Shown one piece after another: positions 1 to 64,000 of a stretch of DNA of 64,000 nucleotides. The notes under the pieces were generated by a model, which was not told where the DNA came from, made no database searches, and saw nothing but the letters and a program-made list of their open reading frames with translations. The DNA is from Psychrobacter sp. Ps6. Its GTDB lineage: Bacteria; Pseudomonadota; Gammaproteobacteria; Pseudomonadales; Moraxellaceae. Location: assembly GCF_022129235.1 (NCBI RefSeq), contig NZ_JADQAI010000007.1, positions 1 through 64,000 of the forward strand, given 5' to 3'. Positions within the stretch are counted from its first letter, which is position 1; each line of letters starts with the position of its first letter. The position numbers were made by a program, and so were the translations under genes.

Positions 1-28
1 CATGTGAGAGTAGGTCATCGTCAGCTCT
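1..28 (+). rRNA. rrf: 5S ribosomal RNA, 3' end (partial)
   Basis: The first bases (CATGTGAGAGTAGGTCATCG) match the conserved 3' part of gammaproteobacterial 5S rRNA, the stretch after the CCC of helix V. A stem-loop terminator follows 12 bases later, as expected at the end of an rRNA operon. The rest of the 5S gene and the operon lie outside the window to the left. The exact mature 3' end is uncertain by a few bases. Confidence 0.85.
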
Positions 29-40
29 CTATTCTGACTA

Positions 41-76
41 GCCCCTTGATACTAATGTATCAAGGGGCTTTTCTTT
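41..76 (+). terminator. Rho-independent terminator of the rRNA operon
   Basis: A 9-10 bp GC-rich stem (GCCCCTTGAT / ATCAAGGGGC, loop ACTAATGT) is followed by TTTTCTTT. It sits directly behind the 5S end, so it most likely ends the rRNA transcript. Confidence 0.9.
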
Positions 77-120
77 GTTCAGTATTATTGGAATTTGATT
101 TTCAATTACTATGATCGTTG

Positions 121-440
121 ATGCTAGATTTTCACAATGCAATTTCACCGTATTTGAAAGATATGCGAGTAGCAGAAGCTATAGATAACTGGGAAAAGTC
201 TTAGAAATCGAAGTAGAAGTTATTGCTTATATTTCTTATAACATGTCTATAATATATGAGAGTAGAGATCAAAGAAAAATTGGTGATTTTGTAAAGCCTA
301 GTATCTGGGTTCATGGTAATAATCTTGAAAGATTAGTGCAGTGATATAATTTCTATAATACTTGTTCAGAATTTCAATTAGATGTCATACAATTTCATCA
401 GCAACTTGCAAGGACAGTCTTAAGTGAAATATCTAAATAG
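121..440 (+). pseudogene. Decayed small gene, one frameshift and one stop
   Basis: An ATG at 121 opens a frame of 27 codons (begins MLDFHNAISPYLKD) that stops at TAG 202-204. Shifting frame at about 201 lets translation continue (LEIEVEVIAYISYN...) to a TGA at 342-344. Reading through that stop continues in frame to TAG at 438-440, giving about 107 residues in total. The joined product has no domain I recognise. Its 3' end overlaps the next gene's GTG start (424) by 17 bp, as in a translationally coupled pair, which suggests a two-gene unit whose first member is broken. The region is AT-rich compared with the core genes. Alternative: the frames are coincidental and the stretch is plain intergenic DNA. 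Confidence 0.4.
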
Positions 441-765
441 AAGTGCTATTACAGTATATAGAACAGAAAGTTTTTTAAACTGGGTTAAAAAGAGTCATCC
501 TACCTTGGAGAATTGGAATTTAGATACATTAAACCATCATCCAAATGTATATCTATTTGATATGGAAGATCAAAACTGTTGGGGTAACTGTTTTGAGGAA
601 AATTTCGGAATTATTTTTGAACATGAGATGGGAGATTTTATCCATGGTAACGCTAAAGCGCCTGTCAAAGTCACATTTGAGTCGCATAGTTCTTGGTTTA
701 CATTTGAATATTCTGAGGTAGTTTCTGACTTATCTAAAAATAATTTAATACTATACGATGACTAA
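424..765 (+). CDS. Small uncharacterised protein, 113 aa
   Basis: This starts at GTG with AGGA nine bases upstream (411-414). The product is acidic and soluble, with no signal peptide or membrane segment. It begins LNRSAITVYRTESFLNWV and ends with a hydrophobic/acidic tail. This layout (an Asn-Arg-Ser-Ala-Ile start, an aromatic Phe-x-x-Trp segment, an acidic middle, a short Val-x-Asp-Leu near the end) recalls a family of small hypothetical proteins common in proteobacteria. I know of no function for that family. It lies in the AT-rich patch behind the rRNA operon and overlaps the decayed frame upstream. It could be an immunity-type or accessory protein, but nothing in the sequence proves that. 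Confidence 0.6.
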   Translation: MKYLNRSAITVYRTESFLNWVKKSHPTLENWNLDTLNHHPNVYLFDMEDQNCWGNCFEENFGIIFEHEMGDFIHGNAKAPVKVTFESHSSWFTFEYSEVVSDLSKNNLILYDD

Positions 766-822
766 GAAATAACTTAACTCAACTTATCTGGTTATCTGGA
801 TGTATTGAGATGGCTATAATAA

Positions 823-1359
823 ATGCTTAAGTCTTTTAAAGTAAATGATATCAATGAACTCGAACAACTTGAGCAAAAGCTATACGAGTCAATGGATAAG
901 ACCTTATTGCAGATTAACTCCAACGTCAGTTCAATCTCTTCACAAACGCTTTTTTCAAAAATGAAGTTTAGCGGTATAGGTTTTGATCCTTTAGACTCTA
1001 ATCGTCCGCTCAATATCATTAAACAGATCAATCAGTCTTTCACTTATCTAGCATCGTTTTACGCATTGGAAGTTCTATTTACTGAATATCCAGAACTAGC
1101 TCCATTTCAGCTTAATCTAGGAACTGCTCCAGGCTCTGATATTGAATCTGAATGTGGTGGCTTAGCTGCTGAGGTTTTTGCTGCAGTGGCTCCAACAAGT
1201 AATCAAAAACTTAAGAAAGATATAAATAAAGTACTAGCAACTGATGCCAAATTGAAGTTTGTGTTTTTTATATGCCTTAATTTTGAATTAGGTCGTCAAC
1301 CTCAACTAGAAAAAGAGGGCGTAATTGTTTGGGTATTAAAGGGCGCAAATGTGATATAA
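823..1359 (+). CDS. Uncharacterised protein, 178 aa
   Basis: The ATG at 823 has a poor ribosome site (GAGATGG about 10 bases upstream). The N-terminal 45 residues are rich in Leu, Glu and Gln and probably helical. The middle is hydrophobic (YALEVLFTEYPELAPFQL). The best conserved-looking stretch is around residues 105-135: Gly-x-Asp-Ile-Glu-x-Glu-Cys-Gly-Gly, then Ala-Glu-Val-Phe-Ala, then Asn-x-Lys-Leu-x-x-Asp. Spaced Asp and Glu-Val residues followed by a helix can be seen in PD-(D/E)xK nuclease folds, but the usual Lys is a Phe here, so I do not assign that activity. It is AT-rich and sits in the accessory patch behind the rRNA operon. Function unknown. Confidence 0.6.
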   Translation: MLKSFKVNDINELEQLEQKLYESMDKTLLQINSNVSSISSQTLFSKMKFSGIGFDPLDSNRPLNIIKQINQSFTYLASFYALEVLFTEYPELAPFQLNLGTAPGSDIESECGGLAAEVFAAVAPTSNQKLKKDINKVLATDAKLKFVFFICLNFELGRQPQLEKEGVIVWVLKGANVI

Positions 1360-1412
1360 AAATTATTAATTCAGGGCAAAAATAATAGGAATTATTATTT
1401 AATTCATCTTTC

Positions 1413-1673
1413 TCAAAACAACTCACCCATCTCAAACTCTTCTTCAAAATCAAATCCCAACTGCTCGTTTTTACGCAGTCGCATGAGCTCAATACGCAGT
1501 TGACGCCCTGCGATAAGTCTTAGTACCTCGCGTTGCTGCTCTGTCGTCATATGATGCCATCGTTGGCGCTCGGCTCGACTGCGCAGGCAACCAAAGCAAT
1601 AGCCTTTTTTATTGCTTTGACAGACACCGATACAAGGGTTGTCAATGTCGAACAGCTCAAACTGTTGATTCAT
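1413..1673 (-). CDS. DUF1289 domain protein
   Basis: This is an 86-residue protein with the DUF1289 signature near its N-terminus: Pro-Cys-Ile-Gly-Val-Cys, seven residues, Cys-Phe-Gly-Cys-Leu-Arg, then a Glu and a Trp-rich helix (residues about 13-45). Four cysteines in this spacing suggest metal or Fe-S binding, but the family has no established role that I know of. The rest is a charged helix ending in an acidic tail. The ATG at 1673 has GGAG seven bases upstream. It is divergent from yqiA with a 188-base gap. The 3' end faces the orphan gene at 823-1359 with a 53-base gap and no clear terminator. Confidence 0.85.
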   Translation of the reverse strand: MNQQFELFDIDNPCIGVCQSNKKGYCFGCLRSRAERQRWHHMTTEQQREVLRLIAGRQLRIELMRLRKNEQLGFDFEEEFEMGELF

Positions 1674-1861
1674 GGCGACTCCATTGCTATTACCGTCATT
1701 CCTTTGACTGGCACAAAACGATTATGACCATATTATTATGTCGCAAATGCCGACTAATAGTGTGCCGTTTTATTGTTATTATTTTTGCGCATCGGGTGCT
1801 ATGCTTAGCGTCACTGGCCTATATAAGACAATCATAACAAAATTAATAAGTGAGATGATAC

Positions 1862-2515
1862 GTGAACCTGATTTATATCCATGGACTAGACAGCGATGCA
1901 AACTCGACCAAAGGGCTGTTGTTAGAAAAATATTGCCAGAGCCATCATCTTGATATCACGGTGCTGCGCCCTGATCTTAATAAATCGCCTGCGCAAGTGC
2001 GTGAGCAGCTGCTGTCATTGGTAGAAGGTTTGAACAATAGCAAAAATGAGCAGACGGGATCGTCCAATACAGTATTGGTCGGTAGCTCATTAGGTGGTTA
2101 TTTTTCTACCTTAATCAGTAACCAAATAGGTTTCCCCGCACTTTTGCTAAACCCTAGCACGCAGCCTCATATTACCCTACAGCGTTTTTCTGATAACTTA
2201 GTATCAAATCAAGTTAGTAGTGATGAGTCATCGGATAATAACGTCCTGCATACGACGGCGGGTGGCTGGAGTATTACGCCTGCAGATTTACAGTGGTTTG
2301 CAGATCATCGGATATCTCAAGTCACTTATCCCAATAGAGTTGCCGTACTGCTCAAAAAAGGGGATGAGCTATTAGACTCTAAGTTGTCTCAGGCCTTTTA
2401 TGAAGGGCAGGGTGTATCAGTAACCGTACAAGCAGGCGGCGATCATCGCTTTAGTGACTTCGGTGAGCAGCTACCGATGGTGATAGAGATGCTACGAGAG
2501 TTAGTAAAGTCTTAG
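1862..2515 (+). CDS. yqiA: YqiA-type alpha/beta-hydrolase (esterase)
   Basis: This is a 217-residue cytoplasmic alpha/beta-hydrolase of the YqiA (UPF0227) family. It begins MNLIYIHGLDSDANSTKG, the typical oxyanion strand with HG. It carries the nucleophile elbow GSSLGGYF near residue 78 and a late Gly-x-His (GGDHRF, about residue 195) that supplies the catalytic histidine. E. coli YqiA cleaves short acyl esters in vitro; its cell role is unclear. The gene lies 110 bases upstream of parE, the same pairing as in E. coli, which supports the call. The start is GTG with GAGATG upstream. An insertion of about 15 Ser/Asp/Asn-rich residues around residue 120 is longer than usual. Confidence 0.87.
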   Translation: MNLIYIHGLDSDANSTKGLLLEKYCQSHHLDITVLRPDLNKSPAQVREQLLSLVEGLNNSKNEQTGSSNTVLVGSSLGGYFSTLISNQIGFPALLLNPSTQPHITLQRFSDNLVSNQVSSDESSDNNVLHTTAGGWSITPADLQWFADHRISQVTYPNRVAVLLKKGDELLDSKLSQAFYEGQGVSVTVQAGGDHRFSDFGEQLPMVIEMLRELVKS

Positions 2516-2625
2516 ATAGACGACATTATATGACGTGAACAATGGACTATTGACCTTAACGTCGCTGTTTTTGGTTATAATGGTTTTATAGAGTTAAACG
2601 CACATGAATAGTTAAGGATGCATTT

Positions 2626-4512
2626 GTGAGTCAATATAATGCGCAATCGTTAGAAGTTTTAGAAGGGCTGGAACCTGTCCGTCGTCGCCCAGGTATGTAT
2701 ACCGATACCACGCGTCCAAACCATTTGGCGCAAGAGGTCATTGACAACTCGGTGGATGAAGCGTTAGCGGGTTATGCCAAAACCATCAAAGTGCAGTTGC
2801 ACAGTGATGGGTCGCTGTCTGTCGAAGATGATGGGCGCGGTATGCCGACGGATATTCACCCTGAGTTTGGTCAATCCGGGATTGAGCTGATTTTGACCCG
2901 TTTGCATGCGGGTGGCAAGTTTTCGACCTCCAATTATGAAGTCTCCGGCGGTTTGCATGGGGTGGGTATCTCTGTCGTTAATGCGTTATCTACGCGCGTT
3001 GAAGTGACGGTATGGCGTGATAGTACCCAGTTTGATATGGCGTTCGAAAATGGCGCAGCCGTGACGCCGTTGACGGAAGCGGTCAGCTCCAACAAACGCA
3101 AACGTGGTACGAGAGTGCACTTTTGGGCTGATGGTAGCTTTTTTGATACACCAAAATTTAATGTGAAGCAGCTCAAGCACAATCTAAAAGCCAAAGCAGT
3201 TTTGGCAGCGGGACTGACGATTGAGTTCACCGATGATATTAATGATGAAAAGGTCGTTTGGCAGTTTACGGATGGTGTTGTTGAATATCTAAGCGAACAG
3301 TTAGATGGTCTTGAAACATTACCTGAAGCACCGTTCTATTATAATTATGATGCGAAAGCGGGCGAACGTGCTGCTATTACCTTTGCATTGTCTTGGTTGC
3401 CCGATGGTGGCACACCTATTCAGGAAAGCTATGTGAACCTGATCCCGACAGCGCAGGGCGGTACCCACGTCAATGGACTGCGTACAGGTATCCTAGAAGC
3501 ATTGCGTGAGTTTTGTGATATACATAACTTGCTACCGCGCAGTGTAAAGCTGACCGCTGAGGATGTCTGGGATGGCGTGAACTATATCTTATCCTTGAAG
3601 TTCTCTGAGCCGCAGTTCTCTGGGCAGACTAAAGAACGTCTATCGAGTCGCGAGGCTGCTGGCGCCGTACAGACATTGGCAAAAGATGCATTTAGTTTGT
3701 GGTTAAACCAACATGCGGACATGGGTACGCAGATTGCGGAATTAGCGATTAATAAAGCAGGACGTCGCCTAAAATCGGCCAAAAAAGTTGCCCGTAAGAA
3801 AATCACACAAGGGCCTGCATTGCCGGGTAAATTGGCAGATTGCCGCGGTGATCTGCGTGATGGGGCTGAGCTGTTCCTAGTAGAGGGTGACTCGGCAGGC
3901 GGTAGTGCCAAGCAAGCACGTGATCGTCATTATCAGGCGATATTGCCACTGCGTGGTAAGATTTTGAATACGTGGGAAGTGTCATCAGATACGGTACTAT
4001 CCAGCCAAGAGATTCATGATATTGCCATAGCTATCGGTGTCGACCCTGCCTCTGATGATTTGTCCGAGCTGCGTTACGACAAGATATGTATCTTGGCAGA
4101 TGCTGACTCTGACGGCCTACACATTGCGACGCTGATTTGCGCGTTGTTTGTGAAGCATTTCCCTGCGCTAGTGGATGCAGGGCATTTATTCGTTGCCATG
4201 CCGCCACTGTATCGAGTAGACGTGGGTAAAGAAGTCCACTATGCGTTAGATGAGCCAGAGCTTGCGCATATTTTAGCCAAGGTACCGGGCAATAAAAAAG
4301 CGCAAATTACCCGCTTTAAAGGGCTGGGTGAGATGAGTGCCGAGCAGCTACGCGAGACGACGATGAGCCGTGATACGCGTCGATTAGTACAGCTGGATAT
4401 GGATGATATGGTATTGACCAATGGTATTATGGACATGTTACTAGCGAAAAAACGTGCCGCTGATCGCAAGTCGTGGCTTGAGAGTAAAGGTGATTTGGCT
4501 GATATTTCTTAA
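2626..4512 (+). CDS. parE: DNA topoisomerase IV subunit B
   Basis: ParE is the ATPase subunit of topoisomerase IV (ParC2ParE2), which unlinks daughter chromosomes. The 628 residues match the usual length. The GHKL ATPase fold is visible: EVIDNSVDEA with Asn41, DDGRGMP near 68-74, and GGLHGVG near 105. The TOPRIM metal site follows, with EGDSAGG at about 420 and DADSDG at about 492-497. It lacks the long C-terminal insert of gram-negative GyrB, which separates it from GyrB. It starts at GTG with AAGGATG upstream. A TATAAT lies at 2576-2581 and a TTGACC at 2550-2555, but their 20-base spacing is poor. parC is not in the window. Confidence 0.96.
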   Translation: MSQYNAQSLEVLEGLEPVRRRPGMYTDTTRPNHLAQEVIDNSVDEALAGYAKTIKVQLHSDGSLSVEDDGRGMPTDIHPEFGQSGIELILTRLHAGGKFSTSNYEVSGGLHGVGISVVNALSTRVEVTVWRDSTQFDMAFENGAAVTPLTEAVSSNKRKRGTRVHFWADGSFFDTPKFNVKQLKHNLKAKAVLAAGLTIEFTDDINDEKVVWQFTDGVVEYLSEQLDGLETLPEAPFYYNYDAKAGERAAITFALSWLPDGGTPIQESYVNLIPTAQGGTHVNGLRTGILEALREFCDIHNLLPRSVKLTAEDVWDGVNYILSLKFSEPQFSGQTKERLSSREAAGAVQTLAKDAFSLWLNQHADMGTQIAELAINKAGRRLKSAKKVARKKITQGPALPGKLADCRGDLRDGAELFLVEGDSAGGSAKQARDRHYQAILPLRGKILNTWEVSSDTVLSSQEIHDIAIAIGVDPASDDLSELRYDKICILADADSDGLHIATLICALFVKHFPALVDAGHLFVAMPPLYRVDVGKEVHYALDEPELAHILAKVPGNKKAQITRFKGLGEMSAEQLRETTMSRDTRRLVQLDMDDMVLTNGIMDMLLAKKRAADRKSWLESKGDLADIS

Positions 4513-4643
4513 GAAGTAGTAGTGAGTTTTCAGAAATGTATGTATAAAATATCGTAATGGATCATTACTTATATTTATAGCTAAGCACTTTTTGCCATAG
4601 TAAAAGCACGCAAAAATCAGCCTCGCCTTATAGGCTTAATGTT

Positions 4644-5372
4644 ATGATGTCAGTATATTCATTATATTATACTGTCATGATACCGAAGATTTTTAAACGC
4701 TCTAAGTCTGATGCTGCTCCGTCTACGCGCTCAAAAATACTGCCGAATCTTAGTAGAAAGCAGGTGGGTGATAACGTGCCTAGGCGTGGCAATAAAGTAT
4801 CGCCCATCATTGGCTCTTGGTTGATGAAAACAGCAGGATGGCGGACGGTCGGTGAGATACCTAATATCTCTCAGGCCGTGGTATTGGCACTACCGCATAC
4901 CTCTAATGTCGATGGGGTTTACGCGATTCCTAGCTTATTTGCGCTGGATTTGAAAATTAGTATCATGGGTAAGCACACACTATTTAAGGTGCCTGTATTT
5001 GCGCAATTATTGAATTGGATAGGGGTCATTCCTATCAATCGTAGTGATAAGGGCTCAGTACTACAATCAAGTATCGATAAATTCAAAACGGGCAAGCCGC
5101 TGTTTTTGGGATTGGCACCCGAGGGTACACGAGAATATACCGAAAGCTGGAAGACGGGGTTTTATTATTTAGCCGTCGGTGCTGGCGTTCCTATCTTGCC
5201 AGTTGCGCTAGATTATAATACCAAGGAAGTGCGTTTTTTGTCTCTGGTCCATCCAACTGGCGATATCGAAGCAGATTTACCCAAAATCTATGCTCAATAC
5301 CAAGGCGTGATGCCGCGCCACCCTGAGCGCTTATCGCAGCCGCTACAGGATGTTAATAACGCAGCTGAATAA
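4644..5372 (+). CDS. PlsC-like 1-acylglycerol-phosphate acyltransferase family protein
   Basis: This is a 242-residue member of the lysophospholipid acyltransferase superfamily. The catalytic motif His-x4-Asp is HTSNVD at about residues 85-90. The glycerol-phosphate-binding motif is APEGTR at about 158-163, followed by a hydrophobic strand ILPVALDY. No N-terminal signal peptide is seen, so it is probably peripheral to the inner membrane. It could acylate lysophosphatidic acid, but variants of this type also act on other lipids, so the substrate is open. The start is ambiguous: ATGs lie at 4644, 4647 and 4677, and the conserved part begins after all three. It is monocistronic and ends at a bidirectional terminator shared with the SDR gene. 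Confidence 0.82.
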   Translation: MMSVYSLYYTVMIPKIFKRSKSDAAPSTRSKILPNLSRKQVGDNVPRRGNKVSPIIGSWLMKTAGWRTVGEIPNISQAVVLALPHTSNVDGVYAIPSLFALDLKISIMGKHTLFKVPVFAQLLNWIGVIPINRSDKGSVLQSSIDKFKTGKPLFLGLAPEGTREYTESWKTGFYYLAVGAGVPILPVALDYNTKEVRFLSLVHPTGDIEADLPKIYAQYQGVMPRHPERLSQPLQDVNNAAE

Positions 5373-5451
5373 AGCTTGTGGCAGCATTATTGGTACTGAC
5401 GTTGTTATTGGTACTAATTTTAATAAATTTCTATAATTTAGCTCTAAAAAC

Positions 5452-5489
5452 AAAAAAGCCCCTGATAATTTAATATCAGGGGCTTTTTT
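5452..5489. terminator. Bidirectional rho-independent terminator
   Basis: The stem AGCCCCTGATA / TATCAGGGGCT has a short AT loop, with an A-run on its left and a T-run on its right. It therefore serves both the acyltransferase gene (+) and the SDR gene (-) that converge here. Confidence 0.93.
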
Positions 5490-5532
5490 AAATAAGATCG
5501 CTTTAGTATCTATCCATCAGACAGCCAATATA

Positions 5533-6315
5533 CTAAAACTGTGGCTGCCCATTAGACGCGCTGACACCACCATCAACTGGTAGGTTTACCCCAGTAATCA
5601 TAGAGGCATCATTACTGGCTAAAAAGGTAATGGCGGCGGCAATATCTTCTGGTGCTGCCAAACGTCCAAGTGGACAACGGGCTAAAAACTTATCTATTTT
5701 GCTGTCATTGTCTTGAATAGCAGTCGTCATATTGGTTTTGGTCACGCTTGGGTTGACGGCGTTGACACGTACACCATCGGGCCCATGATCCATTGCTAAC
5801 GTACGCGTTAGATTGGTGACGCCCGCTTTGGCAGCGTTATAGGCGGCCATGTTCCAATCACCGCCCATACCTGAGAGAGATGAGACATTGACGATATTGC
5901 CTTTGGTGGCGATTAGATGAGGCATGGCGGCTTGGCAGACATAAAACGTGCCATTTAAATTAATATTAATAGCCGAGTGCCAATCTTCAGAGGATAGGTT
6001 TGTTATTTTACCTTGAATCGCCTTTCCTGCGTTATTTACCAAAATATCAATCTTCTCAAACTTATCAATCGCGCTGCTAATCATCCCTTGTACCTGGCTT
6101 TGCACGCTGATATCACAAGTGACACATAGGTAGTTGTCGGTATGAATCCATGTATGATCTTCTGGGAATTCTGCTGCTGTCTGCTCTAATGTTTCAGCTG
6201 TACGTCCTACCAAAACGACTCTCGCGCCTTCCTCGGCGAAGCGAATAGCAGTTGCCCGGCCAATGCCTGAGCCTGCTCCAGTAACGATGACGGTTTTTTC
6301 TTTAAAACGCTTCAT
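5533..6315 (-). CDS. Short-chain dehydrogenase/reductase (SDR)
   Basis: This is a 260-residue classical SDR. The N-terminal nucleotide site is TGAGSGIG (about 11-18). The structural NNAG is at about 92-95. The catalytic residues are Ser in NVSSLSG and Tyr-x3-Lys in YNAAK. The family C-terminal signature (TGVNLPVDGG) is present. Arg at the end of the second strand (VLVGRT) is typical of NADP(H) users, but substrate and cofactor cannot be fixed from sequence. The ATG at 6315 is chosen because AAGGA lies nine bases upstream; a TTG nine bases earlier directly abuts that ribosome site. The gene is alone on its strand, and the 285 bases upstream show no other feature. Confidence 0.85.
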   Translation of the reverse strand: MKRFKEKTVIVTGAGSGIGRATAIRFAEEGARVVLVGRTAETLEQTAAEFPEDHTWIHTDNYLCVTCDISVQSQVQGMISSAIDKFEKIDILVNNAGKAIQGKITNLSSEDWHSAININLNGTFYVCQAAMPHLIATKGNIVNVSSLSGMGGDWNMAAYNAAKAGVTNLTRTLAMDHGPDGVRVNAVNPSVTKTNMTTAIQDNDSKIDKFLARCPLGRLAAPEDIAAAITFLASNDASMITGVNLPVDGGVSASNGQPQF

Positions 6316-6609
6316 AATGCTCAATCCTTGTTATTATATAGTGCTTATTAAAATTCGATAAACGTACCTGACATTGATACGTGAGCGCAGCTTATAACTA
6401 TAAGATCCACGCACAAGCATTGCTGCTTTGATATCATCATAACAAGTCATTACGTTGAAAGCGACTGTGTCTGATAGTGCTTATGTAGCGTAATTTTACA
6501 TTCGTAAAAATGTTGAAACGCTGATAACTATATTTATAGATATGCCGTCATTTTAATCAGCCAAAATGCCATTCATCACATACCATAAGACTATAAAGGG
6601 CTAGAATCT

Positions 6610-8049
6610 GTGTCTCATTCGTCTACTACAATATCCGATGGGGGCTATCTTGCTAGTGAGCTGGCCTGTTACTTACAGACAGCAGCGGTAGACATCGCTC
6701 TGGCTGGTATGCAGACTATTGAACAGCAATATGATGCTCGCTATAGCGCCCGCCACTATCATCACCAGCTCTCGGGCGGCAAGCTGCAACTGCTGGCACT
6801 GACATTATACTTGCCCATGAGTACAAGCTCAGCTGATATTGAGCGAGCACGTATGGCTGCTATAAAGGCTGCGCTGGCACGGCATAAATCATCATTGTCT
6901 CAAAATGAACATGTTGCAGAGACTCATAATATTTTGGTTTTTGATATTCAGCTTACTGATGATGTAGTCGATGGTCATAAGAAAAATACTGATAGTCAGG
7001 ACAGCAAGCACTCAAATCACTTGCAACATGCTTTTGGTGCTCGTTATTTTTTGGAGGACTTGGTTGTAGACATGAGTGAGGGCGGGCAGCAATTGCAAGT
7101 CTTCAGCTGGCATGACTGGCATTCAATACTGGTTGCGTTACAGACACCCTGTGAGTTATGGCGGTTTTTGAATTATCACTTAGGGCAACTACAATATTCG
7201 GCTATCAGCCATATCCCAAGTTTTGTATCAGAAGAAGTGCTAGTCGCTGAATTTTTGCAAAGCGCCTCTTTATTCACACCTGCAATCACAGTAGACAATG
7301 CGCTTATCAAGTACGACATTCAGGACAAACCTAATCCAGCGTTGGTGGCCATGGCGCTTGCATACAAGAATCAGAGCACGACTGCGCAGATGTACCAACA
7401 GCATATGCAGCAGGCAGCCACGCTATGGTCACAGCTCAGTACACAAATGATAGCAGCATATGCTGATAAGCAGACATCTAGTAATGACCAAAAATCATCA
7501 ACTGAGCCGTTGGGGTTTCGTTGGCAGCAGCAACTATTAGATGAGTCTTTATTTTCGCGTCATGAGCTGATCCGTACGCTATATAGACATCCTAAGCAAA
7601 GTAAGACGCTGCAACAAGATGGTTATATCGTACATCAGCATTCCTACGAAAGTTTGGGTCGACATTATGTACTGATATTCTATGGACAAGACGTTCAAGC
7701 AAAGAATAGCAGAAATGCTATTCAACCGAATCTAGCAAAAATTGCACAGGATGTTGCGACTCGATTACCGATAGCAGAGCTGCATCATATCGTTGTACTC
7801 GGTATCGACCTTATTACTGAGGCAAATGAAACGTTCATCGATATTGATGTGTGGATTCAGTCAGTGGACGCGATGACGCAAAGAGAGCGGCAGCTAACCA
7901 AGCAAATACAACAACTAAAGAGTAGAAAATCGCATCAAAGTATGCAAGATGCAGAGAAGCAAACCGCTCAAAACTCTGAGAGTTATCCTCAATCTGACAA
8001 GTTATCTCAAGTACGTCTAAGTCTTACTATACCGGCGCGAAAGAAATAA
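6610..8049 (+). CDS. Uncharacterised 479-aa protein
   Basis: I do not recognise this family. The GTG start at 6610 has AAAGGG about 11 bases upstream. The product is soluble, rich in Gln, His and Ser, with no signal peptide or membrane helix. The N-terminal ~200 residues contain beta-like stretches (GKLQLLALTLYLPM, NILVFDIQL, LQVFSWHDWHSILVAL). A Gln-rich helical stretch follows (about 255-300), then a second alpha/beta part (GYIVHQHSYESLGRHYVLIFYG; LHHIVVLGIDLI). The C-terminal 60 residues are charged and probably disordered or coiled coil (RERQLTKQIQQLKSRKSHQ). It ends at a perfect palindromic terminator. Codon use resembles the neighbours, so it is probably a lineage-specific resident gene rather than a recent arrival. 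Confidence 0.7.
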   Translation: MSHSSTTISDGGYLASELACYLQTAAVDIALAGMQTIEQQYDARYSARHYHHQLSGGKLQLLALTLYLPMSTSSADIERARMAAIKAALARHKSSLSQNEHVAETHNILVFDIQLTDDVVDGHKKNTDSQDSKHSNHLQHAFGARYFLEDLVVDMSEGGQQLQVFSWHDWHSILVALQTPCELWRFLNYHLGQLQYSAISHIPSFVSEEVLVAEFLQSASLFTPAITVDNALIKYDIQDKPNPALVAMALAYKNQSTTAQMYQQHMQQAATLWSQLSTQMIAAYADKQTSSNDQKSSTEPLGFRWQQQLLDESLFSRHELIRTLYRHPKQSKTLQQDGYIVHQHSYESLGRHYVLIFYGQDVQAKNSRNAIQPNLAKIAQDVATRLPIAELHHIVVLGIDLITEANETFIDIDVWIQSVDAMTQRERQLTKQIQQLKSRKSHQSMQDAEKQTAQNSESYPQSDKLSQVRLSLTIPARKK

Positions 8050-8059
8050 TGACGCACAC

Positions 8060-8091
8060 AAAAAAAGACAGCCTAGGCTGTCTTTTTTTTT
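8060..8091. terminator. Bidirectional rho-independent terminator
   Basis: This is a near-perfect palindrome (AAAGACAGCC TAGG pairing with CCTAGGCTGTCTTT) flanked by an A-run and a T-run. It lies between the convergent 479-aa gene and the mechanosensitive channel gene. Confidence 0.9.
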
Positions 8092-8114
8092 ATTTAAAAA
8101 TGAAGAACGATGTA

Positions 8115-9815
8115 TTAATACTTATTGTTGAAGTCGTCATCAAGACCGTTACCAGGTAACAATGGGTCGTTATTGATGATGTTATTATCACTCACATCAT
8201 TATTATAAATATCATTAGTATCGACACGAGTCGTATCGACTACATCTGTACGCAAATCAGTCGTTGATGTGCTAGCGGCTGAAGGTGTGTTGTCACGAAC
8301 TGAATCAGCAACTTTTTCTTGCGTTGATGAGCTTGGCTGCAGCGTAGATTTTGCTTTTGCTTCGTCGCGCTCACGATCCATCTTATCTTGCATTTTACGT
8401 AGGAAACGTGCGGCTGCTTCTTGACCACCAAGACCAAATGATAGGGCAAAGGCGACGGCTACAGCACCTAGCGTTAGACCAAATGCTAGATTCACGATTG
8501 AATCTGCAATACCCATTGCTTTTAGACCCATAGCAAGTACAAGGCCCATAATCAATACACGGACAATGTTTGCTAAGAATTGTGAACCTTGTTCAGAACG
8601 CTCAACAACACCTGCAATAATATTGGCAAGCCAAAATCCGATGAACAGGATAATCGCACCTAAGATGATGTTAGCGCCAAATGCGATAAACATCGTAATA
8701 ATAGCTGAGATAGGCTCGAAACCTAGTAAATCAGCAGCTGCGATAGCAGCAAATAGCATAGCAAAGAAGATAATCGCATAAGCAACTAAGTCAGAGATTC
8801 TCTTGTCACCCATAGTCTCTTGCAAGCCAACTTTGGCAGGCATTTGATTGATTTGAGTGTTTTCAAGCAATCCTTTGACGATATTTGCAACCATACGTAC
8901 AACATAAAAAGTCACAAACAAGATAGCCACTGCCATGAAGATGTTTGGCAATGCTTCCATGATTTTATTTAGCATATTGGTCGCAGGGCGAGCAATAACA
9001 TCGATTTTTAATGCATTCAAAGCAGCAATAATCGTTGGGATAATAACCACTAAAAATGCTAGCGAACCGGCAATATTAGGTAGGCTGTTCTGTTCACTTA
9101 AGCCCGCTTTCGTCGCTAACTCTTGAACATTAAAAGTAGAAACAAGGTTGGTCACAATGCCGCGTACGACTTTGGCAATGATGTAACCGACGACAAAGAC
9201 CACACCAGCGATTAGGATGTTAGGGATAAAGCTGAAAATTTTGTCGACCATATTTGTTAATGGCGCAAACAAACCATCAAGCTCTAGCTGACCGAGTACC
9301 ATGGTCAAAACAACCAATAAGATAAACCAGTAAACCATATCAGCGATGGTGCTGCTCATTGGTTTTACGCCTGCTTGTGCGCTTAGACGCTCGTCCATTG
9401 TTGTTTTAGAAAGCGCCGCATTGATGGCAGTGCGTGCGACCGTGGCGATGACCCAACCAATCACACCAAGCGCAATCGCACCGATGAGGTTAGGGATAAA
9501 TGCCAATACTTGATTAACCATATTTGCAAATGGTGCCGAAATTGAGTTTAAGTTTAGTTGGCTAAGCGCCCCTGAAATAGCAATGATAAAGATAAACCAA
9601 AAAACAATCTTGGAGATAATTCCCTCAAGATCGTAAGTTTTACCGGTTGAAGAGTTCATGCGTTGATTAAGATTGACTTTAGAGAGCACACCGCGGACAA
9701 GTGCTGCGATACCGAGTGCGACCAGCCAACCAATGATAAATATCAAAATAGCGCCAATGATAGAACCGATAGGCCCACCAAGATAACCGTTAAAAGATGT
9801 GTACATTGGGTTCAT
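8115..9815 (-). CDS. Mechanosensitive ion channel family protein with repeated TM helices (CmpX-like)
   Basis: This is a 566-residue inner-membrane protein. Its N-terminal ~430 residues hold about four repeats of the conserved TM-helix module. Each repeat has a hydrophobic helix starting Phe/Leu-x-Pro-Asn-(I/L) (FIPNLIGAIALGVIGW, FIPNILIAGVVFVVGY, ALPNIFMAVAILFVTF), then a second helix and a linker. The last helix (LAFGLTLGAVAVAFALSFGLGGQEAA) resembles the pore-lining TM3 of MscS. After it comes a short charged stretch and a disordered Asp/Asn/Thr-rich tail, so the usual MscS beta-domain appears to be missing. The layout matches CmpX-type proteins, which are linked to osmotic or envelope stress. 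The start has a perfect AAGGAGG upstream, so it is probably well translated. Confidence 0.82.
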   Translation of the reverse strand: MNPMYTSFNGYLGGPIGSIIGAILIFIIGWLVALGIAALVRGVLSKVNLNQRMNSSTGKTYDLEGIISKIVFWFIFIIAISGALSQLNLNSISAPFANMVNQVLAFIPNLIGAIALGVIGWVIATVARTAINAALSKTTMDERLSAQAGVKPMSSTIADMVYWFILLVVLTMVLGQLELDGLFAPLTNMVDKIFSFIPNILIAGVVFVVGYIIAKVVRGIVTNLVSTFNVQELATKAGLSEQNSLPNIAGSLAFLVVIIPTIIAALNALKIDVIARPATNMLNKIMEALPNIFMAVAILFVTFYVVRMVANIVKGLLENTQINQMPAKVGLQETMGDKRISDLVAYAIIFFAMLFAAIAAADLLGFEPISAIITMFIAFGANIILGAIILFIGFWLANIIAGVVERSEQGSQFLANIVRVLIMGLVLAMGLKAMGIADSIVNLAFGLTLGAVAVAFALSFGLGGQEAAARFLRKMQDKMDRERDEAKAKSTLQPSSSTQEKVADSVRDNTPSAASTSTTDLRTDVVDTTRVDTNDIYNNDVSDNNIINNDPLLPGNGLDDDFNNKY

Positions 9816-10277
9816 CTTATCCTCCTTGAATCATCCTATAGGTAACACTCAAAAGTATTGTTAGTACAATCACTGTTGAACGAGACAAATATATAGATGG
9901 TTTATTATAAATAGTGTCTTTAAATTGAGTTATGCGAAGATATTATAATTTTCGAATAAAGAGGATTATCAAAAGTATCAGTCTGGTTTTTAGTTATCGC
10001 TTTGCTACTGACACTCATATATCAACAATAAATACCAACATTCGATTACTTATCTCCTTAACTAATTTAGCTTAGCCTATGTATTGATGGATTTAAAGAT
10101 AGAAAGCTTTACCTGCCACTATATTTGTGTGATAACTTGTTATTATAATAGGAAATATTAACACAGACTGTACATTAGCCCGATAATTTCATGTAAAGCG
10201 TGGTTCCCAAAACTAAGATTTGTTATTATAGAACAATGTGACATCTCGCCACTATTCTTACAATCAGAGAGTAATCT
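9816..10277. other. Intergenic region between divergent genes
   Basis: This is an AT-rich 462-base spacer. It must hold the promoters of the channel gene (-) and the FKBP gene (+). It carries the strong AAGGAGG ribosome site of the channel gene (about 9821-9827). I see no reading frame, RNA gene or convincing -35/-10 pair. Confidence 0.6.
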
Positions 10278-11009
10278 ATGAAAAAAATCACTACTTTAAG
10301 CATTAGCGCTCTTGCTAGTGCTATGTTGTTAATGACAGGCTGTAGCACCAATAACGGCAGTCAAGAAACAGCTGCTCAAAGCGTTTCTATCACTGAACAG
10401 AGCTCAGCAAGTGAAAAAGTGGGCTATAGCTTAGGATTCATGATGGCAGAAGGCAATAAAGAAGCTGTCAAAGATTTGAACCTGGATACTTTTGAAAAAG
10501 GTTTCCGTGATGGTTACGAAGGCAATGATTCAGCATTGACCCAAGAGCAAATGCAAGAAGTATTGATGACGTATCAAAAAGAGCAAGAAGAACAGTTCGC
10601 AAAAGACATGCAAACCAAAGCAACAGAAAATAAAACCGCTGGCACAGCATTCTTAGCAGAAAATGCGAAAAAAGAAGGTGTGAAGCAAACGGATTCTGGC
10701 TTGCAATATAAAGTATTGAAAGAAGGTACAGGTAAATCGCCAAAAGCAACTGACGTGGTGGAAGTGAACTACGAAGGTAAATTGATCGATGGTACCGTAT
10801 TTGACAGCTCTTATGAGCGTGGTGAGCCAATTGAGTTCCCACTAAACCAAGTAATCGCTGGCTGGACAGAAGGTCTACAGTTGATGAAAGAGGGCGGCAA
10901 GTACGAGTTCTATATCCCATCAGATATCGCCTATGGCGAAGCGGGTAACGCTGGTATTGAGCCAAACAGCACGCTTATCTTTACGGTTGAGCTATTGAAA
11001 GTAAAGTAA
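10278..11009 (+). CDS. FKBP-type peptidyl-prolyl isomerase lipoprotein (FkpA/Mip-like)
   Basis: This is a 243-residue exported isomerase that turns Xaa-Pro bonds in periplasmic or outer-membrane proteins. The N-terminus is a lipoprotein signal peptide (MKKITTLSISALASAMLLMT, then Gly-Cys22). A Mip/FkpA-type helical dimerisation domain follows (about 40-130, with KVGYSLGFMMAEG and a Gln/Glu-rich helix). The FKBP domain begins near residue 140 (GLQYKVLKEGTG) and contains the expected VNYEGKLIDGTVFDSS, Gly-Trp-x-Glu-Gly-Leu and ending Thr-Leu-Ile-Phe-x-Val-Glu-Leu. It resembles FkpA and macrophage infectivity potentiator. It is monocistronic, has an AGAGAG ribosome site and ends at a good terminator. 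Confidence 0.92.
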   Translation: MKKITTLSISALASAMLLMTGCSTNNGSQETAAQSVSITEQSSASEKVGYSLGFMMAEGNKEAVKDLNLDTFEKGFRDGYEGNDSALTQEQMQEVLMTYQKEQEEQFAKDMQTKATENKTAGTAFLAENAKKEGVKQTDSGLQYKVLKEGTGKSPKATDVVEVNYEGKLIDGTVFDSSYERGEPIEFPLNQVIAGWTEGLQLMKEGGKYEFYIPSDIAYGEAGNAGIEPNSTLIFTVELLKVK

Positions 11010-11035
11010 TGCGCGATTGAAGCATTAGTATATGA

Positions 11036-11068
11036 AAAAGCCTTCATAGACATTATGAAGGCTTTTTT
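11036..11068. terminator. Bidirectional rho-independent terminator
   Basis: The stem AAAGCCTTCATA / TATGAAGGCTTT has an A-run before it and TTTTTT after it. It lies between the convergent FKBP and argA genes. Confidence 0.92.
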
Positions 11069-11103
11069 GTGAGCAAAGGTTTTTATATCAGTTTGGCTAT
11101 AAA

Positions 11104-12426
11104 CTATAGGTTTTTTTGAAAGACTTTAGAGTTGCGACCATTGTGGTACTTCTCCAGACGTGCTGATGGCAAGGCACTTGCCTCAACTTCCGCAAAGCCT
11201 TGTTCCACGAACCAATGCGCGGTACGAGTAGTCAATACAAACAGCTTATATAAACCATGGCTGCGGGCTTGCTGCTCTAAAAACGCGAGCAAGTCAGCGC
11301 CGCGGCTACCATTGCGATATTCAGGACGTACGGCAACGCAAGCGACTTCTGCGGACTCTGCGTCTAGCGTATGCAAGGCTGCACAGCCCAAAATCATCCC
11401 ATCGCGTTCGATGACGCTATAGTTATCGATCTCTTGCTCTAAGCGCTCACGCGAGCGACTGACCAAAATACCTTGTTCTTCTAGCGGTGATAACAGCTCA
11501 AGAAGGCCAACCACATCATCGACATTAGCACGGCGAATTTCTTCGTATGGGTCGTGGCTGATTAGCGTACCAGATCCGTCACGAGTGAATAACTCTTCTA
11601 ATAGGGCACCGTTTTTAGCATAGGAGATGATATGCGTGCGATGGACACCTTGGCGGCAAGCCAAGCTTGCGCAGTTCAAGAAATAATTGATTTCACAGTT
11701 CAAATCGCGGTCACGTAAGAAGCGATCCACTTCGTTAGGAATCATCTCATGTAGCAAGCGATCACCATCATTGATACCTGCTTCTTCGCCCAAGAATATC
11801 AGCTTATCAGCACCCAATTCTACCGCGGCGCTAAGCGCAACGTCTTCAGCCAGCAAATTGAATACTTCACCCGTCGCAGAATAGCCCATCGAGCCTAATA
11901 TCACGATATGGTCATGCAGTAGATTGTTTTTGATAGCCTCAACGTCAATAGAGCGCACTTCCCCTGTCATTTGATAGTCAATGCCTTCACGAATGCCATA
12001 AGGGCGCGCCGTGACAAAGTTGCCTGAGATGGCGTCAATACGTGAACCGTACATGGGCGAATTGGCCAGCCCCATCGACAGTTGTGCTTCGATCTGTAAG
12101 CGAATCGCGCCAACCGCTTGCAGGATAGCAGGCATGGCGGCACGCGGCGTGATACGAATGTCTTGATGCAGCGGAGATTCAATATTATCGTCTTTTAAGT
12201 TTTTTTCGATCTGCGGTCGCGCCCCGTGTACCAGTACCAGTTTGATACCCAAACTATGGAGCAAGGCAAAGTCATGAATCAGCGTGCTGAAGTTAGGATG
12301 ATTGACCGCTTCACCGCCAAACATAATCACGAAAGTCTTACCGCGATGCGTATTAATGTATGGGGCAGAGTTACGGAACCAATGGACGTATTCAGGGTTA
12401 ATCTGTGGCATGGAACTAGTAGTCAT
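11104..12426 (-). CDS. argA: N-acetylglutamate synthase
   Basis: ArgA acetylates glutamate with acetyl-CoA, the first step of arginine synthesis. The 440 residues fit the classical bacterial enzyme. The N-terminal amino-acid-kinase domain starts at about residue 30 (KTFVIMFGGEAV), with the VLVHGARPQI loop; in this family it binds arginine as feedback inhibitor. The C-terminal GNAT domain (from about 295) holds the acetyl-CoA loop (VRPEYRNGSRGADLL) and ends GRNSKVFQKNL. The start at 12426 has no clear ribosome site; an alternative ATG lies five codons downstream. It is monocistronic. No obvious ArgR box was seen upstream. Confidence 0.96.
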   Translation of the reverse strand: MTTSSMPQINPEYVHWFRNSAPYINTHRGKTFVIMFGGEAVNHPNFSTLIHDFALLHSLGIKLVLVHGARPQIEKNLKDDNIESPLHQDIRITPRAAMPAILQAVGAIRLQIEAQLSMGLANSPMYGSRIDAISGNFVTARPYGIREGIDYQMTGEVRSIDVEAIKNNLLHDHIVILGSMGYSATGEVFNLLAEDVALSAAVELGADKLIFLGEEAGINDGDRLLHEMIPNEVDRFLRDRDLNCEINYFLNCASLACRQGVHRTHIISYAKNGALLEELFTRDGSGTLISHDPYEEIRRANVDDVVGLLELLSPLEEQGILVSRSRERLEQEIDNYSVIERDGMILGCAALHTLDAESAEVACVAVRPEYRNGSRGADLLAFLEQQARSHGLYKLFVLTTRTAHWFVEQGFAEVEASALPSARLEKYHNGRNSKVFQKNL

Positions 12427-12767
12427 AATGGGAGCAGTAGTCGTTAGAATAAGAAAAAGGGCGTAGCAAAAAAATGCCTAACGCTAAAGATTTACCATAG
12501 CAAAAAACGCGGTTATGAGCTATCTTTTATTTCAGCTGTATTGAGGTCTTTTCATTGCCCATTGGTGATATACACAACCTCAACACGGGGTTAATGTACA
12601 CACAAATGCTTTTTGCTATGCTAAGCGCTATTGCTTTACTGTCAATGAACGAAGATAATCAATAAAAATAATGAATCTGATTCTTTTAATTATTGACTAT
12701 GTGTTAAGACAACTCAGTTTTTGTCATCTGTGCTTTACCGATATATCAATCAGGGATAATGAGAATT
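12427..12767. other. Intergenic region between argA and the exported-protein gene
   Basis: About 340 AT-rich bases carry the divergent promoters. A TTGACT occurs at about 12692, but no -10 box is at the right distance. I see no gene or RNA. Confidence 0.5.
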
Positions 12768-13355
12768 ATGAAAAAAAGTAACCAATTTGCTAGCCCATTT
12801 AGTGCTTGGAGCGGTCATCGCTTATTTCACGTTGTTGCCGGTACGCTCATCGGTGCGATGGTAGTCACGCAGGCATCTGCCATGCTGCCAACACCAGAGC
12901 AAGCAGTTGATAGCTCAATGGCAGTTCAAGCCAATACAAATGCGAGTAGCAATTCAAGTGCTCAAGCGGTCAATAGTAAAATCACAGCATCGTTGGTCAG
13001 TGTTGATGCCAATGGTCAAGAAGTACTCGTCCCTGTCGATACAAATACTCGTCTGCAATCAGGTAATGTACTGGAGTATCAAGGGTACTTTACCAACACC
13101 AATGCCGATCGCGTCCGTAAGATGACGGTCACAATGAGTATCCCAGATCAAGTAGAATTACTTGGTACAGTGGCACCTGAGTTCCCATATGGTAGCGTCG
13201 ATGGCAATAACTTCGCCCGTATGCCACTACGTACCAAGGTAGACAACCAGCTACAAGATGTCGCGCTCAAGTATTACAAAGCGGTTCGTTGGGATCTTGA
13301 AGGTGTCGGTTTGAATGACACCGTTGCAGTAAAATATCGCGCGCGCGTTAAATAA
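12768..13355 (+). CDS. Exported protein with a DUF11-like fold
   Basis: This is a 195-residue protein with a long signal peptide. A basic N-terminus (MKKSNQ) is followed by a hydrophobic core and an Ala-x-Ala site (TQASA, about residue 39), so it should be periplasmic or secreted. After a Ser/Asn/Gln-rich linker there is one beta-sandwich-type domain (SVDANGQEVLVPVDTN, LQSGNVLEYQGYFTNTN, VTMSIPDQVELL). Its opening (values, need for definition of a baseline, then tolerance of x-Asn-x-Asn) recalls the DUF11/conserved-repeat domain found in surface proteins. It ends TVAVKYRARVK. The start at 12768 sits 11 bases after AGGGA; an ATG nine bases earlier is too close to that site. Function unknown. 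Confidence 0.65.
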   Translation: MKKSNQFASPFSAWSGHRLFHVVAGTLIGAMVVTQASAMLPTPEQAVDSSMAVQANTNASSNSSAQAVNSKITASLVSVDANGQEVLVPVDTNTRLQSGNVLEYQGYFTNTNADRVRKMTVTMSIPDQVELLGTVAPEFPYGSVDGNNFARMPLRTKVDNQLQDVALKYYKAVRWDLEGVGLNDTVAVKYRARVK

Positions 13356-13406
13356 CGCTAAGACCTTTATAGTAAAAAGTTCGCCAGATATTGATGTTTA
13401 TTATTG

Positions 13407-13442
13407 AAAAAGCACCACCGTTTATAACGGTGGTGCTTTTTT
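13407..13442 (+). terminator. Rho-independent terminator
   Basis: The stem AAAAGCACCACCGTT / AACGGTGGTGCTTTT is followed by TTTT. It ends the exported-protein gene and may also act on the convergent patatin gene. Confidence 0.93.
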
Positions 13443-13500
13443 ATGTGCTGTGTTCGACGCTGATTGAAATCCGTATTCATTAGTATTCAGATAGAGTTAC

Positions 13501-14487
13501 TTAAAGCGTTGCGTATTTGCTAGTAGATTTCTCTCGAATCAGCTGTTTGATGGCGTTGATTTGTGGCGTTGTGGCTTGCGCACCTGCTTCTATGAGCGCA
13601 CGACGTTGCCTGGTATCTATTGAGCTGTTACGACCGACATTTGGCGTAATGACAATATCCGCGCGATCTCGTTCGCGGCGTATTGATGAGGAGCGATTGG
13701 TAGTGGATACGATATTGGTTTCGAGAAATCCCCAAAAGTCGCTTAATGAGCTGATAGTTAGTGCTCTATTATCAGTAGGTCCATTGACTTGAGCGGCAGT
13801 CACATCAACAGCGATAACAATATCAGCGCCCAAGTCGCGTGCGCTGTCAACGGGTACGAGGCTGACCACGCCACCATCGATATATTTTTTACCCACTTTT
13901 TCTGGAATACGCGGGGCAATAAAAATATTAGGCACGCTACAGGATGCTTGGACAGCAAGCCCAGCATCGCCAGTGGTCAGCACGGCTTTTTTTAGAGTGT
14001 CTTTTTCTGCTGCAACGGCGGCAAAGGTAATTGGAAAGTCTTCTATGACTTGTCCGCGAACTTTTTCATTCACAAAATTTTTGAGTTTAATGCCTTCGAC
14101 AAAGCCTTGATTGGACAGTGTGAAGTCCGTCAACTGGCTATCGGTGGTGGTCAGTGCCAATTGCTCAAGCTGTACTGGCGTGTAACCACTGGCATACAGG
14201 CTACCGATTAAGCTGCCGACACTCGTACCGACGATCAGTGTTGGTTTGATGCCATTCTCTTCCAATGCCTTTATCACACCCACATGAGCAAACCCTTTGG
14301 CACCGCCGCCACCCAAGACCAAGGCGACGCTAGGTAATTCCACGATAGGCTCTGGCGTTTTAGGTATTTGAGCAGTGGGTGTTAGGGTACTGCAAGCACT
14401 GACGCATAACCCAGCGACGGCAAGCATACTAAGACGTAATATACTTAAACCTTGATAAGACGGTCGATACAGAGCAGAGTCTGACAT
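13501..14487 (-). CDS. Patatin-like phospholipase lipoprotein
   Basis: This is a 328-residue patatin-family serine hydrolase. A lipoprotein signal precedes Cys32 (LSMLAVAGLCVSAC). The oxyanion motif GGGGAKG is at about 59-65. The nucleophile is Ser89 in Gly-Thr-Ser-Val-Gly. The catalytic Asp lies in KYIDGGVVSLVP (about residue 210). With the lipobox it should sit on the periplasmic side, anchored in the inner or outer membrane. The family hydrolyses acyl esters of phospholipids; the substrate here is unknown. It resembles RssA-type single-domain patatins plus a C-terminal helical extension. The ATG at 14487 is chosen because AAGG lies eight bases upstream; a GTG three codons earlier overlaps it. 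Confidence 0.86.
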   Translation of the reverse strand: MSDSALYRPSYQGLSILRLSMLAVAGLCVSACSTLTPTAQIPKTPEPIVELPSVALVLGGGGAKGFAHVGVIKALEENGIKPTLIVGTSVGSLIGSLYASGYTPVQLEQLALTTTDSQLTDFTLSNQGFVEGIKLKNFVNEKVRGQVIEDFPITFAAVAAEKDTLKKAVLTTGDAGLAVQASCSVPNIFIAPRIPEKVGKKYIDGGVVSLVPVDSARDLGADIVIAVDVTAAQVNGPTDNRALTISSLSDFWGFLETNIVSTTNRSSSIRRERDRADIVITPNVGRNSSIDTRQRRALIEAGAQATTPQINAIKQLIREKSTSKYATL

Positions 14488-14775
14488 AAAAAACACCTTA
14501 TAAAATGACCGTGATTTATAAAAACCATGATGTAGAAAATAAGACAGCTACTATTATTCATATGATAGATGTAAACAAGTTGTCTTAAGGGGTTTTGCAG
14601 TCATGACGGAATAGCTTAGCATAAGTCATTGACTGTTCAGCTATAATGAGATGAATTGATGTTTATATTTTGCTGTTTTTACGGGTAATTTTATGACAAT
14701 CCTGCCTGGGTGAGTTATATTTAAAACAGTCGATGACACAGATAAAAATAATAAATAACCTTGTTAGGATCTTTG

Positions 14776-17127
14776 ATGCCAGTATCGGTGAATGTTTCTT
14801 CAGCCAGTCCAATGAGCCAATCAAGGCTTGATTTGCCACTCTCGGCGTTAGATATGCCAGTGACGGCGCTGGCAGGTGTCGGGACAAAGGTGGCTGAGCA
14901 ATTGGCACAATTGAATATCAAGCGAATATTTGATTTGCTACTGCATTTGCCGCGTGATTATGAAGATCGCAGTCGACTGGTATCAATCGCAGAAGTGGCG
15001 CACGGACAGTCGGCTATGATTACCGGACGCGTGGTCCATGTCGATACTAAACGTAGCGGTATGACCGTCACTGTGGACGATGATACAGGCACCATAGCTT
15101 TGCGGTTTTTTAAAGTCTATCGCGGCCTTGCGCAGACCATGAATTTGGGGACGCGATTACAGCTGTTTGGTGAAGTCAAAGTCAGTCGTTACGGCAAACA
15201 AATACACCATCCTGAATATCAAATTATCACAGATAATATAGCCACGACCGATACGGGTCTACAGCCCATTTATCCTAGTGTGAAAGGCTTGCACCAAAAT
15301 AAGCTACGCACTTTGATCAAACTGGCACTGCAAACGGTTCGTAGTCAAGGTCTACCGATGACGCTGTTTACGATGGATGATTTTGCTGTTGTGGCTGACT
15401 TACCATTAGTACCTTTTGAGCCAGCCAAATCTGTACTGTTAGAGACAGAATTTCCAGAAGATATTTTTTCGATGCTGGCGCGAAGTGTGCCTGATAATAT
15501 GATTGGCAGTAGTGTGAATAGGCCTACTGCGTCCGTTTACAACGTCAATAACGATGTTCATAGCGCGGCTGCTCGTATCGCTCATAGTAATGTCTACAAC
15601 TTAACGATATTTGAAGCCTTAGTGCTGCTACACACACCGCCCACTTATACTAATGCAAGCCAGCAATATAAACTGTTGACCCAACTGACTGCGCGTACTC
15701 ATGCTGCCTGTCAGCGTTTAATCATTGAAGAGCTGACCGCCCATCAGCTCAGCCTGTTGTACCGTCGTCAACAGCTGCATCAGCATAAATCACCCAAATG
15801 TACGACCCGCAGTCCGCTTGCTGATAAGCTATTTGGTGCATTGCCGTTTGATCTAACAGGTGCACAAAAACGAGTGATGAAAGACATCACCACTGATATG
15901 GCAACCTCTATCCCAATGCTACGACTGGTACAAGGCGATGTGGGCGCTGGCAAGACGTTGGTTGCAGCAGGAGCGGCGGGTTATGCGCTTGATAGTGGCT
16001 GGCAGGTAGCAGTCATGGCGCCGACGGAAATCTTAGCAGAGCAGCATCTTGTGAATTTTAAACAATGGTTTGAGCCGCTAGGTATCGGTGTTGGTTGGCT
16101 CGCGGGTAAGCAAACTGCTAAACAACGCCGTGAAGCATTGGAAGCAGTTGCGGAAAATACGGTACAAATCGTCGTTGGTACGCATGCGTTGTTTCAAGAG
16201 CAAGTGCAGTTTGCCAAACTAGGCCTCGTGATCATTGATGAGCAGCATCGATTTGGTGTTGAGCAGCGTATGGCATTGACCAACAAAGGCGTGGCCAATA
16301 GCACACCGCATCAGCTAATTATGACAGCTACCCCCATTCCGCGTACGCTTGCCATGAGCGTCTATGGTGATATGGATACCTCTATTATTGATGAGTTACC
16401 GCCAGGGCGTACCCCAATTACGACGGTGACCATCGATCGTAATCGACGCGATGAGGTGATCGAACGCATTGCCGTGAATTGCGAAGCGGGCAGGCAAGCA
16501 TATTGGGTGTGCTCCTTAGTAGAAGCATCTAGCGTATTGGATGCGCAAGCAGCTGAAGCCACGTATGAAGATTTGAATGAGCGCTTAGATATTCGCATTG
16601 GATTGGTACATGGCAAAATGAAATCTGCGGATAAACAAGCCATCATGCAAGCATTCAAGGCGGGTGATTTGGATTTGCTCATTGCCACAACCGTCATCGA
16701 GGTGGGGGTCGATGTGCCCAATGCGTCGCTCATGGTGATCGAAAATGCGGAGCGTCTAGGTCTGTCGCAGTTGCATCAGTTGCGCGGGCGCGTTGGGCGC
16801 GGCTCAACTAAGAGCTTTTGTGTGTTGTTATACCAAAAACCATTATCAGAAACAGGCATAGAGCGTTTGAACGTACTACGTGATAGCACCGATGGTTTTG
16901 TCATTGCTCAAAAAGACTTAGAGCTGCGCGGGCCGGGTGAACTGCTCGGTAAACGTCAGACAGGTAATACTGGCTACTATTTGGCCGATCTTATTCGTGA
17001 TGAGCAGTTATTTGCCATTGCGCAGCGTTTGGCGAAGCACTTGATTGCAGATCCTGCGAGAAAAGCAGATGTCAGCCAACTGATTCACCGCTGGATGCCT
17101 GAGGCAAGTCGTTATACCAATGCTTAA
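14776..17127 (+). CDS. recG: ATP-dependent DNA helicase RecG
   Basis: RecG reverses stalled replication forks and migrates branched DNA. The N-terminal wedge/OB domain begins after about 20 extra residues (PVTALAGVGTKVAEQLAQ, FDLLLHLPRDYEDRSR). The helicase core shows Walker A GDVGAGKT at about 387-394, the DEQH box at about 488-491, TATPIPRT, and motif VI QLRGRVGRG. It ends with the RecG-type C-terminus. At 783 residues it is longer than the E. coli enzyme (693), mainly through an insert around residues 245-275. The start chosen is ATG 14776 with AGGA six bases upstream; a TTG at 14761 lacks a site. The gene ends 73 bases before tetR and shares its strand. Confidence 0.95.
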   Translation: MPVSVNVSSASPMSQSRLDLPLSALDMPVTALAGVGTKVAEQLAQLNIKRIFDLLLHLPRDYEDRSRLVSIAEVAHGQSAMITGRVVHVDTKRSGMTVTVDDDTGTIALRFFKVYRGLAQTMNLGTRLQLFGEVKVSRYGKQIHHPEYQIITDNIATTDTGLQPIYPSVKGLHQNKLRTLIKLALQTVRSQGLPMTLFTMDDFAVVADLPLVPFEPAKSVLLETEFPEDIFSMLARSVPDNMIGSSVNRPTASVYNVNNDVHSAAARIAHSNVYNLTIFEALVLLHTPPTYTNASQQYKLLTQLTARTHAACQRLIIEELTAHQLSLLYRRQQLHQHKSPKCTTRSPLADKLFGALPFDLTGAQKRVMKDITTDMATSIPMLRLVQGDVGAGKTLVAAGAAGYALDSGWQVAVMAPTEILAEQHLVNFKQWFEPLGIGVGWLAGKQTAKQRREALEAVAENTVQIVVGTHALFQEQVQFAKLGLVIIDEQHRFGVEQRMALTNKGVANSTPHQLIMTATPIPRTLAMSVYGDMDTSIIDELPPGRTPITTVTIDRNRRDEVIERIAVNCEAGRQAYWVCSLVEASSVLDAQAAEATYEDLNERLDIRIGLVHGKMKSADKQAIMQAFKAGDLDLLIATTVIEVGVDVPNASLMVIENAERLGLSQLHQLRGRVGRGSTKSFCVLLYQKPLSETGIERLNVLRDSTDGFVIAQKDLELRGPGELLGKRQTGNTGYYLADLIRDEQLFAIAQRLAKHLIADPARKADVSQLIHRWMPEASRYTNA

Positions 17128-17166
17128 AAGGGCTATTATTATATACCATTTGGATATCTAAAACGT

Positions 17167-17194
17167 TTGACTCAATCAATTGATTGATTAATAA
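17167..17194 (+). promoter_or_regulatory. tetR promoter with embedded palindromic operator
   Basis: TTGACT (17167-17172) and TAATAA (17189-17194) are 16 bases apart. The spacer is almost filled by a perfect 16-bp palindrome, TCAATCAATTGATTGA (17172-17187). A repressor bound here would block RNA polymerase, so this is a natural operator for the TetR protein encoded immediately downstream. The start codon at 17201 is only six bases beyond the -10 box, so transcription would begin at or next to the ATG. Confidence 0.65.
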
Positions 17195-17200
17195 TGACCC

Positions 17201-17884
17201 ATGACAAAATTATCTGAAATTGACTTTGAAACCGCGCTGGATCGGGTCGAATCCGAACCTGATAGTAGTGCCGCCTCCATTTTACGATGTGCCGAAGCGC
17301 TGTTTTCGACTAAAGGTTTTAAAGCAGTTACTACTCGAGATATCGCAAAGGCTTCTGGCAAGAATATCTCCACCATTCACTTTCACTGGCAAAGCAAACG
17401 GTCGCTGTATGAAGCGGTATGTAGAATGCATGCTCGTCAGCTGTTAGCTTTTGTATCTCAAACGGAAGCCGCGATTGCAGATAGCACACTTGAGCCCGCC
17501 CAAGCGTTAGAGCAGTGGATCGATAAAACTTTGGATTTACTCATTGAGAATCCAGCAATTGCTAAGCTAGCGTCACAGAATATCTCGGTACAGAATAACC
17601 CAGAAATGGTGACTTTGTTTGAACATGACATTCAAGTATTGGCACGGTTTCAAGGCTATCTGTCCACATTTCTTGGTCCCGCTGACGATCATACTAAGCC
17701 ATTGCGCCTGTTCACCTTGCTTTATTTTACCATCGGTATGTTTACTGACTCGTCACTACAACAAGCCACGCTTGGCGGGTCGGTTTATGAACAACCAGAG
17801 TTACAACAACAGCTTAAATCGTTTGCAAAAAATCTCGCAATGAGCTTGTTGCAAAAAGATAGCGCACTAACCACTAATTCATAA
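17201..17884 (+). CDS. TetR/AcrR-family repressor of the RND pump
   Basis: This is a 227-residue regulator. The DNA-binding helix-turn-helix lies at about residues 27-73 (ILRCAEALFSTKGFKAVTTRDIAKASGKNISTIHFHW, cited by parts: TTRDIAKASG and STIHFHW). The long C-terminal ligand domain is all-helical and begins near residue 85. The N-terminal 25 residues are acidic and longer than usual. Codon ATG 17201 is the only plausible start; no Shine-Dalgarno precedes it, and it lies at the expected transcription start, so translation may be leaderless. The pump genes follow on the same strand after 90 bases. I infer autorepression and control of the pump, released by an unknown compound. Confidence 0.87.
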   Translation: MTKLSEIDFETALDRVESEPDSSAASILRCAEALFSTKGFKAVTTRDIAKASGKNISTIHFHWQSKRSLYEAVCRMHARQLLAFVSQTEAAIADSTLEPAQALEQWIDKTLDLLIENPAIAKLASQNISVQNNPEMVTLFEHDIQVLARFQGYLSTFLGPADDHTKPLRLFTLLYFTIGMFTDSSLQQATLGGSVYEQPELQQQLKSFAKNLAMSLLQKDSALTTNS

Positions 17885-17974
17885 GCTATTCTGACTAGTA
17901 GCTGTCCAGTGATTGTTTTTGAGTGAACGTTTAAGCGCTGCTTTTATTATTATCCGTATTTATAGAGACCGACT

Positions 17975-19315
17975 ATGAGTGACTTTAAAGACCCTGATAA
18001 TAAGCAAGAACCGACTAGCGGACAGCAAACCAATATTGAGACACCTCAACACGCTGAGCTACCACCGTATCGTCAAACTGATGCCTCATCTAAAAATTCT
18101 CCCGCAAAAATGCCACTGTGGCTCATACCAGCATTGGTTGCGGTGCTGGTGATTGGAGTTGTGCTAGGTAAGTATTGGGGCAGTAGTACAGATGAGTTAC
18201 GAGAGGAGTCGGTAGCCTCTAGTGGTGTGGCAGGTGGCAATGAAGCTGATAGCGCTGCGAGTACGGAGCAGTCTGTCTTGTCAGTAGAAACAGTCAGCCC
18301 AAGCCAAGATGATATCGGTCGCACAATTAGCGCTGATGGCACCATCAACGCCAAAGATATCGCTAATGTCAGTGCAAAAGTCAGTGGTGTGGCTATTGAG
18401 CGTGTATTGGTCGAAGAGGGTGACCGCGTGAGAGCGGGGCAAGTGCTCGCCATGTTTGATACCGATGCGATGGAGCAGCAAGTGCTGCAAGCAGAGGCAG
18501 ACGTGGCAGAGGCAGAAGCCACGCTCGCTAACGCCAGCGCCGATGCGGCCCGCGTATTGCCACTCATCGATATTGACGCCATCAGTAAACAAGAAGCCGA
18601 TCGCTATCGTACCTCTGAGGTGCGTGCCCGCGCAGCGTTGCAAGCGTCTAAAGCTCGTTTAAGTAATCAGCGTTTGACCCTCAACAATGCCACAGTAGTC
18701 GCGCCTGTCAGTGGCATCATCAGTGAAAAAATGATCGAAGTTGGGCAGGTCGCAGGTGGTGATCCATTATTTACGATTATCAAAGGCGGCATATTGGAAT
18801 GGCGAGCAGAGTTAGATCCGAAGCTGATTGGCGATATCAATATTGGTACACCCGTACGAGTCGCTCTACCGGGTAATGATAGTGTGATGGGGCAGGTGAG
18901 CCGTATTGCACCGACGGCAGATAATAATCGCCAAATCACGATTTATGCGAGCCTCGCGGCTAATTCAAAAATCCGCGCTGGCATGTATCAGACTGGTGAG
19001 TTCCTGCTCGGTAGTGCCAGCACCCAAACGATTCCTAATAGCGCTATCGTCAGTAACGATGGCTATGACTATGTGATGCTAGTGACTGATCTGACCACGA
19101 CTGACGGTAAGTCAATGGGACGTATCAAACAACAACGAGTGACCTTAGGCGAGCGACTTGGTGAAAATGTCGCCGTACTAGAGCCATTGCCAAGCGACAG
19201 TCATATTGTGAAGCAAGGCGGTAGTTTCTTAAATGATGGAGATTTGGTACGTATTGTTAATGGTGTGAGCCAAACCAGTACCGCTGTCAATACAGCAGCG
19301 CAGGCACAGTCATGA
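17975..19315 (+). CDS. RND efflux periplasmic adaptor (membrane fusion protein)
   Basis: This is a 446-residue adaptor. After a polar cytoplasmic tail of about 45 residues comes one membrane anchor (LWLIPALVAVLVIGVVLGKY, about 47-66). The lipoyl/barrel-sandwich halves follow (ANVSAKVSGVAIERVLVEEGDRV and later VVAPVSGIISEKM, cited by parts), separated by an Ala/Glu-rich helical hairpin (about 170-235). Beta-barrel and membrane-proximal parts end the protein. It links the inner-membrane pump to an outer-membrane channel. Its stop overlaps the pump start by four bases (ATGA), so the two are translationally coupled. No outer-membrane TolC-type gene is in the operon, so one encoded elsewhere must be used. 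Confidence 0.92.
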   Translation: MSDFKDPDNKQEPTSGQQTNIETPQHAELPPYRQTDASSKNSPAKMPLWLIPALVAVLVIGVVLGKYWGSSTDELREESVASSGVAGGNEADSAASTEQSVLSVETVSPSQDDIGRTISADGTINAKDIANVSAKVSGVAIERVLVEEGDRVRAGQVLAMFDTDAMEQQVLQAEADVAEAEATLANASADAARVLPLIDIDAISKQEADRYRTSEVRARAALQASKARLSNQRLTLNNATVVAPVSGIISEKMIEVGQVAGGDPLFTIIKGGILEWRAELDPKLIGDINIGTPVRVALPGNDSVMGQVSRIAPTADNNRQITIYASLAANSKIRAGMYQTGEFLLGSASTQTIPNSAIVSNDGYDYVMLVTDLTTTDGKSMGRIKQQRVTLGERLGENVAVLEPLPSDSHIVKQGGSFLNDGDLVRIVNGVSQTSTAVNTAAQAQS

Positions 19316-22300
19316 GTCTAAACGTCTCCGCTTACTCGATCAAAAACCCGCTCGTCGCGATATTGCTATTTGTGCTCCTGACACTCGGCGGCACCTATGG
19401 CTTTATGAAAATGAAGGTGCAGCAGTTTCCGGATATCGACCTGCCCGCTGTGGTAGTGACAGTCACGTTGCCTGGTGCCGCGCCCTCGCAGCTTGAAAAC
19501 GATATCGCTAAGAAAATTGAAAACAAACTGACCAGTATCGAAGGCGTAAGTCATATCCGCACCACGTTGCAGACTGGTGCTGCGACAATGGCGACCGAAT
19601 TTGTGTTAGAAAAAGACATTCAAGAAGCCGTCGACGATGTACGCTCTGCGGTGGGTGAGGTGCGTGGCGATCTACCAGCCGCTGCTAACGATCCTATTAT
19701 TACCAAAGTATCTACGGCAGGATTCCCGGTAGTCACGTACTCTGTGGCCTCTGACAATATGAGCGTAGAGGATCTGTCATGGTTTGTGGATGATACGGTC
19801 ACCAAGCGGCTCTCTGATATACCGGGTGTGAGTACCGTTAGCCGTGTTGGCGGGCTTCAGCGTGAGATTACTGTTGCCGCTGATCCGATTGCGCTAAGTG
19901 GTCTAACACTATCCATCTCGCAGCTCTCGCAACAAATCGCGGGCATTCAGCAAGACAGCTCTGGCGGTGAGGCAGAAGTTGGAAATACGACGCAGACGAT
20001 CCGTGTCCTTGGTGCGGTTGAGCGAGCGAATGAGCTTAACGATGTACAAGTCGCGGTTCCCACTGGCGGTACGCAAGCGCTTGGACGGATGGCACAGATC
20101 ACTGATGGCGCCGCCGACCCAAGCTCGATTGCTAAACTTGACGGTAAAACAGTAGTGGCATTTAACATCACTCGCTCGCGCGGTGCCAGTGAGGTCGATG
20201 TCATGGCGCTTGTTGATGATGAGCTTGCCAAGCTGACTGCTGATACTGGCAATATCAGTATCGAAAAAGTCTATGATCGCGCGACGCCCATTGCTGAGGA
20301 TTATGAAGCCTCTCTGCGGATGTTAATCGAAGGTGGCATTTTAGCGGTCGTCGTCGTATTTTTATTTCTACGCAATATTCGAGCGACGATTGTTGCCGCT
20401 GTCGCCTTGCCTTTATCCGTGATCCCTACCTTTTTGGGCATGTATCTTTTCGGCTTCAGCCTCAATATTATCTCGCTATTGGCATTATCACTGGTCATTG
20501 GCGTATTGGTCGATGATGCGATCGTTGAGGTCGAAAACATCATACGACATTTGCGTATGGGTAAAACCCCTTATGAAGCCGCGATGGAAGCAGCTGATGA
20601 GATTGGTCTGGCGGTGGTTGCCACGACCTTTACTTTGATTGCGGTGTTTTTACCAACAGCCTTTATGGGCGGTATCGTTGGACAGTTCTTCCGTCAGTTT
20701 GGTTGGACGGCGGCGTTATCCATTTTTGCCTCGCTCATGGTGGCGCGTTTGATTACACCGATGATGGCGGCATACATACTTCGACCTGAAAAAAACCACG
20801 TCGAGAAGCAAAGCGCGATGATGGGGTATTATCTCAAAATCGTCTCGTGGACATTACATCATCGCTGGCTCACCATGGGAGCAACGCTAGTACTGTTTGT
20901 GGCCTCACTTGGGCTGGTCAAGCTGTTGCCAACTGCCTTTATCCCTGATAACGATATCGATCAAACTCGAGTGGCGATTGAGCTGACACCCGATGTGGCA
21001 TTAGCAGATACAGAGCGGGTGGCTGCGCTTGCCAGTGAGCGTATTTTGGCTATGCCTGAGGTGACGAATATCTTTACCTCGGTGGGAGAGGCACAGGCGT
21101 CGATGGGTGCGTCGGACGGTGGTGGCGTTAAAGCTGAAAATATTGCGGGCTTGGATATCGTACTTGCCCCGCGTGCAGAACGAGGCACCAAGCAAGAAAT
21201 AGAACGCAAAATTAGTAAATTAATGACTGAAGTGCCAGGTGCTCGCTTTACCGTTGGACTATCGAGCGGCGGGGAGAGTGGATATAACTTTTCATTAACC
21301 AGTACCAATCCTCAATTACTCGAACAGACTGCGCAAAAAATCATGACTGAGATACGCGGTTTGCCAAGTGCAGGCGCGGTGACCAGCGATCGCAGTTTGC
21401 CGCGTCAAGAGCTGACGGTGACGCCAGATAGACTAGCGATGGCTGACAAAGGGGTGACGACGCAAGATATTGCGACCACGTTACGTGTGGCGACTGTTGG
21501 CGACTATGAGCAGCGCTTGTCTAAGCTCAATCTTGATACGCGTCAGATTCCTATCGTGGTGCGTCTACCAGATGTTGCCAAGCAAAACGTCAGTCAGTTA
21601 GAAGGACTGTACGTGCCGAGTACCATGCCTGCAGGGCAAGGAGTGCGCGTGGGCGAAGTCGCAGCACTTGATTTTGGTACAGGGCCTGCGCAGATTAGCA
21701 GGCTAGATCGGGAGCGTGCAATTAGCATCACAGTGCAACCAGCAGATGGCGAGTTAGGCGATTTGGTACAAGCGGTCAAATCCGTGCCAACAATGCAGCA
21801 ATTACCGCCTTCGATTACCATCATTGATCAAGGTCAAGCTGAGAACATGGCGGATCTCTTTAGTGGGTTTATCATTGCGATGTCGGTGGGTGTGGTCTGT
21901 ATTTTAGGCGTTCTCATTTTATTATTTGGCCGTTTATTACAGCCATTTACCATTTTGATGGCATTGCCGTTGTCGATAGGCGGTGCGTTTGTGGGTTTGG
22001 TGATTACCAATAGCAGTCTGTCGATGCCGTCGATGATTGGCTTTATTATGCTCATGGGTATCGCAACCAAAAACTCAATCCTACTCGTCGATTACGCGCT
22101 GATTGCTCAGCGCCGAGGGCTGGCGCGTTTTGAGGCCATTATGGATGCCTGTCGCAAACGTGCGCGGCCTATCATCATGACCACCATTGCGATGGGTGCA
22201 GGCATGTTACCCTTGGTCTTTGGCTGGGGCGATGCCGATCCTACGTTTAGACGACCGATGGCAGCAGCGGTATTGGGCGGGCTAGTGACGTCAACGCTAC

Positions 22301-22404
22301 TCAGTCTGGTGGTCATTCCAGTTGTCTATACGTTGATGGACGATGTGTCAGGCTGGTTTGCCAAATGGCTAGTGCCACATGGTAAACAGCGTGATATAAA
22401 GTAG
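19312..22404 (+). CDS. RND-family multidrug efflux permease (HAE1 type)
   Basis: This is a 1030-residue proton-driven inner-membrane pump. It shows the RND layout: a first helix (NPLVAILLFVLLTLGG), a large periplasmic loop (about 35-330), six helices including VGVLVDDAIVEVENIIRH with the two Asp of the proton relay (TM4, about 400), a second periplasmic loop, and six more helices with GIATKNSILLVDYA (about 915). It lacks the longer loops of AcrB. The MFP and permease sequence style is like the MexF/VexF or MdtB-like short HAE1 proteins, but the substrate cannot be predicted. It is the last gene of the tetR-adaptor-pump unit; an araC-type gene follows after 59 bases and may be cotranscribed. 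Confidence 0.94.
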   Translation: MSLNVSAYSIKNPLVAILLFVLLTLGGTYGFMKMKVQQFPDIDLPAVVVTVTLPGAAPSQLENDIAKKIENKLTSIEGVSHIRTTLQTGAATMATEFVLEKDIQEAVDDVRSAVGEVRGDLPAAANDPIITKVSTAGFPVVTYSVASDNMSVEDLSWFVDDTVTKRLSDIPGVSTVSRVGGLQREITVAADPIALSGLTLSISQLSQQIAGIQQDSSGGEAEVGNTTQTIRVLGAVERANELNDVQVAVPTGGTQALGRMAQITDGAADPSSIAKLDGKTVVAFNITRSRGASEVDVMALVDDELAKLTADTGNISIEKVYDRATPIAEDYEASLRMLIEGGILAVVVVFLFLRNIRATIVAAVALPLSVIPTFLGMYLFGFSLNIISLLALSLVIGVLVDDAIVEVENIIRHLRMGKTPYEAAMEAADEIGLAVVATTFTLIAVFLPTAFMGGIVGQFFRQFGWTAALSIFASLMVARLITPMMAAYILRPEKNHVEKQSAMMGYYLKIVSWTLHHRWLTMGATLVLFVASLGLVKLLPTAFIPDNDIDQTRVAIELTPDVALADTERVAALASERILAMPEVTNIFTSVGEAQASMGASDGGGVKAENIAGLDIVLAPRAERGTKQEIERKISKLMTEVPGARFTVGLSSGGESGYNFSLTSTNPQLLEQTAQKIMTEIRGLPSAGAVTSDRSLPRQELTVTPDRLAMADKGVTTQDIATTLRVATVGDYEQRLSKLNLDTRQIPIVVRLPDVAKQNVSQLEGLYVPSTMPAGQGVRVGEVAALDFGTGPAQISRLDRERAISITVQPADGELGDLVQAVKSVPTMQQLPPSITIIDQGQAENMADLFSGFIIAMSVGVVCILGVLILLFGRLLQPFTILMALPLSIGGAFVGLVITNSSLSMPSMIGFIMLMGIATKNSILLVDYALIAQRRGLARFEAIMDACRKRARPIIMTTIAMGAGMLPLVFGWGDADPTFRRPMAAAVLGGLVTSTLLSLVVIPVVYTLMDDVSGWFAKWLVPHGKQRDIK

Positions 22405-22463
22405 TGAGCCGAATAGCGAATAGCAGTATCAATAGGAAGAACGATGCAGGCGGAACACTATAA

Positions 22464-23174
22464 ATGATCAATACACTCTCTATCAGGTCGTATACTCGTC
22501 AAACCCGCGGGCATTCTCATGACTTTCATCAGATTGTGTTGCCACTGCGAGGCGTGATAAATATTGAAGTGGCAAGCTATCGTGGTAAAGTAACGCCAAG
22601 CGAATGTGTCATCGTCAAAGCCAATGAAACGCACTATTTTAATGCCGAAGAGAATGCCAAGTTTATTGTGGTGGACACAGACAGTTTGCCATCACATATT
22701 TTAAATTCAGCACACATTGTTTTTTCGATAAGCGCGCCATTATTGTCATTTTTGGCGTTTTCGGAGAGTCAATTAAAGCATCAGATCAACCCTGATATTG
22801 AAGCATTGATGTTTGCTACCTTCTATAAACTTTTAGCAGAACAAAAGCTGTTTTTTCAATACGACCATAGAATCAGAGCGGTCGTGTCTTATATCACTCA
22901 TAACCTCTCGACAAATCTCACCATAGACGTATTAGCCAATATTGCTTGCTTAAGTCCTACGCAGCTTAAAAAGAACTTCAAGGCGCAAACTGAGCAGACC
23001 TTGACTGAGTACATTACTAAACTCAGAATGCAAAAGGCGCAGGCCTTACTACTACATACAGATTCCCCCGTCTCTATCGTCGCTGAGCTGGTCGGTTATA
23101 CCGATGTCAGTGCGTTTAGCCGCCGATTTTCACAGTATTTCGGTGTTGCTCCTTCCAAATTAAAGCACGTCTGA
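22464..23174 (+). CDS. AraC-family transcriptional regulator
   Basis: This is a 236-residue regulator with an N-terminal cupin-like sensor (GHSHDFHQIVLPLRGVINIEV, cited in parts: HSHDFHQIVLPL and RGVINIEV). The C-terminal AraC DNA-binding domain has two helix-turn-helix motifs (LTIDVLANIACLSPTQLKKNF; SIVAELVGYTDVSAFSRRF, each cited loosely) and ends with the typical FGVAPSKLK. The start has no clear ribosome site. It lies between the pump operon and an EamA exporter on the same strand. The His-rich cupin start suggests metal or small-ligand sensing. Its most likely target is the downstream exporter gene, a common arrangement, but this is inference. Confidence 0.87.
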   Translation: MINTLSIRSYTRQTRGHSHDFHQIVLPLRGVINIEVASYRGKVTPSECVIVKANETHYFNAEENAKFIVVDTDSLPSHILNSAHIVFSISAPLLSFLAFSESQLKHQINPDIEALMFATFYKLLAEQKLFFQYDHRIRAVVSYITHNLSTNLTIDVLANIACLSPTQLKKNFKAQTEQTLTEYITKLRMQKAQALLLHTDSPVSIVAELVGYTDVSAFSRRFSQYFGVAPSKLKHV

Positions 23175-23254
23175 CCTGCCAACAAAACCGTCCTATCTGC
23201 AAAGTATCTCATAACTAGCGTTCTATAATAGTATCATTCACGATAACTTTTGAG

Positions 23255-24202
23255 ATGACCGTTATGTTGCAGATTCAATCTGGTTTGAGCGCAGTACTAT
23301 GTGTGGTAGTCGCCAGTATATTTTGGGGGACGACAGGGACTGCTTCTGCTTTTATACCTGACGTGAGTCCGTTAGGTATCGGGGCGTTTGCCATGGGTGT
23401 AGGCGGTATTTTACTGGTATTAAATGCCAAAAAATACCTAGTCAGCGATAAAGCAAAACTACTGTCTCAGCCGAAAGTTTTACTTATCGGCAGTCTCTGT
23501 GTTGCCATCTATCCTTTGGCTTTTTATTCCTCCATGCGGCTCGCGGGTGTGGCTATCGGCACCGTTATATCCATTGCGAGCGCACCGTTTTTTACCGTCA
23601 TGATGGAGCGTCTGATCAGCAATAAAAATATCACTAGACGCTGGAAGATAAGTTTTACCTTTGGTGGCATTGGCGTTATCTTGCTAACCTTGGGGAAAAC
23701 GCACTATTTGGACGTAACTGTAGCGTCGAGCAATCAGGTGTTGGGCGTGTTGCTCGGATTGGTTGCCGGACTGACCTACGCCACGTACTCGTGGTCAGCG
23801 CACCAAATGATAGAAAATGGGGTCAATGCCAAGTCAGCCATGGCAAGTATGTTTGGTTTGTCAGCCATATTACTGTTGCCGTCATTGCTATTTACAGGTG
23901 ACAACTTATTTTTAGACATTAAACATATCAGTGTTGCGCTATATATGGCCATTGCTCCGATGTTTTTGGGTTACCTACTTTTTGGTCAAGCGTTAAAAGT
24001 GATTGAGGCGAGCCGAGCCACACTCATTACATTGCTAGAACCCATTGTAGCGACCATACTCGCTATCATCATCATTGGAGAAGCTTTCTCTTCTATCGGT
24101 TGGCTAGGGATGGGGCTGATGGTGATCTGTTTATTATTACAAGTCATCAAAATCCCAAAGCCAAAAGTAAATCCAGAAAACCACAGATTACCTATCAGCT
24201 GA
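23255..24202 (+). CDS. EamA-family (DMT) transporter
   Basis: This is a 315-residue inner-membrane protein with ten predicted helices in two EamA halves. The first begins VVVASIFWGTTGTASAF and the second begins VLGVLLGLVAGLTYATYSW. The last helices (LLEPIVATILAIIIIGEAF) carry the typical Glu-Pro of the family. Members export amino acids, metabolites or drugs; the substrate here is unknown. Two possible starts lie nine bases apart (23255 and 23264); a TTGAGATGACC stretch precedes them. It follows the AraC-type gene by 80 bases on the same strand, and a TATAAT-like box (about 23223-23229) may give it its own promoter. Confidence 0.87.
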   Translation: MTVMLQIQSGLSAVLCVVVASIFWGTTGTASAFIPDVSPLGIGAFAMGVGGILLVLNAKKYLVSDKAKLLSQPKVLLIGSLCVAIYPLAFYSSMRLAGVAIGTVISIASAPFFTVMMERLISNKNITRRWKISFTFGGIGVILLTLGKTHYLDVTVASSNQVLGVLLGLVAGLTYATYSWSAHQMIENGVNAKSAMASMFGLSAILLLPSLLFTGDNLFLDIKHISVALYMAIAPMFLGYLLFGQALKVIEASRATLITLLEPIVATILAIIIIGEAFSSIGWLGMGLMVICLLLQVIKIPKPKVNPENHRLPIS

Positions 24203-24417
24203 AGATGCAGGTTGCGGTGGATGAAGGTTAAATGTGAGGACTCAACCGCTATCAAATATGACACTTTGTATTAGCCTAGTCCTAATTTGTTAAATAGGGT
24301 GGTGCGCTCGAACAGCTCTTTGCTATAGTCGTTTTAGTTAACGTTACCAAATAAAGTTTTTATATCTTTTTATCGATATAAACCAGCCTCCATCCATATT
24401 AAAAACAAGGGATAATT

Positions 24418-25419
24418 ATGATTAATGCATATGCAGCAAAAGAGAAAGGTGGCAAGTTTGAACCCTATGAGTACGATCCTGGCACACTAGGCGATCACGA
24501 AGTAGAAATCGAAGTACACAGCTGCGGCATATGCCACAGTGATCTATCAATGTGGCAAAACGAGTGGGGCATGACCGAGTACCCGTTCGTCGGTGGTCAT
24601 GAAGTTGCAGGCAAAGTCCTCAATAAAGGCAAACATGTCAAGCATCTGGAGCTAGGCGACAAAGTCGGACTTGGTTGGCATAAAGGGTACTGCAACGTCT
24701 GCGATCTATGTATCGGTGGCGACCATAACCTATGCCCTGAGCAAGAAGGTACGATCATTAGTAACCACGGCGGCTTTGCAGATAAAGTACGTGCAAAAGA
24801 CACCAGTGTCATTAAAGTCCCTGAAGGCTTAGATTTTAATGCGGTGGGACCACTACTGTGTGGCGGTGTCACGGTGTTTAACCCACTTATAGAGTACGGT
24901 ATCACACCAACATCAAGAGTAGCCGTGATCGGTATCGGTGGCTTGGGTCACCTTGCGTTACAGTTTGCCAATGCATGGGGCTGTGAAGTGACGGCGTTTA
25001 CTAGCGAGTCGAAACTGGAAGAAGCAAAAGAGATGGGTGCTCATCATTCGCTGAATTCAAGAGAAGACAGCGAAATCGAAAAAGTAGCGGGTTCTTTTGA
25101 TTTAATCATCTCAACCGTGAACGTCGATATGAATTGGGAACTTGTCGTCCAGACGTTGAAACCAAAGGGCAAACTACACTTTGTTGGTATATTAGAAGCG
25201 CCGCTAGAGATATCGGCCGCGCCAATGATTATGGCGCAAAAAAGCCTATCAGGCTCACCCGTTGGCTCACCATCGACACTGCGTAAAATGCTAGATTTTG
25301 CGGCGCGACATAATATTCAGCCAGTAACTGAAACCTATAAAATGTCTGAGATTAACGAAGCATTTGAGCGCTTAGAAAGCGGTAATGCTCGCTATAGAGT
25401 GGTGTTAGAAAGAGAATAA
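24418..25419 (+). CDS. Zinc-dependent alcohol dehydrogenase
   Basis: This is a 333-residue medium-chain dehydrogenase of the cinnamyl-alcohol/YahK-like group. The catalytic zinc ligands are in HSCGICHSD (Cys at about 37) and GGHEVAG (His-Glu, about 59-60). The structural zinc loop has Cys-x2-Cys-x2-Cys-x7-Cys ([16 protein letters not shown], about 91-107). The NAD(P) fold has GIGGLGHLA at about 173-181. It should oxidise alcohols or reduce aldehydes; specificity is open. The gene is preceded by a 215-base spacer with an AAGGGAT ribosome site, and it ends at a strong terminator, so it is monocistronic. Confidence 0.9.
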
Positions 25420-25467
25420 AAATTGCTAAAAGCTACTAACATTCAAAGGTAGCTAGTTTTTATCATG

Positions 25468-25515
25468 GTAGCGATAGGTCATCTAAAAAATGACGTATCG
25501 CTACTATTTTTTTGT
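25468..25515 (+). terminator. Rho-independent terminator
   Basis: A 9-bp stem (GTAGCGATA / TATCGCTAC) continues after one mismatch into GTCAT / ATGAC, with loop CTAAAAA, followed by TATTTTTTT. It ends the alcohol dehydrogenase gene. A smaller stem (AGCTAC / GTAGCT, 25431-25454, then TTTTTA) lies just before it. Confidence 0.88.
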
Positions 25516-25605
25516 CTAGTATAAACGCTTGAGGCTATTTTTCTTGTTCTATCTGAATTTTTCTATAAAACTTGCGGCAGGTTATGGCGTGTCATACATA
25601 AATTC

Positions 25606-26541
25606 TTAGTTAACCTGCCAATATAACGGCTCGCCATAAACTTCAGCGAAATAATCGATCAAGGTTCTCACATTTAACGATACATGACGCGTATTCGGAT
25701 AGATAGCCGCGATATGCTGAGGCGTCGTTTTGATGGCGGCTTCATACTCAGGCAGTAGCTTCACCAATTTACCACTCTTAAGATGATCACCGATCAACCA
25801 ATCAGGAAATAACACAACCCCCATGCCTTTGAGCGCCGATACCAGTAACGACTCTGCATTGTTTGACATAAGCAATGCAGGGGCGGCAAATGGTGTCCAG
25901 TTTTCATCTTCTGTTTTGAAAAACCAGCGGTTTGGCCCTGATGAGCCTTTATAGACCAAGCATTTATGATGAGCTAGGTCAGATGGCGCTTGTAGTTTAT
26001 CGTGCTTATTTATATATGCTGGAGCGGCTGCAAGGTGATAGGTTTGCTCACCAAAAATACGCGCATGAAAGGACGAATCATTCAATGTGCCAATGCGAAA
26101 AATAACGTCGGTTGCATAATGATGGGGATCCACAAAATCATCAGTGAGCGTCAAATCTATCTGCAATTTGGGATAGCGATGACTCAGTGCTGGTATCCAA
26201 GGTGCGATGTGCCGTTGACCAAAAAACACAGGGGCGTTAATTCTTAATAAACCACCCGGTTCTAAAGTCCTATCTTGCAACTCCTTCTGCGCGGCATTCA
26301 TGCTTTCAGTAATAGCATGCGCGTAGCCCATAAACACGCGTCCCGCCTCGGTGGGAATGACGGCGCGTGTATTACGATAAAAAAGCTGCTGCCCTAGCGA
26401 ATCCTCTAGTTGCTTAATAATACGAGACACTTTTGAAGCAGATACTCCTTCTTTTCGTGCCACGACAGAGAAGCTCTGGGCATTAAAGACGCTGATAAAA
26501 AGCAGTAAGGTTTGTATGCTGATATTGTCGACGTTATTCAT
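25606..26541 (-). CDS. LysR-family transcriptional regulator
   Basis: This is a 311-residue LysR regulator. The winged helix-turn-helix occupies about residues 8-65 (FSVVARKEGVSASKVSRIIKQLE, cited in parts: VSASKVSRIIKQLE). The effector-binding domain begins near residue 95 (GLLRINAPVFFGQRHIAPWIP). The latter opening (LRINAP, then the end-segment Arg-Thr-Leu-Ile-Asp-Tyr-Phe) is that of the CrgA/DsdC-like subgroup that regulates a divergent gene. It is divergent from the two YdcZ genes with 97 bases between starts, so it likely controls them. The inducer is unknown. Confidence 0.9.
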   Translation of the reverse strand: MNNVDNISIQTLLLFISVFNAQSFSVVARKEGVSASKVSRIIKQLEDSLGQQLFYRNTRAVIPTEAGRVFMGYAHAITESMNAAQKELQDRTLEPGGLLRINAPVFFGQRHIAPWIPALSHRYPKLQIDLTLTDDFVDPHHYATDVIFRIGTLNDSSFHARIFGEQTYHLAAAPAYINKHDKLQAPSDLAHHKCLVYKGSSGPNRWFFKTEDENWTPFAAPALLMSNNAESLLVSALKGMGVVLFPDWLIGDHLKSGKLVKLLPEYEAAIKTTPQHIAAIYPNTRHVSLNVRTLIDYFAEVYGEPLYWQVN

Positions 26542-26638
26542 CTGTGCAACTTATGCAAAAGTCATTTCTACATTATAGCGTTTTTCGTGGGTATAGGCTG
26601 CGCTAAACTACGCGGCATTGCACATTGAGGATTGTTTT

Positions 26639-27073
26639 ATGCAGATTTTATTGATACTGGTGGTGGTTTTAGGCGGTATGGGGCTATCGGTCGAGGCTGG
26701 ACTGCTTGGTCCCCTAGGCAGTCAGGTGGGTGAGCTCTGGGCGACGCTCAGTATCTTTGGTGTCGGGGCCGCCTTGACGTTCTTTTTGATGCTATTTTTT
26801 AGTCCGCGAGAGAGTCCATCGTTTTTCTCACAGCCGCCACTGCTATTGATTGGTGGCATTTTGGGGCCTGTCTATGTGGTGGTACTAACAGTCGTCACAC
26901 CCTTCATTGGGATTGCACTGACGATGATTGGCATACTTGCAGGTCAGGTCTTTCAGAGCTTGATCATTGACCACTATGGGCTGTTTGAAACCGAGGAGCG
27001 CAAAATAGATATTAGACGAGTGATTGCGTTAGGTTTCATCATTGCAGCGCTTGTTTTTATGGCAAAGGGGTAG
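26639..27073 (+). CDS. YdcZ-family (DUF606) membrane protein, first of a pair
   Basis: This is a 144-residue membrane protein with about five helices (begins MQILLILVVVLGGMGLSVEAG; ends IALGFIIAALVFMAKG). It has the conserved start of DUF606/YdcZ, a half-size branch of the drug/metabolite transporter superfamily, with Gly-Pro-Leu-Gly-Ser in place of the usual Asn-Gly-x-Leu. The ATG at 26639 has GAGGA eight bases upstream. It is followed after five bases by a second YdcZ gene, so the two products probably pair to form one transporter. Divergent LysR neighbour suggests regulation. Confidence 0.82.
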   Translation: MQILLILVVVLGGMGLSVEAGLLGPLGSQVGELWATLSIFGVGAALTFFLMLFFSPRESPSFFSQPPLLLIGGILGPVYVVVLTVVTPFIGIALTMIGILAGQVFQSLIIDHYGLFETEERKIDIRRVIALGFIIAALVFMAKG

Positions 27074-27078
27074 ATCAC

Positions 27079-27543
27079 ATGATGCTTATTTTAATGATTG
27101 TACTAGCAGTGATTGGCGGGGCGACCTTGAGCGTACAAGCGGCATTGAATGGTCGACTAGGTAGTAATGTTGGCGTGTTCAAAAGTGCCTTTTTGACGTT
27201 TTCTGTTGGTGCCGTTGTGACCGCACTGCTGATTTTCTTCTTTGAGCCCAATCACGCGGTTACGTTGATGGATGTCCCTAAATGGCAGCTGCTTGGCGCA
27301 TTGTGCGGTGTGCCTTATATCGTCATCATGGTAGTTGCGGTACAGCGTATTGGCACAGCTGTGGCTACGGTGGCGGTGATCTTTGGTCAGCTGAGCATGA
27401 GCGTATTAATCGATAATTTTGGTTGGCTCGGCAATGAAGCGATAAGCCTGTCAGGCAGTCGCATCAGTGCGTTGGTTTGTCTAGCGGTTGCGCTGTATTT
27501 TATTTATTCGAGTAATAAGCCTAAGCCTAAAGTAATCAGTTAA
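27079..27543 (+). CDS. YdcZ-family (DUF606) membrane protein, second of a pair
   Basis: This is a 154-residue protein, all membrane helices, with the more typical family motif near its start (SVQAALNGRLGSNVG). It ends in a short basic tail (SSNKPKPKVIS). It is distinct in sequence from the first partner but of the same length and order of helices. Such back-to-back half genes are known in the DMT superfamily, where the products insert in opposite orientations and work as a heterodimer. Substrate unknown. The gene ends at a 9-bp hairpin (27592-27619) that lacks a strong T-run. Confidence 0.84.
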   Translation: MMLILMIVLAVIGGATLSVQAALNGRLGSNVGVFKSAFLTFSVGAVVTALLIFFFEPNHAVTLMDVPKWQLLGALCGVPYIVIMVVAVQRIGTAVATVAVIFGQLSMSVLIDNFGWLGNEAISLSGSRISALVCLAVALYFIYSSNKPKPKVIS

Positions 27544-27935
27544 ATCCGTTTTACACGCTCTTAGAAGTATAAAAATTTGAAAGCCCACAATCCCTGCTAC
27601 TCAATTCAGTGTAGTGGGGGTATGTATTTTAATAACTAGGATAATACTTTATCACTCGTCTACAAACTCTAGTTGTACGTCAATTATCTGTCCTATTCAA
27701 TGACCAAAGCCCTCATTTCTCACTACTTATTTCTTACTCCTTTATATACTCAAATCCTCTTTCGTCCAGTAGTCAGAACTACGATTGTTCAGCTACATTG
27801 CCTTTTAAATTGTCAGTATAATGAATTTTATTCATCTTATATTAAAATAGTATCGTTTTTATTCATGTGAGGATTTGGGTATGATTCACCCATACCGACA
27901 TTTTGTTCTATTTGATATTAAGGTAGTGAATCGCC
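27544..27935. other. Leader region upstream of mesX
   Basis: This 392-base AT-rich spacer holds a hairpin that may end the YdcZ transcript (CCCTGCTAC / GTAGTGGGG, 27592-27619), a MetR-type site (27822-27834) and a small hairpin just before mesX (GGTATG / CATACC, 27878-27896). A short open frame (27673-27870) has no ribosome site and an unconvincing composition. No SAM riboswitch core was recognised. Confidence 0.6.
27822..27834. promoter_or_regulatory. Candidate MetR-type operator
   Basis: TGAATTTTATTCA is an exact match to the consensus TGAA-N5-TTCA bound by MetR, the homocysteine-responsive LysR activator of methionine genes. A second half site (ATTCA) follows at about 27861-27865. It lies about 100 bases upstream of mesX, overlapped at its left end by a TATAAT-like box (27817-27822). 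The position fits an activator site, but a 13-base AT-rich match can occur by chance. Confidence 0.45.
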
Positions 27936-28928
27936 ATGACTAAAGAATTTAGCTGTTCCATTAAGAGCATTCGTTTTGATGAAAATTATCAGCCTGCTGA
28001 CAGCACGCGTCTGACGACGAACTTTGCCAATCTGGCACGCGGCGAGCAGCGTGAGGATAATCTACGCAAAACATTGACGATGATTAACAATCGCTTCAAC
28101 GCGCTGGCGCATTGGGACAATCCAAATGCCGACCGTTATTCTGTCGAAGTCGACATCATCTCTGTAGACATGGATATTGCGGGCAATGGCGATGCTTTCC
28201 CTGTTATCGAAACGCTAAAAACGACGATCATCGATCACAAAGAAAACAAGCGCATCGATGGCATGATTGGCAATAGCTTCTCATCTTATGTGCGTGATTA
28301 TGATTTTAGTGTTGTACTCCCAGAGCACCGCGACCAGCAGTCAGACTCGCTCACGCCCGCAAATTTTGGCGAGCTACATGGCAAACTGTTTCAATACTTA
28401 CTAAATTCAGAAGCTTATAAAGCCAATTTTGATAAAAAACCAGTCATCTGCTTGAGTGTCTCAACCAGCAAGACCTATTATCGTACTACCAATCAGCATC
28501 CGGTATTGGGCGTTGAGTACCAGCAAGACGAGTACTCCTTAACCGACGACTATTTTCACAAAATGGGCTTAACCGTGCGCTACTTTAAGCCTGAGGGCAG
28601 CGCCGCGCCATTAGCGTTCTATTTTGCAGGTGATTTGACCAGCGACTATACCGATCTTGAGCTCATCAGTGCAATCAGCACCATGGAGACCTTTCAAAAG
28701 ATCTACCGTCCTGAGATTTACAACGCCAACTCAAGCGCGGGTCAAGTGTATCAACCCAGCCTGAACTACCAAGACTATTCATTGACACAAGTGGTCTACG
28801 ATCGTGTCGAGCGCAGCCAAATGGCGGTCAAGCAAGGCAAATTTACCGAAACGCATTTTATCAAGCCTTACCAAGATATTCTTGAAACATGGGCGGCCAA
28901 TTACGCTGTAAACAAGAACGTCGCTTAA
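27936..28928 (+). CDS. mesX: DUF1852 protein MesX, partner of the MesD methionine synthase
   Basis: This 330-residue soluble protein belongs to DUF1852. Recognisable stretches are NLARGEQREDNLRKTLTMIN (about 32-51), the following NRFNALAHWDNP, and SVEVDIISVDMDI. No membrane segment or known cofactor motif is visible. Genetic work on Acinetobacter showed that MesD needs this protein and oxygen to make methionine; its chemistry is not established as far as I know. It starts at 27936 with TTAAGG nearby and is followed by mesD after 73 bases. Its neighbours (flavin reductase two genes downstream) suggest that it may use reduced flavin and O2. That last point is inference. Confidence 0.9.
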   Translation: MTKEFSCSIKSIRFDENYQPADSTRLTTNFANLARGEQREDNLRKTLTMINNRFNALAHWDNPNADRYSVEVDIISVDMDIAGNGDAFPVIETLKTTIIDHKENKRIDGMIGNSFSSYVRDYDFSVVLPEHRDQQSDSLTPANFGELHGKLFQYLLNSEAYKANFDKKPVICLSVSTSKTYYRTTNQHPVLGVEYQQDEYSLTDDYFHKMGLTVRYFKPEGSAAPLAFYFAGDLTSDYTDLELISAISTMETFQKIYRPEIYNANSSAGQVYQPSLNYQDYSLTQVVYDRVERSQMAVKQGKFTETHFIKPYQDILETWAANYAVNKNVA

Positions 28929-28957
28929 AAAATCCAAATATAAAAGCGCACGCTACA

Positions 28958-28989
28958 ACACCTAAAATAGAGAACACCTAAAATAGAGA
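28958..28989 (+). repeat. 16-bp perfect tandem duplication between mesX and mesD
   Basis: ACACCTAAAATAGAGA occurs twice in direct succession (28958-28973 and 28974-28989). The second copy ends 12 bases before the mesD start, so the duplicated AGAGA lies close to the ribosome-binding region of mesD. It is probably a recent slippage event. Confidence 0.95.
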
Positions 28990-29001
28990 AGACAATACGA
29001 C

Positions 29002-30030
29002 ATGACTTTATTATTACCAACATCGACCGCTGGCAGCTTACCAAAACCCTCTTGGCTGGCAGAACCTGAGAAAATTTGGTCGCCTTGGCAACTTGACGGT
29101 AAAGAATTGCACCAAGCAAAACAGGATGCGCTGCTGGTGTCATTGCAAGAGCAAGTGCGAGCAGGCGTCGATATCGTCAGTGACGGCGAGCAAACCCGTC
29201 AGCACTTTGTCACTACCTTTATTGAGCATTTAGACGGCGTGGATTTTAACCAGCGTGAAACCGTGCGCATCCGCAATCGCTATGATGCCAGCGTACCGAC
29301 AGTAGTTGGTGCCGTAAGCCGCCAAAAGCCTGTGTTCGTCGAAGACGCCAAGTTTTTACGTCAGCATACTGACAAGCCGATCAAGTGGGCATTGCCTGGG
29401 CCGATGACCATGATTGATACGCTGTATGACAATCATTATAAAAGCCGCGAAAAACTGGCGTGGGAATTTGCCACCATTCTTAACCAAGAAGCCAAAGAAT
29501 TGGAAGCAGCGGGTGTGGATATCATTCAGTTCGATGAACCTGCATTTAACGTGTTCTTTGATGATGTCAACGACTGGGGTATCGCGACCCTTGAGCGCGC
29601 GATCGAGGGCTTAAAGTGCGAAACGGCGGTACACATTTGCTACGGCTATGGTATCAAAGCCAATAACGATTGGAAAAAAACACTGGGTTCAGAATGGCGT
29701 CAGTACGAAAAAGCCTTTCCTAAACTGCAGCAGTCAAAAATCGATATTGTCTCGCTTGAGTGTCAGAACTCGCGTGTACCGATGGATTTGATTGAACTGA
29801 TTCGTGGTAAAAAAGTGATGGTCGGTGCGATTGATGTGGCGACCAATGATATCGAGACGCCTGAAGCAGTTGCTGATACGTTGCGTAAAGCATTGCAGTT
29901 TGTTGATGCTGATAAGCTCTATCCATCGACTAACTGTGGCATGGCACCGTTGTCGCGCCAAGTGGCAAAAGGTAAATTGCAAGCACTGAGCGCAGGCGCA
30001 GACATCGTTCGTCAAGAGCTAGTAGGCTAA
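29002..30030 (+). CDS. mesD: Core (folate-independent) methionine synthase MesD
   Basis: This 342-residue protein is the catalytic half of a cobalamin-independent methionine synthase. It lacks the N-terminal folate-binding barrel, so it is less than half the length of MetE (about 750). The zinc site that activates homocysteine is intact: His211 and Cys213 (VHICYG), Glu253 (SLEC), and Cys312 (STNCGM). The substrate motif DEPAF is at about 176-180. In the MesD family, methionine formation needs neither methyl-folate nor cobalamin but requires DUF1852 and oxygen, both of which fit here (mesX is upstream and the organism is aerobic by content). The methyl donor is not settled to my knowledge. The start ATG 29002 is preceded by AGAGAAG. 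Confidence 0.93.
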   Translation: MTLLLPTSTAGSLPKPSWLAEPEKIWSPWQLDGKELHQAKQDALLVSLQEQVRAGVDIVSDGEQTRQHFVTTFIEHLDGVDFNQRETVRIRNRYDASVPTVVGAVSRQKPVFVEDAKFLRQHTDKPIKWALPGPMTMIDTLYDNHYKSREKLAWEFATILNQEAKELEAAGVDIIQFDEPAFNVFFDDVNDWGIATLERAIEGLKCETAVHICYGYGIKANNDWKKTLGSEWRQYEKAFPKLQQSKIDIVSLECQNSRVPMDLIELIRGKKVMVGAIDVATNDIETPEAVADTLRKALQFVDADKLYPSTNCGMAPLSRQVAKGKLQALSAGADIVRQELVG

Positions 30031-30068
30031 AGAACGGTCAGTAATAATCCAAATTTGGGGTGTGAGTA

Positions 30069-30581
30069 ATGAGTGAAGCAAGCAGTTTTAGAGACGCTAT
30101 GTCACTGCTGACGACAGCAGTCAATGTGGTCACGACCGCAGGCGATGCGGGCACACACGGGTTCACTGCCTCAGCGGTGTGCAGTGTCAGCGACAATCCG
30201 CCGACCTTGCTGGTCTGTATGAATCAATCATCGCGCTCGCACATGCCCTTTGTGGATAATAAAGTATTAAGCGTCAACGTACTTGGCGCGCAGCATGAGC
30301 ACTTATCCAACATTTTTGCCTCAAAGCTCGAGTCAGATGAGCGCTTTACCCATGGCGCGTGGCACACCTTAGCAACAGGTGCGCCTGTGCTAGACGATGC
30401 ACTCGTTAGCTTTGATTGTGAGATTGAGCAAGTGCAAGCCGTGGGTACGCACAGCGTCTTTATGTGCCGCGTCGTTGCCATCAAGCATTCTGAGCGAGCG
30501 GGTGAGCCAGACGAGAGTTTGGTCTATTTCAATCGTCGCTATCACTCGGTTGGTCAAGTCTGTCAAATTGACATGGCTTAG
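30069..30581 (+). CDS. Flavin reductase (HpaC/RutF-like)
   Basis: This is a 170-residue FMN-binding split-barrel protein. The family features are FRDAMSLLTTAVNVVTT at the start, HGFTASAVCSVSDNPPTLLVC (cited in parts: HGFTASAV, PPTLLVCMN) at about 38-60, SVNVLGAQHEHL at about 80-91, and a late Tyr-Phe-x-Arg-x-Tyr-His (VYFNRRYHSVG). Such proteins reduce FMN or FAD with NAD(P)H and hand it to a partner monooxygenase. No monooxygenase gene of a known type lies nearby, so the DUF1852 protein MesX is the obvious candidate client. The start at 30069 has GGGGTGTGAGT upstream. It lies 38 bases after mesD and 38 bases before the TauE gene, consistent with one operon. Confidence 0.88.
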   Translation: MSEASSFRDAMSLLTTAVNVVTTAGDAGTHGFTASAVCSVSDNPPTLLVCMNQSSRSHMPFVDNKVLSVNVLGAQHEHLSNIFASKLESDERFTHGAWHTLATGAPVLDDALVSFDCEIEQVQAVGTHSVFMCRVVAIKHSERAGEPDESLVYFNRRYHSVGQVCQIDMA

Positions 30582-30619
30582 CCATATTCTTCCATCATCC
30601 AACCAAAAGTAACGATTCT

Positions 30620-31435
30620 GTGGAACTTATCATTTTTTTAATCATTGGAGCGCTGGCAGGGTTTGCAGCAGGCCTGTTTGGGGTGGGCGGTGGCACCATC
30701 ATCGTACCGCTATTATTCATAGTCTTTACCCAGATGGACTACAGTCCTGATATAGTCATGCATCTGGCACTCGGCACCTCGCTTGCCACCATCATCGTCA
30801 CCTCTATCAGCTCGCTCATGGCGCATAATAAAAAAGGCGCGGTCATGTGGCCTGTTTTTAAAAATCTCACACCAGGCATGGCGATTGGTTGTTTTTTTGG
30901 GGCAGGAATGGCAGGCGCGATCTCGGGCGGTCATCTACAAATTATCGTGGGTACGTTTTTGCTATGGGTCGCCTTTAACATGTTTACGGGCGGTAAAAAG
31001 CGGCTAGGTTCTGATGTCAGTACTGGCGATGCTGTATTACCATCAGCACCTAAGCAGCTAGCAGCAGGGGCGGGCATTGGTGTGGCATCTGCTATTTTTG
31101 GTATCGGCGGTGGTAGTTTAACCGTGCCATATCTCACTCGCTATAATGTGGTTATGCAAAAAGCAGTGGGCACGTCCGCTGCCTGCGGTCTGCCGATTGC
31201 CATTGCTGGCGCGCTGGGTTTTATGGTGTTTGGGATGAAAGAGCACGTCAATATTCCCAACGCGATTGGCTTCGTGCATATTTATGCTTTTGTGGGCATC
31301 GGTGCCATGAGCTTTTTTACCGCCAAGATAGGCGCAAAAGTCGCGCACCAACTCTCGCCGATTCTATTGAAAAAATGCTTTGCGGTGCTACTCATGATTG
31401 TGAGCTGCTTCTTTCTATATAAAGGGTTAGTTTAA
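30620..31435 (+). CDS. TauE/SafE-family permease
   Basis: This is a 271-residue membrane protein with about eight helices in two repeats. Each repeat begins with the family motif: Gly-x-Phe-Gly-Val-Gly-Gly-Gly-x-x-x-Val-Pro (LFGVGGGTIIVPL, about 19-31) and again IFGIGGGSLTVPY (about 155-167). TauE/SafE proteins export sulfite or carry organosulfur anions. The start is GTG with AAAGTAACG upstream. It closes the mesX-mesD-flavin reductase run on the same strand with 38-base spacing. A sulfur-anion carrier next to a methionine synthase may point to a sulfur-containing methyl donor or waste product, but that is speculation. Confidence 0.88.
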   Translation: MELIIFLIIGALAGFAAGLFGVGGGTIIVPLLFIVFTQMDYSPDIVMHLALGTSLATIIVTSISSLMAHNKKGAVMWPVFKNLTPGMAIGCFFGAGMAGAISGGHLQIIVGTFLLWVAFNMFTGGKKRLGSDVSTGDAVLPSAPKQLAAGAGIGVASAIFGIGGGSLTVPYLTRYNVVMQKAVGTSAACGLPIAIAGALGFMVFGMKEHVNIPNAIGFVHIYAFVGIGAMSFFTAKIGAKVAHQLSPILLKKCFAVLLMIVSCFFLYKGLV

Positions 31436-31478
31436 TAGTTTGAATTAGTGCATTAAAAGATACCGTGCATATAGCAGG

Positions 31479-32399
31479 TCAGTAACCTGCTTCATTTAGT
31501 ATTCGGTACTTATCGCACCCATTTTGATAACCGTTATCACAAGCTTTACCAAACCACTCTTTTGCTTGAAACTTATCTTGACGAACACCTTTGCCTTCTT
31601 GGTAAAGTAGACCAAGATGATATTGGGAGATGGCATGACCTTGCTCAGCAGCTCTTCGGTACCAACTGATAGCTGTAGGGAGATCTTGACGAACATGTTT
31701 GCCCTCTTGGTAAAGCAAACCAAGACGATACTGGGAAATGGCATGACTCTGTTCAGCTGCCTTTTGATACCAACTGATAGCTGCAAATAAATCTTGACGA
31801 ACACCTTTGCCTTCTTGATAAAGTAAGCCAAGATGATATTGTGCAGTGACATAATTTTCCTCAGCTGCTTTTTGATACCAACTAACAGCCGTCGTCAAAT
31901 CTTGACTAACACCTTTGCCATTTTCATAAAGTAAACCTAGATGATATTGGGCAGTGACATAACCTTGCTCAGCGGCCTTTTGATACCAACTTACAGCTGC
32001 AGATAAATCTTGATGAACGCCTTTGCCCTCTTGATAAAGCAAACCAAGGTGATACTGGGAAATGGCATGACCCTGTTCAGCTGCCCTTTTATACCAACTT
32101 ATAGCCGTCGCTAGATCTTGATGAACCCCATTACCTGCTTGGTAAAATGAACCAAGATGATACTGGGAAATGGCATGACCCTGCTCAGCTGCCTTTTGAT
32201 ACCAATTTATAGCCGTCGCCAAATCCTGACGAACACCTTTGCCCTCTCTATAAAATGTACCAAGTTGATACTGGGATGTGACATGTCCTTGCTCAGCTGC
32301 TTTTTGATGCGCTTTGGCAGCTACAGTTAAGCTTTCACCAAGATAAGACCTTTTTCTTCTATTGTAAAAGAAGGGCTTCTTTAAATATTTAAAAACCAT
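31479..32399 (-). CDS. Sel1-repeat protein
   Basis: This is a 306-residue protein made almost wholly of seven Sel1-like repeats of 36 residues (each about AISWYQKAAEQGHAISQYHLG plus LLYQEGKGVRQDL, cited as parts) and a closing half repeat with the family's usual Cys pair (KACDNGYQNGCDKY). Sel1 repeats are helical pairs that form a solenoid scaffold for protein contacts. Most relatives in this group are exported, yet the N-terminus here (MVFKYLKKPFFYNRRKRSYL) is basic and is no signal peptide, so either the signal was lost or the true N-terminus differs. The ribosome site is weak. The stop codon lies in a 7-bp hairpin (31473-31491). Confidence 0.85.
   Translation of the reverse strand: MVFKYLKKPFFYNRRKRSYLGESLTVAAKAHQKAAEQGHVTSQYQLGTFYREGKGVRQDLATAINWYQKAAEQGHAISQYHLGSFYQAGNGVHQDLATAISWYKRAAEQGHAISQYHLGLLYQEGKGVHQDLSAAVSWYQKAAEQGYVTAQYHLGLLYENGKGVSQDLTTAVSWYQKAAEENYVTAQYHLGLLYQEGKGVRQDLFAAISWYQKAAEQSHAISQYRLGLLYQEGKHVRQDLPTAISWYRRAAEQGHAISQYHLGLLYQEGKGVRQDKFQAKEWFGKACDNGYQNGCDKYRILNEAGY
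31560..32310 (-). repeat. 108-bp coding tandem repeats of the Sel1 gene
   Basis: About seven copies of a 108-bp unit encode the 36-residue Sel1 motif. Copies differ by scattered substitutions (for example TACTGGGAAATGGCATGA recurs with few changes on the plus strand), which suggests expansion by recombination rather than old divergence. Edges are approximate. Confidence 0.85.
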
Positions 32400-32991
32400 T
32401 GTTTATTCTTAAAAGAAATATTGTTGATATTAGAAAGAAAAATACTAGCTGAGGCAATTACCTTCAGCAGATTGATATGTTATTTAGCTAAGATCAAATT
32501 ACTACTTTAGTATAGGGTTTGATACTATTTTCTCAAAAATAACCGTATATACTAACAAGTATCGAACGTAAAATATATCTATTGATATAGTTGTTTAAGA
32601 GAGTAGAACTGTTGACTTTATTGAGCAAATCAGAGTTACACAACGCTTAGAACGGAATGGCCTCTTAAAAAGTATGGTAACTTTGCCAATATCTCATCTT
32701 ATTGATGTCGGTAGATCAAAGTTGGAGTCGCAAGTTCTAGTTAGCCAAATACTTATTACTAGAATAAGAAATTCGTACTGTAAGAACTGATTTATCTACT
32801 TCAAGCTTTTGTTTAACCTTTTTAGCCATCTATAAGGGCCTTCAAAAAGTAAATAGTTCTGAGAAATGATTTAATCTGACCCAATCAAAATACTAGAATT
32901 AACAAATTCCTGTCTGAGTATTAAATTTTCAGACATGTTATCGATATTTTCATTTCTTTAAAACGTTAGCGCCAAGTGAAATTTATGCTAT
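32400..32991. other. Gene-poor AT-rich stretch
   Basis: About 590 bases lie between the Sel1 gene and truC. They hold a decayed-looking frame (see 32599-32790), a short minus-strand frame beginning MAKKVKQKLEVDK (ATG near 32831, stop near 32740) and a hairpin TGTCTGA / TCAGACA (32911-32935) without a T-run. No insertion-sequence ends or RNA gene were recognised. Confidence 0.55.
32599..32790 (+). pseudogene. Possible remnant reading frame
   Basis: A frame open for 63 codons runs from TAA at 32596 to TGA at 32788 and contains the phrase VDFIEQIRVTQRLERNGLL. It lacks an ATG until 32674 and has no ribosome site. I do not recognise it. It may be a fragment of an accessory gene or chance. Confidence 0.2.
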
Positions 32992-33750
32992 TTAATTTTT
33001 AGCGCTCTCTACCCAAGAAAACGCTTCTAAGATACGCATCCATTGATCGTCAAATCCTGCTTTTAATAATAATGGCTCACCAGTGACCGGATGGCTGAGC
33101 GCTAATGTCTGAGCATGTAGTAGCATGCGCGTACAGTCATAATGAGTGCGAAAAAATCGCGTATGCCTTATATCACCGTGGCTGGTATCACCGACGATAT
33201 GATGGAATACATGTCTCATGTGCCGACGCAGCTGATGCTTGCGTCCCGTCTCAGGTATCAAGCGCACAAGGCTATAACGGCTGGTGGCGTGCTTTTTGGA
33301 AACCGCAAATGGTAGCTCAATCTGTGCCAAACTTTGCCAGTGAGTCACCGCCTCTTGAGCGGGTTTGTTTAAGTTGGCAAACTTATCGGCGATGGCGTCG
33401 GGCTTAAAGCTAAGCGCATAATCGACCGTCCCTTGCTCTGGCATAAAGCCGCGCACCACGGCCAAATACTGCTTGGTAACCTTACGTTCAGTAAATGCCT
33501 CGGTCAAGGTGCGAGCCACGCCTGAGCTTTTGGCAAACAACAACACACCCGATGTCGGCTTGTCTAACCGATGCACGGGAAACACATGACAACCGACTGC
33601 ATCACGGGTGAGCTGCATGGCAAAGCGCGTCTCGCCTTTATCCAGCCAGCTGCGATGCACTAACAGCCCCGCTTCTTTATTAATCGCCACCAGATGTTCA
33701 TCTTCATAGATGATGTCTATTTGGTTCGCGGTGTCGTTTTCAATATCCAT
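32992..33750 (-). CDS. truC: tRNA pseudouridine(65) synthase TruC
   Basis: This is a 252-residue RluA-family pseudouridine synthase. It starts with the strands DIIYEDEHLVAINKEAGLLVH (cited as YEDEHLVAINKEAGLLVH), and has the catalytic-Asp motif HRLDKPTSGVLLFA at about residue 60-73 and the closing GRKHQLRRHM. The phrases VHRSWLDKGE, AVTHW and HGDIRHTRFF match TruC more closely than RluA, RluC or RluD. TruC makes pseudouridine 65 in tRNA-Ile and tRNA-Asp. No S4 domain is present, as expected. It is monocistronic on the minus strand. Confidence 0.9.
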   Translation of the reverse strand: MDIENDTANQIDIIYEDEHLVAINKEAGLLVHRSWLDKGETRFAMQLTRDAVGCHVFPVHRLDKPTSGVLLFAKSSGVARTLTEAFTERKVTKQYLAVVRGFMPEQGTVDYALSFKPDAIADKFANLNKPAQEAVTHWQSLAQIELPFAVSKKHATSRYSLVRLIPETGRKHQLRRHMRHVFHHIVGDTSHGDIRHTRFFRTHYDCTRMLLHAQTLALSHPVTGEPLLLKAGFDDQWMRILEAFSWVESAKN

Positions 33751-33817
33751 GTGTTCAATGCCTATACTGTAGAGACTATAACCATATAAATGATGGATAG
33801 TTTCTTATTTCATTATT

Positions 33818-33863
33818 CAAAAAAAATCCTTTGCCACCTCGTTGATACAAGATAGCAAAGGAT
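33818..33863 (-). terminator. Rho-independent terminator of glmS
   Basis: Read on the minus strand, a 9-bp stem (ATCCTTTGC / GCAAAGGAT) is followed by eight T. It lies 68 bases beyond the glmS stop and before truC. Confidence 0.87.
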
Positions 33864-33930
33864 GAATCGTCACACAATAGCATGACGAGTAATTTATTAA
33901 TAAAAATTATAATAAAATCAATATCTTATA

Positions 33931-35775
33931 TTACTCAACCGTCACTGATTTGGCAAGATTGCGTGGCTGATCGACATCAGTACCGCGCATCACGGCCACA
34001 TGATAAGAGAGCAGCTGTACTGGTACGCTGTAGACGATAGGGGCAAGTGTCTCGCAAACCGCTTTAACATATACCACATGCAGGCGATCTTCGGCAACGA
34101 TTTGGCTATCTTCACTAGCGAAGACAAACAGCTCGCCGTGACGGGCGTGTACTTCTTGCATGTTGGCTTTGAGCTTATCGAGCATGCTGTCTTTGGGTGC
34201 CAGCACTACGATTGGCATGTCCTTGTCAACAAGCGCTAGCGGGCCGTGCTTGAGCTCACCTGCGGCGTAGCCTTCAGCATGAATATAAGAGATTTCTTTG
34301 AGCTTCAATGCGCCTTCTAGGGCGATTGGGAACTGTAGACCGCGCCCTAAAAATAAGCAGCTTTTCTTATCCTCAAAGTGCTCTGCCATCGCTTTGATCG
34401 GAGCATCAAGGTGCAAGCTGGCATAGAGTTGACCGGGCAGCTTTTGTAGCTCGCTGAGTAAAGTACTTAGGTTTGCGCTGTCGATACGCTGCTGTACTGC
34501 GCCTGTTTTTAAGATCAATAGCATGAGTGCGACCAGCTGGGTGGTAAAGGCTTTGGTCGATGCCACACCAATTTCAGGACCTGCAAGGGTCGGCAAGAAT
34601 ATGTCTGTCTCGCGAACCAATGATGAGGTAGGCACGTTACATAGTGCTAGACTCACCAGTCCTGCTGGGTTTTGTTTTTTGATGTCACGCAGGGCTGATA
34701 AGGTATCGGCTGTTTCACCAGACTGAGAGATACAAATCACCAGCGAGTTGTCGAGTACCACAGGATTGCGATAGCGGAATTCGCTGGCAACCTCAACAGA
34801 GCAGGATAGGCGCATCAAGCTCTCAAACCAATATTTAGCAACCATCCCCGCATGATAACTAGTGCCACAGGCGATAATTTGTACGTGCTGTACGCCTGAT
34901 AATTGCGCTTCATTGCGTGCTAAAAAGTCATCGCGTAAGGTTGACGCTTGGCGATTATCAATCGCCATTTCAAGCGTACGAGCGACAGCATCTGGCTGCT
35001 CATAGATTTCCTTGAGCATATAGTGCTTAAACTCGCCTTTGTCAGCATTATTCTGCTTGGCATCGATTTCATGCACTTCGCGGCTAACTTCCTCGCCATC
35101 GACATAGACTTTAATACTGTCACGGGTCAATTTGGCAATATCGCCTTCTTCTAGGTACATAAAGCGGTTGGTGACGGGAAGTAATGCCAGCTGATCTGAG
35201 GCAATAAAGTTTTCACCAATACCGACACCGATGACCAAAGGCGAGCCTAAGCGTACTGTGACCAGCTCGTCTGGTGTGTCCACGTGAATGATGCCTAAAG
35301 CAAATGCACCATGTAGCTTAGGAATCACTGCGCGTACTGCTTCTAGCAAATCATTGGTTTGTTCATAAATGTCATGAATCAGATGCGCCACCACTTCGGT
35401 GTCGGTCTGTGAGGTGAACTCGTAGCCTTTTGCGATGAGCTCTTTTTTGAGTTCAGCATAGTTTTCGACGATGCCATTATGAACAACGGCAATCTTACCA
35501 GATACGTGCGGATGGGCATTGCGCTGTGCAGGCTCGCCATGCGTGGCCCAGCGAGTATGAGCGATACCAATATGCCCATCAAAAAAATCAGTGCTGGCTT
35601 CAACCGCATCGACCAAGGCTTGAACTTTGCCCACTTGACGCTCACGATGTAGCTCGCCATTATGGATGATGCTAAGACCCGCTGAGTCATAACCTCGGTA
35701 TTCTAGACGCTTAAGACCTTCAAGCAAGATATTCGCAATATTGCGTTCAGCAACTGCGCCAACGATTCCACACAT
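33931..35775 (-). CDS. glmS: Glutamine-fructose-6-phosphate aminotransferase (isomerising)
   Basis: GlmS makes glucosamine-6-phosphate, the entry step to peptidoglycan and LPS amino sugars. The 614 residues match the family. Cys2 (MCGIVG) is the glutaminase nucleophile of the class II amidotransferase domain. The two SIS sugar-isomerase domains follow, with IIACGTSYHAG near 305 and LGRGLQFPIALEGALKLKE (cited as LGRGLQFPIALEGA) near 475. It ends with the conserved PRNLAKSVTVE. The ribosome site AAGGAAAAGCC precedes ATG. glmU lies upstream on the same strand after 179 bases. A hairpin in that gap (AGCAGTAC / GTACTGCT, 35881-35909) has no T-run. Confidence 0.97.
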   Translation of the reverse strand: MCGIVGAVAERNIANILLEGLKRLEYRGYDSAGLSIIHNGELHRERQVGKVQALVDAVEASTDFFDGHIGIAHTRWATHGEPAQRNAHPHVSGKIAVVHNGIVENYAELKKELIAKGYEFTSQTDTEVVAHLIHDIYEQTNDLLEAVRAVIPKLHGAFALGIIHVDTPDELVTVRLGSPLVIGVGIGENFIASDQLALLPVTNRFMYLEEGDIAKLTRDSIKVYVDGEEVSREVHEIDAKQNNADKGEFKHYMLKEIYEQPDAVARTLEMAIDNRQASTLRDDFLARNEAQLSGVQHVQIIACGTSYHAGMVAKYWFESLMRLSCSVEVASEFRYRNPVVLDNSLVICISQSGETADTLSALRDIKKQNPAGLVSLALCNVPTSSLVRETDIFLPTLAGPEIGVASTKAFTTQLVALMLLILKTGAVQQRIDSANLSTLLSELQKLPGQLYASLHLDAPIKAMAEHFEDKKSCLFLGRGLQFPIALEGALKLKEISYIHAEGYAAGELKHGPLALVDKDMPIVVLAPKDSMLDKLKANMQEVHARHGELFVFASEDSQIVAEDRLHVVYVKAVCETLAPIVYSVPVQLLSYHVAVMRGTDVDQPRNLAKSVTVE

Positions 35776-35954
35776 GGCTTTTCCTTAAATTTGTTTTTTA
35801 ATAATTCAATATATGATGGTACAAGACTAGTAAATTTCGTTAGCTACCAAGGCTCAGTTATTAGCTCAAAAGTATGATGAAGCAGTACTACCACGATTGC
35901 CGTACTGCTTAGGTTTACTCAAGAATGACGGCGATTGATCAAACTTTCGATAAA

Positions 35955-37334
35955 TCAGTTATTTTTAGTCGGTCGTTGAAAGTCATTTTTTTGTACCTGA
36001 CGAGCTCGGCCAAACGCTAAAGCACTACTATCAACGTCTTTGGTAATGACAGAACCTGCAGCGATGGTAGCCGTATCTCCGATGGTTACTGGCGCGACTA
36101 GGCTCGCATTAGAACCAATAAAGGCATTGTCTCCAATGATAGTCTGCGACTTGTTGACACCATCGTAATTACAAGTAATGGCACCTGCACCGACATTGAC
36201 GCCTGTGCCGATAGTTGCATCACCAACATAGCTTAAGTGATTTACTTTACTGCCTTGACCGATTGTTGATTTTTTAATTTCAACAAAGTTACCGACTTTG
36301 CTGTTGTCAGACAATACCGTATCAGGACGCAGGTGTGCAAAAGGTCCTATGTCAACACCAGCTCCGATGTCAGCGCGATCAATCACACAGTAAGGCTTAA
36401 TATAACAAGCATTGCCTATCTGGGCATTTTTGATGACGCAGCCCGCCTCAATATAGACATTGTCGCCTAAAGTGCAGTCGCCTTCAAAGACCACGTTGAC
36501 GTCAATAAATACATCTTGTCCGGCAATCAACGACCCGCGAATGTCCACGCGCGTGGGATCGGCAAATTGAACGCCCGCTTCTTGTAAGTCGGCGACTATT
36601 TTGCGTTGCCACGTGCGCTCTAGGCTTGCGAGTTGTTGGCGGTTATTAACCCCTTCAATCTCAAACGTATGCTCAGGCTCAATCGCCGCAATCGTAATAC
36701 CATCAGCGACGGCCATTTTGACGATGTCAGTGAGGTAATATTCTTGTTGCGCATTATTGTTAGAGAGCTCTGGCAAATACTTATGCAGTAGGGCGTTGTC
36801 TACGCAGTAGATACCACTGTTGATTTCTCTAATGTTTTGCTCGTCAGCATTAGCATCTTTTTGCTCAACGATGGCTTCAATGTTACCGTTTTGGTCACGT
36901 TTGATACGACCCAATCCGAACGGATTATCGACAGTCAACGTCAGCATAGACATACCATCAGTATTGGCAGCTTTTAAAGCAGCTAATGTCTGGCAGCTGA
37001 CCAATGGCACATCACCATACAGAATGAGACTTTGCCCTGATTTCGGCAAATCAGACAGTGTCACTTTGACCGCATGCCCCGTTCCTAACTGCTCAGTTTG
37101 AGCAACCCAAGTAAACGACGACTGCGTATATTGGTTGGTAATCTCTGACTTTACCTGATCACCGCCAAAACCATGAACAATGATGGTTTCATCGACAGTG
37201 AGCTGATGACAGGTATCTAATACATGGGCCAATAATGACTTACCAGCTAGGGTCTGCAAAACCTTTGGCTTTGCCGACTGCATACGTGTGCCTTTACCGG
37301 CCGCTAAAATAATTACAGAAAGAGGAGATGTCAT
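35955..37334 (-). CDS. glmU: Bifunctional N-acetylglucosamine-1-phosphate uridyltransferase / glucosamine-1-phosphate acetyltransferase
   Basis: GlmU makes UDP-GlcNAc in two steps. The 459 residues match the family. The N-terminal uridyltransferase domain begins VIILAAGKGTRM, with GDVPLV near 105. The C-terminal left-handed beta-helix carries hexapeptide repeats (from about 250, e.g. IGPFAHLRPDTVLSDNSKVG), the acetyltransferase His in NHLSYVGDA and the acetyl-CoA stretch NYDGVNKSQTIIGDNAFIGS (cited in full length of 20). It pairs with glmS downstream, so amino-sugar synthesis genes sit together. It is not overlapped with any atpEFHA genes, unlike in E. coli. Confidence 0.97.
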   Translation of the reverse strand: MTSPLSVIILAAGKGTRMQSAKPKVLQTLAGKSLLAHVLDTCHQLTVDETIIVHGFGGDQVKSEITNQYTQSSFTWVAQTEQLGTGHAVKVTLSDLPKSGQSLILYGDVPLVSCQTLAALKAANTDGMSMLTLTVDNPFGLGRIKRDQNGNIEAIVEQKDANADEQNIREINSGIYCVDNALLHKYLPELSNNNAQQEYYLTDIVKMAVADGITIAAIEPEHTFEIEGVNNRQQLASLERTWQRKIVADLQEAGVQFADPTRVDIRGSLIAGQDVFIDVNVVFEGDCTLGDNVYIEAGCVIKNAQIGNACYIKPYCVIDRADIGAGVDIGPFAHLRPDTVLSDNSKVGNFVEIKKSTIGQGSKVNHLSYVGDATIGTGVNVGAGAITCNYDGVNKSQTIIGDNAFIGSNASLVAPVTIGDTATIAAGSVITKDVDSSALAFGRARQVQKNDFQRPTKNN

Positions 37335-37501
37335 AATAAGCCTACAAATGTAACAAAATATAATGTTGAATTATAGCGTAAAAACTTGCACATAAAAAAT
37401 TATGACGTGCAGGCTTTGTAACTCGAATACCCAAAACTTACGCAAGCAAAATCAAATGAGCAAGAAGGCTAAACCGAAGTAATTATTTCCGCGAAACAAT
37501 A

Positions 37502-38107
37502 TTAAACAGACATAAACATCATCACAATGATGTAAATAATCAGCCAAATCACGGCTGCCATAATCCCTGCAATAATGTCATCCAACATTACCCCAAGACC
37601 GCCCGCAACCTTTTTGTCTGCCCAGCCAATCGGTGGTGGCTTTAAAATATCAAATACGCGAAATAGGATAAAAGCAGTCGGTAGCCAGCCCCAAAACATC
37701 GGTAGCATCATTATCGATAAAGTATTTTCAGACGTAGGAAATACGTAGGATAATATATAAGATAACGGCAATAAGGTGATCCACATACCAGCCCATTCAT
37801 CCCACACAATATGCGGATCATCGTGTACCTGCATCAACTCAGACGTACGCCCGCAAATCCAAACACCAACCAAACACGACAAAATCGTCAAGATTAAAAA
37901 AGGAACAAAACCCAAGCTCATGAGTGGCACACCCACAATCAGACCACCAACCGTGCCCCACGTACCGGGCGCGCGTCGAGGTAGGCCGCTGCCCAAACCT
38001 AGTCCGAGCCAATAAACCATGCGGTCAAGCATACTGGCACCGATTGGTAGAGGTGGGCAGTCATTTGCTTGTCGGATATCAGGCTTAGATAGGTGTTGAT
38101 CAGTCAT
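37502..38107 (-). CDS. pgpA: Phosphatidylglycerophosphatase A
   Basis: PgpA removes phosphate from phosphatidylglycerol-phosphate in the inner membrane. The 201 residues include the family's N-terminal GLGSGLPRRAPGTWGT (about 37-52) and the conserved Asp-Glu-Trp (VWDEWAGMW, about 99-107). Four membrane helices and the late motif Lys-Lys-(V/I)-Gly-Gly-Leu-Gly-Val-Met-Leu-Asp-Asp (VAGGLGVMLDDIIAG) follow. It has an N-terminal extension of about 25 residues. It starts three bases after the thiL stop and so ends the ribH-nusB-thiL-pgpA run. Confidence 0.93.
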   Translation of the reverse strand: MTDQHLSKPDIRQANDCPPLPIGASMLDRMVYWLGLGLGSGLPRRAPGTWGTVGGLIVGVPLMSLGFVPFLILTILSCLVGVWICGRTSELMQVHDDPHIVWDEWAGMWITLLPLSYILSYVFPTSENTLSIMMLPMFWGWLPTAFILFRVFDILKPPPIGWADKKVAGGLGVMLDDIIAGIMAAVIWLIIYIIVMMFMSV

Positions 38108-38110
38108 GGA

Positions 38111-39142
38111 TTAGCCTGTGAAATGTTGATAACCGGTGAGATTGGGCCACGTAGAGAAGGGGGCAGATTGGGTCGGCGTGACTGGCTGATTTTGATAAAA
38201 CAGTTCAAGACGTGAGCGATGAGGCGATTTGGCATCTGTCGCAATAGAATCTGCGAGCGCAACGACTTCTCCAATACAAGTGATAGGCATATTGGTAACA
38301 GGTGGTTCAATATGTGCAGGCAAGGTAAACGCCAATTCGTAGTCATCGCCGCCCGCTAATTGACATAACAAACGCTCAGATAACTCTACTGTGGCCAGTG
38401 ACTCGCTACTCGGTAATTGATCTAAATAAATACGCATACTGACTGAGCTTTGCTGACAGATATGACCAAGGTCTTGATAAAGACCGTCAGAGATATCGAT
38501 CATCGATGTGGCACCAGTTTTTGCTAATGCTGCACCTAGCGCAATACGCGGCGTCGGCATGTGCAAGCGATGCGCCAACTCTATGCCTTGTGCGCTGTCA
38601 GGATGCTGTAAGGCGAAAGCTGCATCACCAAGGGTGCCTGAGACATAGACCTTATCACCAACTTGTGCCCCTGAGCGATAAACAGCTGGTGTACCTGCGG
38701 CAAGCAACCCTTGAGCACTGACACTCAGCACTAGGCGCTCGCTGCGCGTCGTGTCACCACCAATCAGCGTCACGCCAAACAGCTGGCAAGCATGGAATAG
38801 GCCTTTGGCAAATGTCGTGAGCCATTCATGATTTGCTAGACGCTCAGGCAATGCCAACGCTAGCAAAATACTATGCGGCGTCGCGCCCATCGCTGCAATG
38901 TCTGAGACATTAACCGCGACAGCTTTATAGCCAATTTCAAACGCAAGTTTATGCACTTGTGCAAAGTCAGCATGAAAGTGACGGCCCTGAACCAAGGTAT
39001 CGATACAGCTAACCAAGCGTGATCCTGCTGGCAATGCCATCACAGCCGCGTCATCACCGATACCTTTTTCGATACCCGTTAATGGCGCATGTTTGGCCTG
39101 CATCTGTGAGAATATACGCTCAATCAGCTCAAACTCGTTCAT
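38111..39142 (-). CDS. thiL: Thiamine-monophosphate kinase
   Basis: ThiL phosphorylates thiamine monophosphate to the active cofactor. The 343 residues show the family pattern: N-terminal GIGDDAAVM (about 27-35), then DTLVQGRHF, then VNVSDIAAMGA, GGDTTRS, and IDISDGLYQDLGHI near 220. The late LAGGDDYELAFT closes the active site. It lies eight bases after nusB and three before pgpA, the order common in gammaproteobacteria. The C-terminal 25 residues (after FYQNQPVTPTQ) are extra. Confidence 0.95.
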   Translation of the reverse strand: MNEFELIERIFSQMQAKHAPLTGIEKGIGDDAAVMALPAGSRLVSCIDTLVQGRHFHADFAQVHKLAFEIGYKAVAVNVSDIAAMGATPHSILLALALPERLANHEWLTTFAKGLFHACQLFGVTLIGGDTTRSERLVLSVSAQGLLAAGTPAVYRSGAQVGDKVYVSGTLGDAAFALQHPDSAQGIELAHRLHMPTPRIALGAALAKTGATSMIDISDGLYQDLGHICQQSSVSMRIYLDQLPSSESLATVELSERLLCQLAGGDDYELAFTLPAHIEPPVTNMPITCIGEVVALADSIATDAKSPHRSRLELFYQNQPVTPTQSAPFSTWPNLTGYQHFTG

Positions 39143-39150
39143 GGCTAGTC

Positions 39151-40002
39151 TTAGTCTTTAGTATCGTTAGCGTTTTTCTTGCTCGCCTTAAAGTCACTGA
39201 TATTTGCACTTGCTTTACTGGCACTACTGCGTTTCACATTGGCTTTGTTGGCGCTGATACGCGGCTTGTTTGATGCAGTCGGTGCATTATCGATCGTGCT
39301 TTCTGTTTCAGTAGCCGTTTCGATATTATCAGCTACGGTTACTTCAGCCGAATTCGCTTCAGATTGTTTAGCCGCCGCTTTTTGTGACGTACGTAGATTG
39401 GCATTGGTATCTGCTTGTACCTCTAAAGCACGCAACTCACCGGCCATTTTATCCAGTACCGCATTGATCAATTTATGAGCGTCAGTCGCGCCAAAGTGAT
39501 TATTTAGCTTCATTGCTTCATCAAGCACAACCTTGTAAGGAATCTCCATACGGTTTTGTAGCTCGTACGCACCAATGAGCAAAATAGCATGTTCAACCGT
39601 ATCTAATTTGTCAACCTCACGATCGAGATGCTGACTGATAAGCGCATCTAACGCTTCAATTTGCTCTGGGATATCGCGCATCATTTCGTGATAATAGCCG
39701 ATATGGACGGTGTGCATAGCGTTGGTTGCGCGCGTGCGTGCCGCGATATCATGCGGTGCATTGTCTTTCCAGCCAAGCTTGCCATCTACATCAAAGCGGC
39801 GGTCGGTGACGAGCCACTCGTATAGACCTTGCATGGCAAAGCGGCGCGCCTTACGGATAGCAGTGTGACTGGTCTTATAAGAAGACTCACTCATATCGAA
39901 GGTTTGATCACCTGCACTACTGCTCGCTATACGGGTAGCTTCAGCTTGGTTGGCTTGTGCGGTTTTCGCAGCGCTGATAGCGCGCTTGAGTTGGTCAGTC
40001 AT
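39151..40002 (-). CDS. nusB: Transcription antitermination factor NusB, extended
   Basis: NusB binds boxA RNA together with S10 and supports rRNA antitermination. The core is at about residues 48-190 ([42 protein letters not shown] as parts: [18 protein letters not shown], and [20 protein letters not shown]). The protein is 283 residues, about twice the E. coli length of 139. The N-terminal 45 residues and the C-terminal 90 residues are low-complexity, Ala/Ser/Thr/Asn and Lys rich, and probably disordered. Such tails occur in this family group (inference). It is flanked by ribH upstream (216-base gap with a hairpin) and thiL downstream (eight bases). Confidence 0.93.
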
Positions 40003-40160
40003 AGGGGGTCTGTACCTAAATTTTTGAGATGATACCTAGTCAAAATATGAATCAGCAAAGTAGCTTTTTAGCTTTGTTTATTCAAAATTTTAAAGGGTAT
40101 AGAAATACGGCGAAAATTCAAAAAATAGCCAGTGTGTTGATAGCTGGCGTCAAGCTATAA

Positions 40161-40188
40161 GGTGCTGTTATTACTAAATAGCAGCACC
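40161..40188. terminator. Hairpin between ribH and nusB
   Basis: A 12-bp stem (GGTGCTGTTATT / AATAGCAGCACC, one wobble) with loop ACTA lies 30 bases beyond the ribH stop. No T-run follows on the minus strand, so it may be a partial terminator or an RNA-processing or stability element separating ribH from nusB. Confidence 0.4.
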
Positions 40189-40218
40189 AGTTGAAACAGT
40201 AAGGTCTAGCTTCGAAGC

Positions 40219-40740
40219 TTAAGCTTCATCGATATCGTCGTCGATGTCTAGCTGTGACAAAACAGCAATCATCTCTAATACGACCATCGCAGCTTCAGAG
40301 CCTTTATTACCTGCTTTTGTACCAGAGCGCTCAATGGCTTGCTCGATGCTGTCAGTAGTGATGATACCGTTGGCAACAGGGATATTATAATCCATTGCCA
40401 CAGCACTCAAACCTTTGGCCGACTCGCTGGCTACAATATCAAAGTGCGGCGTGCTGCCACGGATGATTGCACCCAATGCCACAATCGCGTCAAAACGGTC
40501 AGACTCCGCAGCGCGCTGGGCGACAAGTGGTAGCTCAAATGCACCAGGCACACGAATAACAGTAATGTTGCTACCCAACACGCCATGACGGAGTAGGGCG
40601 TCAATCGCGCCATCAACCAATGACTCGACGACAAAACCGTTAAAGCGACCAACAACGATACCAATGCGAGCATCAGCGTTTTGATGCAAGTTACCATCGA
40701 TATGGGTCACGTCGTTGCGCTGCTGTTGTAAGTTTGACAT
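40219..40740 (-). CDS. ribH: 6,7-dimethyl-8-ribityllumazine synthase
   Basis: RibH condenses the ribityl-uracil with dihydroxybutanone phosphate to give lumazine, the riboflavin precursor. The 173 residues contain the family signatures [20 protein letters not shown] (20), the VPGAFELPL loop, [19 protein letters not shown] (19) with the catalytic His, and [23 protein letters not shown] (as parts). A short acidic tail ([10 protein letters not shown]) ends the protein. It starts the ribH-nusB-thiL-pgpA run. No FMN riboswitch was recognised in the upstream spacer. Confidence 0.96.
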
Positions 40741-40925
40741 AAAAAATCCTTTGCTTAATAAGCGTTCAATTGAAATATAGGCGTCAATAAATAGCTAAAT
40801 AGTCTGATGTGTTCAATCGACTTGGCCACCTATTATTTTGGCGTTTCCCGAGTTAATTGAACGAAAATAAATGGTTAGCGCTATGATAGCATTTTTTTGG
40901 GTTTTATTTGTATATTACGAGCGTA

Positions 40926-41708
40926 CTAAAGACGCATCTGTATCCCTTGCGCTGCCATATATTCTTTGGCCTCTTGTACCGTGTACTCACCGAAGTGAAA
41001 AATACTAGCAGCAAGTACGGCGTCGACGCCGCCTTCTAGTACGCCTTCTGCCAAATGTTGTAGGTTGCCAACGCCGCCTGAGGCAATCACGGGTACATTG
41101 ACGCGGCTCGTAATTTGCTGCATCAGCGCCAAATCGTAGCCTTTTTTGGTGCCATCACCATCCATCGAGGTGACCAGTAATTCACCAGCGCCCAGTTCAG
41201 CCATTTTACTCGCCCAAGCAACGGCATCGATACCCGTTGGCTTACGGCCACCGTGAGTGAAAATCTCCCAACGTGGCACGACAATGCCATCGACGTTGAT
41301 GTCAGCGACACGTTTGGCATCGATGGCAACGACGATACACTGGTTGCCAAATTTTTGCGCGGCTTCACCAACGAACTCTGGCGTAAATACCGCTGCTGAG
41401 TTAATCGCCACTTTATCCGCACCCGCATTGAGCAAATTACGGATGTCAGCGATTTTGCGCACACCGCCACCGACAGTCAGCGGAACAAATACCGTTTCTG
41501 CCATGCGCTCAACGGTATGATACGTGGTATCACGCTCGTCATTAGTCGCAGTAATATCCAAAAAAGTAATCTCATCAGCGCCTTGTTCATTGTAGCGGCG
41601 GGCGACTTCAACAGGATCGCCTGCGTCTTTGATATCGACAAACTGTACGCCTTTGACCACGCGGCCATTGTCAACGTCCAAGCAAGGAATGATACGCTTT
41701 GCTAACAT
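40926..41708 (-). CDS. hisF: Imidazole glycerol phosphate synthase subunit HisF
   Basis: HisF is the cyclase that uses ammonia from HisH to make imidazole glycerol phosphate and AICAR. It is a 260-residue TIM barrel. It begins [20 protein letters not shown] and has catalytic Asp residues in CLDV (about 11) and at [11 protein letters not shown] (about 130), plus phosphate loops at VGGGVR and ASGGVGN. The ATG at 41708 has AAGG 11 bases upstream; a GTG four codons earlier overlaps that site. It stands alone here; hisH and hisA are not in the window. It is divergent from thrB. Confidence 0.96.
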
Positions 41709-41893
41709 AGGGTCTTTCACCTTATAATCAATTCATAGGCGCTAGTCTAGCAAAATCACTGCTATTTCAGGCAGGTTTTCGCAAGATTATTACGCTTTTT
41801 ACCATCGTTTTATCATGCGCGGTACAATTGCTGTCATTACCGCAGAAATTTATCCTATTTAACTTCTTATCCAATTGCTATAAGTGAGATGTC

Positions 41894-43057
41894 ATGTCCG
41901 TCTATACCCAGTTAACCGATGATCAGTTTGCCGCCTTCTGCCAAAGCTTTGGCGTGTCGTTTGCCCGCGCGATTCCGATCACTCAGGGTATTAAAAACTC
42001 AAACTGGTTTATTCAAACGACTGACGATGTAGATGGTACATATTCTTACGTGTTCACTTTGTTTGAAGAGCGTCCGCCCGCTGATATCGAAAAAATGGCC
42101 GTTATCCTCAATCAGTTAAATGGTAAGTTACCAGTCGCCGCACCGTTAGCTGTTATTAAATCAAATAGTGCTCAGGCGGATGGCGAGGATAAACGCTATG
42201 TCATCCATTATGAAAACAAAGCGATTACGCTAGTGCCATGCCTAGCAGGCTCACATCCCGAGCAAACCACGCAAGCGATGTGTCATGATATTGGTGCGGC
42301 ATTAGCAATGCTGCATGAAACGTTACAAGCACTACAACCAAGCGAGCAGTACGGCGTGCCTTTGTACCCATGGAGCGAGGTGCGCGACCGTGAAATGCAG
42401 TTCATGCCAGGTGACGAAGCCAAGCTGATGAGCGATATCTGGCGCGCTTATTCAGAATTACCACTGGCAACTTTGCCAAAAGGTCTGTGCCATTTAGATA
42501 TGTTTGCCGACAATACCTTATGGAATCTACAAAAAGGCGAAGCGCGTCTGACAGGCCTGTTGGACTTTACCGAAGTCAGTGTCGAGCATTACGTAATGGA
42601 TATAGCCATTACTATCAATGATTTTTGTACCACGTGGGGCGTTGCAGAGCAAGGCGAATCCGTTAACTTTGACCGCAGTAAAATGGCAGCGTTTTTACAA
42701 GGTTATGAATCGACCCGCCCGCTAAATAACGATGAAAAACGTGCACTACCTGTTATGCTGGCAAAAGCTGCGGTGATTTTCTGGTTGTTACGTCTAAATG
42801 TGATTCACTACAACCGTACCGAAGGTCGTACGGGTGATAACATCATGGTCAAAAACCCTGACTTGATGAAACGTCTGGCCGCTTACCATTGGGCGCATGT
42901 TGAAAAGTCGCAAAATACCGTATTTGTACTATTATGCAAAACAGACAATCAAATAGTCGGTGTGTTTAGCAGTATTACCCAAGCTGAGCAAGCACAAGAA
43001 AAATTAAATAGTAGTGAGTTTGCAATCAAAGAATATACGCTCGATCAATTATCGTAA
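41894..43057 (+). CDS. thrB: Homoserine kinase (ThrB, APH-fold type), with C-terminal extension
   Basis: This enzyme phosphorylates homoserine for threonine synthesis. It is the aminoglycoside-phosphotransferase-fold type found in pseudomonads and relatives, not the GHMP type of E. coli. Features are GIKNSNWFI (about 33-41), the catalytic loop CHLDMFADNTLW at about 197-208 (His-x-Asp-x4-Asn) and the metal-binding Asp in GLLDFTE (about 221). The core ends near residue 320. A further ~65 residues (from SQNTVFVLLCKTDNQIVGVF) form a separate small domain that I do not recognise. It starts at ATG with GTGAGATGTC before it. Confidence 0.9.
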   Translation: MSVYTQLTDDQFAAFCQSFGVSFARAIPITQGIKNSNWFIQTTDDVDGTYSYVFTLFEERPPADIEKMAVILNQLNGKLPVAAPLAVIKSNSAQADGEDKRYVIHYENKAITLVPCLAGSHPEQTTQAMCHDIGAALAMLHETLQALQPSEQYGVPLYPWSEVRDREMQFMPGDEAKLMSDIWRAYSELPLATLPKGLCHLDMFADNTLWNLQKGEARLTGLLDFTEVSVEHYVMDIAITINDFCTTWGVAEQGESVNFDRSKMAAFLQGYESTRPLNNDEKRALPVMLAKAAVIFWLLRLNVIHYNRTEGRTGDNIMVKNPDLMKRLAAYHWAHVEKSQNTVFVLLCKTDNQIVGVFSSITQAEQAQEKLNSSEFAIKEYTLDQLS

Positions 43058-43129
43058 GCGTTGCTTATTCATTTATTCTAGTACCAATGCTAGTACTAAT
43101 TTTAGTACCGAAACCTTAGAGGCGACCCC

Positions 43130-43459
43130 ATGACCGATCAAGTTGATAACTGGCACAAACTGGCGCGCTTTGATACCAATATGCAAGGCGAGCTGCATGC
43201 CAATCTGCTACGTAATAACGGTATCACCGTGTCCTTGCAACCGCTCAGTGCGATCCCTGGTATGAACTCTGGTATCGTTCTCTGGGTAGAGGACACCGAC
43301 TTGGCAGAAGCTCAGCGCATTTTGGATACCATCCCAACTGATGGCGCCGCTTTGCTTGATGAGATGAGTGATGCTGACTTTGATGCGCTATCTGCCACTC
43401 AAAGCAATGCTACTCAAGGCAACTCAATAATAGACGACAATAACGGCGGTACTTTATAA
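43130..43459 (+). CDS. DUF2007 domain protein
   Basis: This is a 109-residue cytoplasmic protein. The N-terminal 65 residues fit DUF2007, a small alpha/beta domain related to PII-like or ACT-like folds: KLARFDTNMQGELHANLLRN, then a strand (ITVSLQP), then GIVLWVEDTDLAEAQRIL. The C-terminal 40 residues are acidic and Asn/Gln-rich, probably disordered. The gene's stop codon directly abuts the next gene's ATG, so the two are translationally linked. Function unknown; a sensing or partner role for the amidotransferase is possible but not shown. Confidence 0.75.
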   Translation: MTDQVDNWHKLARFDTNMQGELHANLLRNNGITVSLQPLSAIPGMNSGIVLWVEDTDLAEAQRILDTIPTDGAALLDEMSDADFDALSATQSNATQGNSIIDDNNGGTL

Positions 43460-44380
43460 ATGTGTCAACTCTTAGGAATGAACTGTAATACCCCAACGGA
43501 TATTGGCTTTAGCTTTGCAGGATTTCGCAAGCGCGGCGGTATGACGGACAGTCATGAAGATGGCTTTGGCATTGCCTTTTTTGAGCGCAGCGAATGCAGC
43601 AATAATGACAAAACCAACGATGAGACGGCAAATGACTCAACGGGTCTGCGTTTGTTTCATGATAATCGTCCAAGCCATCTATCGCCAGTCGCCGATTTGG
43701 TCAATAACTACCCAATCAAAGCCATGAACGTCATTGCGCATATTCGCAAGGCGACGCAAGGGCAGAACTGCTTGGCAAATACCCATCCATTCGTCCGCGA
43801 AGTATGGGGCGAGCAGTGGGTATTTGCGCACAATGGGCAGATGAATAGCGAATTTATCAAACGCTGCCAGCGCTTGCAAGACAATGGCAATGCCGCGCAT
43901 TGTCAGCCAGTAGGCAATACTGACTCTGAAATGGCATTCTGCTATTTGGTCAATCGTCTAAAAAGTAGCTTTAAATCTCGTCCTGATGACAAAACGCTGT
44001 TCAATTTTTTGACCACGCAATGTCGTTATCTATCGGCCAATGGGCTATTTAATTGCTTAATATCCAATGGCAGGTGGCAACTGGCCTATGCAGGTAGCTT
44101 ACTGTTTTATCTCACGCGCAAAGCGCCATTTGGGGAAGCCAAACTGGCGGACGATGATATGGCGATTAACTTTGGTGACGTGACTACAGACACGGATAAA
44201 GTCACGATTTTGGTCACTGTGCCATTGACTGAAAATGAGAAATGGCAGCAATTGGCGGTCAATGAATGCTTAATATTTCAAGATGGTGATGTCATTTATA
44301 AAGACAGTCCAAGTCAGCGCAAGTTTTTAACGGTTGAAGAAGGCATTGCCATTGCAAGGGAAGTTGGGGCGAGTGTTTAG
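43460..44380 (+). CDS. Class II glutamine amidotransferase (YafJ-like)
   Basis: This is a 306-residue Ntn hydrolase with Cys2 (MCQLLGMNC) as nucleophile. The glutaminase domain follows with DGFGIAFFE near 35, IAHIRKATQG near 91 and FAHNGQMN near 118, and GNTDSEMAF near 150. The fold is that of GlmS/PurF N-terminal domains, but no synthase partner domain is present, as in YafJ. The acceptor of the ammonia is unknown. It begins immediately after the DUF2007 stop (TAAATG). It converges with the YchJ gene with only 24 bases and no terminator between. Confidence 0.87.
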   Translation: MCQLLGMNCNTPTDIGFSFAGFRKRGGMTDSHEDGFGIAFFERSECSNNDKTNDETANDSTGLRLFHDNRPSHLSPVADLVNNYPIKAMNVIAHIRKATQGQNCLANTHPFVREVWGEQWVFAHNGQMNSEFIKRCQRLQDNGNAAHCQPVGNTDSEMAFCYLVNRLKSSFKSRPDDKTLFNFLTTQCRYLSANGLFNCLISNGRWQLAYAGSLLFYLTRKAPFGEAKLADDDMAINFGDVTTDTDKVTILVTVPLTENEKWQQLAVNECLIFQDGDVIYKDSPSQRKFLTVEEGIAIAREVGASV

Positions 44381-44404
44381 CGGTTAATAGATATCTAATG
44401 TTGT

Positions 44405-44980
44405 TTAAATATAACCCCCACAACACCGCTTAAACTTCTCTCCAGACCCGCAAATACACGGTTGTTTTTGCGTCACCGTCATCGCAACCGTGGGATCTAA
44501 AAAATACCAACGCGCATCATGACTAGTTTTGTCTTTTACTTTTACAAAGGTAGATAACTCATGATGTGCCTGTATTTTTTCTGCTAAACCACTTGTTGTT
44601 TCCTCAGGACTTTTAAAATATGCCTTAAACTCAACTTGTGCATGTCTTTTACCAAGCTTTGGCGTGTGCGCTACGATTTCTAATCCTGCCCAGTCCGTCT
44701 CTTTAGCCCAACTCTCAATCGCGTCAAAGTCAAGCAAGCCTTGCTGCGCAGGCACTGTGGTCTTGACGATATACTCTGGTTTTATGAGCACAAAGGCACT
44801 ATAGCGCGACCGCATAAGCCGTTCGGCTGTCACCGCTTTTATACCATCTGCTTTATCAACCTCATCATTATAAAAAGCATCATGATAGGGCTGACAGCAG
44901 TCTTGATAGGAAAGAGCCGCGTTTGCCGTCTCTGCTGTTGGATTGATTTGGCAAGGGCAAGTATCTGGGTAAGGTTGCAT
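44405..44980 (-). CDS. YchJ-family SEC-C protein
   Basis: This is a 191-residue protein. The N-terminus has a Cys-x-Cys and a Cys-Cys (CPCQ, DCCQPYHD), the middle is a YchJ-type domain (AERLMRSRYSAFV near 50), and the C-terminus is a SEC-C zinc motif (QPCICGSGEKFKRCCGG). The SEC-C end is a small zinc finger seen also at the tail of SecA. The function of YchJ proteins is not established. It is on the minus strand, with its start about 60 bases from the DUF457 gene's stop. Confidence 0.88.
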   Translation of the reverse strand: MQPYPDTCPCQINPTAETANAALSYQDCCQPYHDAFYNDEVDKADGIKAVTAERLMRSRYSAFVLIKPEYIVKTTVPAQQGLLDFDAIESWAKETDWAGLEIVAHTPKLGKRHAQVEFKAYFKSPEETTSGLAEKIQAHHELSTFVKVKDKTSHDARWYFLDPTVAMTVTQKQPCICGSGEKFKRCCGGYI

Positions 44981-45039
44981 ATTTGACTCTAATATTCGTC
45001 TGGGTTTATTCGTTTATGCTTAATGGTCTTATGATAACT

Positions 45040-45765
45040 TTATTGCAGCATGCTTTTTATTAACTCTGGCAATATACCAACTTTGAGCTGCGCCCATGCA
45101 GAAGGGTCGCTCAGTCGTGACCAAAACATCTCAAAAGGCGGGGCAACATATACCAGTAGTGCAAGAATAGTATATAAGAGCAGGTACCACCATTTGTCTT
45201 TTGGCTGATAAAACTTCATTGCCGTGCCCGATGAGCGCTTCATTTTCATATTGGACAAATTGACGCTATACAGCTCGTCTAATGATAAATGTACCATCGC
45301 ACCACCAAATAAAAACAGACCATAAAACCAACTGGTCGTCAGCGGTAGATGCAGACCATAATAGCTTAGACAGGTTAACCCCAGTCCAAGTATCGCCATA
45401 TAAGGCACAGAGTGGATAACGCCGCGATGCACCGTCATAGTAGTAAAGATATGAAAGATCACATAACGCATAAAACCATAACCCGCCAGCCATAATGCGA
45501 TCAATGCCAGCAAGCTCAAATCACTGCGCCAATGCATGACCAAGCCAAAGGCAAAGACAAACGAGGTAATATTAAAACCTAGCTTGATCGGTGTTGAGTT
45601 ATCCGAATCCAAATCTGGTAGCAATCCACCGATGGTACCAAGCGCCACGCATACTAAAAACCCTGAATCATCAATCAATCCTGCTTTATAAACCGTCAAA
45701 CTCAGGGTGCCACTCACCATAAAAGCGACATTTAAGTGGGTATTAAAATTTGCCATAAAACTCAT
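45040..45765 (-). CDS. DUF457 / YdjM-like membrane metal-dependent hydrolase
   Basis: This is a 241-residue inner-membrane protein with about five to six helices. The metal motifs include FNTHLNVAF near the N-terminus (His), GGLLPDLDSDNST (two Asp, near 48-53), VHRGVIHSVPYM (two His, near 114-119) and SLDELYSVNL (Asp-Glu, near 160). This matches the DUF457/YdjM group, which is grouped with membrane hydrolases; in E. coli YdjM is LexA-regulated. Two ATGs (45765 and 45756) are possible starts. Substrate unknown. Confidence 0.8.
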   Translation of the reverse strand: MSFMANFNTHLNVAFMVSGTLSLTVYKAGLIDDSGFLVCVALGTIGGLLPDLDSDNSTPIKLGFNITSFVFAFGLVMHWRSDLSLLALIALWLAGYGFMRYVIFHIFTTMTVHRGVIHSVPYMAILGLGLTCLSYYGLHLPLTTSWFYGLFLFGGAMVHLSLDELYSVNLSNMKMKRSSGTAMKFYQPKDKWWYLLLYTILALLVYVAPPFEMFWSRLSDPSAWAQLKVGILPELIKSMLQ

Positions 45766-45882
45766 TCATCCATAGCGCTCAAAAAGTCCTTTCGAGCGGT
45801 GCATCTAGCTGTAAAAAAGCGCACCATGATACCATAGACCGTCCATACGTCTAACAGAGATAGCCTGTAAGAGAGAGCTTCT

Positions 45883-46923
45883 ATGCCTGCCAATGATTTA
45901 CCCGCCAAACTTGATTCTGATACCTGTACCGACCACTCGCCTGTTATAGAAGGCAAGCTTGATAACAGCTTTGCTGAGATTGATTGGCAAGCACCATGGT
46001 TGTCACACATTATTCAACTACATTACCTCAGCAACAGCATTGAGCGCCTCAGTAGGCCAAGTCAGCAGAATAGCTTAAGTGAATCGGGTAGTTTAGATGA
46101 GCAGCATATAAATGCTTCTGACATCAAGACGCCTGACACGATTGCCAAGGTCTTAAAGACGGCGATGATGCAACAGGCTGATCATTTAGAGCAGCCATTA
46201 CCGCAGACCAAACCTACCCATAACCAAACGCCTCAAACGCTACAATTTGTCTCTCAAACTGCATTGCCTGAGGGGGAGGCTTACGAGCATTTCATCGGTA
46301 TAACTGGCAACATTCCGACGCGTGATAACTTGCATGACTTATTTAACGGCAGTATCTGGCTGACGTTTCCCAAGACCAAAGCGGTGCTGAATTATTACCA
46401 CATGCTGGAAATCGCCAAACAAGGCATCAGTGAGCGCCGAGGGCGTGTGCGCGACACTATTACGGTGTTTGATGAAAATGGGGCAGTACTGGTCACGGCA
46501 GATCCTAATATTGGTAAGGCATTGATTGATTTTGACTGGCAGGCAAGTTTGGTGACGCCCCGTGCTAAATGGGATGATCCAGTACAGCCGGAGAGCAGTG
46601 CTCAGGCTGCCGTCTATATCTTTGGGCATGCTCTGCTTGAGCAGTTGGTACACCCACGCAAACCCTTATGCGCGCACAGCATTGTCATTCAGGTTTCACA
46701 AGTATTTTTTACCCTATCATTAGCTGAGCGTATGAGTTATTTGGATGACAAAGTTGCCGAATACATGGACACATTATTATCAAAAGATGACGTGACACCA
46801 CGCCAACTTGCGCCATTACCGATCTTAGGCGTGCCGCATTTTTGGGCAGAAAATACCGATACTGACTTTTATGAAGACAGCTATGTATTTCGCAGTGGAC
46901 GTCGTCAGAAAAATAAAAAATAA
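45883..46923 (+). CDS. DUF3025 domain protein
   Basis: This is a 346-residue soluble protein. The first 130 residues are variable and polar. The conserved part resembles DUF3025: GSIWLTFPKTKAVLNYYHM near 151-170, RRGRVRDTITVFDENGAVLV near 181-200, FGHALLEQLVHP near 252 and a late APLPILGVPHFW. No catalytic motif is evident to me. The start has GAGAGAG upstream. The gene stands alone between divergent DUF457 and acnA. Function unknown. Confidence 0.78.
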   Translation: MPANDLPAKLDSDTCTDHSPVIEGKLDNSFAEIDWQAPWLSHIIQLHYLSNSIERLSRPSQQNSLSESGSLDEQHINASDIKTPDTIAKVLKTAMMQQADHLEQPLPQTKPTHNQTPQTLQFVSQTALPEGEAYEHFIGITGNIPTRDNLHDLFNGSIWLTFPKTKAVLNYYHMLEIAKQGISERRGRVRDTITVFDENGAVLVTADPNIGKALIDFDWQASLVTPRAKWDDPVQPESSAQAAVYIFGHALLEQLVHPRKPLCAHSIVIQVSQVFFTLSLAERMSYLDDKVAEYMDTLLSKDDVTPRQLAPLPILGVPHFWAENTDTDFYEDSYVFRSGRRQKNKK

Positions 46924-46987
46924 AGAGGAATGAGTCACTTAAGATTGGTTAGCCAAACCTTTGTTACGTTTACGATTGTGCCACGAT

Positions 46988-47077
46988 TTGACAACGTCCA
47001 GACGTTAACAAAGCCTTGTATGTTTGTTATGGTAAAAGAACGTTTCTGTTAAACAGGAAAGAGATGGTTATCTCTTT
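46988..47077 (+). promoter_or_regulatory. Inverted repeats upstream of acnA
   Basis: Two inverted repeats lie in the 296 bases before acnA. The first, AACGTC-CA-GACGTT (46993-47006), starts at the last base of a TTGACA box (46988-46993) that has no clear -10 partner. The second, AAAGAGAT-GGTT-ATCTCTTT (47058-47077), is followed by TGTTAACA; it could be a weak terminator for the DUF3025 gene or a leader hairpin of acnA. Neither matches an operator I know. Confidence 0.4.
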
Positions 47078-47219
47078 TGTTAACACAGAGTCACATCAGA
47101 CAGTGTTATTAAACTGCTCTGCTGATTAAAGATATATCGATCATCTATTGAGCCACCCGTTATACATAAACTTATAATAATTTATGTCTAGGATCTATAA
47201 CAACGATAAGGAAGCTATC

Positions 47220-50060
47220 ATGAGTGATATTTTTAATGTAAAAGACACCCTTTCAGTTGCTGGCAAGGAACATGCCTACTACAGCCTGCCCAAACTTACC
47301 GAAACTTATGAGCATATCAAGACACTACCATTTTGTATGAAGGTCGTGTTAGAGAATCTATTGCGTAACGAAGACGGTGGCCAGTCAGTCGGCAAGAACC
47401 ATATCGAAGCGGTTGCCAATTGGGATGCAGGCGCCGAGGCGTCAAAAGAAATCGCCTTTATGCCAGCGCGTGTGGTATTGCAGGATTTCACTGGTGTGCC
47501 TTCAGTCGTTGATTTGGCAGCGATGCGTGATGCAGTGGTCGAGCTTGGCGGCAAAGCGGAGCAGATTAACCCATTTATCCCTAGTGAGCTGGTCGTCGAT
47601 CATTCTGTACAGGTCGATGCTTATGGCCGCGAAGACGCGCTCGATTTGAACGAAAAGATTGAATTCAAACGCAACAATGAGCGCTATGAGTTTTTGCATT
47701 GGGGCAAGCAAGCCTTTGAAAACTTCGTTGTCGTACCACCAGCGACGGGTATTGTGCATCAGGTCAACCTTGAGTATCTAGCGCGCGTCGTGATGGCAGC
47801 AGATGTTGATGGCGAGCTGATGGCATATCCAGATACGGTATTTGGCACCGACAGTCATACCACGATGATCAATGGTATTGGCGTGCTTGGTTGGGGCGTG
47901 GGCGGTATTGAAGCGGAAGCGGCGATGCTCGGTCAACCGTCCTCGATGCTGATTCCGCAAGTGGTCGGTTTTGAGTTAAAAGGTAAGCTAACCGAAGGCG
48001 TCACGGCAACCGATTTGGTACTACGTGTGGTTGAAATGCTACGTGCACATGGTGTGGTTGGTAAGTTCGTCGAGTTTTATGGCGAAGGCTTACACAGTAT
48101 GCCGCTTGCAGATCGTGCCACCATTGCCAATATGTCTCCAGAGTATGGCGCAACTTGTGGTATTTTCCCAATCGATCAAATGGCGATTGATTATCTGCGT
48201 CTATCAGGCCGTGAGGAAGCGCAGATTGAACTGGTCGAAAAATATGCTAAAGCGCAAGGTCTATGGCACGATGCCGATACCCCAGCGGCGACTTATTCGA
48301 GCAAGCTAGAACTAGATTTATCGTCAGTACAACCAGCCCTTGCTGGTCCGAACTTGCCACAGCAGCGTATTAATTTGTCTGATATGCATGAGAAGTTTGG
48401 CGAAACGCTAGAAAAAATGACCAAAGATCGCAAGTCAGAAGTCGAAGGCAAAGTACGCTTTGACCAAGAAGGCGGCGAGCAAGAGCAAGCGGAACACTTG
48501 GCGGCTGAGCCGAATATCGACGTTGATACCGAAACTGACGATAGTAAAGGTTACCAGCCAGCTAATAATGTGTTCTCAAGCGTTAATATTGACGACAAAG
48601 AGCACAAACTGCGTGACGGTTCAGTCGTGATTGCTGCCATTACTTCTTGTACCAATACCTCAAACCCAGCCGTTATGATTGGTGCCGGTCTAGTTGCCAA
48701 AAAAGCCGCTGCTAAAGGCCTAAAAGCTAAGCCATGGGTCAAAACCTCACTGGCACCGGGTTCTAAAGTCGTTACTGATTATTTAGAAAAAACCCATCTG
48801 ATGGATGAGCTAGAAAAAACAGGCTTCTATCTAGTAGGGTATGGGTGTACAACGTGTATTGGTAACTCAGGCCCATTGTCAGAAGAGATCGAAAAAGGAA
48901 TTGAAGAAAACGACTTAGTCGCGGCGGCGGTACTGTCTGGTAACCGTAACTTTGAAGGTCGTATTCACTCACACGTGAAAGCCAGTTACTTGGCATCACC
49001 ACCGCTAGTTGTTGCCTACGCGCTTGCAGGTACGGTCGATATTGATATGACGACCCATCCGCTAGGCCAAGACCAAGACGGTAATGATGTATTCTTAAAA
49101 GATATCTGGCCAACTTCAGAAGAAATTAACGAGTTGATTGCCAATAACATCGATGCTGATATGTTCCGTAAAAACTACGGCGAAGTGTTCGACGGTAGTG
49201 CCGCATGGAACGCCATTAGCTCAGCGGATAGCCAGCTGTATCCGTGGGATGAAGGATCGACGTATATCAAAAACCCGCCGTTCTTCGATGATATGACTAT
49301 GGATCCAGAAGGCATCCCTGATATCGAAGGCGCACGTATTTTGGGTCTATTTGGTGACTCAATTACGACCGATCATATCTCACCAGCAGGTAATATCGAC
49401 CCAGACTCACCAGCAGGCAAGTACTTGCAAGAGCGCGGTGTGATGGAAGCAGACTTTAACAGCTATGGTTCACGTCGTGGTAACGATGCAGTCATGACCC
49501 GTGGTACTTTTGCCAATATCCGTATCAAAAATACCATGATGGGTGGCAAAGAGGGCGGCTATACCTATTACTTCAAAGATGACAGCGCTACGCTACAAGA
49601 TGGCGAAGAAATGCCCATCTATAACGCAGCGATGAAGTATAAAGAAGATAAGCGTCCGCTCGTCGTACTTGGTGGGTCAGAGTATGGTTCAGGCTCTAGC
49701 CGTGACTGGGCAGCCAAAGGTACGATCTTGCTCGGCGTAAAAGCGGTATTGACCAGCTCATTTGAGCGTATTCACCGCTCAAACCTCGTCGGTATGGGCG
49801 TGTTGCCATTGACGTTTAAAGACGGTCAAAATGCAGAGACATACAAACTAGATGGCTCTGAAGTACTGAGCATCACAGGTCTGGACAATGGCGAAAGTAA
49901 AACCGCCACCGTTACGGCTACCCGTGCTGATGGATCGAGCGAGAGCTTTGAGGTCAATGTCGGTCTACAAACGCCAAAAGAGCGCGAATATGTGCGTCAT
50001 GGTGGCGTGTTGCACTATGTGCTACGTCAGTTGGCTGCTGAGAGTAAAGAAGCAGGCTAG
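47220..50060 (+). CDS. acnA: Aconitate hydratase A
   Basis: AcnA isomerises citrate to isocitrate in the TCA cycle. The 946 residues carry all three [4Fe-4S] ligands: Cys477 (TSCTNTSNP) and Cys543 and Cys546 (GCTTCIGNSG). The swivel domain has ARILGLFGDSITTDHISPAG and GSEYGSGSSRDWAAKG (about 820). An insert of about 40 acidic residues (about 400-450, with EGGEQEQAEHLAAEPNIDVD) is absent from E. coli AcnA. The start is ATG 47220 with AAGGAAGC upstream; an ATG 12 codons earlier has no site. It is monocistronic and ends at a terminator. Confidence 0.96.
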   Translation: MSDIFNVKDTLSVAGKEHAYYSLPKLTETYEHIKTLPFCMKVVLENLLRNEDGGQSVGKNHIEAVANWDAGAEASKEIAFMPARVVLQDFTGVPSVVDLAAMRDAVVELGGKAEQINPFIPSELVVDHSVQVDAYGREDALDLNEKIEFKRNNERYEFLHWGKQAFENFVVVPPATGIVHQVNLEYLARVVMAADVDGELMAYPDTVFGTDSHTTMINGIGVLGWGVGGIEAEAAMLGQPSSMLIPQVVGFELKGKLTEGVTATDLVLRVVEMLRAHGVVGKFVEFYGEGLHSMPLADRATIANMSPEYGATCGIFPIDQMAIDYLRLSGREEAQIELVEKYAKAQGLWHDADTPAATYSSKLELDLSSVQPALAGPNLPQQRINLSDMHEKFGETLEKMTKDRKSEVEGKVRFDQEGGEQEQAEHLAAEPNIDVDTETDDSKGYQPANNVFSSVNIDDKEHKLRDGSVVIAAITSCTNTSNPAVMIGAGLVAKKAAAKGLKAKPWVKTSLAPGSKVVTDYLEKTHLMDELEKTGFYLVGYGCTTCIGNSGPLSEEIEKGIEENDLVAAAVLSGNRNFEGRIHSHVKASYLASPPLVVAYALAGTVDIDMTTHPLGQDQDGNDVFLKDIWPTSEEINELIANNIDADMFRKNYGEVFDGSAAWNAISSADSQLYPWDEGSTYIKNPPFFDDMTMDPEGIPDIEGARILGLFGDSITTDHISPAGNIDPDSPAGKYLQERGVMEADFNSYGSRRGNDAVMTRGTFANIRIKNTMMGGKEGGYTYYFKDDSATLQDGEEMPIYNAAMKYKEDKRPLVVLGGSEYGSGSSRDWAAKGTILLGVKAVLTSSFERIHRSNLVGMGVLPLTFKDGQNAETYKLDGSEVLSITGLDNGESKTATVTATRADGSSESFEVNVGLQTPKEREYVRHGGVLHYVLRQLAAESKEAG

Positions 50061-50079
50061 TGTTTAATTAGGTTTAATA

Positions 50080-50113
50080 TAAAAAGGCCCAGTCGTCACG
50101 ACTGGGCTTTTTT
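50080..50113. terminator. Bidirectional rho-independent terminator
   Basis: The stem GCCCAGTCGT / ACGACTGGGC is flanked by AAAA and TTTTTT. It ends acnA and may also serve the convergent HEPN/zinc-ribbon gene. Confidence 0.93.
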
Positions 50114-50151
50114 ATGCATTATTTTTGAATGATTTTTTAAGTTGAGAAAGC

Positions 50152-51114
50152 TTATTCTGCCATAATTTTTTCCCACCTATACTGGCAGTAACCGCATTTA
50201 CCTTCATTGTATTGATCTTCTAAACTAAGACAGGTTCCACACATCTCACATTCGTTATATTCCATTTCATAATTACAAGCTACACAACAATCTTCTTCAT
50301 AGATGAAAGTGTTTTTCCAACATTCATGGCATGCGCCATACGGAGACTCATCACCATTCATTGCATTCATAAAGGCTTCTCCAGCCAAAGAGTCTTCAAT
50401 GCATTGTTCAAGTACATCGTAAAAGCTAAAGTCCTCCCCACATGATTTACAATGTAAGTCAATCATTGGGTAAACATCTTCAGCATGTGGGGCTTGTATT
50501 AATGAAGAGTGACACTGTTCACAACGAAGGTTTTTAAGAGCTATTTCAACTGAATGGTATTTCCAATCAACTGCATCAAGACTTGCTTTGCAAGCATTTT
50601 CTTCTGCCGAGTAAACATCATTTATCTCGAGTAAAGCTTTCCAGCAATCATCGCCCAGAATCTCCTGAGGATCTTCCTGCAAATGCTCTGATAGAAAGTC
50701 TCTAATCAGCAAAAAGGACTTGGCTATAATCTCTCTGATAGCATCGGGAGACTTAGACGTGTAGTAATGTTCTAAATCATTTCTTAGTCTACTGATTTCA
50801 TCAAATCTGTCCCAATCTACTGTTGTAATGTTTAAACTTTTGAATCTTTGTTTTATGGACTGAACATCAACTGTCTTAGTACCTTTTCCTTCAAAAGTTA
50901 TTTCACCTTTCGCATTCTGCACAGGCACAATATTCTGCTTTATCAATAGCTCTTTATTATCATGTGGAGATAATCGACAAAGCTTTTCCTTGTACAATAA
51001 TAAAATTCCAGCTGCGATATTTCTCATGGCAGAAACACTACGTCTATTGTCATCACTTTCAAAATCCTCAACCCCAATTTGGATTGAATCTATTGCATTT
51101 TGAATAATGCTCAT
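50152..51114 (-). CDS. HEPN-like / multi-zinc-ribbon protein
   Basis: This is a 320-residue protein that I do not recognise as a named family. The N-terminal ~180 residues are helical and contain Arg-x4-His in SRLRNDLEHYYTS (Arg111 to His116), preceded by a helix with RNIAAGILLLYKEKL (about 31-45). This is the pattern of HEPN domains, many of which are RNases in toxin-antitoxin and anti-phage systems. The C-terminal third has three Cys4 zinc ribbons (CEQC..CKSC, CHEC..CVAC, CEMC..CGYC). The ATG at 51114 has AGGAG six bases upstream; an ATG 15 codons earlier lacks one. The gene is AT-rich, stands alone, and has no visible antitoxin partner. Confidence 0.6.
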   Translation of the reverse strand: MSIIQNAIDSIQIGVEDFESDDNRRSVSAMRNIAAGILLLYKEKLCRLSPHDNKELLIKQNIVPVQNAKGEITFEGKGTKTVDVQSIKQRFKSLNITTVDWDRFDEISRLRNDLEHYYTSKSPDAIREIIAKSFLLIRDFLSEHLQEDPQEILGDDCWKALLEINDVYSAEENACKASLDAVDWKYHSVEIALKNLRCEQCHSSLIQAPHAEDVYPMIDLHCKSCGEDFSFYDVLEQCIEDSLAGEAFMNAMNGDESPYGACHECWKNTFIYEEDCCVACNYEMEYNECEMCGTCLSLEDQYNEGKCGYCQYRWEKIMAE

Positions 51115-51249
51115 TATTTCTCCTAGGGCTTGATATTTACTGAGTTTTTTCATACACAACTAGTTATTGTGAAATAGTCATGATTTGAAAAGCTTCTTTT
51201 AAGATATATGAAAATAGCCCATTAAGATAGCGGCCTTATTCATGTCTAG

Positions 51250-51903
51250 TCAGCTCTTCTCAGTTAATAACTTAATCCCTAGCCCCACAAACACCATACC
51301 ACTGATTCTATTGAGCGTTGTTTCAATAGAGGGATTTTCCCGCAAGCGTGTACTAAACCGCGCAGCCAACATCGCCAAACATAAGCACCATATAAAGCCT
51401 GTAGTGGCAAAAGTCAGTCCTAATATCAGAAATGACAGCATGCCATAATCATAACTAGCGTCGATAAACTGAGGGAAGAACGCCAAGAAGAAAAAGGCTA
51501 CCTTTGGGTTAAATAGATTGGTCAACACGCCTTGCTGATAGATTTTCCAGCCGTCTACAGCCTTTTGGCTAGTCACGTCCTGAGCTTTGGACAAACTGTT
51601 TGCGATTGAGTTCGAGTTTTTGCTCGTCAGCATCTTAAAGCCTAAATAACACAAGTAAGCCGCACCAATATATTTCACGAGCATAAATGCCGTAGGGGAG
51701 TTGGCAAGTAATACGGACAATCCTAGCGCTGCCAATAACGTATGCACCAAAATACCCGAGGTAATGCCTAACACAGAATAAACCCCTGCAGCTTGTCCTT
51801 GCGACACACTGCGGGTGATGATATACATACTATCGGTGCCGGGCGTGAGGTTTAATAAAACAGCGGCTAAGACAAACCCTAGGTAATTCTCAATACCAAA
51901 CAT
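51250..51903 (-). CDS. LysE/RhtB-family exporter
   Basis: This is a 217-residue inner-membrane protein with six predicted helices. It starts with the family pattern FVLAAVLLNLTPGTDSMYII (Thr-Pro-Gly at about 21-23), and has GVYSVLGITSGILVHTLLAA and GVLTNLFNPKVAFFFLAFFP (Asn-Pro-Lys at about 131-133). Members export amino acids such as threonine, homoserine or lysine; the substrate is not predictable here. GGAAGAG lies seven bases upstream of ATG. It is monocistronic, with the HEPN gene downstream after about 135 bases. Confidence 0.9.
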   Translation of the reverse strand: MFGIENYLGFVLAAVLLNLTPGTDSMYIITRSVSQGQAAGVYSVLGITSGILVHTLLAALGLSVLLANSPTAFMLVKYIGAAYLCYLGFKMLTSKNSNSIANSLSKAQDVTSQKAVDGWKIYQQGVLTNLFNPKVAFFFLAFFPQFIDASYDYGMLSFLILGLTFATTGFIWCLCLAMLAARFSTRLRENPSIETTLNRISGMVFVGLGIKLLTEKS

Positions 51904-52071
51904 AGCTAATCTCTTCCTTTAATAGCACCAAAAATTCATACATCGTAGGGAATTTTTATATTGTATAAAATGATGATGAGATAGATAGTAGCGAGCATTA
52001 GATAGGTTGGCAATAGCGCGGATAGCTATGAAAAGAACTGCGTTAAGACATATTGGAGAAATGATAGACGT

Positions 52072-52109
52072 AAAAAAGCCCAGTCACCGTATGATGACTG
52101 GGCTTTTTT
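52072..52109 (-). terminator. Rho-independent terminator after the tRNA pair
   Basis: The stem AAGCCCAGTCA / TGACTGGGCTT is flanked by A and T runs. On the minus strand it lies about 60 bases beyond tRNA-Glu and probably ends the tRNA-Ala/tRNA-Glu transcript. The T-run also exists on the plus strand. Confidence 0.88.
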
Positions 52110-52171
52110 AGTGTTCGCTTATTAGTCTGATCTAATGCTAAGCAAAAGTGCTAATAAGTGACGCCGAATAG

Positions 52172-52247
52172 TGGCGTCCCCAGGGGGATTCGAACCCCCG
52201 TTACCGCCGTGAAAGGGCGGTGTCCTAGGCCTCTAGACGATGGGGAC
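52172..52247 (-). tRNA. tRNA-Glu (UUC)
   Basis: A 76-base tRNA with encoded CCA folds into a cloverleaf. The acceptor stem is GTCCCCA / TGGGGAC, the anticodon arm is CCGCC-CTTTCAC-GGCGG with anticodon TTC, and the T arm is GGGGG-TTCGAAT-CCCCC. It is cotranscribed behind tRNA-Ala. gltX, which charges it, lies about 0.9 kb upstream on the same strand. Confidence 0.97.
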
Positions 52248-52395
52248 GCATAGAGTGTTATAACCAGTGGTTACAACGGTACTTCACAATATCAGATAGC
52301 TTAGTAAATAAGCGTTGCCTAGGTGCTGATATCGTCCTACTAGCGAGTATTTATGATTACGTTTCAGTAATACTGAGCGTTGCTATAAATAAGTA

Positions 52396-52471
52396 TGGTG
52401 GAGCTAAACGGAGTCGAACCGTTGACCCCTTGCATGCCATGCAAGTGCTCTACCAACTGAGCTATAGCCCC
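52396..52471 (-). tRNA. tRNA-Ala (GGC)
   Basis: A 76-base tRNA with encoded CCA. The acceptor stem is GGGGCTA / TAGCTCC, with one G-T wobble. The D arm (GCTC...GAGC) holds GTTGGTAG, and the anticodon arm is CTTGC-ATGGCAT-GCAAG with anticodon GGC. It is the first tRNA of the two-gene operon. Confidence 0.97.
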
Positions 52472-52488
52472 TCGCTAAGAGTGTGCGT

Positions 52489-52517
52489 ATTTTATGTAAG
52501 AGCGGCAGTCTTGTCAA
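52489..52517 (-). promoter_or_regulatory. Strong sigma-70 promoter of the tRNA operon
   Basis: On the minus strand a perfect -35 (TTGACA, 52512-52517) and TAAAAT -10 (52489-52494) are 17 bases apart. A GC-rich discriminator (ACGCAC) follows, as in stringently controlled stable-RNA promoters. Transcription should start about 52482, some 10 bases before tRNA-Ala. Confidence 0.9.
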
Positions 52518-52593
52518 CCACTATTTTAAAAATAATTCATAAATATGCAAAAAAAAGTGATTTATCCTATTTTAAAGGCCCAAGAAGCCCAAA

Positions 52594-52959
52594 TTAGCGT
52601 GGATTTTGCTTAAGCGCGATCTCTTTGATGGCTTTATCGGTATAAAACTCTGCTTCGCTACCATCAGAAAAAATAATTGCACAGCACTCCGTTGGTACAT
52701 ATTGACCGCCTTTTTCTCGGATCGTTCTGATACTTTTGACGCCAATGATGTCATATTTGCCCAATTTATCTAGATTATGCTTGGTATAACCGCAATAAGT
52801 ACTGTATATCCATTTTAAATCTTCAAAATCCTGACCTGTGGTTAGGGTAAGGTTTGCCTCAAAAAGCTCCTTTATGATGGCATCGTAGTATTTTTGAGCT
52901 TCTTTTAATGTGTTAAAGACATAATCTTTGCTTTCTATTGTGACGGTTTTGGTGGCCAT
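52594..52959 (-). CDS. DUF3223-like small protein
   Basis: This is a 121-residue protein. It matches the DUF3223/DCL-type layout: a first strand, then a helix FNTLKEAQKYYDAIIKELFE (20), then QDFEDLKWIYSTYCGYTKHN (20) and Lys-(L/I)-Gly, then a strand with CCAIIFSDGSEAEFYTDKAI and a basic end. The family is uncharacterised in bacteria; the related plant DCL is involved in rRNA processing in plastids. The ATG at 52959 has GGAAA upstream. It sits between gltX and the tRNA-Ala/Glu operon on the same strand, with a terminator separating it from gltX. Confidence 0.7.
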   Translation of the reverse strand: MATKTVTIESKDYVFNTLKEAQKYYDAIIKELFEANLTLTTGQDFEDLKWIYSTYCGYTKHNLDKLGKYDIIGVKSIRTIREKGGQYVPTECCAIIFSDGSEAEFYTDKAIKEIALKQNPR

Positions 52960-53030
52960 GTTTATTTCCAATTGAAATATTGAATAAGAGGTTTTTATAT
53001 TCTGAGAGTAGTAGTACTTATTAACAACGA

Positions 53031-53060
53031 AAAAAGGGTCAGAGATGGCCTGACCCTTTT
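53031..53060 (-). terminator. Rho-independent terminator of gltX
   Basis: On the minus strand the stem AAGGGTCAG / CTGACCCTT (loop CCATCT) is followed by TTTTTTCG. It lies 58 bases beyond the gltX stop. Confidence 0.88.
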
Positions 53061-53117
53061 ACATTCGACAAGTTTAGCCAACTGACTATTCAGCAGATAA
53101 GTTATTCAGCTTCTAAA

Positions 53118-54641
53118 CTACTCAGCAGCAGCCAAAAAATCTGGCAGTTCTGCCGCTTGTTTCTCAAGTTTTTTCAATTTCTTTTTACCGAGGCCACCTA
53201 ATACATCAACGGCGTGACGCAAGCGCGTCAAGGTCATATCAGCGCCAATAATCGCCATAGAGTTCATGACGGGCGTCGATGAGGTGCTACCAGCGATAGC
53301 AATAAAGAATGGTGCCATGAAGTCGCGCATCTTAATATCAAGGTGAGCGGCTAGGCCTTTTAGCGTGGCGTAGATATTTTCTTCTGACCACGTTGGCAAG
53401 ACTTCTAATTGCCAAAGCGCTAATTGCAGTATCTCGATAATTTGCTCAGGGGTGAGCGATTTATGAGTGAAGCTTTCAGCATTGATGTCAGGTAGGTTTT
53501 GGAAGTAGAAACCACCCCAATTAACCGCATCAGACAATAGCTCGATACGTGGCTGAATCGCGGCTGCAATAGCAGTCAGTTTGTCACTGTTGCTGGCCCA
53601 TTCAAGGATTTTATTTTTTAGCTCTTCAGGGGTGAGCGCGCGTAGCCACTCGCTATTGACCCAGTTGAGTTTTTCGATATCAAAAATCGGGCCGCCAAGC
53701 GACACACGTTGGATATCAAAGCTGGCAATCATCTCATCTAAGGTAAATTTCTCAGCATCATTGGGCATGGAGTAACCCATACGACCGAGATAGTTGAGCA
53801 ACGCTTCAGGCAATACGCCTGCATCACGATAGTAGGTGATAGACGTTGGGTTTTTGCGCTTAGACAGTTTTGATTTATCTGGGTTACGCAGTAGTGGCAT
53901 ATGGCAAAGCGTTGGCATTTCCCAACCAAAATAATCATATAGCAGTTGATGCTTAGGCGCAGAGTTGAGCCACTCTTCACCGCGCATCACATGAGTGATT
54001 TCCATCAAATGGTCATCGACGACATTGGCGAGATGGTAGGTTGGCATGCCGTCCGTTTTTAGCAGTACTTGCATGTCGACTTGGGTCCAAGGGAACTCAA
54101 CCGTACCTCGTAGCATGTCTTGTACCTGACAAGTGCCTTCGGTCGGCACGCGCATACGAATCACGTGTGGTTTGCCCTCGCTTACTAATTGCTCGGTTTT
54201 TTCTGGAGCAAGATGTGCGCAGCGACCGTCGTAACGAGGGGTTTCGCCATTGGCCATTTGCTCAGCACGCATAGTATCTAATTCTTCAGGGGTACAAAAG
54301 CAGCGGAACGCATGGTCTTTTTCTATGAGTATCTCGGCGTGCTTTTTGTAGATGTCGCTACGCTCGCTTTGACGATAAGGGGCGTGTGGGCCGCCAATAT
54401 CTGGACCTTCGCTCCAGTCTAGGCCAACCCAGTGCAAGGCATCCAAAATCATTTGCTCTGATTGCTCAGTCGAGCGCGTCTGGTCGGTATCTTCGATACG
54501 TAAGATAAATTCGCCGCCGTGCGCTTTGGCGAAAGCCAAATTGAATAGGGCGATATAAGCAGTGCCTACGTGCGGGAAGCCAGTTGGTGATGGGGCGATA
54601 CGCGTGCGTACAGGGCGCTTGCTGTCAGTAGAGGTGTGCAT
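53118..54641 (-). CDS. gltX: Glutamate-tRNA ligase
   Basis: GltX charges tRNA-Glu. The 507 residues show the class I synthetase fold: the HIGH variant in [16 protein letters not shown] (16) near 14-29, [14 protein letters not shown] near 46-59, and KLSKRKNP at 258-265. The zinc-containing loop of E. coli GltX is present in reduced form (CFCTPEELD). The C-terminal anticodon-binding half begins near 330. It ends [10 protein letters not shown] tRNA-Glu gene lies about 0.9 kb downstream. It is divergent from rsmH across 349 bases. Confidence 0.96.
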
Positions 54642-54990
54642 GATAAAAGTCTCAAAGTTTACTATCGATATAGGCTATTAGTATAAATAGCGATGAAAGA
54701 TATGAAGTCGATGTGAAGAAATAGCGTAAAATATAGCGCTAGTATAACAGAGACATGTGATATTTTTAATGAAAAGCCCTTCTAGTGCTTGACTAGCCGT
54801 GTATCCTTGCGATAATAATGCTAGGCAAGTCATAACTTGTTTATTTTCATCCAATTACTGGCCAGTATGGTCGTCATCTATTGAGTTGTTTGTGTCCCTA
54901 TCAAAGTCTACGTCAAAATCGAAAGCCAGTCTTGCTCCCACTGACCGCACTGAATCAGCGCCCAGTCCATTCTCTAGTGAGGATGTCACC
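54642..54990. other. Region between gltX and rsmH
   Basis: This 349-base divergent spacer holds the rsmH promoter (54789-54816) and a 5' leader of about 170 bases. An in-frame extension of rsmH upstream of 54991 exists (GTG at 54892 and at 54799), but neither has a ribosome site and the latter lies inside the promoter. No mraZ gene is present. Confidence 0.7.
54789..54816 (+). promoter_or_regulatory. Promoter of the rsmH-ftsL-ftsI-mur cluster
   Basis: TTGACT (54789-54794) and GATAAT (54811-54816) are 16 bases apart. It is the only convincing promoter upstream of rsmH and would give a 5' leader of about 168 bases. Confidence 0.65.
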
Positions 54991-56040
54991 ATGCAAGATG
55001 AACCCATAAACCTGACTCAATCCGATACTGAGCGTGATATCACGTCTGATGAATTAATTTTTGTCCATGATGCGGTACTGCTAGAGGAGACCGTCGCTGC
55101 CGTGCTAGGGGTAAAATCCCTACCCAAGCAAAAAGACGGCGACCAAAATGGCTTAAATATAAGCGGCATCTACGTTGATGCGACCTTTGGTCGTGGTGGT
55201 CATAGCCAGCTGCTATTGAGCCAGCTTGCCGATGACGCCACATTGATTGTCTTTGATAAAGATCCGACCGCGATTAGCGTAGCGAAAGCGCTAGCAGAGA
55301 CAGATAGCCGTGTGCACGTGGTTCATGACAGCTTTGCAACGTTGACTGATAGTTTGGCTGCTATGGGTATTAGTGAAGTGGATGGCTTGATGGCGGATTT
55401 GGGTATTTCATCACCGCAGATTGATGATGGTAGCCGTGGTTTTAGTTTTATGCGCGACGGGGCAGTGGACATGCGCATGGATACAAGCCGTGGCCAGTCA
55501 GTTGCCGAATGGCTTGAGCAGGTTGACGATGAAACCTTAGCCAATGTGCTTTATGAGTTTGGTGAAGAGCGTCATAGTCGCCGTATTGCGCGCGCTATCA
55601 AACAGATGGACAGCTATGAGTCTACGCTTGAGCTGGCAGAGGTGATCAAAGTGGCGCATCCCAATTGGCAGCGCGGCAAGCACCCAGCCACACAAAGCTT
55701 TCAGGCCATGCGTATTTTTATTAATAATGAGCTGGGCGATGTCGACGACTTTTTAGCGCAAAGTATTACTATCTTAAAGTCAGGCGGGCAGCTTGCAGTG
55801 ATTAGTTTTCATTCATTAGAAGATCGCCGTATCAAGCAGTTTTTGCAGCGTCATAGCAAAGGCCAGTATCCAGAAGATGAAAATCTACCGATGCCGCCCA
55901 ATCGTCCGCGCTATTTTAGCAAGCCAAAACGCGTTGGCCCAAGCAAAGCTGAAACGAGCCAAAACCCGCGCGCGCGCAGTGCATGGTTGCGTATGGCAAC
56001 TCGCACCGACACAGAATATCAGCAGACGGCTGCGCCATAA
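54991..56040 (+). CDS. rsmH: 16S rRNA m4C1402 methyltransferase RsmH
   Basis: RsmH (MraW) methylates N4 of C1402 in 16S rRNA. The 349 residues hold VHDAVLLEETVAAV near 26, the SAM loop YVDATFGRGGHSQLLL near 60, DGLMADLGISSPQID near 130 and RGFSFMRDGAVDMRMD near 148. The conserved C-terminal FHSLEDRRIKQF and NPRARSAWLR are present. The start ATG 54991 is chosen for its AGGA seven bases upstream. It is the first gene of the cluster, since no mraZ precedes it. The 5' 25 residues are acidic and not part of the fold. Confidence 0.94.
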   Translation: MQDEPINLTQSDTERDITSDELIFVHDAVLLEETVAAVLGVKSLPKQKDGDQNGLNISGIYVDATFGRGGHSQLLLSQLADDATLIVFDKDPTAISVAKALAETDSRVHVVHDSFATLTDSLAAMGISEVDGLMADLGISSPQIDDGSRGFSFMRDGAVDMRMDTSRGQSVAEWLEQVDDETLANVLYEFGEERHSRRIARAIKQMDSYESTLELAEVIKVAHPNWQRGKHPATQSFQAMRIFINNELGDVDDFLAQSITILKSGGQLAVISFHSLEDRRIKQFLQRHSKGQYPEDENLPMPPNRPRYFSKPKRVGPSKAETSQNPRARSAWLRMATRTDTEYQQTAAP

Positions 56041-56455
56041 ATCATGGATGAAAACACTGAGCAAATCGCATATGATTGCTATTGTTTGTCTGAATGATGC
56101 ATAAATGTCTTAATCGCTACGCCACTGTTAAAAAGCTGTAAATATTGTCTGTTAGGCTCAGCAAATAATTTTCCGTCATTTATTAGTTGAGAGTGTCTGA
56201 GATATCAAGCAATTCAGTCATTCTTTATTCTAAAATAACATGGTTATTTATTCGACCTATTCGACTTTGTAAGACAGCAGGTTTGGTAAGACAGCAGGTT
56301 TTGATATGACACATCGCTATAGCGGTAGGCTGTTGCCGCTACAAGGCGGTTATCTTTGGTTTTATTTTTATCAATGGTATGGCTGAGCAATGATGCGTTC
56401 ATTGCTTGCAGGCCATTATCTACTTTATCGTTTACGTTCACTTTTTGAGATCGTC
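56041..56455. other. Spacer between rsmH and ftsL
   Basis: This AT-rich 415-base gap is unusually long, since rsmH and ftsL normally abut or overlap. It contains a 17-bp tandem duplication (56269-56303) and no recognisable gene. It may hold an extra promoter for ftsL. Confidence 0.6.
56269..56303 (+). repeat. 17-18 bp tandem duplication upstream of ftsL
   Basis: GTAAGACAGCAGGTTTG at 56269-56285 is followed directly by GTAAGACAGCAGGTTTTG at 56286-56303, identical except for one added T. It looks like recent slippage. Confidence 0.93.
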
Positions 56456-56941
56456 ATGGCAATATCTGACAAACCTGCAAACCGCCGCGCCGCCGCACCC
56501 TATAACACCGATATCGGCGAGCTATTCGTGCGTCGGTTCAATGTGGTGAGCATTTATGTGGTCGTATTACTGCTCTTGGCAGCCGCAATCGTATGGAGCG
56601 GCATCAAGACTGCCGAAGCTGTTCAGCAATATCATCAGGATTATAAAACCTTGCAAGACATGAAAAAACAAGAGCGTAAGCTGCAAATAGAACATCAGCG
56701 TCTATTGATTGAGCAGCAAACCTTTAGTGCCACACCGCAAATTGCCAGTCGTGCAGTGGCGGAATTGGGTATGTACTCACCGACATTGAAGGATAAGCTG
56801 ATTATTCAGCCTGGTGTCGCCACCGCCTTGGTACCAGTAGTCTCTGATGACGACGACGATGAGTTAGACTTAGATGTGACCGGACCACGAGCCTCTACCG
56901 ATATCTCCCCTGAAGAACCGGTAGCGGAGGCAGGACAATGA
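56456..56941 (+). CDS. ftsL: Cell division protein FtsL
   Basis: FtsL is a bitopic divisome protein that works with FtsB and FtsQ. The product has a basic cytoplasmic tail, one membrane helix (VVSIYVVVLLLLAAAIVW, about 31-48) and a periplasmic coiled coil with a leucine pattern (LQDMKKQERKLQIEHQRLLI, 20). A loop with PQIASRAVAELGMYSP matches FtsL. It ends with an acidic tail. The ATG at 56456 (MAISDKPANRR) is preferred over 56390, which lacks a site. The stop overlaps the ftsI start by four bases (ATGA). Confidence 0.9.
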   Translation: MAISDKPANRRAAAPYNTDIGELFVRRFNVVSIYVVVLLLLAAAIVWSGIKTAEAVQQYHQDYKTLQDMKKQERKLQIEHQRLLIEQQTFSATPQIASRAVAELGMYSPTLKDKLIIQPGVATALVPVVSDDDDDELDLDVTGPRASTDISPEEPVAEAGQ

Positions 56942-59022
56942 GCGACAAAAAACCTAAATCCACACCAGCAAAAAACACCAGTAAAAAACCAGCCAGTGGC
57001 AAGGTGACCAAACCGTTACGCCGTGCAAGCGCTGCCCGATCTGGACAAACGAGTGATAAGGCGGCAGGCAGTCGTAAAGCCAAATTATTTGATCGTATCA
57101 AAAAGAGTGACACGAAAGGGACGCATGCCAGTGCCAGAAACCCAAAGAGTAAAAGAGGGTTTTTAGGTAAAGCCTCTGGCGCGTCCTCTCGTGGCGGCTT
57201 TGAGCAAGACAAAAACCGTTTTCGTACCGTTTGGGGTTTGGCGCTGGTTATATTGGTGCTCTTGATTGGCCGTGCCTACTATATTCAGGTGGCCAACGCG
57301 CAGTTCTATCAAGACAAAGGTAATGAGCTCATTACCAGTGAGCGCACGCAAAAATCCTATCGAGGTATGATTACCGACCGTAATGATTTACCACTTGCGG
57401 TTAGTGCGCCGCTCGCGACCGTGTCTTTTAGTCCGCACGACTATGCCAGTGAGTATTACGAGCTTAAGCGCATTATTTTAACCAATCCTAGCAGTCCGCA
57501 ACTACAAGCACGTATGCAAAAGCGTCTAGATAATATGGATCTGACGACACTTGCTGCTGCTGCCAATATTTCGGTCGATGAACTCAAAAAAGCCACATCA
57601 ATCGATGACAGTATTGATGTAACTGATGAGGAGGCGGTAAAAGCAGCACTGCCGTCCGGTGCAGGCTCGCATTATTTACCCCTTCTCAATAAAGTCACAC
57701 CTGAGATTGCACAAAGTGTTAGCTCGCTTGATTTCCCTGGTGTCCATGAGAAAAACTTCTTTCAGCGTTATTATCCGCAGCCGCAATCTAACGCGCAGTT
57801 GTTAGGATTTATGGGACAAAACGCCAACGACCCTGAGGGTGGTTATGAAGGACGTGCTGGTATTGAGCGCCAGTATGAAAAAGATTTAGCAGGTGATGAT
57901 GGCAAAGTGCTTGTTTTAAAAGATGCCAAACAAAACAGCTTAAAAGAGATCAAGCAACTTGAGCCTGAGATACCAGGCAAAGATGTGGCGCTGACGATTG
58001 ATTCGCGGTTGCAATATTTGCTCTATAAAGAGCTAGAAAAAGCAGGGCGTCTGCAAAAAGCGCGCTGGTCGACGGGTATGATCGTCGATGTACAGACTGG
58101 TGAAGTGCTAGCACTATCCACATGGCCATCATTCAACTCAAACAATCTCAATGAGATGACTGGTGAAAACCAGCGTAACCGTGCGCTATTGGATGTGTTT
58201 GAACCAGGTTCGGTGATGAAGCCCTTTACCGTTGCCGCCGCTCTAGACTCAGGTAAATATACGCCGACTACTTTAATTGATACCAACCCAGGCTCAATTC
58301 GCGTGCGCGGCTATACCATCCGCGATCATAATAACTTGGGCATGATCAACATGGCGACGCTACTACAGAAGTCTAGTAACGTGGCTTCGACTAAGATTGC
58401 GTTGTCGCTACCGCCTGATGCCATTACTAATATGCAACGACAGTTTGGCTTTGGTTCAAAAACGCCTTTACAGTTCCCAGGTGAGGGCAGTGGTCTCATT
58501 GTGACACCAAAAGAGAAAGAAACCTCACGCCGTGCGACAGTCAGTTATGGTTATGGTTTACAAGTGACATTAGCGCAAGTAGCGCAGGCTTATTCAGCCC
58601 TCGCAGCAGGCGGAGTGATGCACCCATTAACTTTGATTAAGAACGACAAACCGCAACCAAGCAAACGCATTATGGCGCGCGAGCAGGCGATGTCTATTGT
58701 ACAGATGCTTGAGAGCGTGACCGAGGCAGGTGGAACAGCTAAAGCCGCCGCCATTGACGGATACCGTGTGGCAGGCAAGACTGGTACCTCGCGCCGTATC
58801 AATCCAGAAGGCGGTTATTATACTGATCAGTATCGTAACGTCTTTGCTGGTATGGCCCCAGCGTCTAATCCAAAGCTTGTGGGCGTCATGCTTATTGAAG
58901 ATCCGCGCGGTCAGATTTATGCGGGTTTAACGGTCGCACCTGTGTTCCACAACGTGATGAAAGAAGCGTTACGATTATACAATGTGCCTTTGGATAAGCC
59001 GCTAAAAACAGAACCACAGTAG
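56938..59022 (+). CDS. ftsI: Peptidoglycan transpeptidase FtsI (PBP3)
   Basis: FtsI crosslinks septal peptidoglycan. It has an N-terminal cytoplasmic part of about 95 Lys/Ser/Ala-rich residues, one membrane helix (WGLALVILVLLIGRAYYIQV, 20, near 98-117), a pedestal domain (RGMITDRNDLPLAVSAP) and the transpeptidase domain. The catalytic motifs are Ser425-x-x-Lys (PGSVMKPF), Ser479-Ser-Asn481 (KSSNVAST) and Lys614-Thr-Gly (GKTGTS). At 694 residues it is about 100 longer than E. coli FtsI, mostly from the basic N-terminal part. Overlap with ftsL (four bases) shows coupling. Confidence 0.96.
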   Translation: MSDKKPKSTPAKNTSKKPASGKVTKPLRRASAARSGQTSDKAAGSRKAKLFDRIKKSDTKGTHASARNPKSKRGFLGKASGASSRGGFEQDKNRFRTVWGLALVILVLLIGRAYYIQVANAQFYQDKGNELITSERTQKSYRGMITDRNDLPLAVSAPLATVSFSPHDYASEYYELKRIILTNPSSPQLQARMQKRLDNMDLTTLAAAANISVDELKKATSIDDSIDVTDEEAVKAALPSGAGSHYLPLLNKVTPEIAQSVSSLDFPGVHEKNFFQRYYPQPQSNAQLLGFMGQNANDPEGGYEGRAGIERQYEKDLAGDDGKVLVLKDAKQNSLKEIKQLEPEIPGKDVALTIDSRLQYLLYKELEKAGRLQKARWSTGMIVDVQTGEVLALSTWPSFNSNNLNEMTGENQRNRALLDVFEPGSVMKPFTVAAALDSGKYTPTTLIDTNPGSIRVRGYTIRDHNNLGMINMATLLQKSSNVASTKIALSLPPDAITNMQRQFGFGSKTPLQFPGEGSGLIVTPKEKETSRRATVSYGYGLQVTLAQVAQAYSALAAGGVMHPLTLIKNDKPQPSKRIMAREQAMSIVQMLESVTEAGGTAKAAAIDGYRVAGKTGTSRRINPEGGYYTDQYRNVFAGMAPASNPKLVGVMLIEDPRGQIYAGLTVAPVFHNVMKEALRLYNVPLDKPLKTEPQ

Positions 59023-59089
59023 GCGTTTAATGATTTTAAGTAGTCAGCTCTTTAGGGGCTGATTTGTATTAACTGTTTAGGATTTGCCC

Positions 59090-60832
59090 ATGACCATGCC
59101 TACCTTATCGCCAAATAGCGCCACTGTTACGACGGCCACTCTACAGCAGCTTATCGATACGAGCGATAATAGGCTCGCGCAACAGCTAATCGCGATGATC
59201 GCAGCATCGGTTCAACAGGCATCGAGTCAGTCAGGGGTGGATCAGATTCAATCTATTGCTCATATTCCTTTTCAGCAGTTCAGACTGGACAGCCGTCAAC
59301 TATCCAATAATGACGTATTCATTCTTTTAAAAAGCCACAATCCAAACTGCCAAAAGAGCCGACACTATTTGCTACAAGCCGCTGAAAAGGCCGCTTTTGT
59401 CCTCTCAGAGATGGATCCTGCTGCCTTGATTAGCGAAGCAAATACCCCTCTGAAGATGGATGGTGAGTCTAACGCACAGCAGCTATTAGCAGCGCTGCCG
59501 TGCCCAATCTTATACGTCCCTAATATTCGTGATTTCTTAGGCAGCTTAATCCAAGCATATCTGCAATATCAGCAGCCAGTGACACTGCCAAAGGTAGTCG
59601 CTGTCACGGGTACCAATGGTAAAACCACCATCAGTCAATTGGTGGCGCAACTGACGCAATTAACAGGCATGAGCAGTGCAGTGATGGGTACGGCAGGTAA
59701 CGGTCGCCTTGGCGCTTTGGTACAAGCCAGTCATACCACTGGAGACGCCTTGGCTGTACAGCAGTTTTTATATCAAATGGGTACTGAGAATGCTGAAATA
59801 TTGGCGTTAGAGGCCAGCTCTCATGGTTTGGATCAGCAGCGTTTACAAGGCGTGCCAGTTAGCATTGCGATTTATACCAATCTGAGTCGTGACCACTTAG
59901 ACTATCATGCTGATATGGAAGAATACGCGTCTGCCAAAGCCAAGCTGTTTGATAAAGCCCACTTCCCAGATTTGACCCATGCCATTATAAACGTCGATGA
60001 TGAGCATGCTCAGATTATGTTGGATACAGCCACTGCTAGCGACTTGACGGTATGGACGTATAGTCTAGATCCTGCAACATCTGCTACTTTTGTCGCAGCT
60101 GATATCGAGCCAAGTCTACAGGGTGTCAAGATAAGTCTGCGTACTGACTTTAATGATAAAACAGTTGGTGATGAGAAAACGGATATTATCGAGATTGTCA
60201 GTCCATTACTCGGGCGCTTTAATGTTGCTAATTTGCTTGCCGCTATCGCAGCAGCAGTAGCGACTAGTACCGTTGCTGGTACTAAGTCTGCTACTGAGTC
60301 AAATGTGGATATTGGGCGCATTGCTACTGCGGTCACGCAGCTACAAGGTGCGGTTGGGCGTATGCAGCGCGTGCCATCGAATGATGGCTGTTTTATCGTT
60401 GATTACGCGCATACGCCAGATGCCCTAAGTCAAGTGCTGGCGAGCCTGAAAACTCACTGTAAAGGCCAGCTGTGGGCAGTGTTTGGTTGTGGCGGCGATC
60501 GTGATGCAGGCAAGCGTCCATTGATGGCGCAAGCGGGCCTCACAGGTGCTGATCAAGTTGTCTTGACCGCTGACAATCCACGTACCGAAGACCCTAATGC
60601 AATCTTACAGGATATGCAGGCTGGAATGAGTGCTGAGCAATATCAATGTACGCATATAGAACCTGCTCGCCAAAAGGCCATTGAGTATGTCGTGAGTCAG
60701 GCAGGTCCAGACGATATTGTCGTCATCGCTGGTAAAGGTCACGAGACCTATCAAGAGATTAACAACGTCCGTTACGATTTTGATGACCGTGTTATTTTGC
60801 AGCAGGCGTTAGCGCAAGCGGGCCGTATATAG
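59090..60832 (+). CDS. murE: UDP-MurNAc-tripeptide synthetase MurE
   Basis: MurE adds meso-diaminopimelate to UDP-MurNAc-L-Ala-D-Glu. It is a 580-residue Mur ligase. The ATP loop is TGTNGKTT (about 173-180), the carbamylated-Lys region follows with YTNLSRDHLDYH, and DNPRTEDP at 495-502 is the meso-DAP selecting motif. The late GKGHETYQ is present. The ATG at 59090 has TAGGA seven bases upstream. It is longer than the E. coli enzyme (495), mainly in the N-terminal UDP-binding domain (about 90 extra residues, rich in Gln/Ser) and in a loop at about 335-365. Confidence 0.95.
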   Translation: MTMPTLSPNSATVTTATLQQLIDTSDNRLAQQLIAMIAASVQQASSQSGVDQIQSIAHIPFQQFRLDSRQLSNNDVFILLKSHNPNCQKSRHYLLQAAEKAAFVLSEMDPAALISEANTPLKMDGESNAQQLLAALPCPILYVPNIRDFLGSLIQAYLQYQQPVTLPKVVAVTGTNGKTTISQLVAQLTQLTGMSSAVMGTAGNGRLGALVQASHTTGDALAVQQFLYQMGTENAEILALEASSHGLDQQRLQGVPVSIAIYTNLSRDHLDYHADMEEYASAKAKLFDKAHFPDLTHAIINVDDEHAQIMLDTATASDLTVWTYSLDPATSATFVAADIEPSLQGVKISLRTDFNDKTVGDEKTDIIEIVSPLLGRFNVANLLAAIAAAVATSTVAGTKSATESNVDIGRIATAVTQLQGAVGRMQRVPSNDGCFIVDYAHTPDALSQVLASLKTHCKGQLWAVFGCGGDRDAGKRPLMAQAGLTGADQVVLTADNPRTEDPNAILQDMQAGMSAEQYQCTHIEPARQKAIEYVVSQAGPDDIVVIAGKGHETYQEINNVRYDFDDRVILQQALAQAGRI

Positions 60833-60915
60833 TCGATTGACTATCGATACGCTTATTATCAAAAAGTTAATCATTAAATATAAAAATGAAGTAGTCATTA
60901 TATAAGGTAACCATT

Positions 60916-62364
60916 ATGACAGCTGACCACGATAACACCATCCAGTCGCCAGGGCTTTATGTCTGGCAAATGGATAATATGCTCGCAGCGACAGCATCGC
61001 TCGATAGTCACTGGCAGTTGCCACAAGACTATGCAGATGCAGAGCAAGCATCATTAGCTAGTAAGCGTATTGCGACCGACACTCGTACGATAAAGCCTGG
61101 TGATATCTTTTTGGCGTTAAGTGGTCAGAATTTCGATGGTCATGACTATATCGACATGGCAGCATCAAAAGGTGCCATCGCAGCCATCGTGTCTCGTCCT
61201 ATCTTATCTGAGTCAAATGCGATTCCGCAGCTGGTTGTCAGTGATACCCGTTTGGCGTTAGGGCAGCTGGCAAGCTATCGTCGTCAGCAGCATAAAGATC
61301 TGACCGTGATAGCGATTACTGGCTCTAGCGGGAAAACCACCTGCAAAGAAATGCTAGGTAGCATTTTTGGTCGATTGGCACCGACATTGATTACCCGCGG
61401 TAACCTCAATAATGATTTGGGTGTGCCAATGATGCTGCTTGAGTTATCAGACCATCATCGTTATGCCATTTTAGAGTTAGGTGCCAACCACATTGGTGAG
61501 ATCGCCTATACGACTGAGATTGTGCGTCCTGATGTGGCCTGTATCCTAAATATTGGTACGGCTCATCTGGGTGAGTTCGGTAGCCGTGAAGGCATTTGCC
61601 AAACCAAAGCAGAGATTTATCATACCTTAACGGATGCGCAGTTTGCTATTGTTCCTGATAAGGACGATTTTACCAACCAATTGCGCCGCATTGCTGAAAA
61701 GCATACGTCACATGTGATTGGCTTTGGTAATACTGATATCAGCGCAAGTCATTTAGATGTAGAGCCAGAGCGTAGTGAGTTTAAGCTACATATCGGTAAT
61801 CAGATTCATGATATCAATTTGCCATTAGCAGGCGAACACAATGTCAATAATGCTTTGGCTGCTGCAGCCTGTGCGCATGCGTTAAATATCGACGTCAGTG
61901 ACATTGTTATTGGGCTTGAAAACGCGCGTCCAGCCAAAGGTCGTCTGAACAGTCAAATACTGGGTAAGCACCGCCTAATTGATGATACGTACAATGCCAA
62001 CCCACACTCGGTACGTGCCGCTGCCAAAGTATTGGCTGCACAAACGGGTACGCAAGTGATGGTGTTGGGTGATATCGGCGAGCTAGGAGAGGCGGCAGTT
62101 AGTGAGCATCAAAGCCTCGGCCGTACTATCGCGACCACAGGTATCGATGTGCTGCTCTGTGTTGGTGAATATGCCAAGGCTACCGTTGCTGGTGCGAAAG
62201 AAATTGCTGATATTAATGCTCATGCATTCGCAGACAAAGACAGTTTATTACAGTATTTACAGCCGTATTTGCAAGCGCAACAAGCTAAGCCTTGTACTGT
62301 GTTATTCAAAGGCTCGCGTTCCATGACAATGGAAACACTTATTCATGCGCTAGTAGAGGAGTAG
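60916..62364 (+). CDS. murF: UDP-MurNAc-tripeptide:D-Ala-D-Ala ligase MurF
   Basis: MurF completes the pentapeptide precursor. It is a 482-residue Mur ligase with the ATP loop TGSSGKTTCKEM near 134-145, LELGANHIGEIAYT near 195, TAHLGEFGS near 216, and DDTYNANPHSVRAA near 355. The ribosome site AAGG lies before ATG 60916. A 83-base gap separates it from murE. It is followed by mraY after three bases. Confidence 0.96.
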   Translation: MTADHDNTIQSPGLYVWQMDNMLAATASLDSHWQLPQDYADAEQASLASKRIATDTRTIKPGDIFLALSGQNFDGHDYIDMAASKGAIAAIVSRPILSESNAIPQLVVSDTRLALGQLASYRRQQHKDLTVIAITGSSGKTTCKEMLGSIFGRLAPTLITRGNLNNDLGVPMMLLELSDHHRYAILELGANHIGEIAYTTEIVRPDVACILNIGTAHLGEFGSREGICQTKAEIYHTLTDAQFAIVPDKDDFTNQLRRIAEKHTSHVIGFGNTDISASHLDVEPERSEFKLHIGNQIHDINLPLAGEHNVNNALAAAACAHALNIDVSDIVIGLENARPAKGRLNSQILGKHRLIDDTYNANPHSVRAAAKVLAAQTGTQVMVLGDIGELGEAAVSEHQSLGRTIATTGIDVLLCVGEYAKATVAGAKEIADINAHAFADKDSLLQYLQPYLQAQQAKPCTVLFKGSRSMTMETLIHALVEE

Positions 62365-62367
62365 GCG

Positions 62368-63486
62368 GTGTTAGTTTGGTTGTTTGGCTGGCTTGGCCAG
62401 TATTATACGCCGTTTTCTGCGGTTTCTTCGTTGACGTTGCGAGCGCTGCTTGCGGTGGTCACTGCCCTTGCATTTAGTATGTTTTTTGGTGGGCGTGTCA
62501 TTCAGCACTTACGGTCACTCAAATACGGTCAGGCCATTCGCAATGATGGGCCTCAATCGCATCTGGTCAAGACCGGTACGCCAACCATGGGCGGGGTATT
62601 GATTCTCAGTGCTATTGGCGTATCGACCCTGCTATGGGCACGTTTGAACAATCCTTATGTGTGGATTTTGCTCGTTGTTATGGTGATCTTTGGTGCTGTA
62701 GGTTGGGCGGATGATTGGCTCAAAATCAAGTACAAAGATCCCAAAGGTCTGATTGCGCGAAAGAAATATTTTTGGTTATCGATGGGTGCATTATTCGTCG
62801 GCGTCTCTTTATACTACATCGCCACACTACAGCCGGATATCAACACCACTCGCGAGATGCAGGACTTGTTGATACCGATCTTTAAAGATTGGATGATTCC
62901 ATTTTCGGTAGTGCCTTTTGGTATTGGTTTTATTATCTTTACCTATTTTGTGATCAATGGTGCGTCCAATGCGGTTAACTTAACGGATGGCTTGGATGGC
63001 TTGGCAATCCTACCAGTAGTGCTGGTCGCAGCAGGCTTAGGTGCGATGGCTTATGTATCGGGCGATGTGCGCTTTGCGGATTATTTGCACGTTCCGTATA
63101 TTCCCTACAACTCTGAAGTCATTATCGTTTGTGGCGCCATGGTCGGGGCGGGTCTTGGCTTTTTGTGGTTCAACGCGCATCCTGCACAAGTATTTATGGG
63201 TGATGTGGGCGCATTGGCACTGGGTGCGATGCTCGGTACGATTGCCGTGATGACGCGACAAGAGATTGCCTTTGCCATTATGGGCGGTCTATTTGTCGCT
63301 GAAGCGCTATCAGTAATGCTGCAAGTTGGCTCTTATAAATTGCGCAAAAAACGCGTTTTCCGTATGGCTCCGCTGCATCATCATTTTGAAGAAATTGGCT
63401 GGAAAGAAACGCAGGTGGTGACGCGGTTTTGGATTATCGCTATTATTCTCGTCATTCTTGGGCTAATGACCTTGAAGCTGCGTTAG
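62368..63486 (+). CDS. mraY: Phospho-MurNAc-pentapeptide translocase MraY
   Basis: MraY joins phospho-MurNAc-pentapeptide to undecaprenyl phosphate to make lipid I. The 372-residue polytopic protein has the family signatures KTGTPTMGG near 69-77, [18 protein letters not shown] near 110-127 with the Asp pair, [12 protein letters not shown] near 200, and [12 protein letters not shown] near 272-283, ending with PLHHHFE near 332. The GTG start at 62368 has GGAG six bases upstream. It is the last gene of this part of the cluster: murD, ftsW and murG do not follow in this window. Confidence 0.97.
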
Positions 63487-63525
63487 AAAAACAAGCCTCA
63501 AATATACCTAATTTTCCTGCTTAGA

Positions 63526-63557
63526 AGCCATCTCAATGAGTATTGAGGTGGCTTTTT
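63526..63557 (+). terminator. Rho-independent terminator of the mur cluster
   Basis: A 12-bp stem (AGCCATCTCAAT / ATTGAGGTGGCT, one wobble) with loop GAGT is followed by TTTTA. It lies 40 bases beyond the mraY stop, so the cluster is transcriptionally closed here. Confidence 0.88.
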
Positions 63558-63620
63558 ATCGTTTAAGGCACACGAAATTTGTTAAAATGCGGGTCATATT
63601 GCTATGACTTTGAGATACCT

Positions 63621-64000
63621 GTGTCCTTATTTATTTGTCCACTTTGCCAGTCACCACTACAGCCAGCTGCAGATACGTGGCGCTGTGATGGTAGTTTACA
63701 CCCCAAGCAAACCTCACACCCGTTTGATGTGGCTCGCCAAGGTTACGTCAACCTGTTGCCTGTACAGCAGAAGAAATCAAAAGCACCTGGCGACAGTCAA
63801 GAATCTATCAATGCCCGCAAACGATTTTTGAACCATGGTCACTATGCACCGTTACAAAATCTGATTGTCCAAAAGATGGCAGCGTTACTGTCAAAAAGTG
63901 AGGCGACAGAGGCGAAGGATACTCAGTCTGTGAATTGGCTTGATATTGGCTGCGGCGAAGGCTACTACACGCAAGCAATGGCACAACTGGGCTCGGATAT
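63621..64000 (+). CDS. rlmA: 23S rRNA (guanine-N1)-methyltransferase RlmA family, 5' part
   Basis: A frame from GTG 63621 runs off the window's right end. The first 126 residues match RlmA (RrmA): a four-Cys zinc finger (CPLCQSPL..WRCDGSLHPKQ; the last ligands are Cys23 and His27 instead of a second Cys-x2-Cys), then FDVARQGYVNLLPVQQKKSK (20), GDSQESINARKRFLNHGHY (19), and the SAM loop WLDIGCGEGYYTQAMAQL. E. coli RlmA methylates G745 of 23S rRNA. The gene is not part of the mur cluster (terminator between). The other frame beginning at 63604 is spurious. Confidence 0.9.
   Translation, partial: MSLFICPLCQSPLQPAADTWRCDGSLHPKQTSHPFDVARQGYVNLLPVQQKKSKAPGDSQESINARKRFLNHGHYAPLQNLIVQKMAALLSKSEATEAKDTQSVNWLDIGCGEGYYTQAMAQLGSD

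Follow-up and report, generated by a model that had tools for sequence, protein, structure and literature searches.

The mesX-mesD gene cluster of Psychrobacter sp. Ps6 is probably the B12-independent methionine synthase of this organism, an explanation that takes jointly a MesX/MesD core, control by MetR, and an accessory flavin reductase and TauE permease. The mesX/mesD core is already published, and the cluster represents a known, poorly understood route that is free of both B12 and folate; new are the linkage of TauE to mesXD and, from the sequences compared, the putative MetR box before mesX together with predicted MetR orthologues in Psychrobacter and Acinetobacter. In the window, the 64,000-nucleotide stretch analysed, mesX (27936..28928; PF08908/DUF1852, putative oxygenase, 330 aa), mesD (29002..30030; core methionine synthase, 342 aa), a gene for a PF01613 flavin reductase (30069..30581; 170 aa, the likely supplier of reduced flavin) and a gene for a TauE/SafE-family permease (30620..31435; 271 aa, GTG start) all lie on the plus strand, with intergenic gaps of 73, 38 and 38 bases. 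These assignments come from the open reading frames and Pfam, with an alignment of zinc ligands for MesD, NCBIfam and a tree for the reductase and a further tree for the permease. Recomputing the frames and gaps reproduced the arrangement given in the original prediction, and its calls of DUF1852, a core methionine synthase with a zinc site and without a folate domain, and a TauE permease were borne out by Pfam and alignment. A scan of the region found no plus-strand terminator-like site between the four genes and counted five such sites overall, no excess over the 4.7 in shuffles; co-transcription of the four genes is putative. A genome search revealed metH and a metF homologue and no MetE N-terminal domain.

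MesD matched the PF01717 catalytic domain (134 bits, residues 5-329) and scored 19.4 bits against the folate-side PF08267, under the cut-off of 27, as expected for a protein devoid of the MetE N-terminal folate domain. Residues H211, C213, E253 and C312 align with the H, C, E and C zinc ligands of MetE, as listed for E. coli by Price, Deutschbauer and Arkin (2021, PMC7857596). The catalytic half of MetE (1xdj and relatives) thus has both its catalytic domain and its zinc ligands in common with MesD, whereas MesD is without the folate-binding half; 3rpd is a solved-structure relative of MesD. With 89% identity to the protein of the Acinetobacter baylyi type strain, MesD scored 695 bits when that protein, rather than ADP1 MesD itself, was the query, and its gene adjoins a DUF1852 gene; the published threshold is 560 bits to ADP1 MesD (PMC7857596). 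Working with Sphingomonas koreensis genes expressed in E. coli, the same study found MesD activity to depend on both MesX and oxygen, and mesX plus mesD to suffice, in air, for rescue of E. coli ΔmetE and ΔmetF on M9 glucose (PMC7857596). The oxygen-linked, folate- and B12-independent methionine synthesis that the original prediction ascribed to MesX/MesD is accordingly published knowledge. The published MesD and MesX belong to the same two core families and show the same adjacency as the Psychrobacter pair, whereas in this Psychrobacter a TauE gene comes after the reductase. In the proposed mechanism, the zinc of MesD would hold homocysteine and the methyl group would arrive from MesX.

MesX, which is 73% identical to the A. 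baylyi type-strain protein, matched PF08908 ('MesX, putative oxygenase') over residues 1-321 with 585 bits (cut-off 25) and, in Pfam, only this family of its own. It would take the methyl group off an ordinary cellular metabolite in a reaction that consumes oxygen. Since searching the PDB by sequence and by profile tied MesX to no known structure (best E 1.3), it is the neighbouring genes only that suggest its use of flavin. Among two-component flavin monooxygenases, HpaBC, RutAF and styrene monooxygenase use a PF01613 reductase; they resemble the mesX locus in pairing such a reductase with a putative oxygenase and differ from it in that the sole Pfam match of MesX is to its own family and no PDB sequence matches it. 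Foldseek comparison of a predicted MesX model (mean pLDDT 83, built with 46 sequences) with the PDB returned no match at E<=0.001, and the best VIA Z of 5.0, to an acetyltransferase, lies within noise, with no flavoprotein among the matches listed; this model-based outcome shows neither a new fold nor an absence of flavin. Alternatively, MesX could be a metal-dependent oxygenase, the reductase keeping the metal reduced or being a bystander. An alignment of 124 sequences (the window protein and relatives, many of them from Psychrobacter and Acinetobacter) with identity down to 61% contains 88 invariant residues; H148, H188, E194 and many acidic residues are invariant, and sequence searches connect MesX with no known flavoprotein. 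The metal site is nevertheless a guess from conservation alone, made without coordinates, and reductases from three clades adjoin mesD, and we regard this alternative as rather unlikely.

The reductase scored 135.5 bits against PF01613 (cut-off 27), 212 of the 254.75 bits required for RutF and 160 of the 205.95 required for HpaC in NCBIfam; the predicted description 'RutF/HpaC-like' is fair as a likeness, but by rule the protein is neither. Its neighbourhood was compared in two sets of genomes: a phylum sample of 398 genomes drawn evenly from the phylum, 44 of which (27 genera) carry mesX, and the less evenly drawn named loci, the best 80 of at least 578 confirmed loci, which lean to Psychrobacter and Acinetobacter. 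Neighbours were sought with profiles made from the window's own proteins, with which distant forms may be missed, and some compared stretches stop at contig ends. While mesD adjoined mesX in all 44 genomes of the phylum sample, a reductase lay within 3 kb of mesX in three, against 0.16 expected if genes were placed at random, given copy number and genome size, a background in which related genomes are not independent. Among the best 80 loci it came after mesD in 30 of the 32 from Psychrobacter, the remaining two stopping at a contig end, in 26 of the 27 from Acinetobacter and in 5 of the 22 further named ones. In a tree of 21 adjacent and 20 other reductases, picked for spread, the mesXD-adjacent ones fell into three separate clades. 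The association is thus non-random, as predicted, and a flavin reductase near mesXD had already been remarked upon by Price et al. (PMC7857596). The full PF01613 list placed the family in 42 of the 44 mesX genomes; G228 and G342 had no match, and the only one in G348 was under the cut-off. Because these three genomes are without PF01613 above the cut-off and only 3/44 have it near mesX, this reductase type is not required for mesX. The clustered enzyme would raise the supply of reduced flavin for MesX, for which other cellular reductases could substitute.

The permease scored 169 bits against PF01925 (cut-off 32.6). TauE lay within 3 kb of mesX in 11 of the 44 phylum-sample genomes against 0.37 expected on the same background; counted by genus, a partial remedy for shared descent, the figures are 6/27 and 0.22. 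In this sample the mesX-linked permeases fall into three or more clades and show three orientations; in 9 of the 11 genomes the gene is on the strand opposite to mesX. They correspond to three to four recruitment events, some genera sharing one arrangement and clade. The underlying tree was built from 22 of the 44 adjacent rows and 29 of the 53 others, picked for spread and score (seven of 60 other stretches yielded nothing usable as a row, and adjacent fragments under 250 bits, four in number, were omitted); its bootstrap is not settled and several branches are long. The non-random link between TauE and mesX that had been predicted was therefore upheld. Literature searches and term look-ups in Price et al. 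(PMC7857596) and Leyn et al. (2014, PMC4239095) did not turn it up in print, and neither 'TauE' nor 'permease' occurs in the main text of Price et al. Both accessory genes belong to common families, TauE occurring in 44/44 mesX genomes (PF01925, among the matches listed) and PF01613 in nearly as many, and 32/44 phylum-sample genomes have neither within 3 kb of mesX, which would fit chance or hitch-hiking neighbours. Against this, the counts exceed the copy-number background, albeit one that assumes random placement and includes related genomes, and the recruited genes stem from separate subfamilies, making chance quite improbable. As both neighbours fall in at least three subfamilies, their placement looks accessory, and the trees suggest that a reductase and a putative exporter were placed beside mesXD several times independently. 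Their presence there in several unrelated forms narrows the likely chemistry to reduced flavin in and an anion out, offering a handle on the methyl-donor chemistry of MesX/MesD.

The original prediction went further, suggesting a four-part system, here taken as obligate, in which a methylated (perhaps organosulfur) compound supplies the methyl group and TauE moves a sulfur anion. The one-strand order with 38-base gaps, kept in 28 of the 32 Psychrobacter loci among the best 80 of at least 578, and the Pfam name 'sulfite exporter TauE/SafE' speak for such a unit. Across the phylum sample and the best 80 loci, all four genes together were observed in Psychrobacter and a subset of Acinetobacter only, TauE being missing from the cluster in 20 of the 27 Acinetobacter loci of the latter set, and both accessory genes lay near mesX in only two of the 44 phylum-sample genomes, both Psychrobacter. 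In A. baylyi, whose mesXD is genetically required, the 8 kb covered downstream of mesX contain no TauE gene. Since mesX and mesD alone rescue E. coli, an obligate four-part machine is not supported, and the two links look real but accessory. The sulfur source of M9 medium is sulfate. An externally supplied organosulfur methyl donor fits poorly with rescue on M9 glucose, and B12 given to A. baumannii brings mesX down and sfnG and msuE up (PMC12892962). Taken together, the four-part proposal is highly improbable. MTHFR-like proteins were likewise discarded as the methyl source, given the rescue of ΔmetF E. coli and 39/44 genomes without such a neighbour. Distant PF02219 paralogues were observed near mesX in 5/44 genomes from two genera, and the one in G046 has an internal stop.

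What TauE carries is not readable from sequence; as an accessory exporter it would most likely act on an anion made or accumulated while the pathway runs. One specific version, which we consider rather unlikely, is that MesX yields one anionic co-product per methyl released and that precisely this co-product leaves the cell through the recruited TauE permeases, in which case the cargo of mesXD-linked TauE would reveal the methyl donor of folate-independent methionine synthesis. A sulfur-overflow valve under methionine control, releasing sulfite or a different sulfur anion as homocysteine accumulates and standing outside MesX chemistry, is possible if doubtful. It would suit the use of different TauE subfamilies in the tree, locus L117, where mesX and a separate TauE gene each carry a perfect ATGAA-N5-TTCAT box, and locus L128, where, beside mesXD, a MetR gene adjoins TauE in divergent orientation; yet the other 10 of 11 loci tested, L128 included, are without a MetR box before TauE.

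Control of the core by MetR is indicated by a MetR-type operator, ATGAATTTTATTCAT, at 27821..27835 (strand not assigned), 101 bases before mesX, which conforms to the consensus ATGAA-N5-TTCAT of Leyn et al. (2014, PMC4239095). ATGAAYNNNRTTCAT has its single match in the 3.48 Mb genome at this position, although a control pattern also matched once, so that about one match is expected by chance. Downstream on the plus strand lie a second conserved half-site, TTTTTATTCATG (27856..27867), placed as a putative LysR activation site, and a -10-like hexamer TATGAT (27880..27885) of the presumed mesX promoter, conserved in alignments; a promoter scan did not find this hexamer and flagged a weak hairpin over it instead (27878-27896). 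Among the best 80 of at least 578 loci, an exact TGAA-N5-TTCA occurs within 250 bases before mesX in 26/31 Psychrobacter (0.24 expected), 12/27 Acinetobacter (0.52 expected) and 6/22 other named loci (0.23 expected), and in the phylum sample in 8/42 (0.36 expected), several mesX starts being placed wrongly in these counts. The 32nd Psychrobacter locus, L005, outside that count, has the motif too. The exact box was missing from 15 of the 27 Acinetobacter and 5 of the 31 Psychrobacter loci of the best 80, several of which have a near variant, and in Acinetobacter loci L039, L050 and L055 its position differs from the rest.

Predicted MetR orthologues were present in all 18 genomes examined (G000, G074 and 16/16 further Acinetobacter and Psychrobacter genomes), and in a quick tree, made without bootstrap and with long branches among paralogues, they group with the MetR that neighbours metE or mesX. 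Box and orthologue together place mesX in a putative MetR regulon. Leyn et al. listed PF08908-metE2 as a MetR target, a regulon with which Psychrobacter shares the box and the orthologue, but reported MetR to be absent from Moraxellaceae (PMC4239095); the orthologues found here correct the view of this family as MetR-less. We propose that under B12 shortage MetH comes to a halt, homocysteine accumulates and MetR, occupying its site at 27821-27835, activates mesXD, and that with B12 present this activation would end; homocysteine sensing in this Psychrobacter is itself an inferred step. The box and orthologue would provide a simple reason for the B12 shut-off of mesX in Acinetobacter: in A. baumannii given B12, the DUF1852 gene fell by 8.3 log2 units and, two locus tags on, a flavin reductase gene fell by 2.5 (PMC12892962).

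The LysR gene at 25606-26541 was dismissed as the regulator, falling outside the MetR clade in the quick tree. A cluster of LysR-type neighbours was observed near mesX in 18/44 genomes, one member having been checked as LysR; because LysR-type genes are very common, it was not counted as enrichment and the MetR clade alone was followed. A cobalamin riboswitch was also set aside as the B12 control here, RF00174 giving no match at the gathering score in the window, including before mesX, and none in 13 further loci. In a set of 20 loci RF00174 was found in one, L085, where it precedes mesX.

The four genes at 27936-31435 on the forward strand, mesX, mesD, a PF01613 flavin reductase gene and a PF01925 TauE/SafE-family permease gene (TauE), are separated by 73, 38 and 38 bases, confirming the originally predicted cluster in genes, strand and gaps. 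Pfam searching returned PF08908 under its present name, 'MesX, putative oxygenase', and the window MesX displays 89% identity to P. piscatorii MesX; MesD, which has a solved relative (3rpd), is the catalytic half of MetE only, with all four zinc ligands. Gene order at the mesX locus of another Psychrobacter genome (G074) is the same as at the P. pasteurii locus. The window genome encodes metH and a metF homologue, and no MetE N-terminal domain was found in it. The cluster is flanked directly downstream by a Sel1-repeat protein gene (31479-32399, reverse strand; seven repeats matched), and tandem YdcZ-type DMT transporter genes (26618-27543, forward strand) lie divergent from a LysR gene (25606-26541).

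The cluster is best explained as a methionine synthase that needs oxygen but not B12, is activated by MetR and has MesX and MesD as its two essential parts; in it, MetR would switch on mesXD (mesX plus mesD), the clustered reductase would provide reduced flavin and the TauE permease would send out an anion, both accessories being useful, not required. According to the accessible text of Price et al. 2021 (PMC7857596), mesD function needs mesX and air, with no route via methyl-folate or cobalamin, and a putative flavin reductase is often near mesXD. In the available part of an A. baumannii study (PMC12892962), B12 lowered a DUF1852 gene by 8.3 log2 and a flavin reductase by 2.5 log2. Since earlier papers report them, the core genes, oxygen link and reductase hint are already known; within the literature searched, the link between TauE and mesXD, the recruitment of the two accessories more than once and MetR control in Moraxellaceae appear to be new.

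MesX was found in 44 of 398 evenly drawn Pseudomonadota genomes, and neighbours were counted in the window and in the stretches fetched from the other 43 genomes, some of these stretches ending at contig ends; expected counts, from random placement by copy number and genome size, ignore shared descent. In 44/44 mesD adjoins mesX; a reductase lies near mesX in 3/44 (two Psychrobacter and genome G316; 0.16 expected within 3 kb), always 3' of mesD on the same strand. TauE lies within 3 kb of mesX in 11/44 genomes (0.37 expected) and 6/27 genera (0.22 expected), and about 5 kb away in a twelfth genome (G308), so that both accessories co-occur with mesX above chance. Blind clustering of mesX neighbours in the 44 genomes ranked TauE just below mesD, mesX and LysR-type genes. 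In a second set of 81 loci (the best 80 of at least 578 confirmed, plus the window), which leans to Psychrobacter and Acinetobacter, mesD, reductase and TauE accompany mesX at 31, 30 and 28 of 32 Psychrobacter loci (three of the four lacking TauE being contig ends), 26, 26 and 7 of 27 Acinetobacter loci, and 22, 5 and 1 of 22 others. Across the 44 genomes and these best 80 loci plus the window, reductase and TauE are therefore seen jointly near mesX in Moraxellaceae only.

When 51 TauE proteins were placed in a tree, whose bootstrap is not settled, the mesXD-linked members occupied at least three places. The genes of the Moraxellaceae clade lie on the same strand as mesX, downstream of the reductase gene; those of genus g27 lie on the opposite strand and diverge from mesX; and a further clade, including Thalassotalea, G007, G342 and G368, has its TauE genes on the opposite strand, converging on mesD, while that of G336 is placed separately. 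Within the opposite-strand group the starred branches require at least three changes, subject to the same bootstrap. Linked reductases form three separate clades in a tree of 41, namely Moraxellaceae with Wohlfahrtiimonas, Rhizobiaceae/Brucellaceae, and G316 with a Pseudomonas. That members of different subfamilies recur at one position argues for a functional link more strongly than conservation through common descent would, and it also shows the two accessories to be independent of each other. The original prediction of a four-part system thus held in part: the oxygen-dependent, B12-free synthase and the linkage were supported, and four required parts were not, as mesX and mesD are enough in E. 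coli (available text of PMC7857596) and the accessories were recruited independently. The Pseudochrobactrum cluster of mesX, mesD and reductase has a nearly identical counterpart (sum of the reductase end branches about 0.025) in a record titled Bacillus subtilis SK6B4 (L062), probably through contamination or mislabelling.

Upstream of mesX, a block conserved between Psychrobacter and Acinetobacter contains ATGAATTTTATTCAT (27821-27835), 101 bases 5' of the mesX start, which fits the MetR consensus of Leyn et al. 2014. Exact TGAA-N5-TTCA was sought in the 250 bases before mesX, with expectations from shuffles, and was present at 26/31 Psychrobacter loci (0.24 expected) as well as the 32nd, 12/27 Acinetobacter loci (0.52), 6/22 other named loci (0.23) and 8/42 loci of the phylum sample (0.36); in the latter three groups the script misplaced several mesX starts. 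The strict pattern occurs once in the genome and a control pattern likewise once, so uniqueness alone proves nothing, and place and conservation carry the argument. PF08908-metE2 is among the well-conserved MetR targets in the accessible part of Leyn et al. 2014 (PMC4239095), where MetR is reported missing from four Moraxellaceae genomes; here, however, orthologues were present in the window genome (45% identity to a MetR adjoining metE) and in G074 (46%). Another 17 genomes, of which 11 are Acinetobacter, 5 Psychrobacter and one Wohlfahrtiimonas (its MetR 38% identical to that of the window genome), each carry an orthologue as well, clearly separated from paralogues and grouping in a quick tree with MetR proteins neighbouring metE or mesX. 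Elsewhere, metR lies near mesXD at 15/125 loci (>150 bits), seven of these in the 44-genome sample. In G371, a genome of another class that gave no match to models for MTHFR, the MetE N-terminal domain or MetH activation, a cobalamin riboswitch (L085, 2628-2819, reverse strand; 109.7 bits) directly precedes mesX.

Perfect MetR boxes before both mesX and TauE at locus L117, and divergent TauE and metR at L128, show that TauE can share a MetR setting; of the 11 TauE promoters tested, however, the remaining ten, that of L128 among them, carry no such box. TauE cargo could be a co-product of MesX or, on the other view, sulfur overflow under high homocysteine.

In MesX, 88 of 330 residues are invariant (124 sequences, down to 61% identity). 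Sequence and profile searches matched no solved structure, and a fold search with a MesX model gave no Foldseek hit in the PDB at E<=0.001, its best VIA match (Z 5.0, an acetyltransferase) lying within noise, so it is the neighbouring genes that suggest flavin dependence. The proposed organosulfur methyl donor is unlikely, because mesXD works in E. coli on M9 glucose (PMC7857596) and because, in A. baumannii, the genes sfnG and msuE change in the opposite direction to mesX (PMC12892962), each in the accessible text; Price et al. 2021 there predict a methyl group from central metabolism. Distant MTHFR-like proteins (PF02219), upstream of and divergent from mesX, were observed in 5/44 genomes of two genera (L139, 7616-9094, reverse strand, L134, L136 and L137 in G354, G302, G393 and G094; also G046), one also having PF12225; in G094 the gene comes after a MetR-type regulator divergent from mesXD. 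Four genomes (G126, G142, G342 and G368) combine a MetH activation domain and mesXD without a PF02219 methylene-THF reductase match. A second mesX, this one lacking a mesD partner, occurs in Acinetobacter sp. S54 (L059, 7995-8972) next to genes for a DUF1826 protein and a luciferase-like monooxygenase, and G082 carries a second mesX-mesD pair in fragments (L155), about 0.4 Mb from the intact pair.
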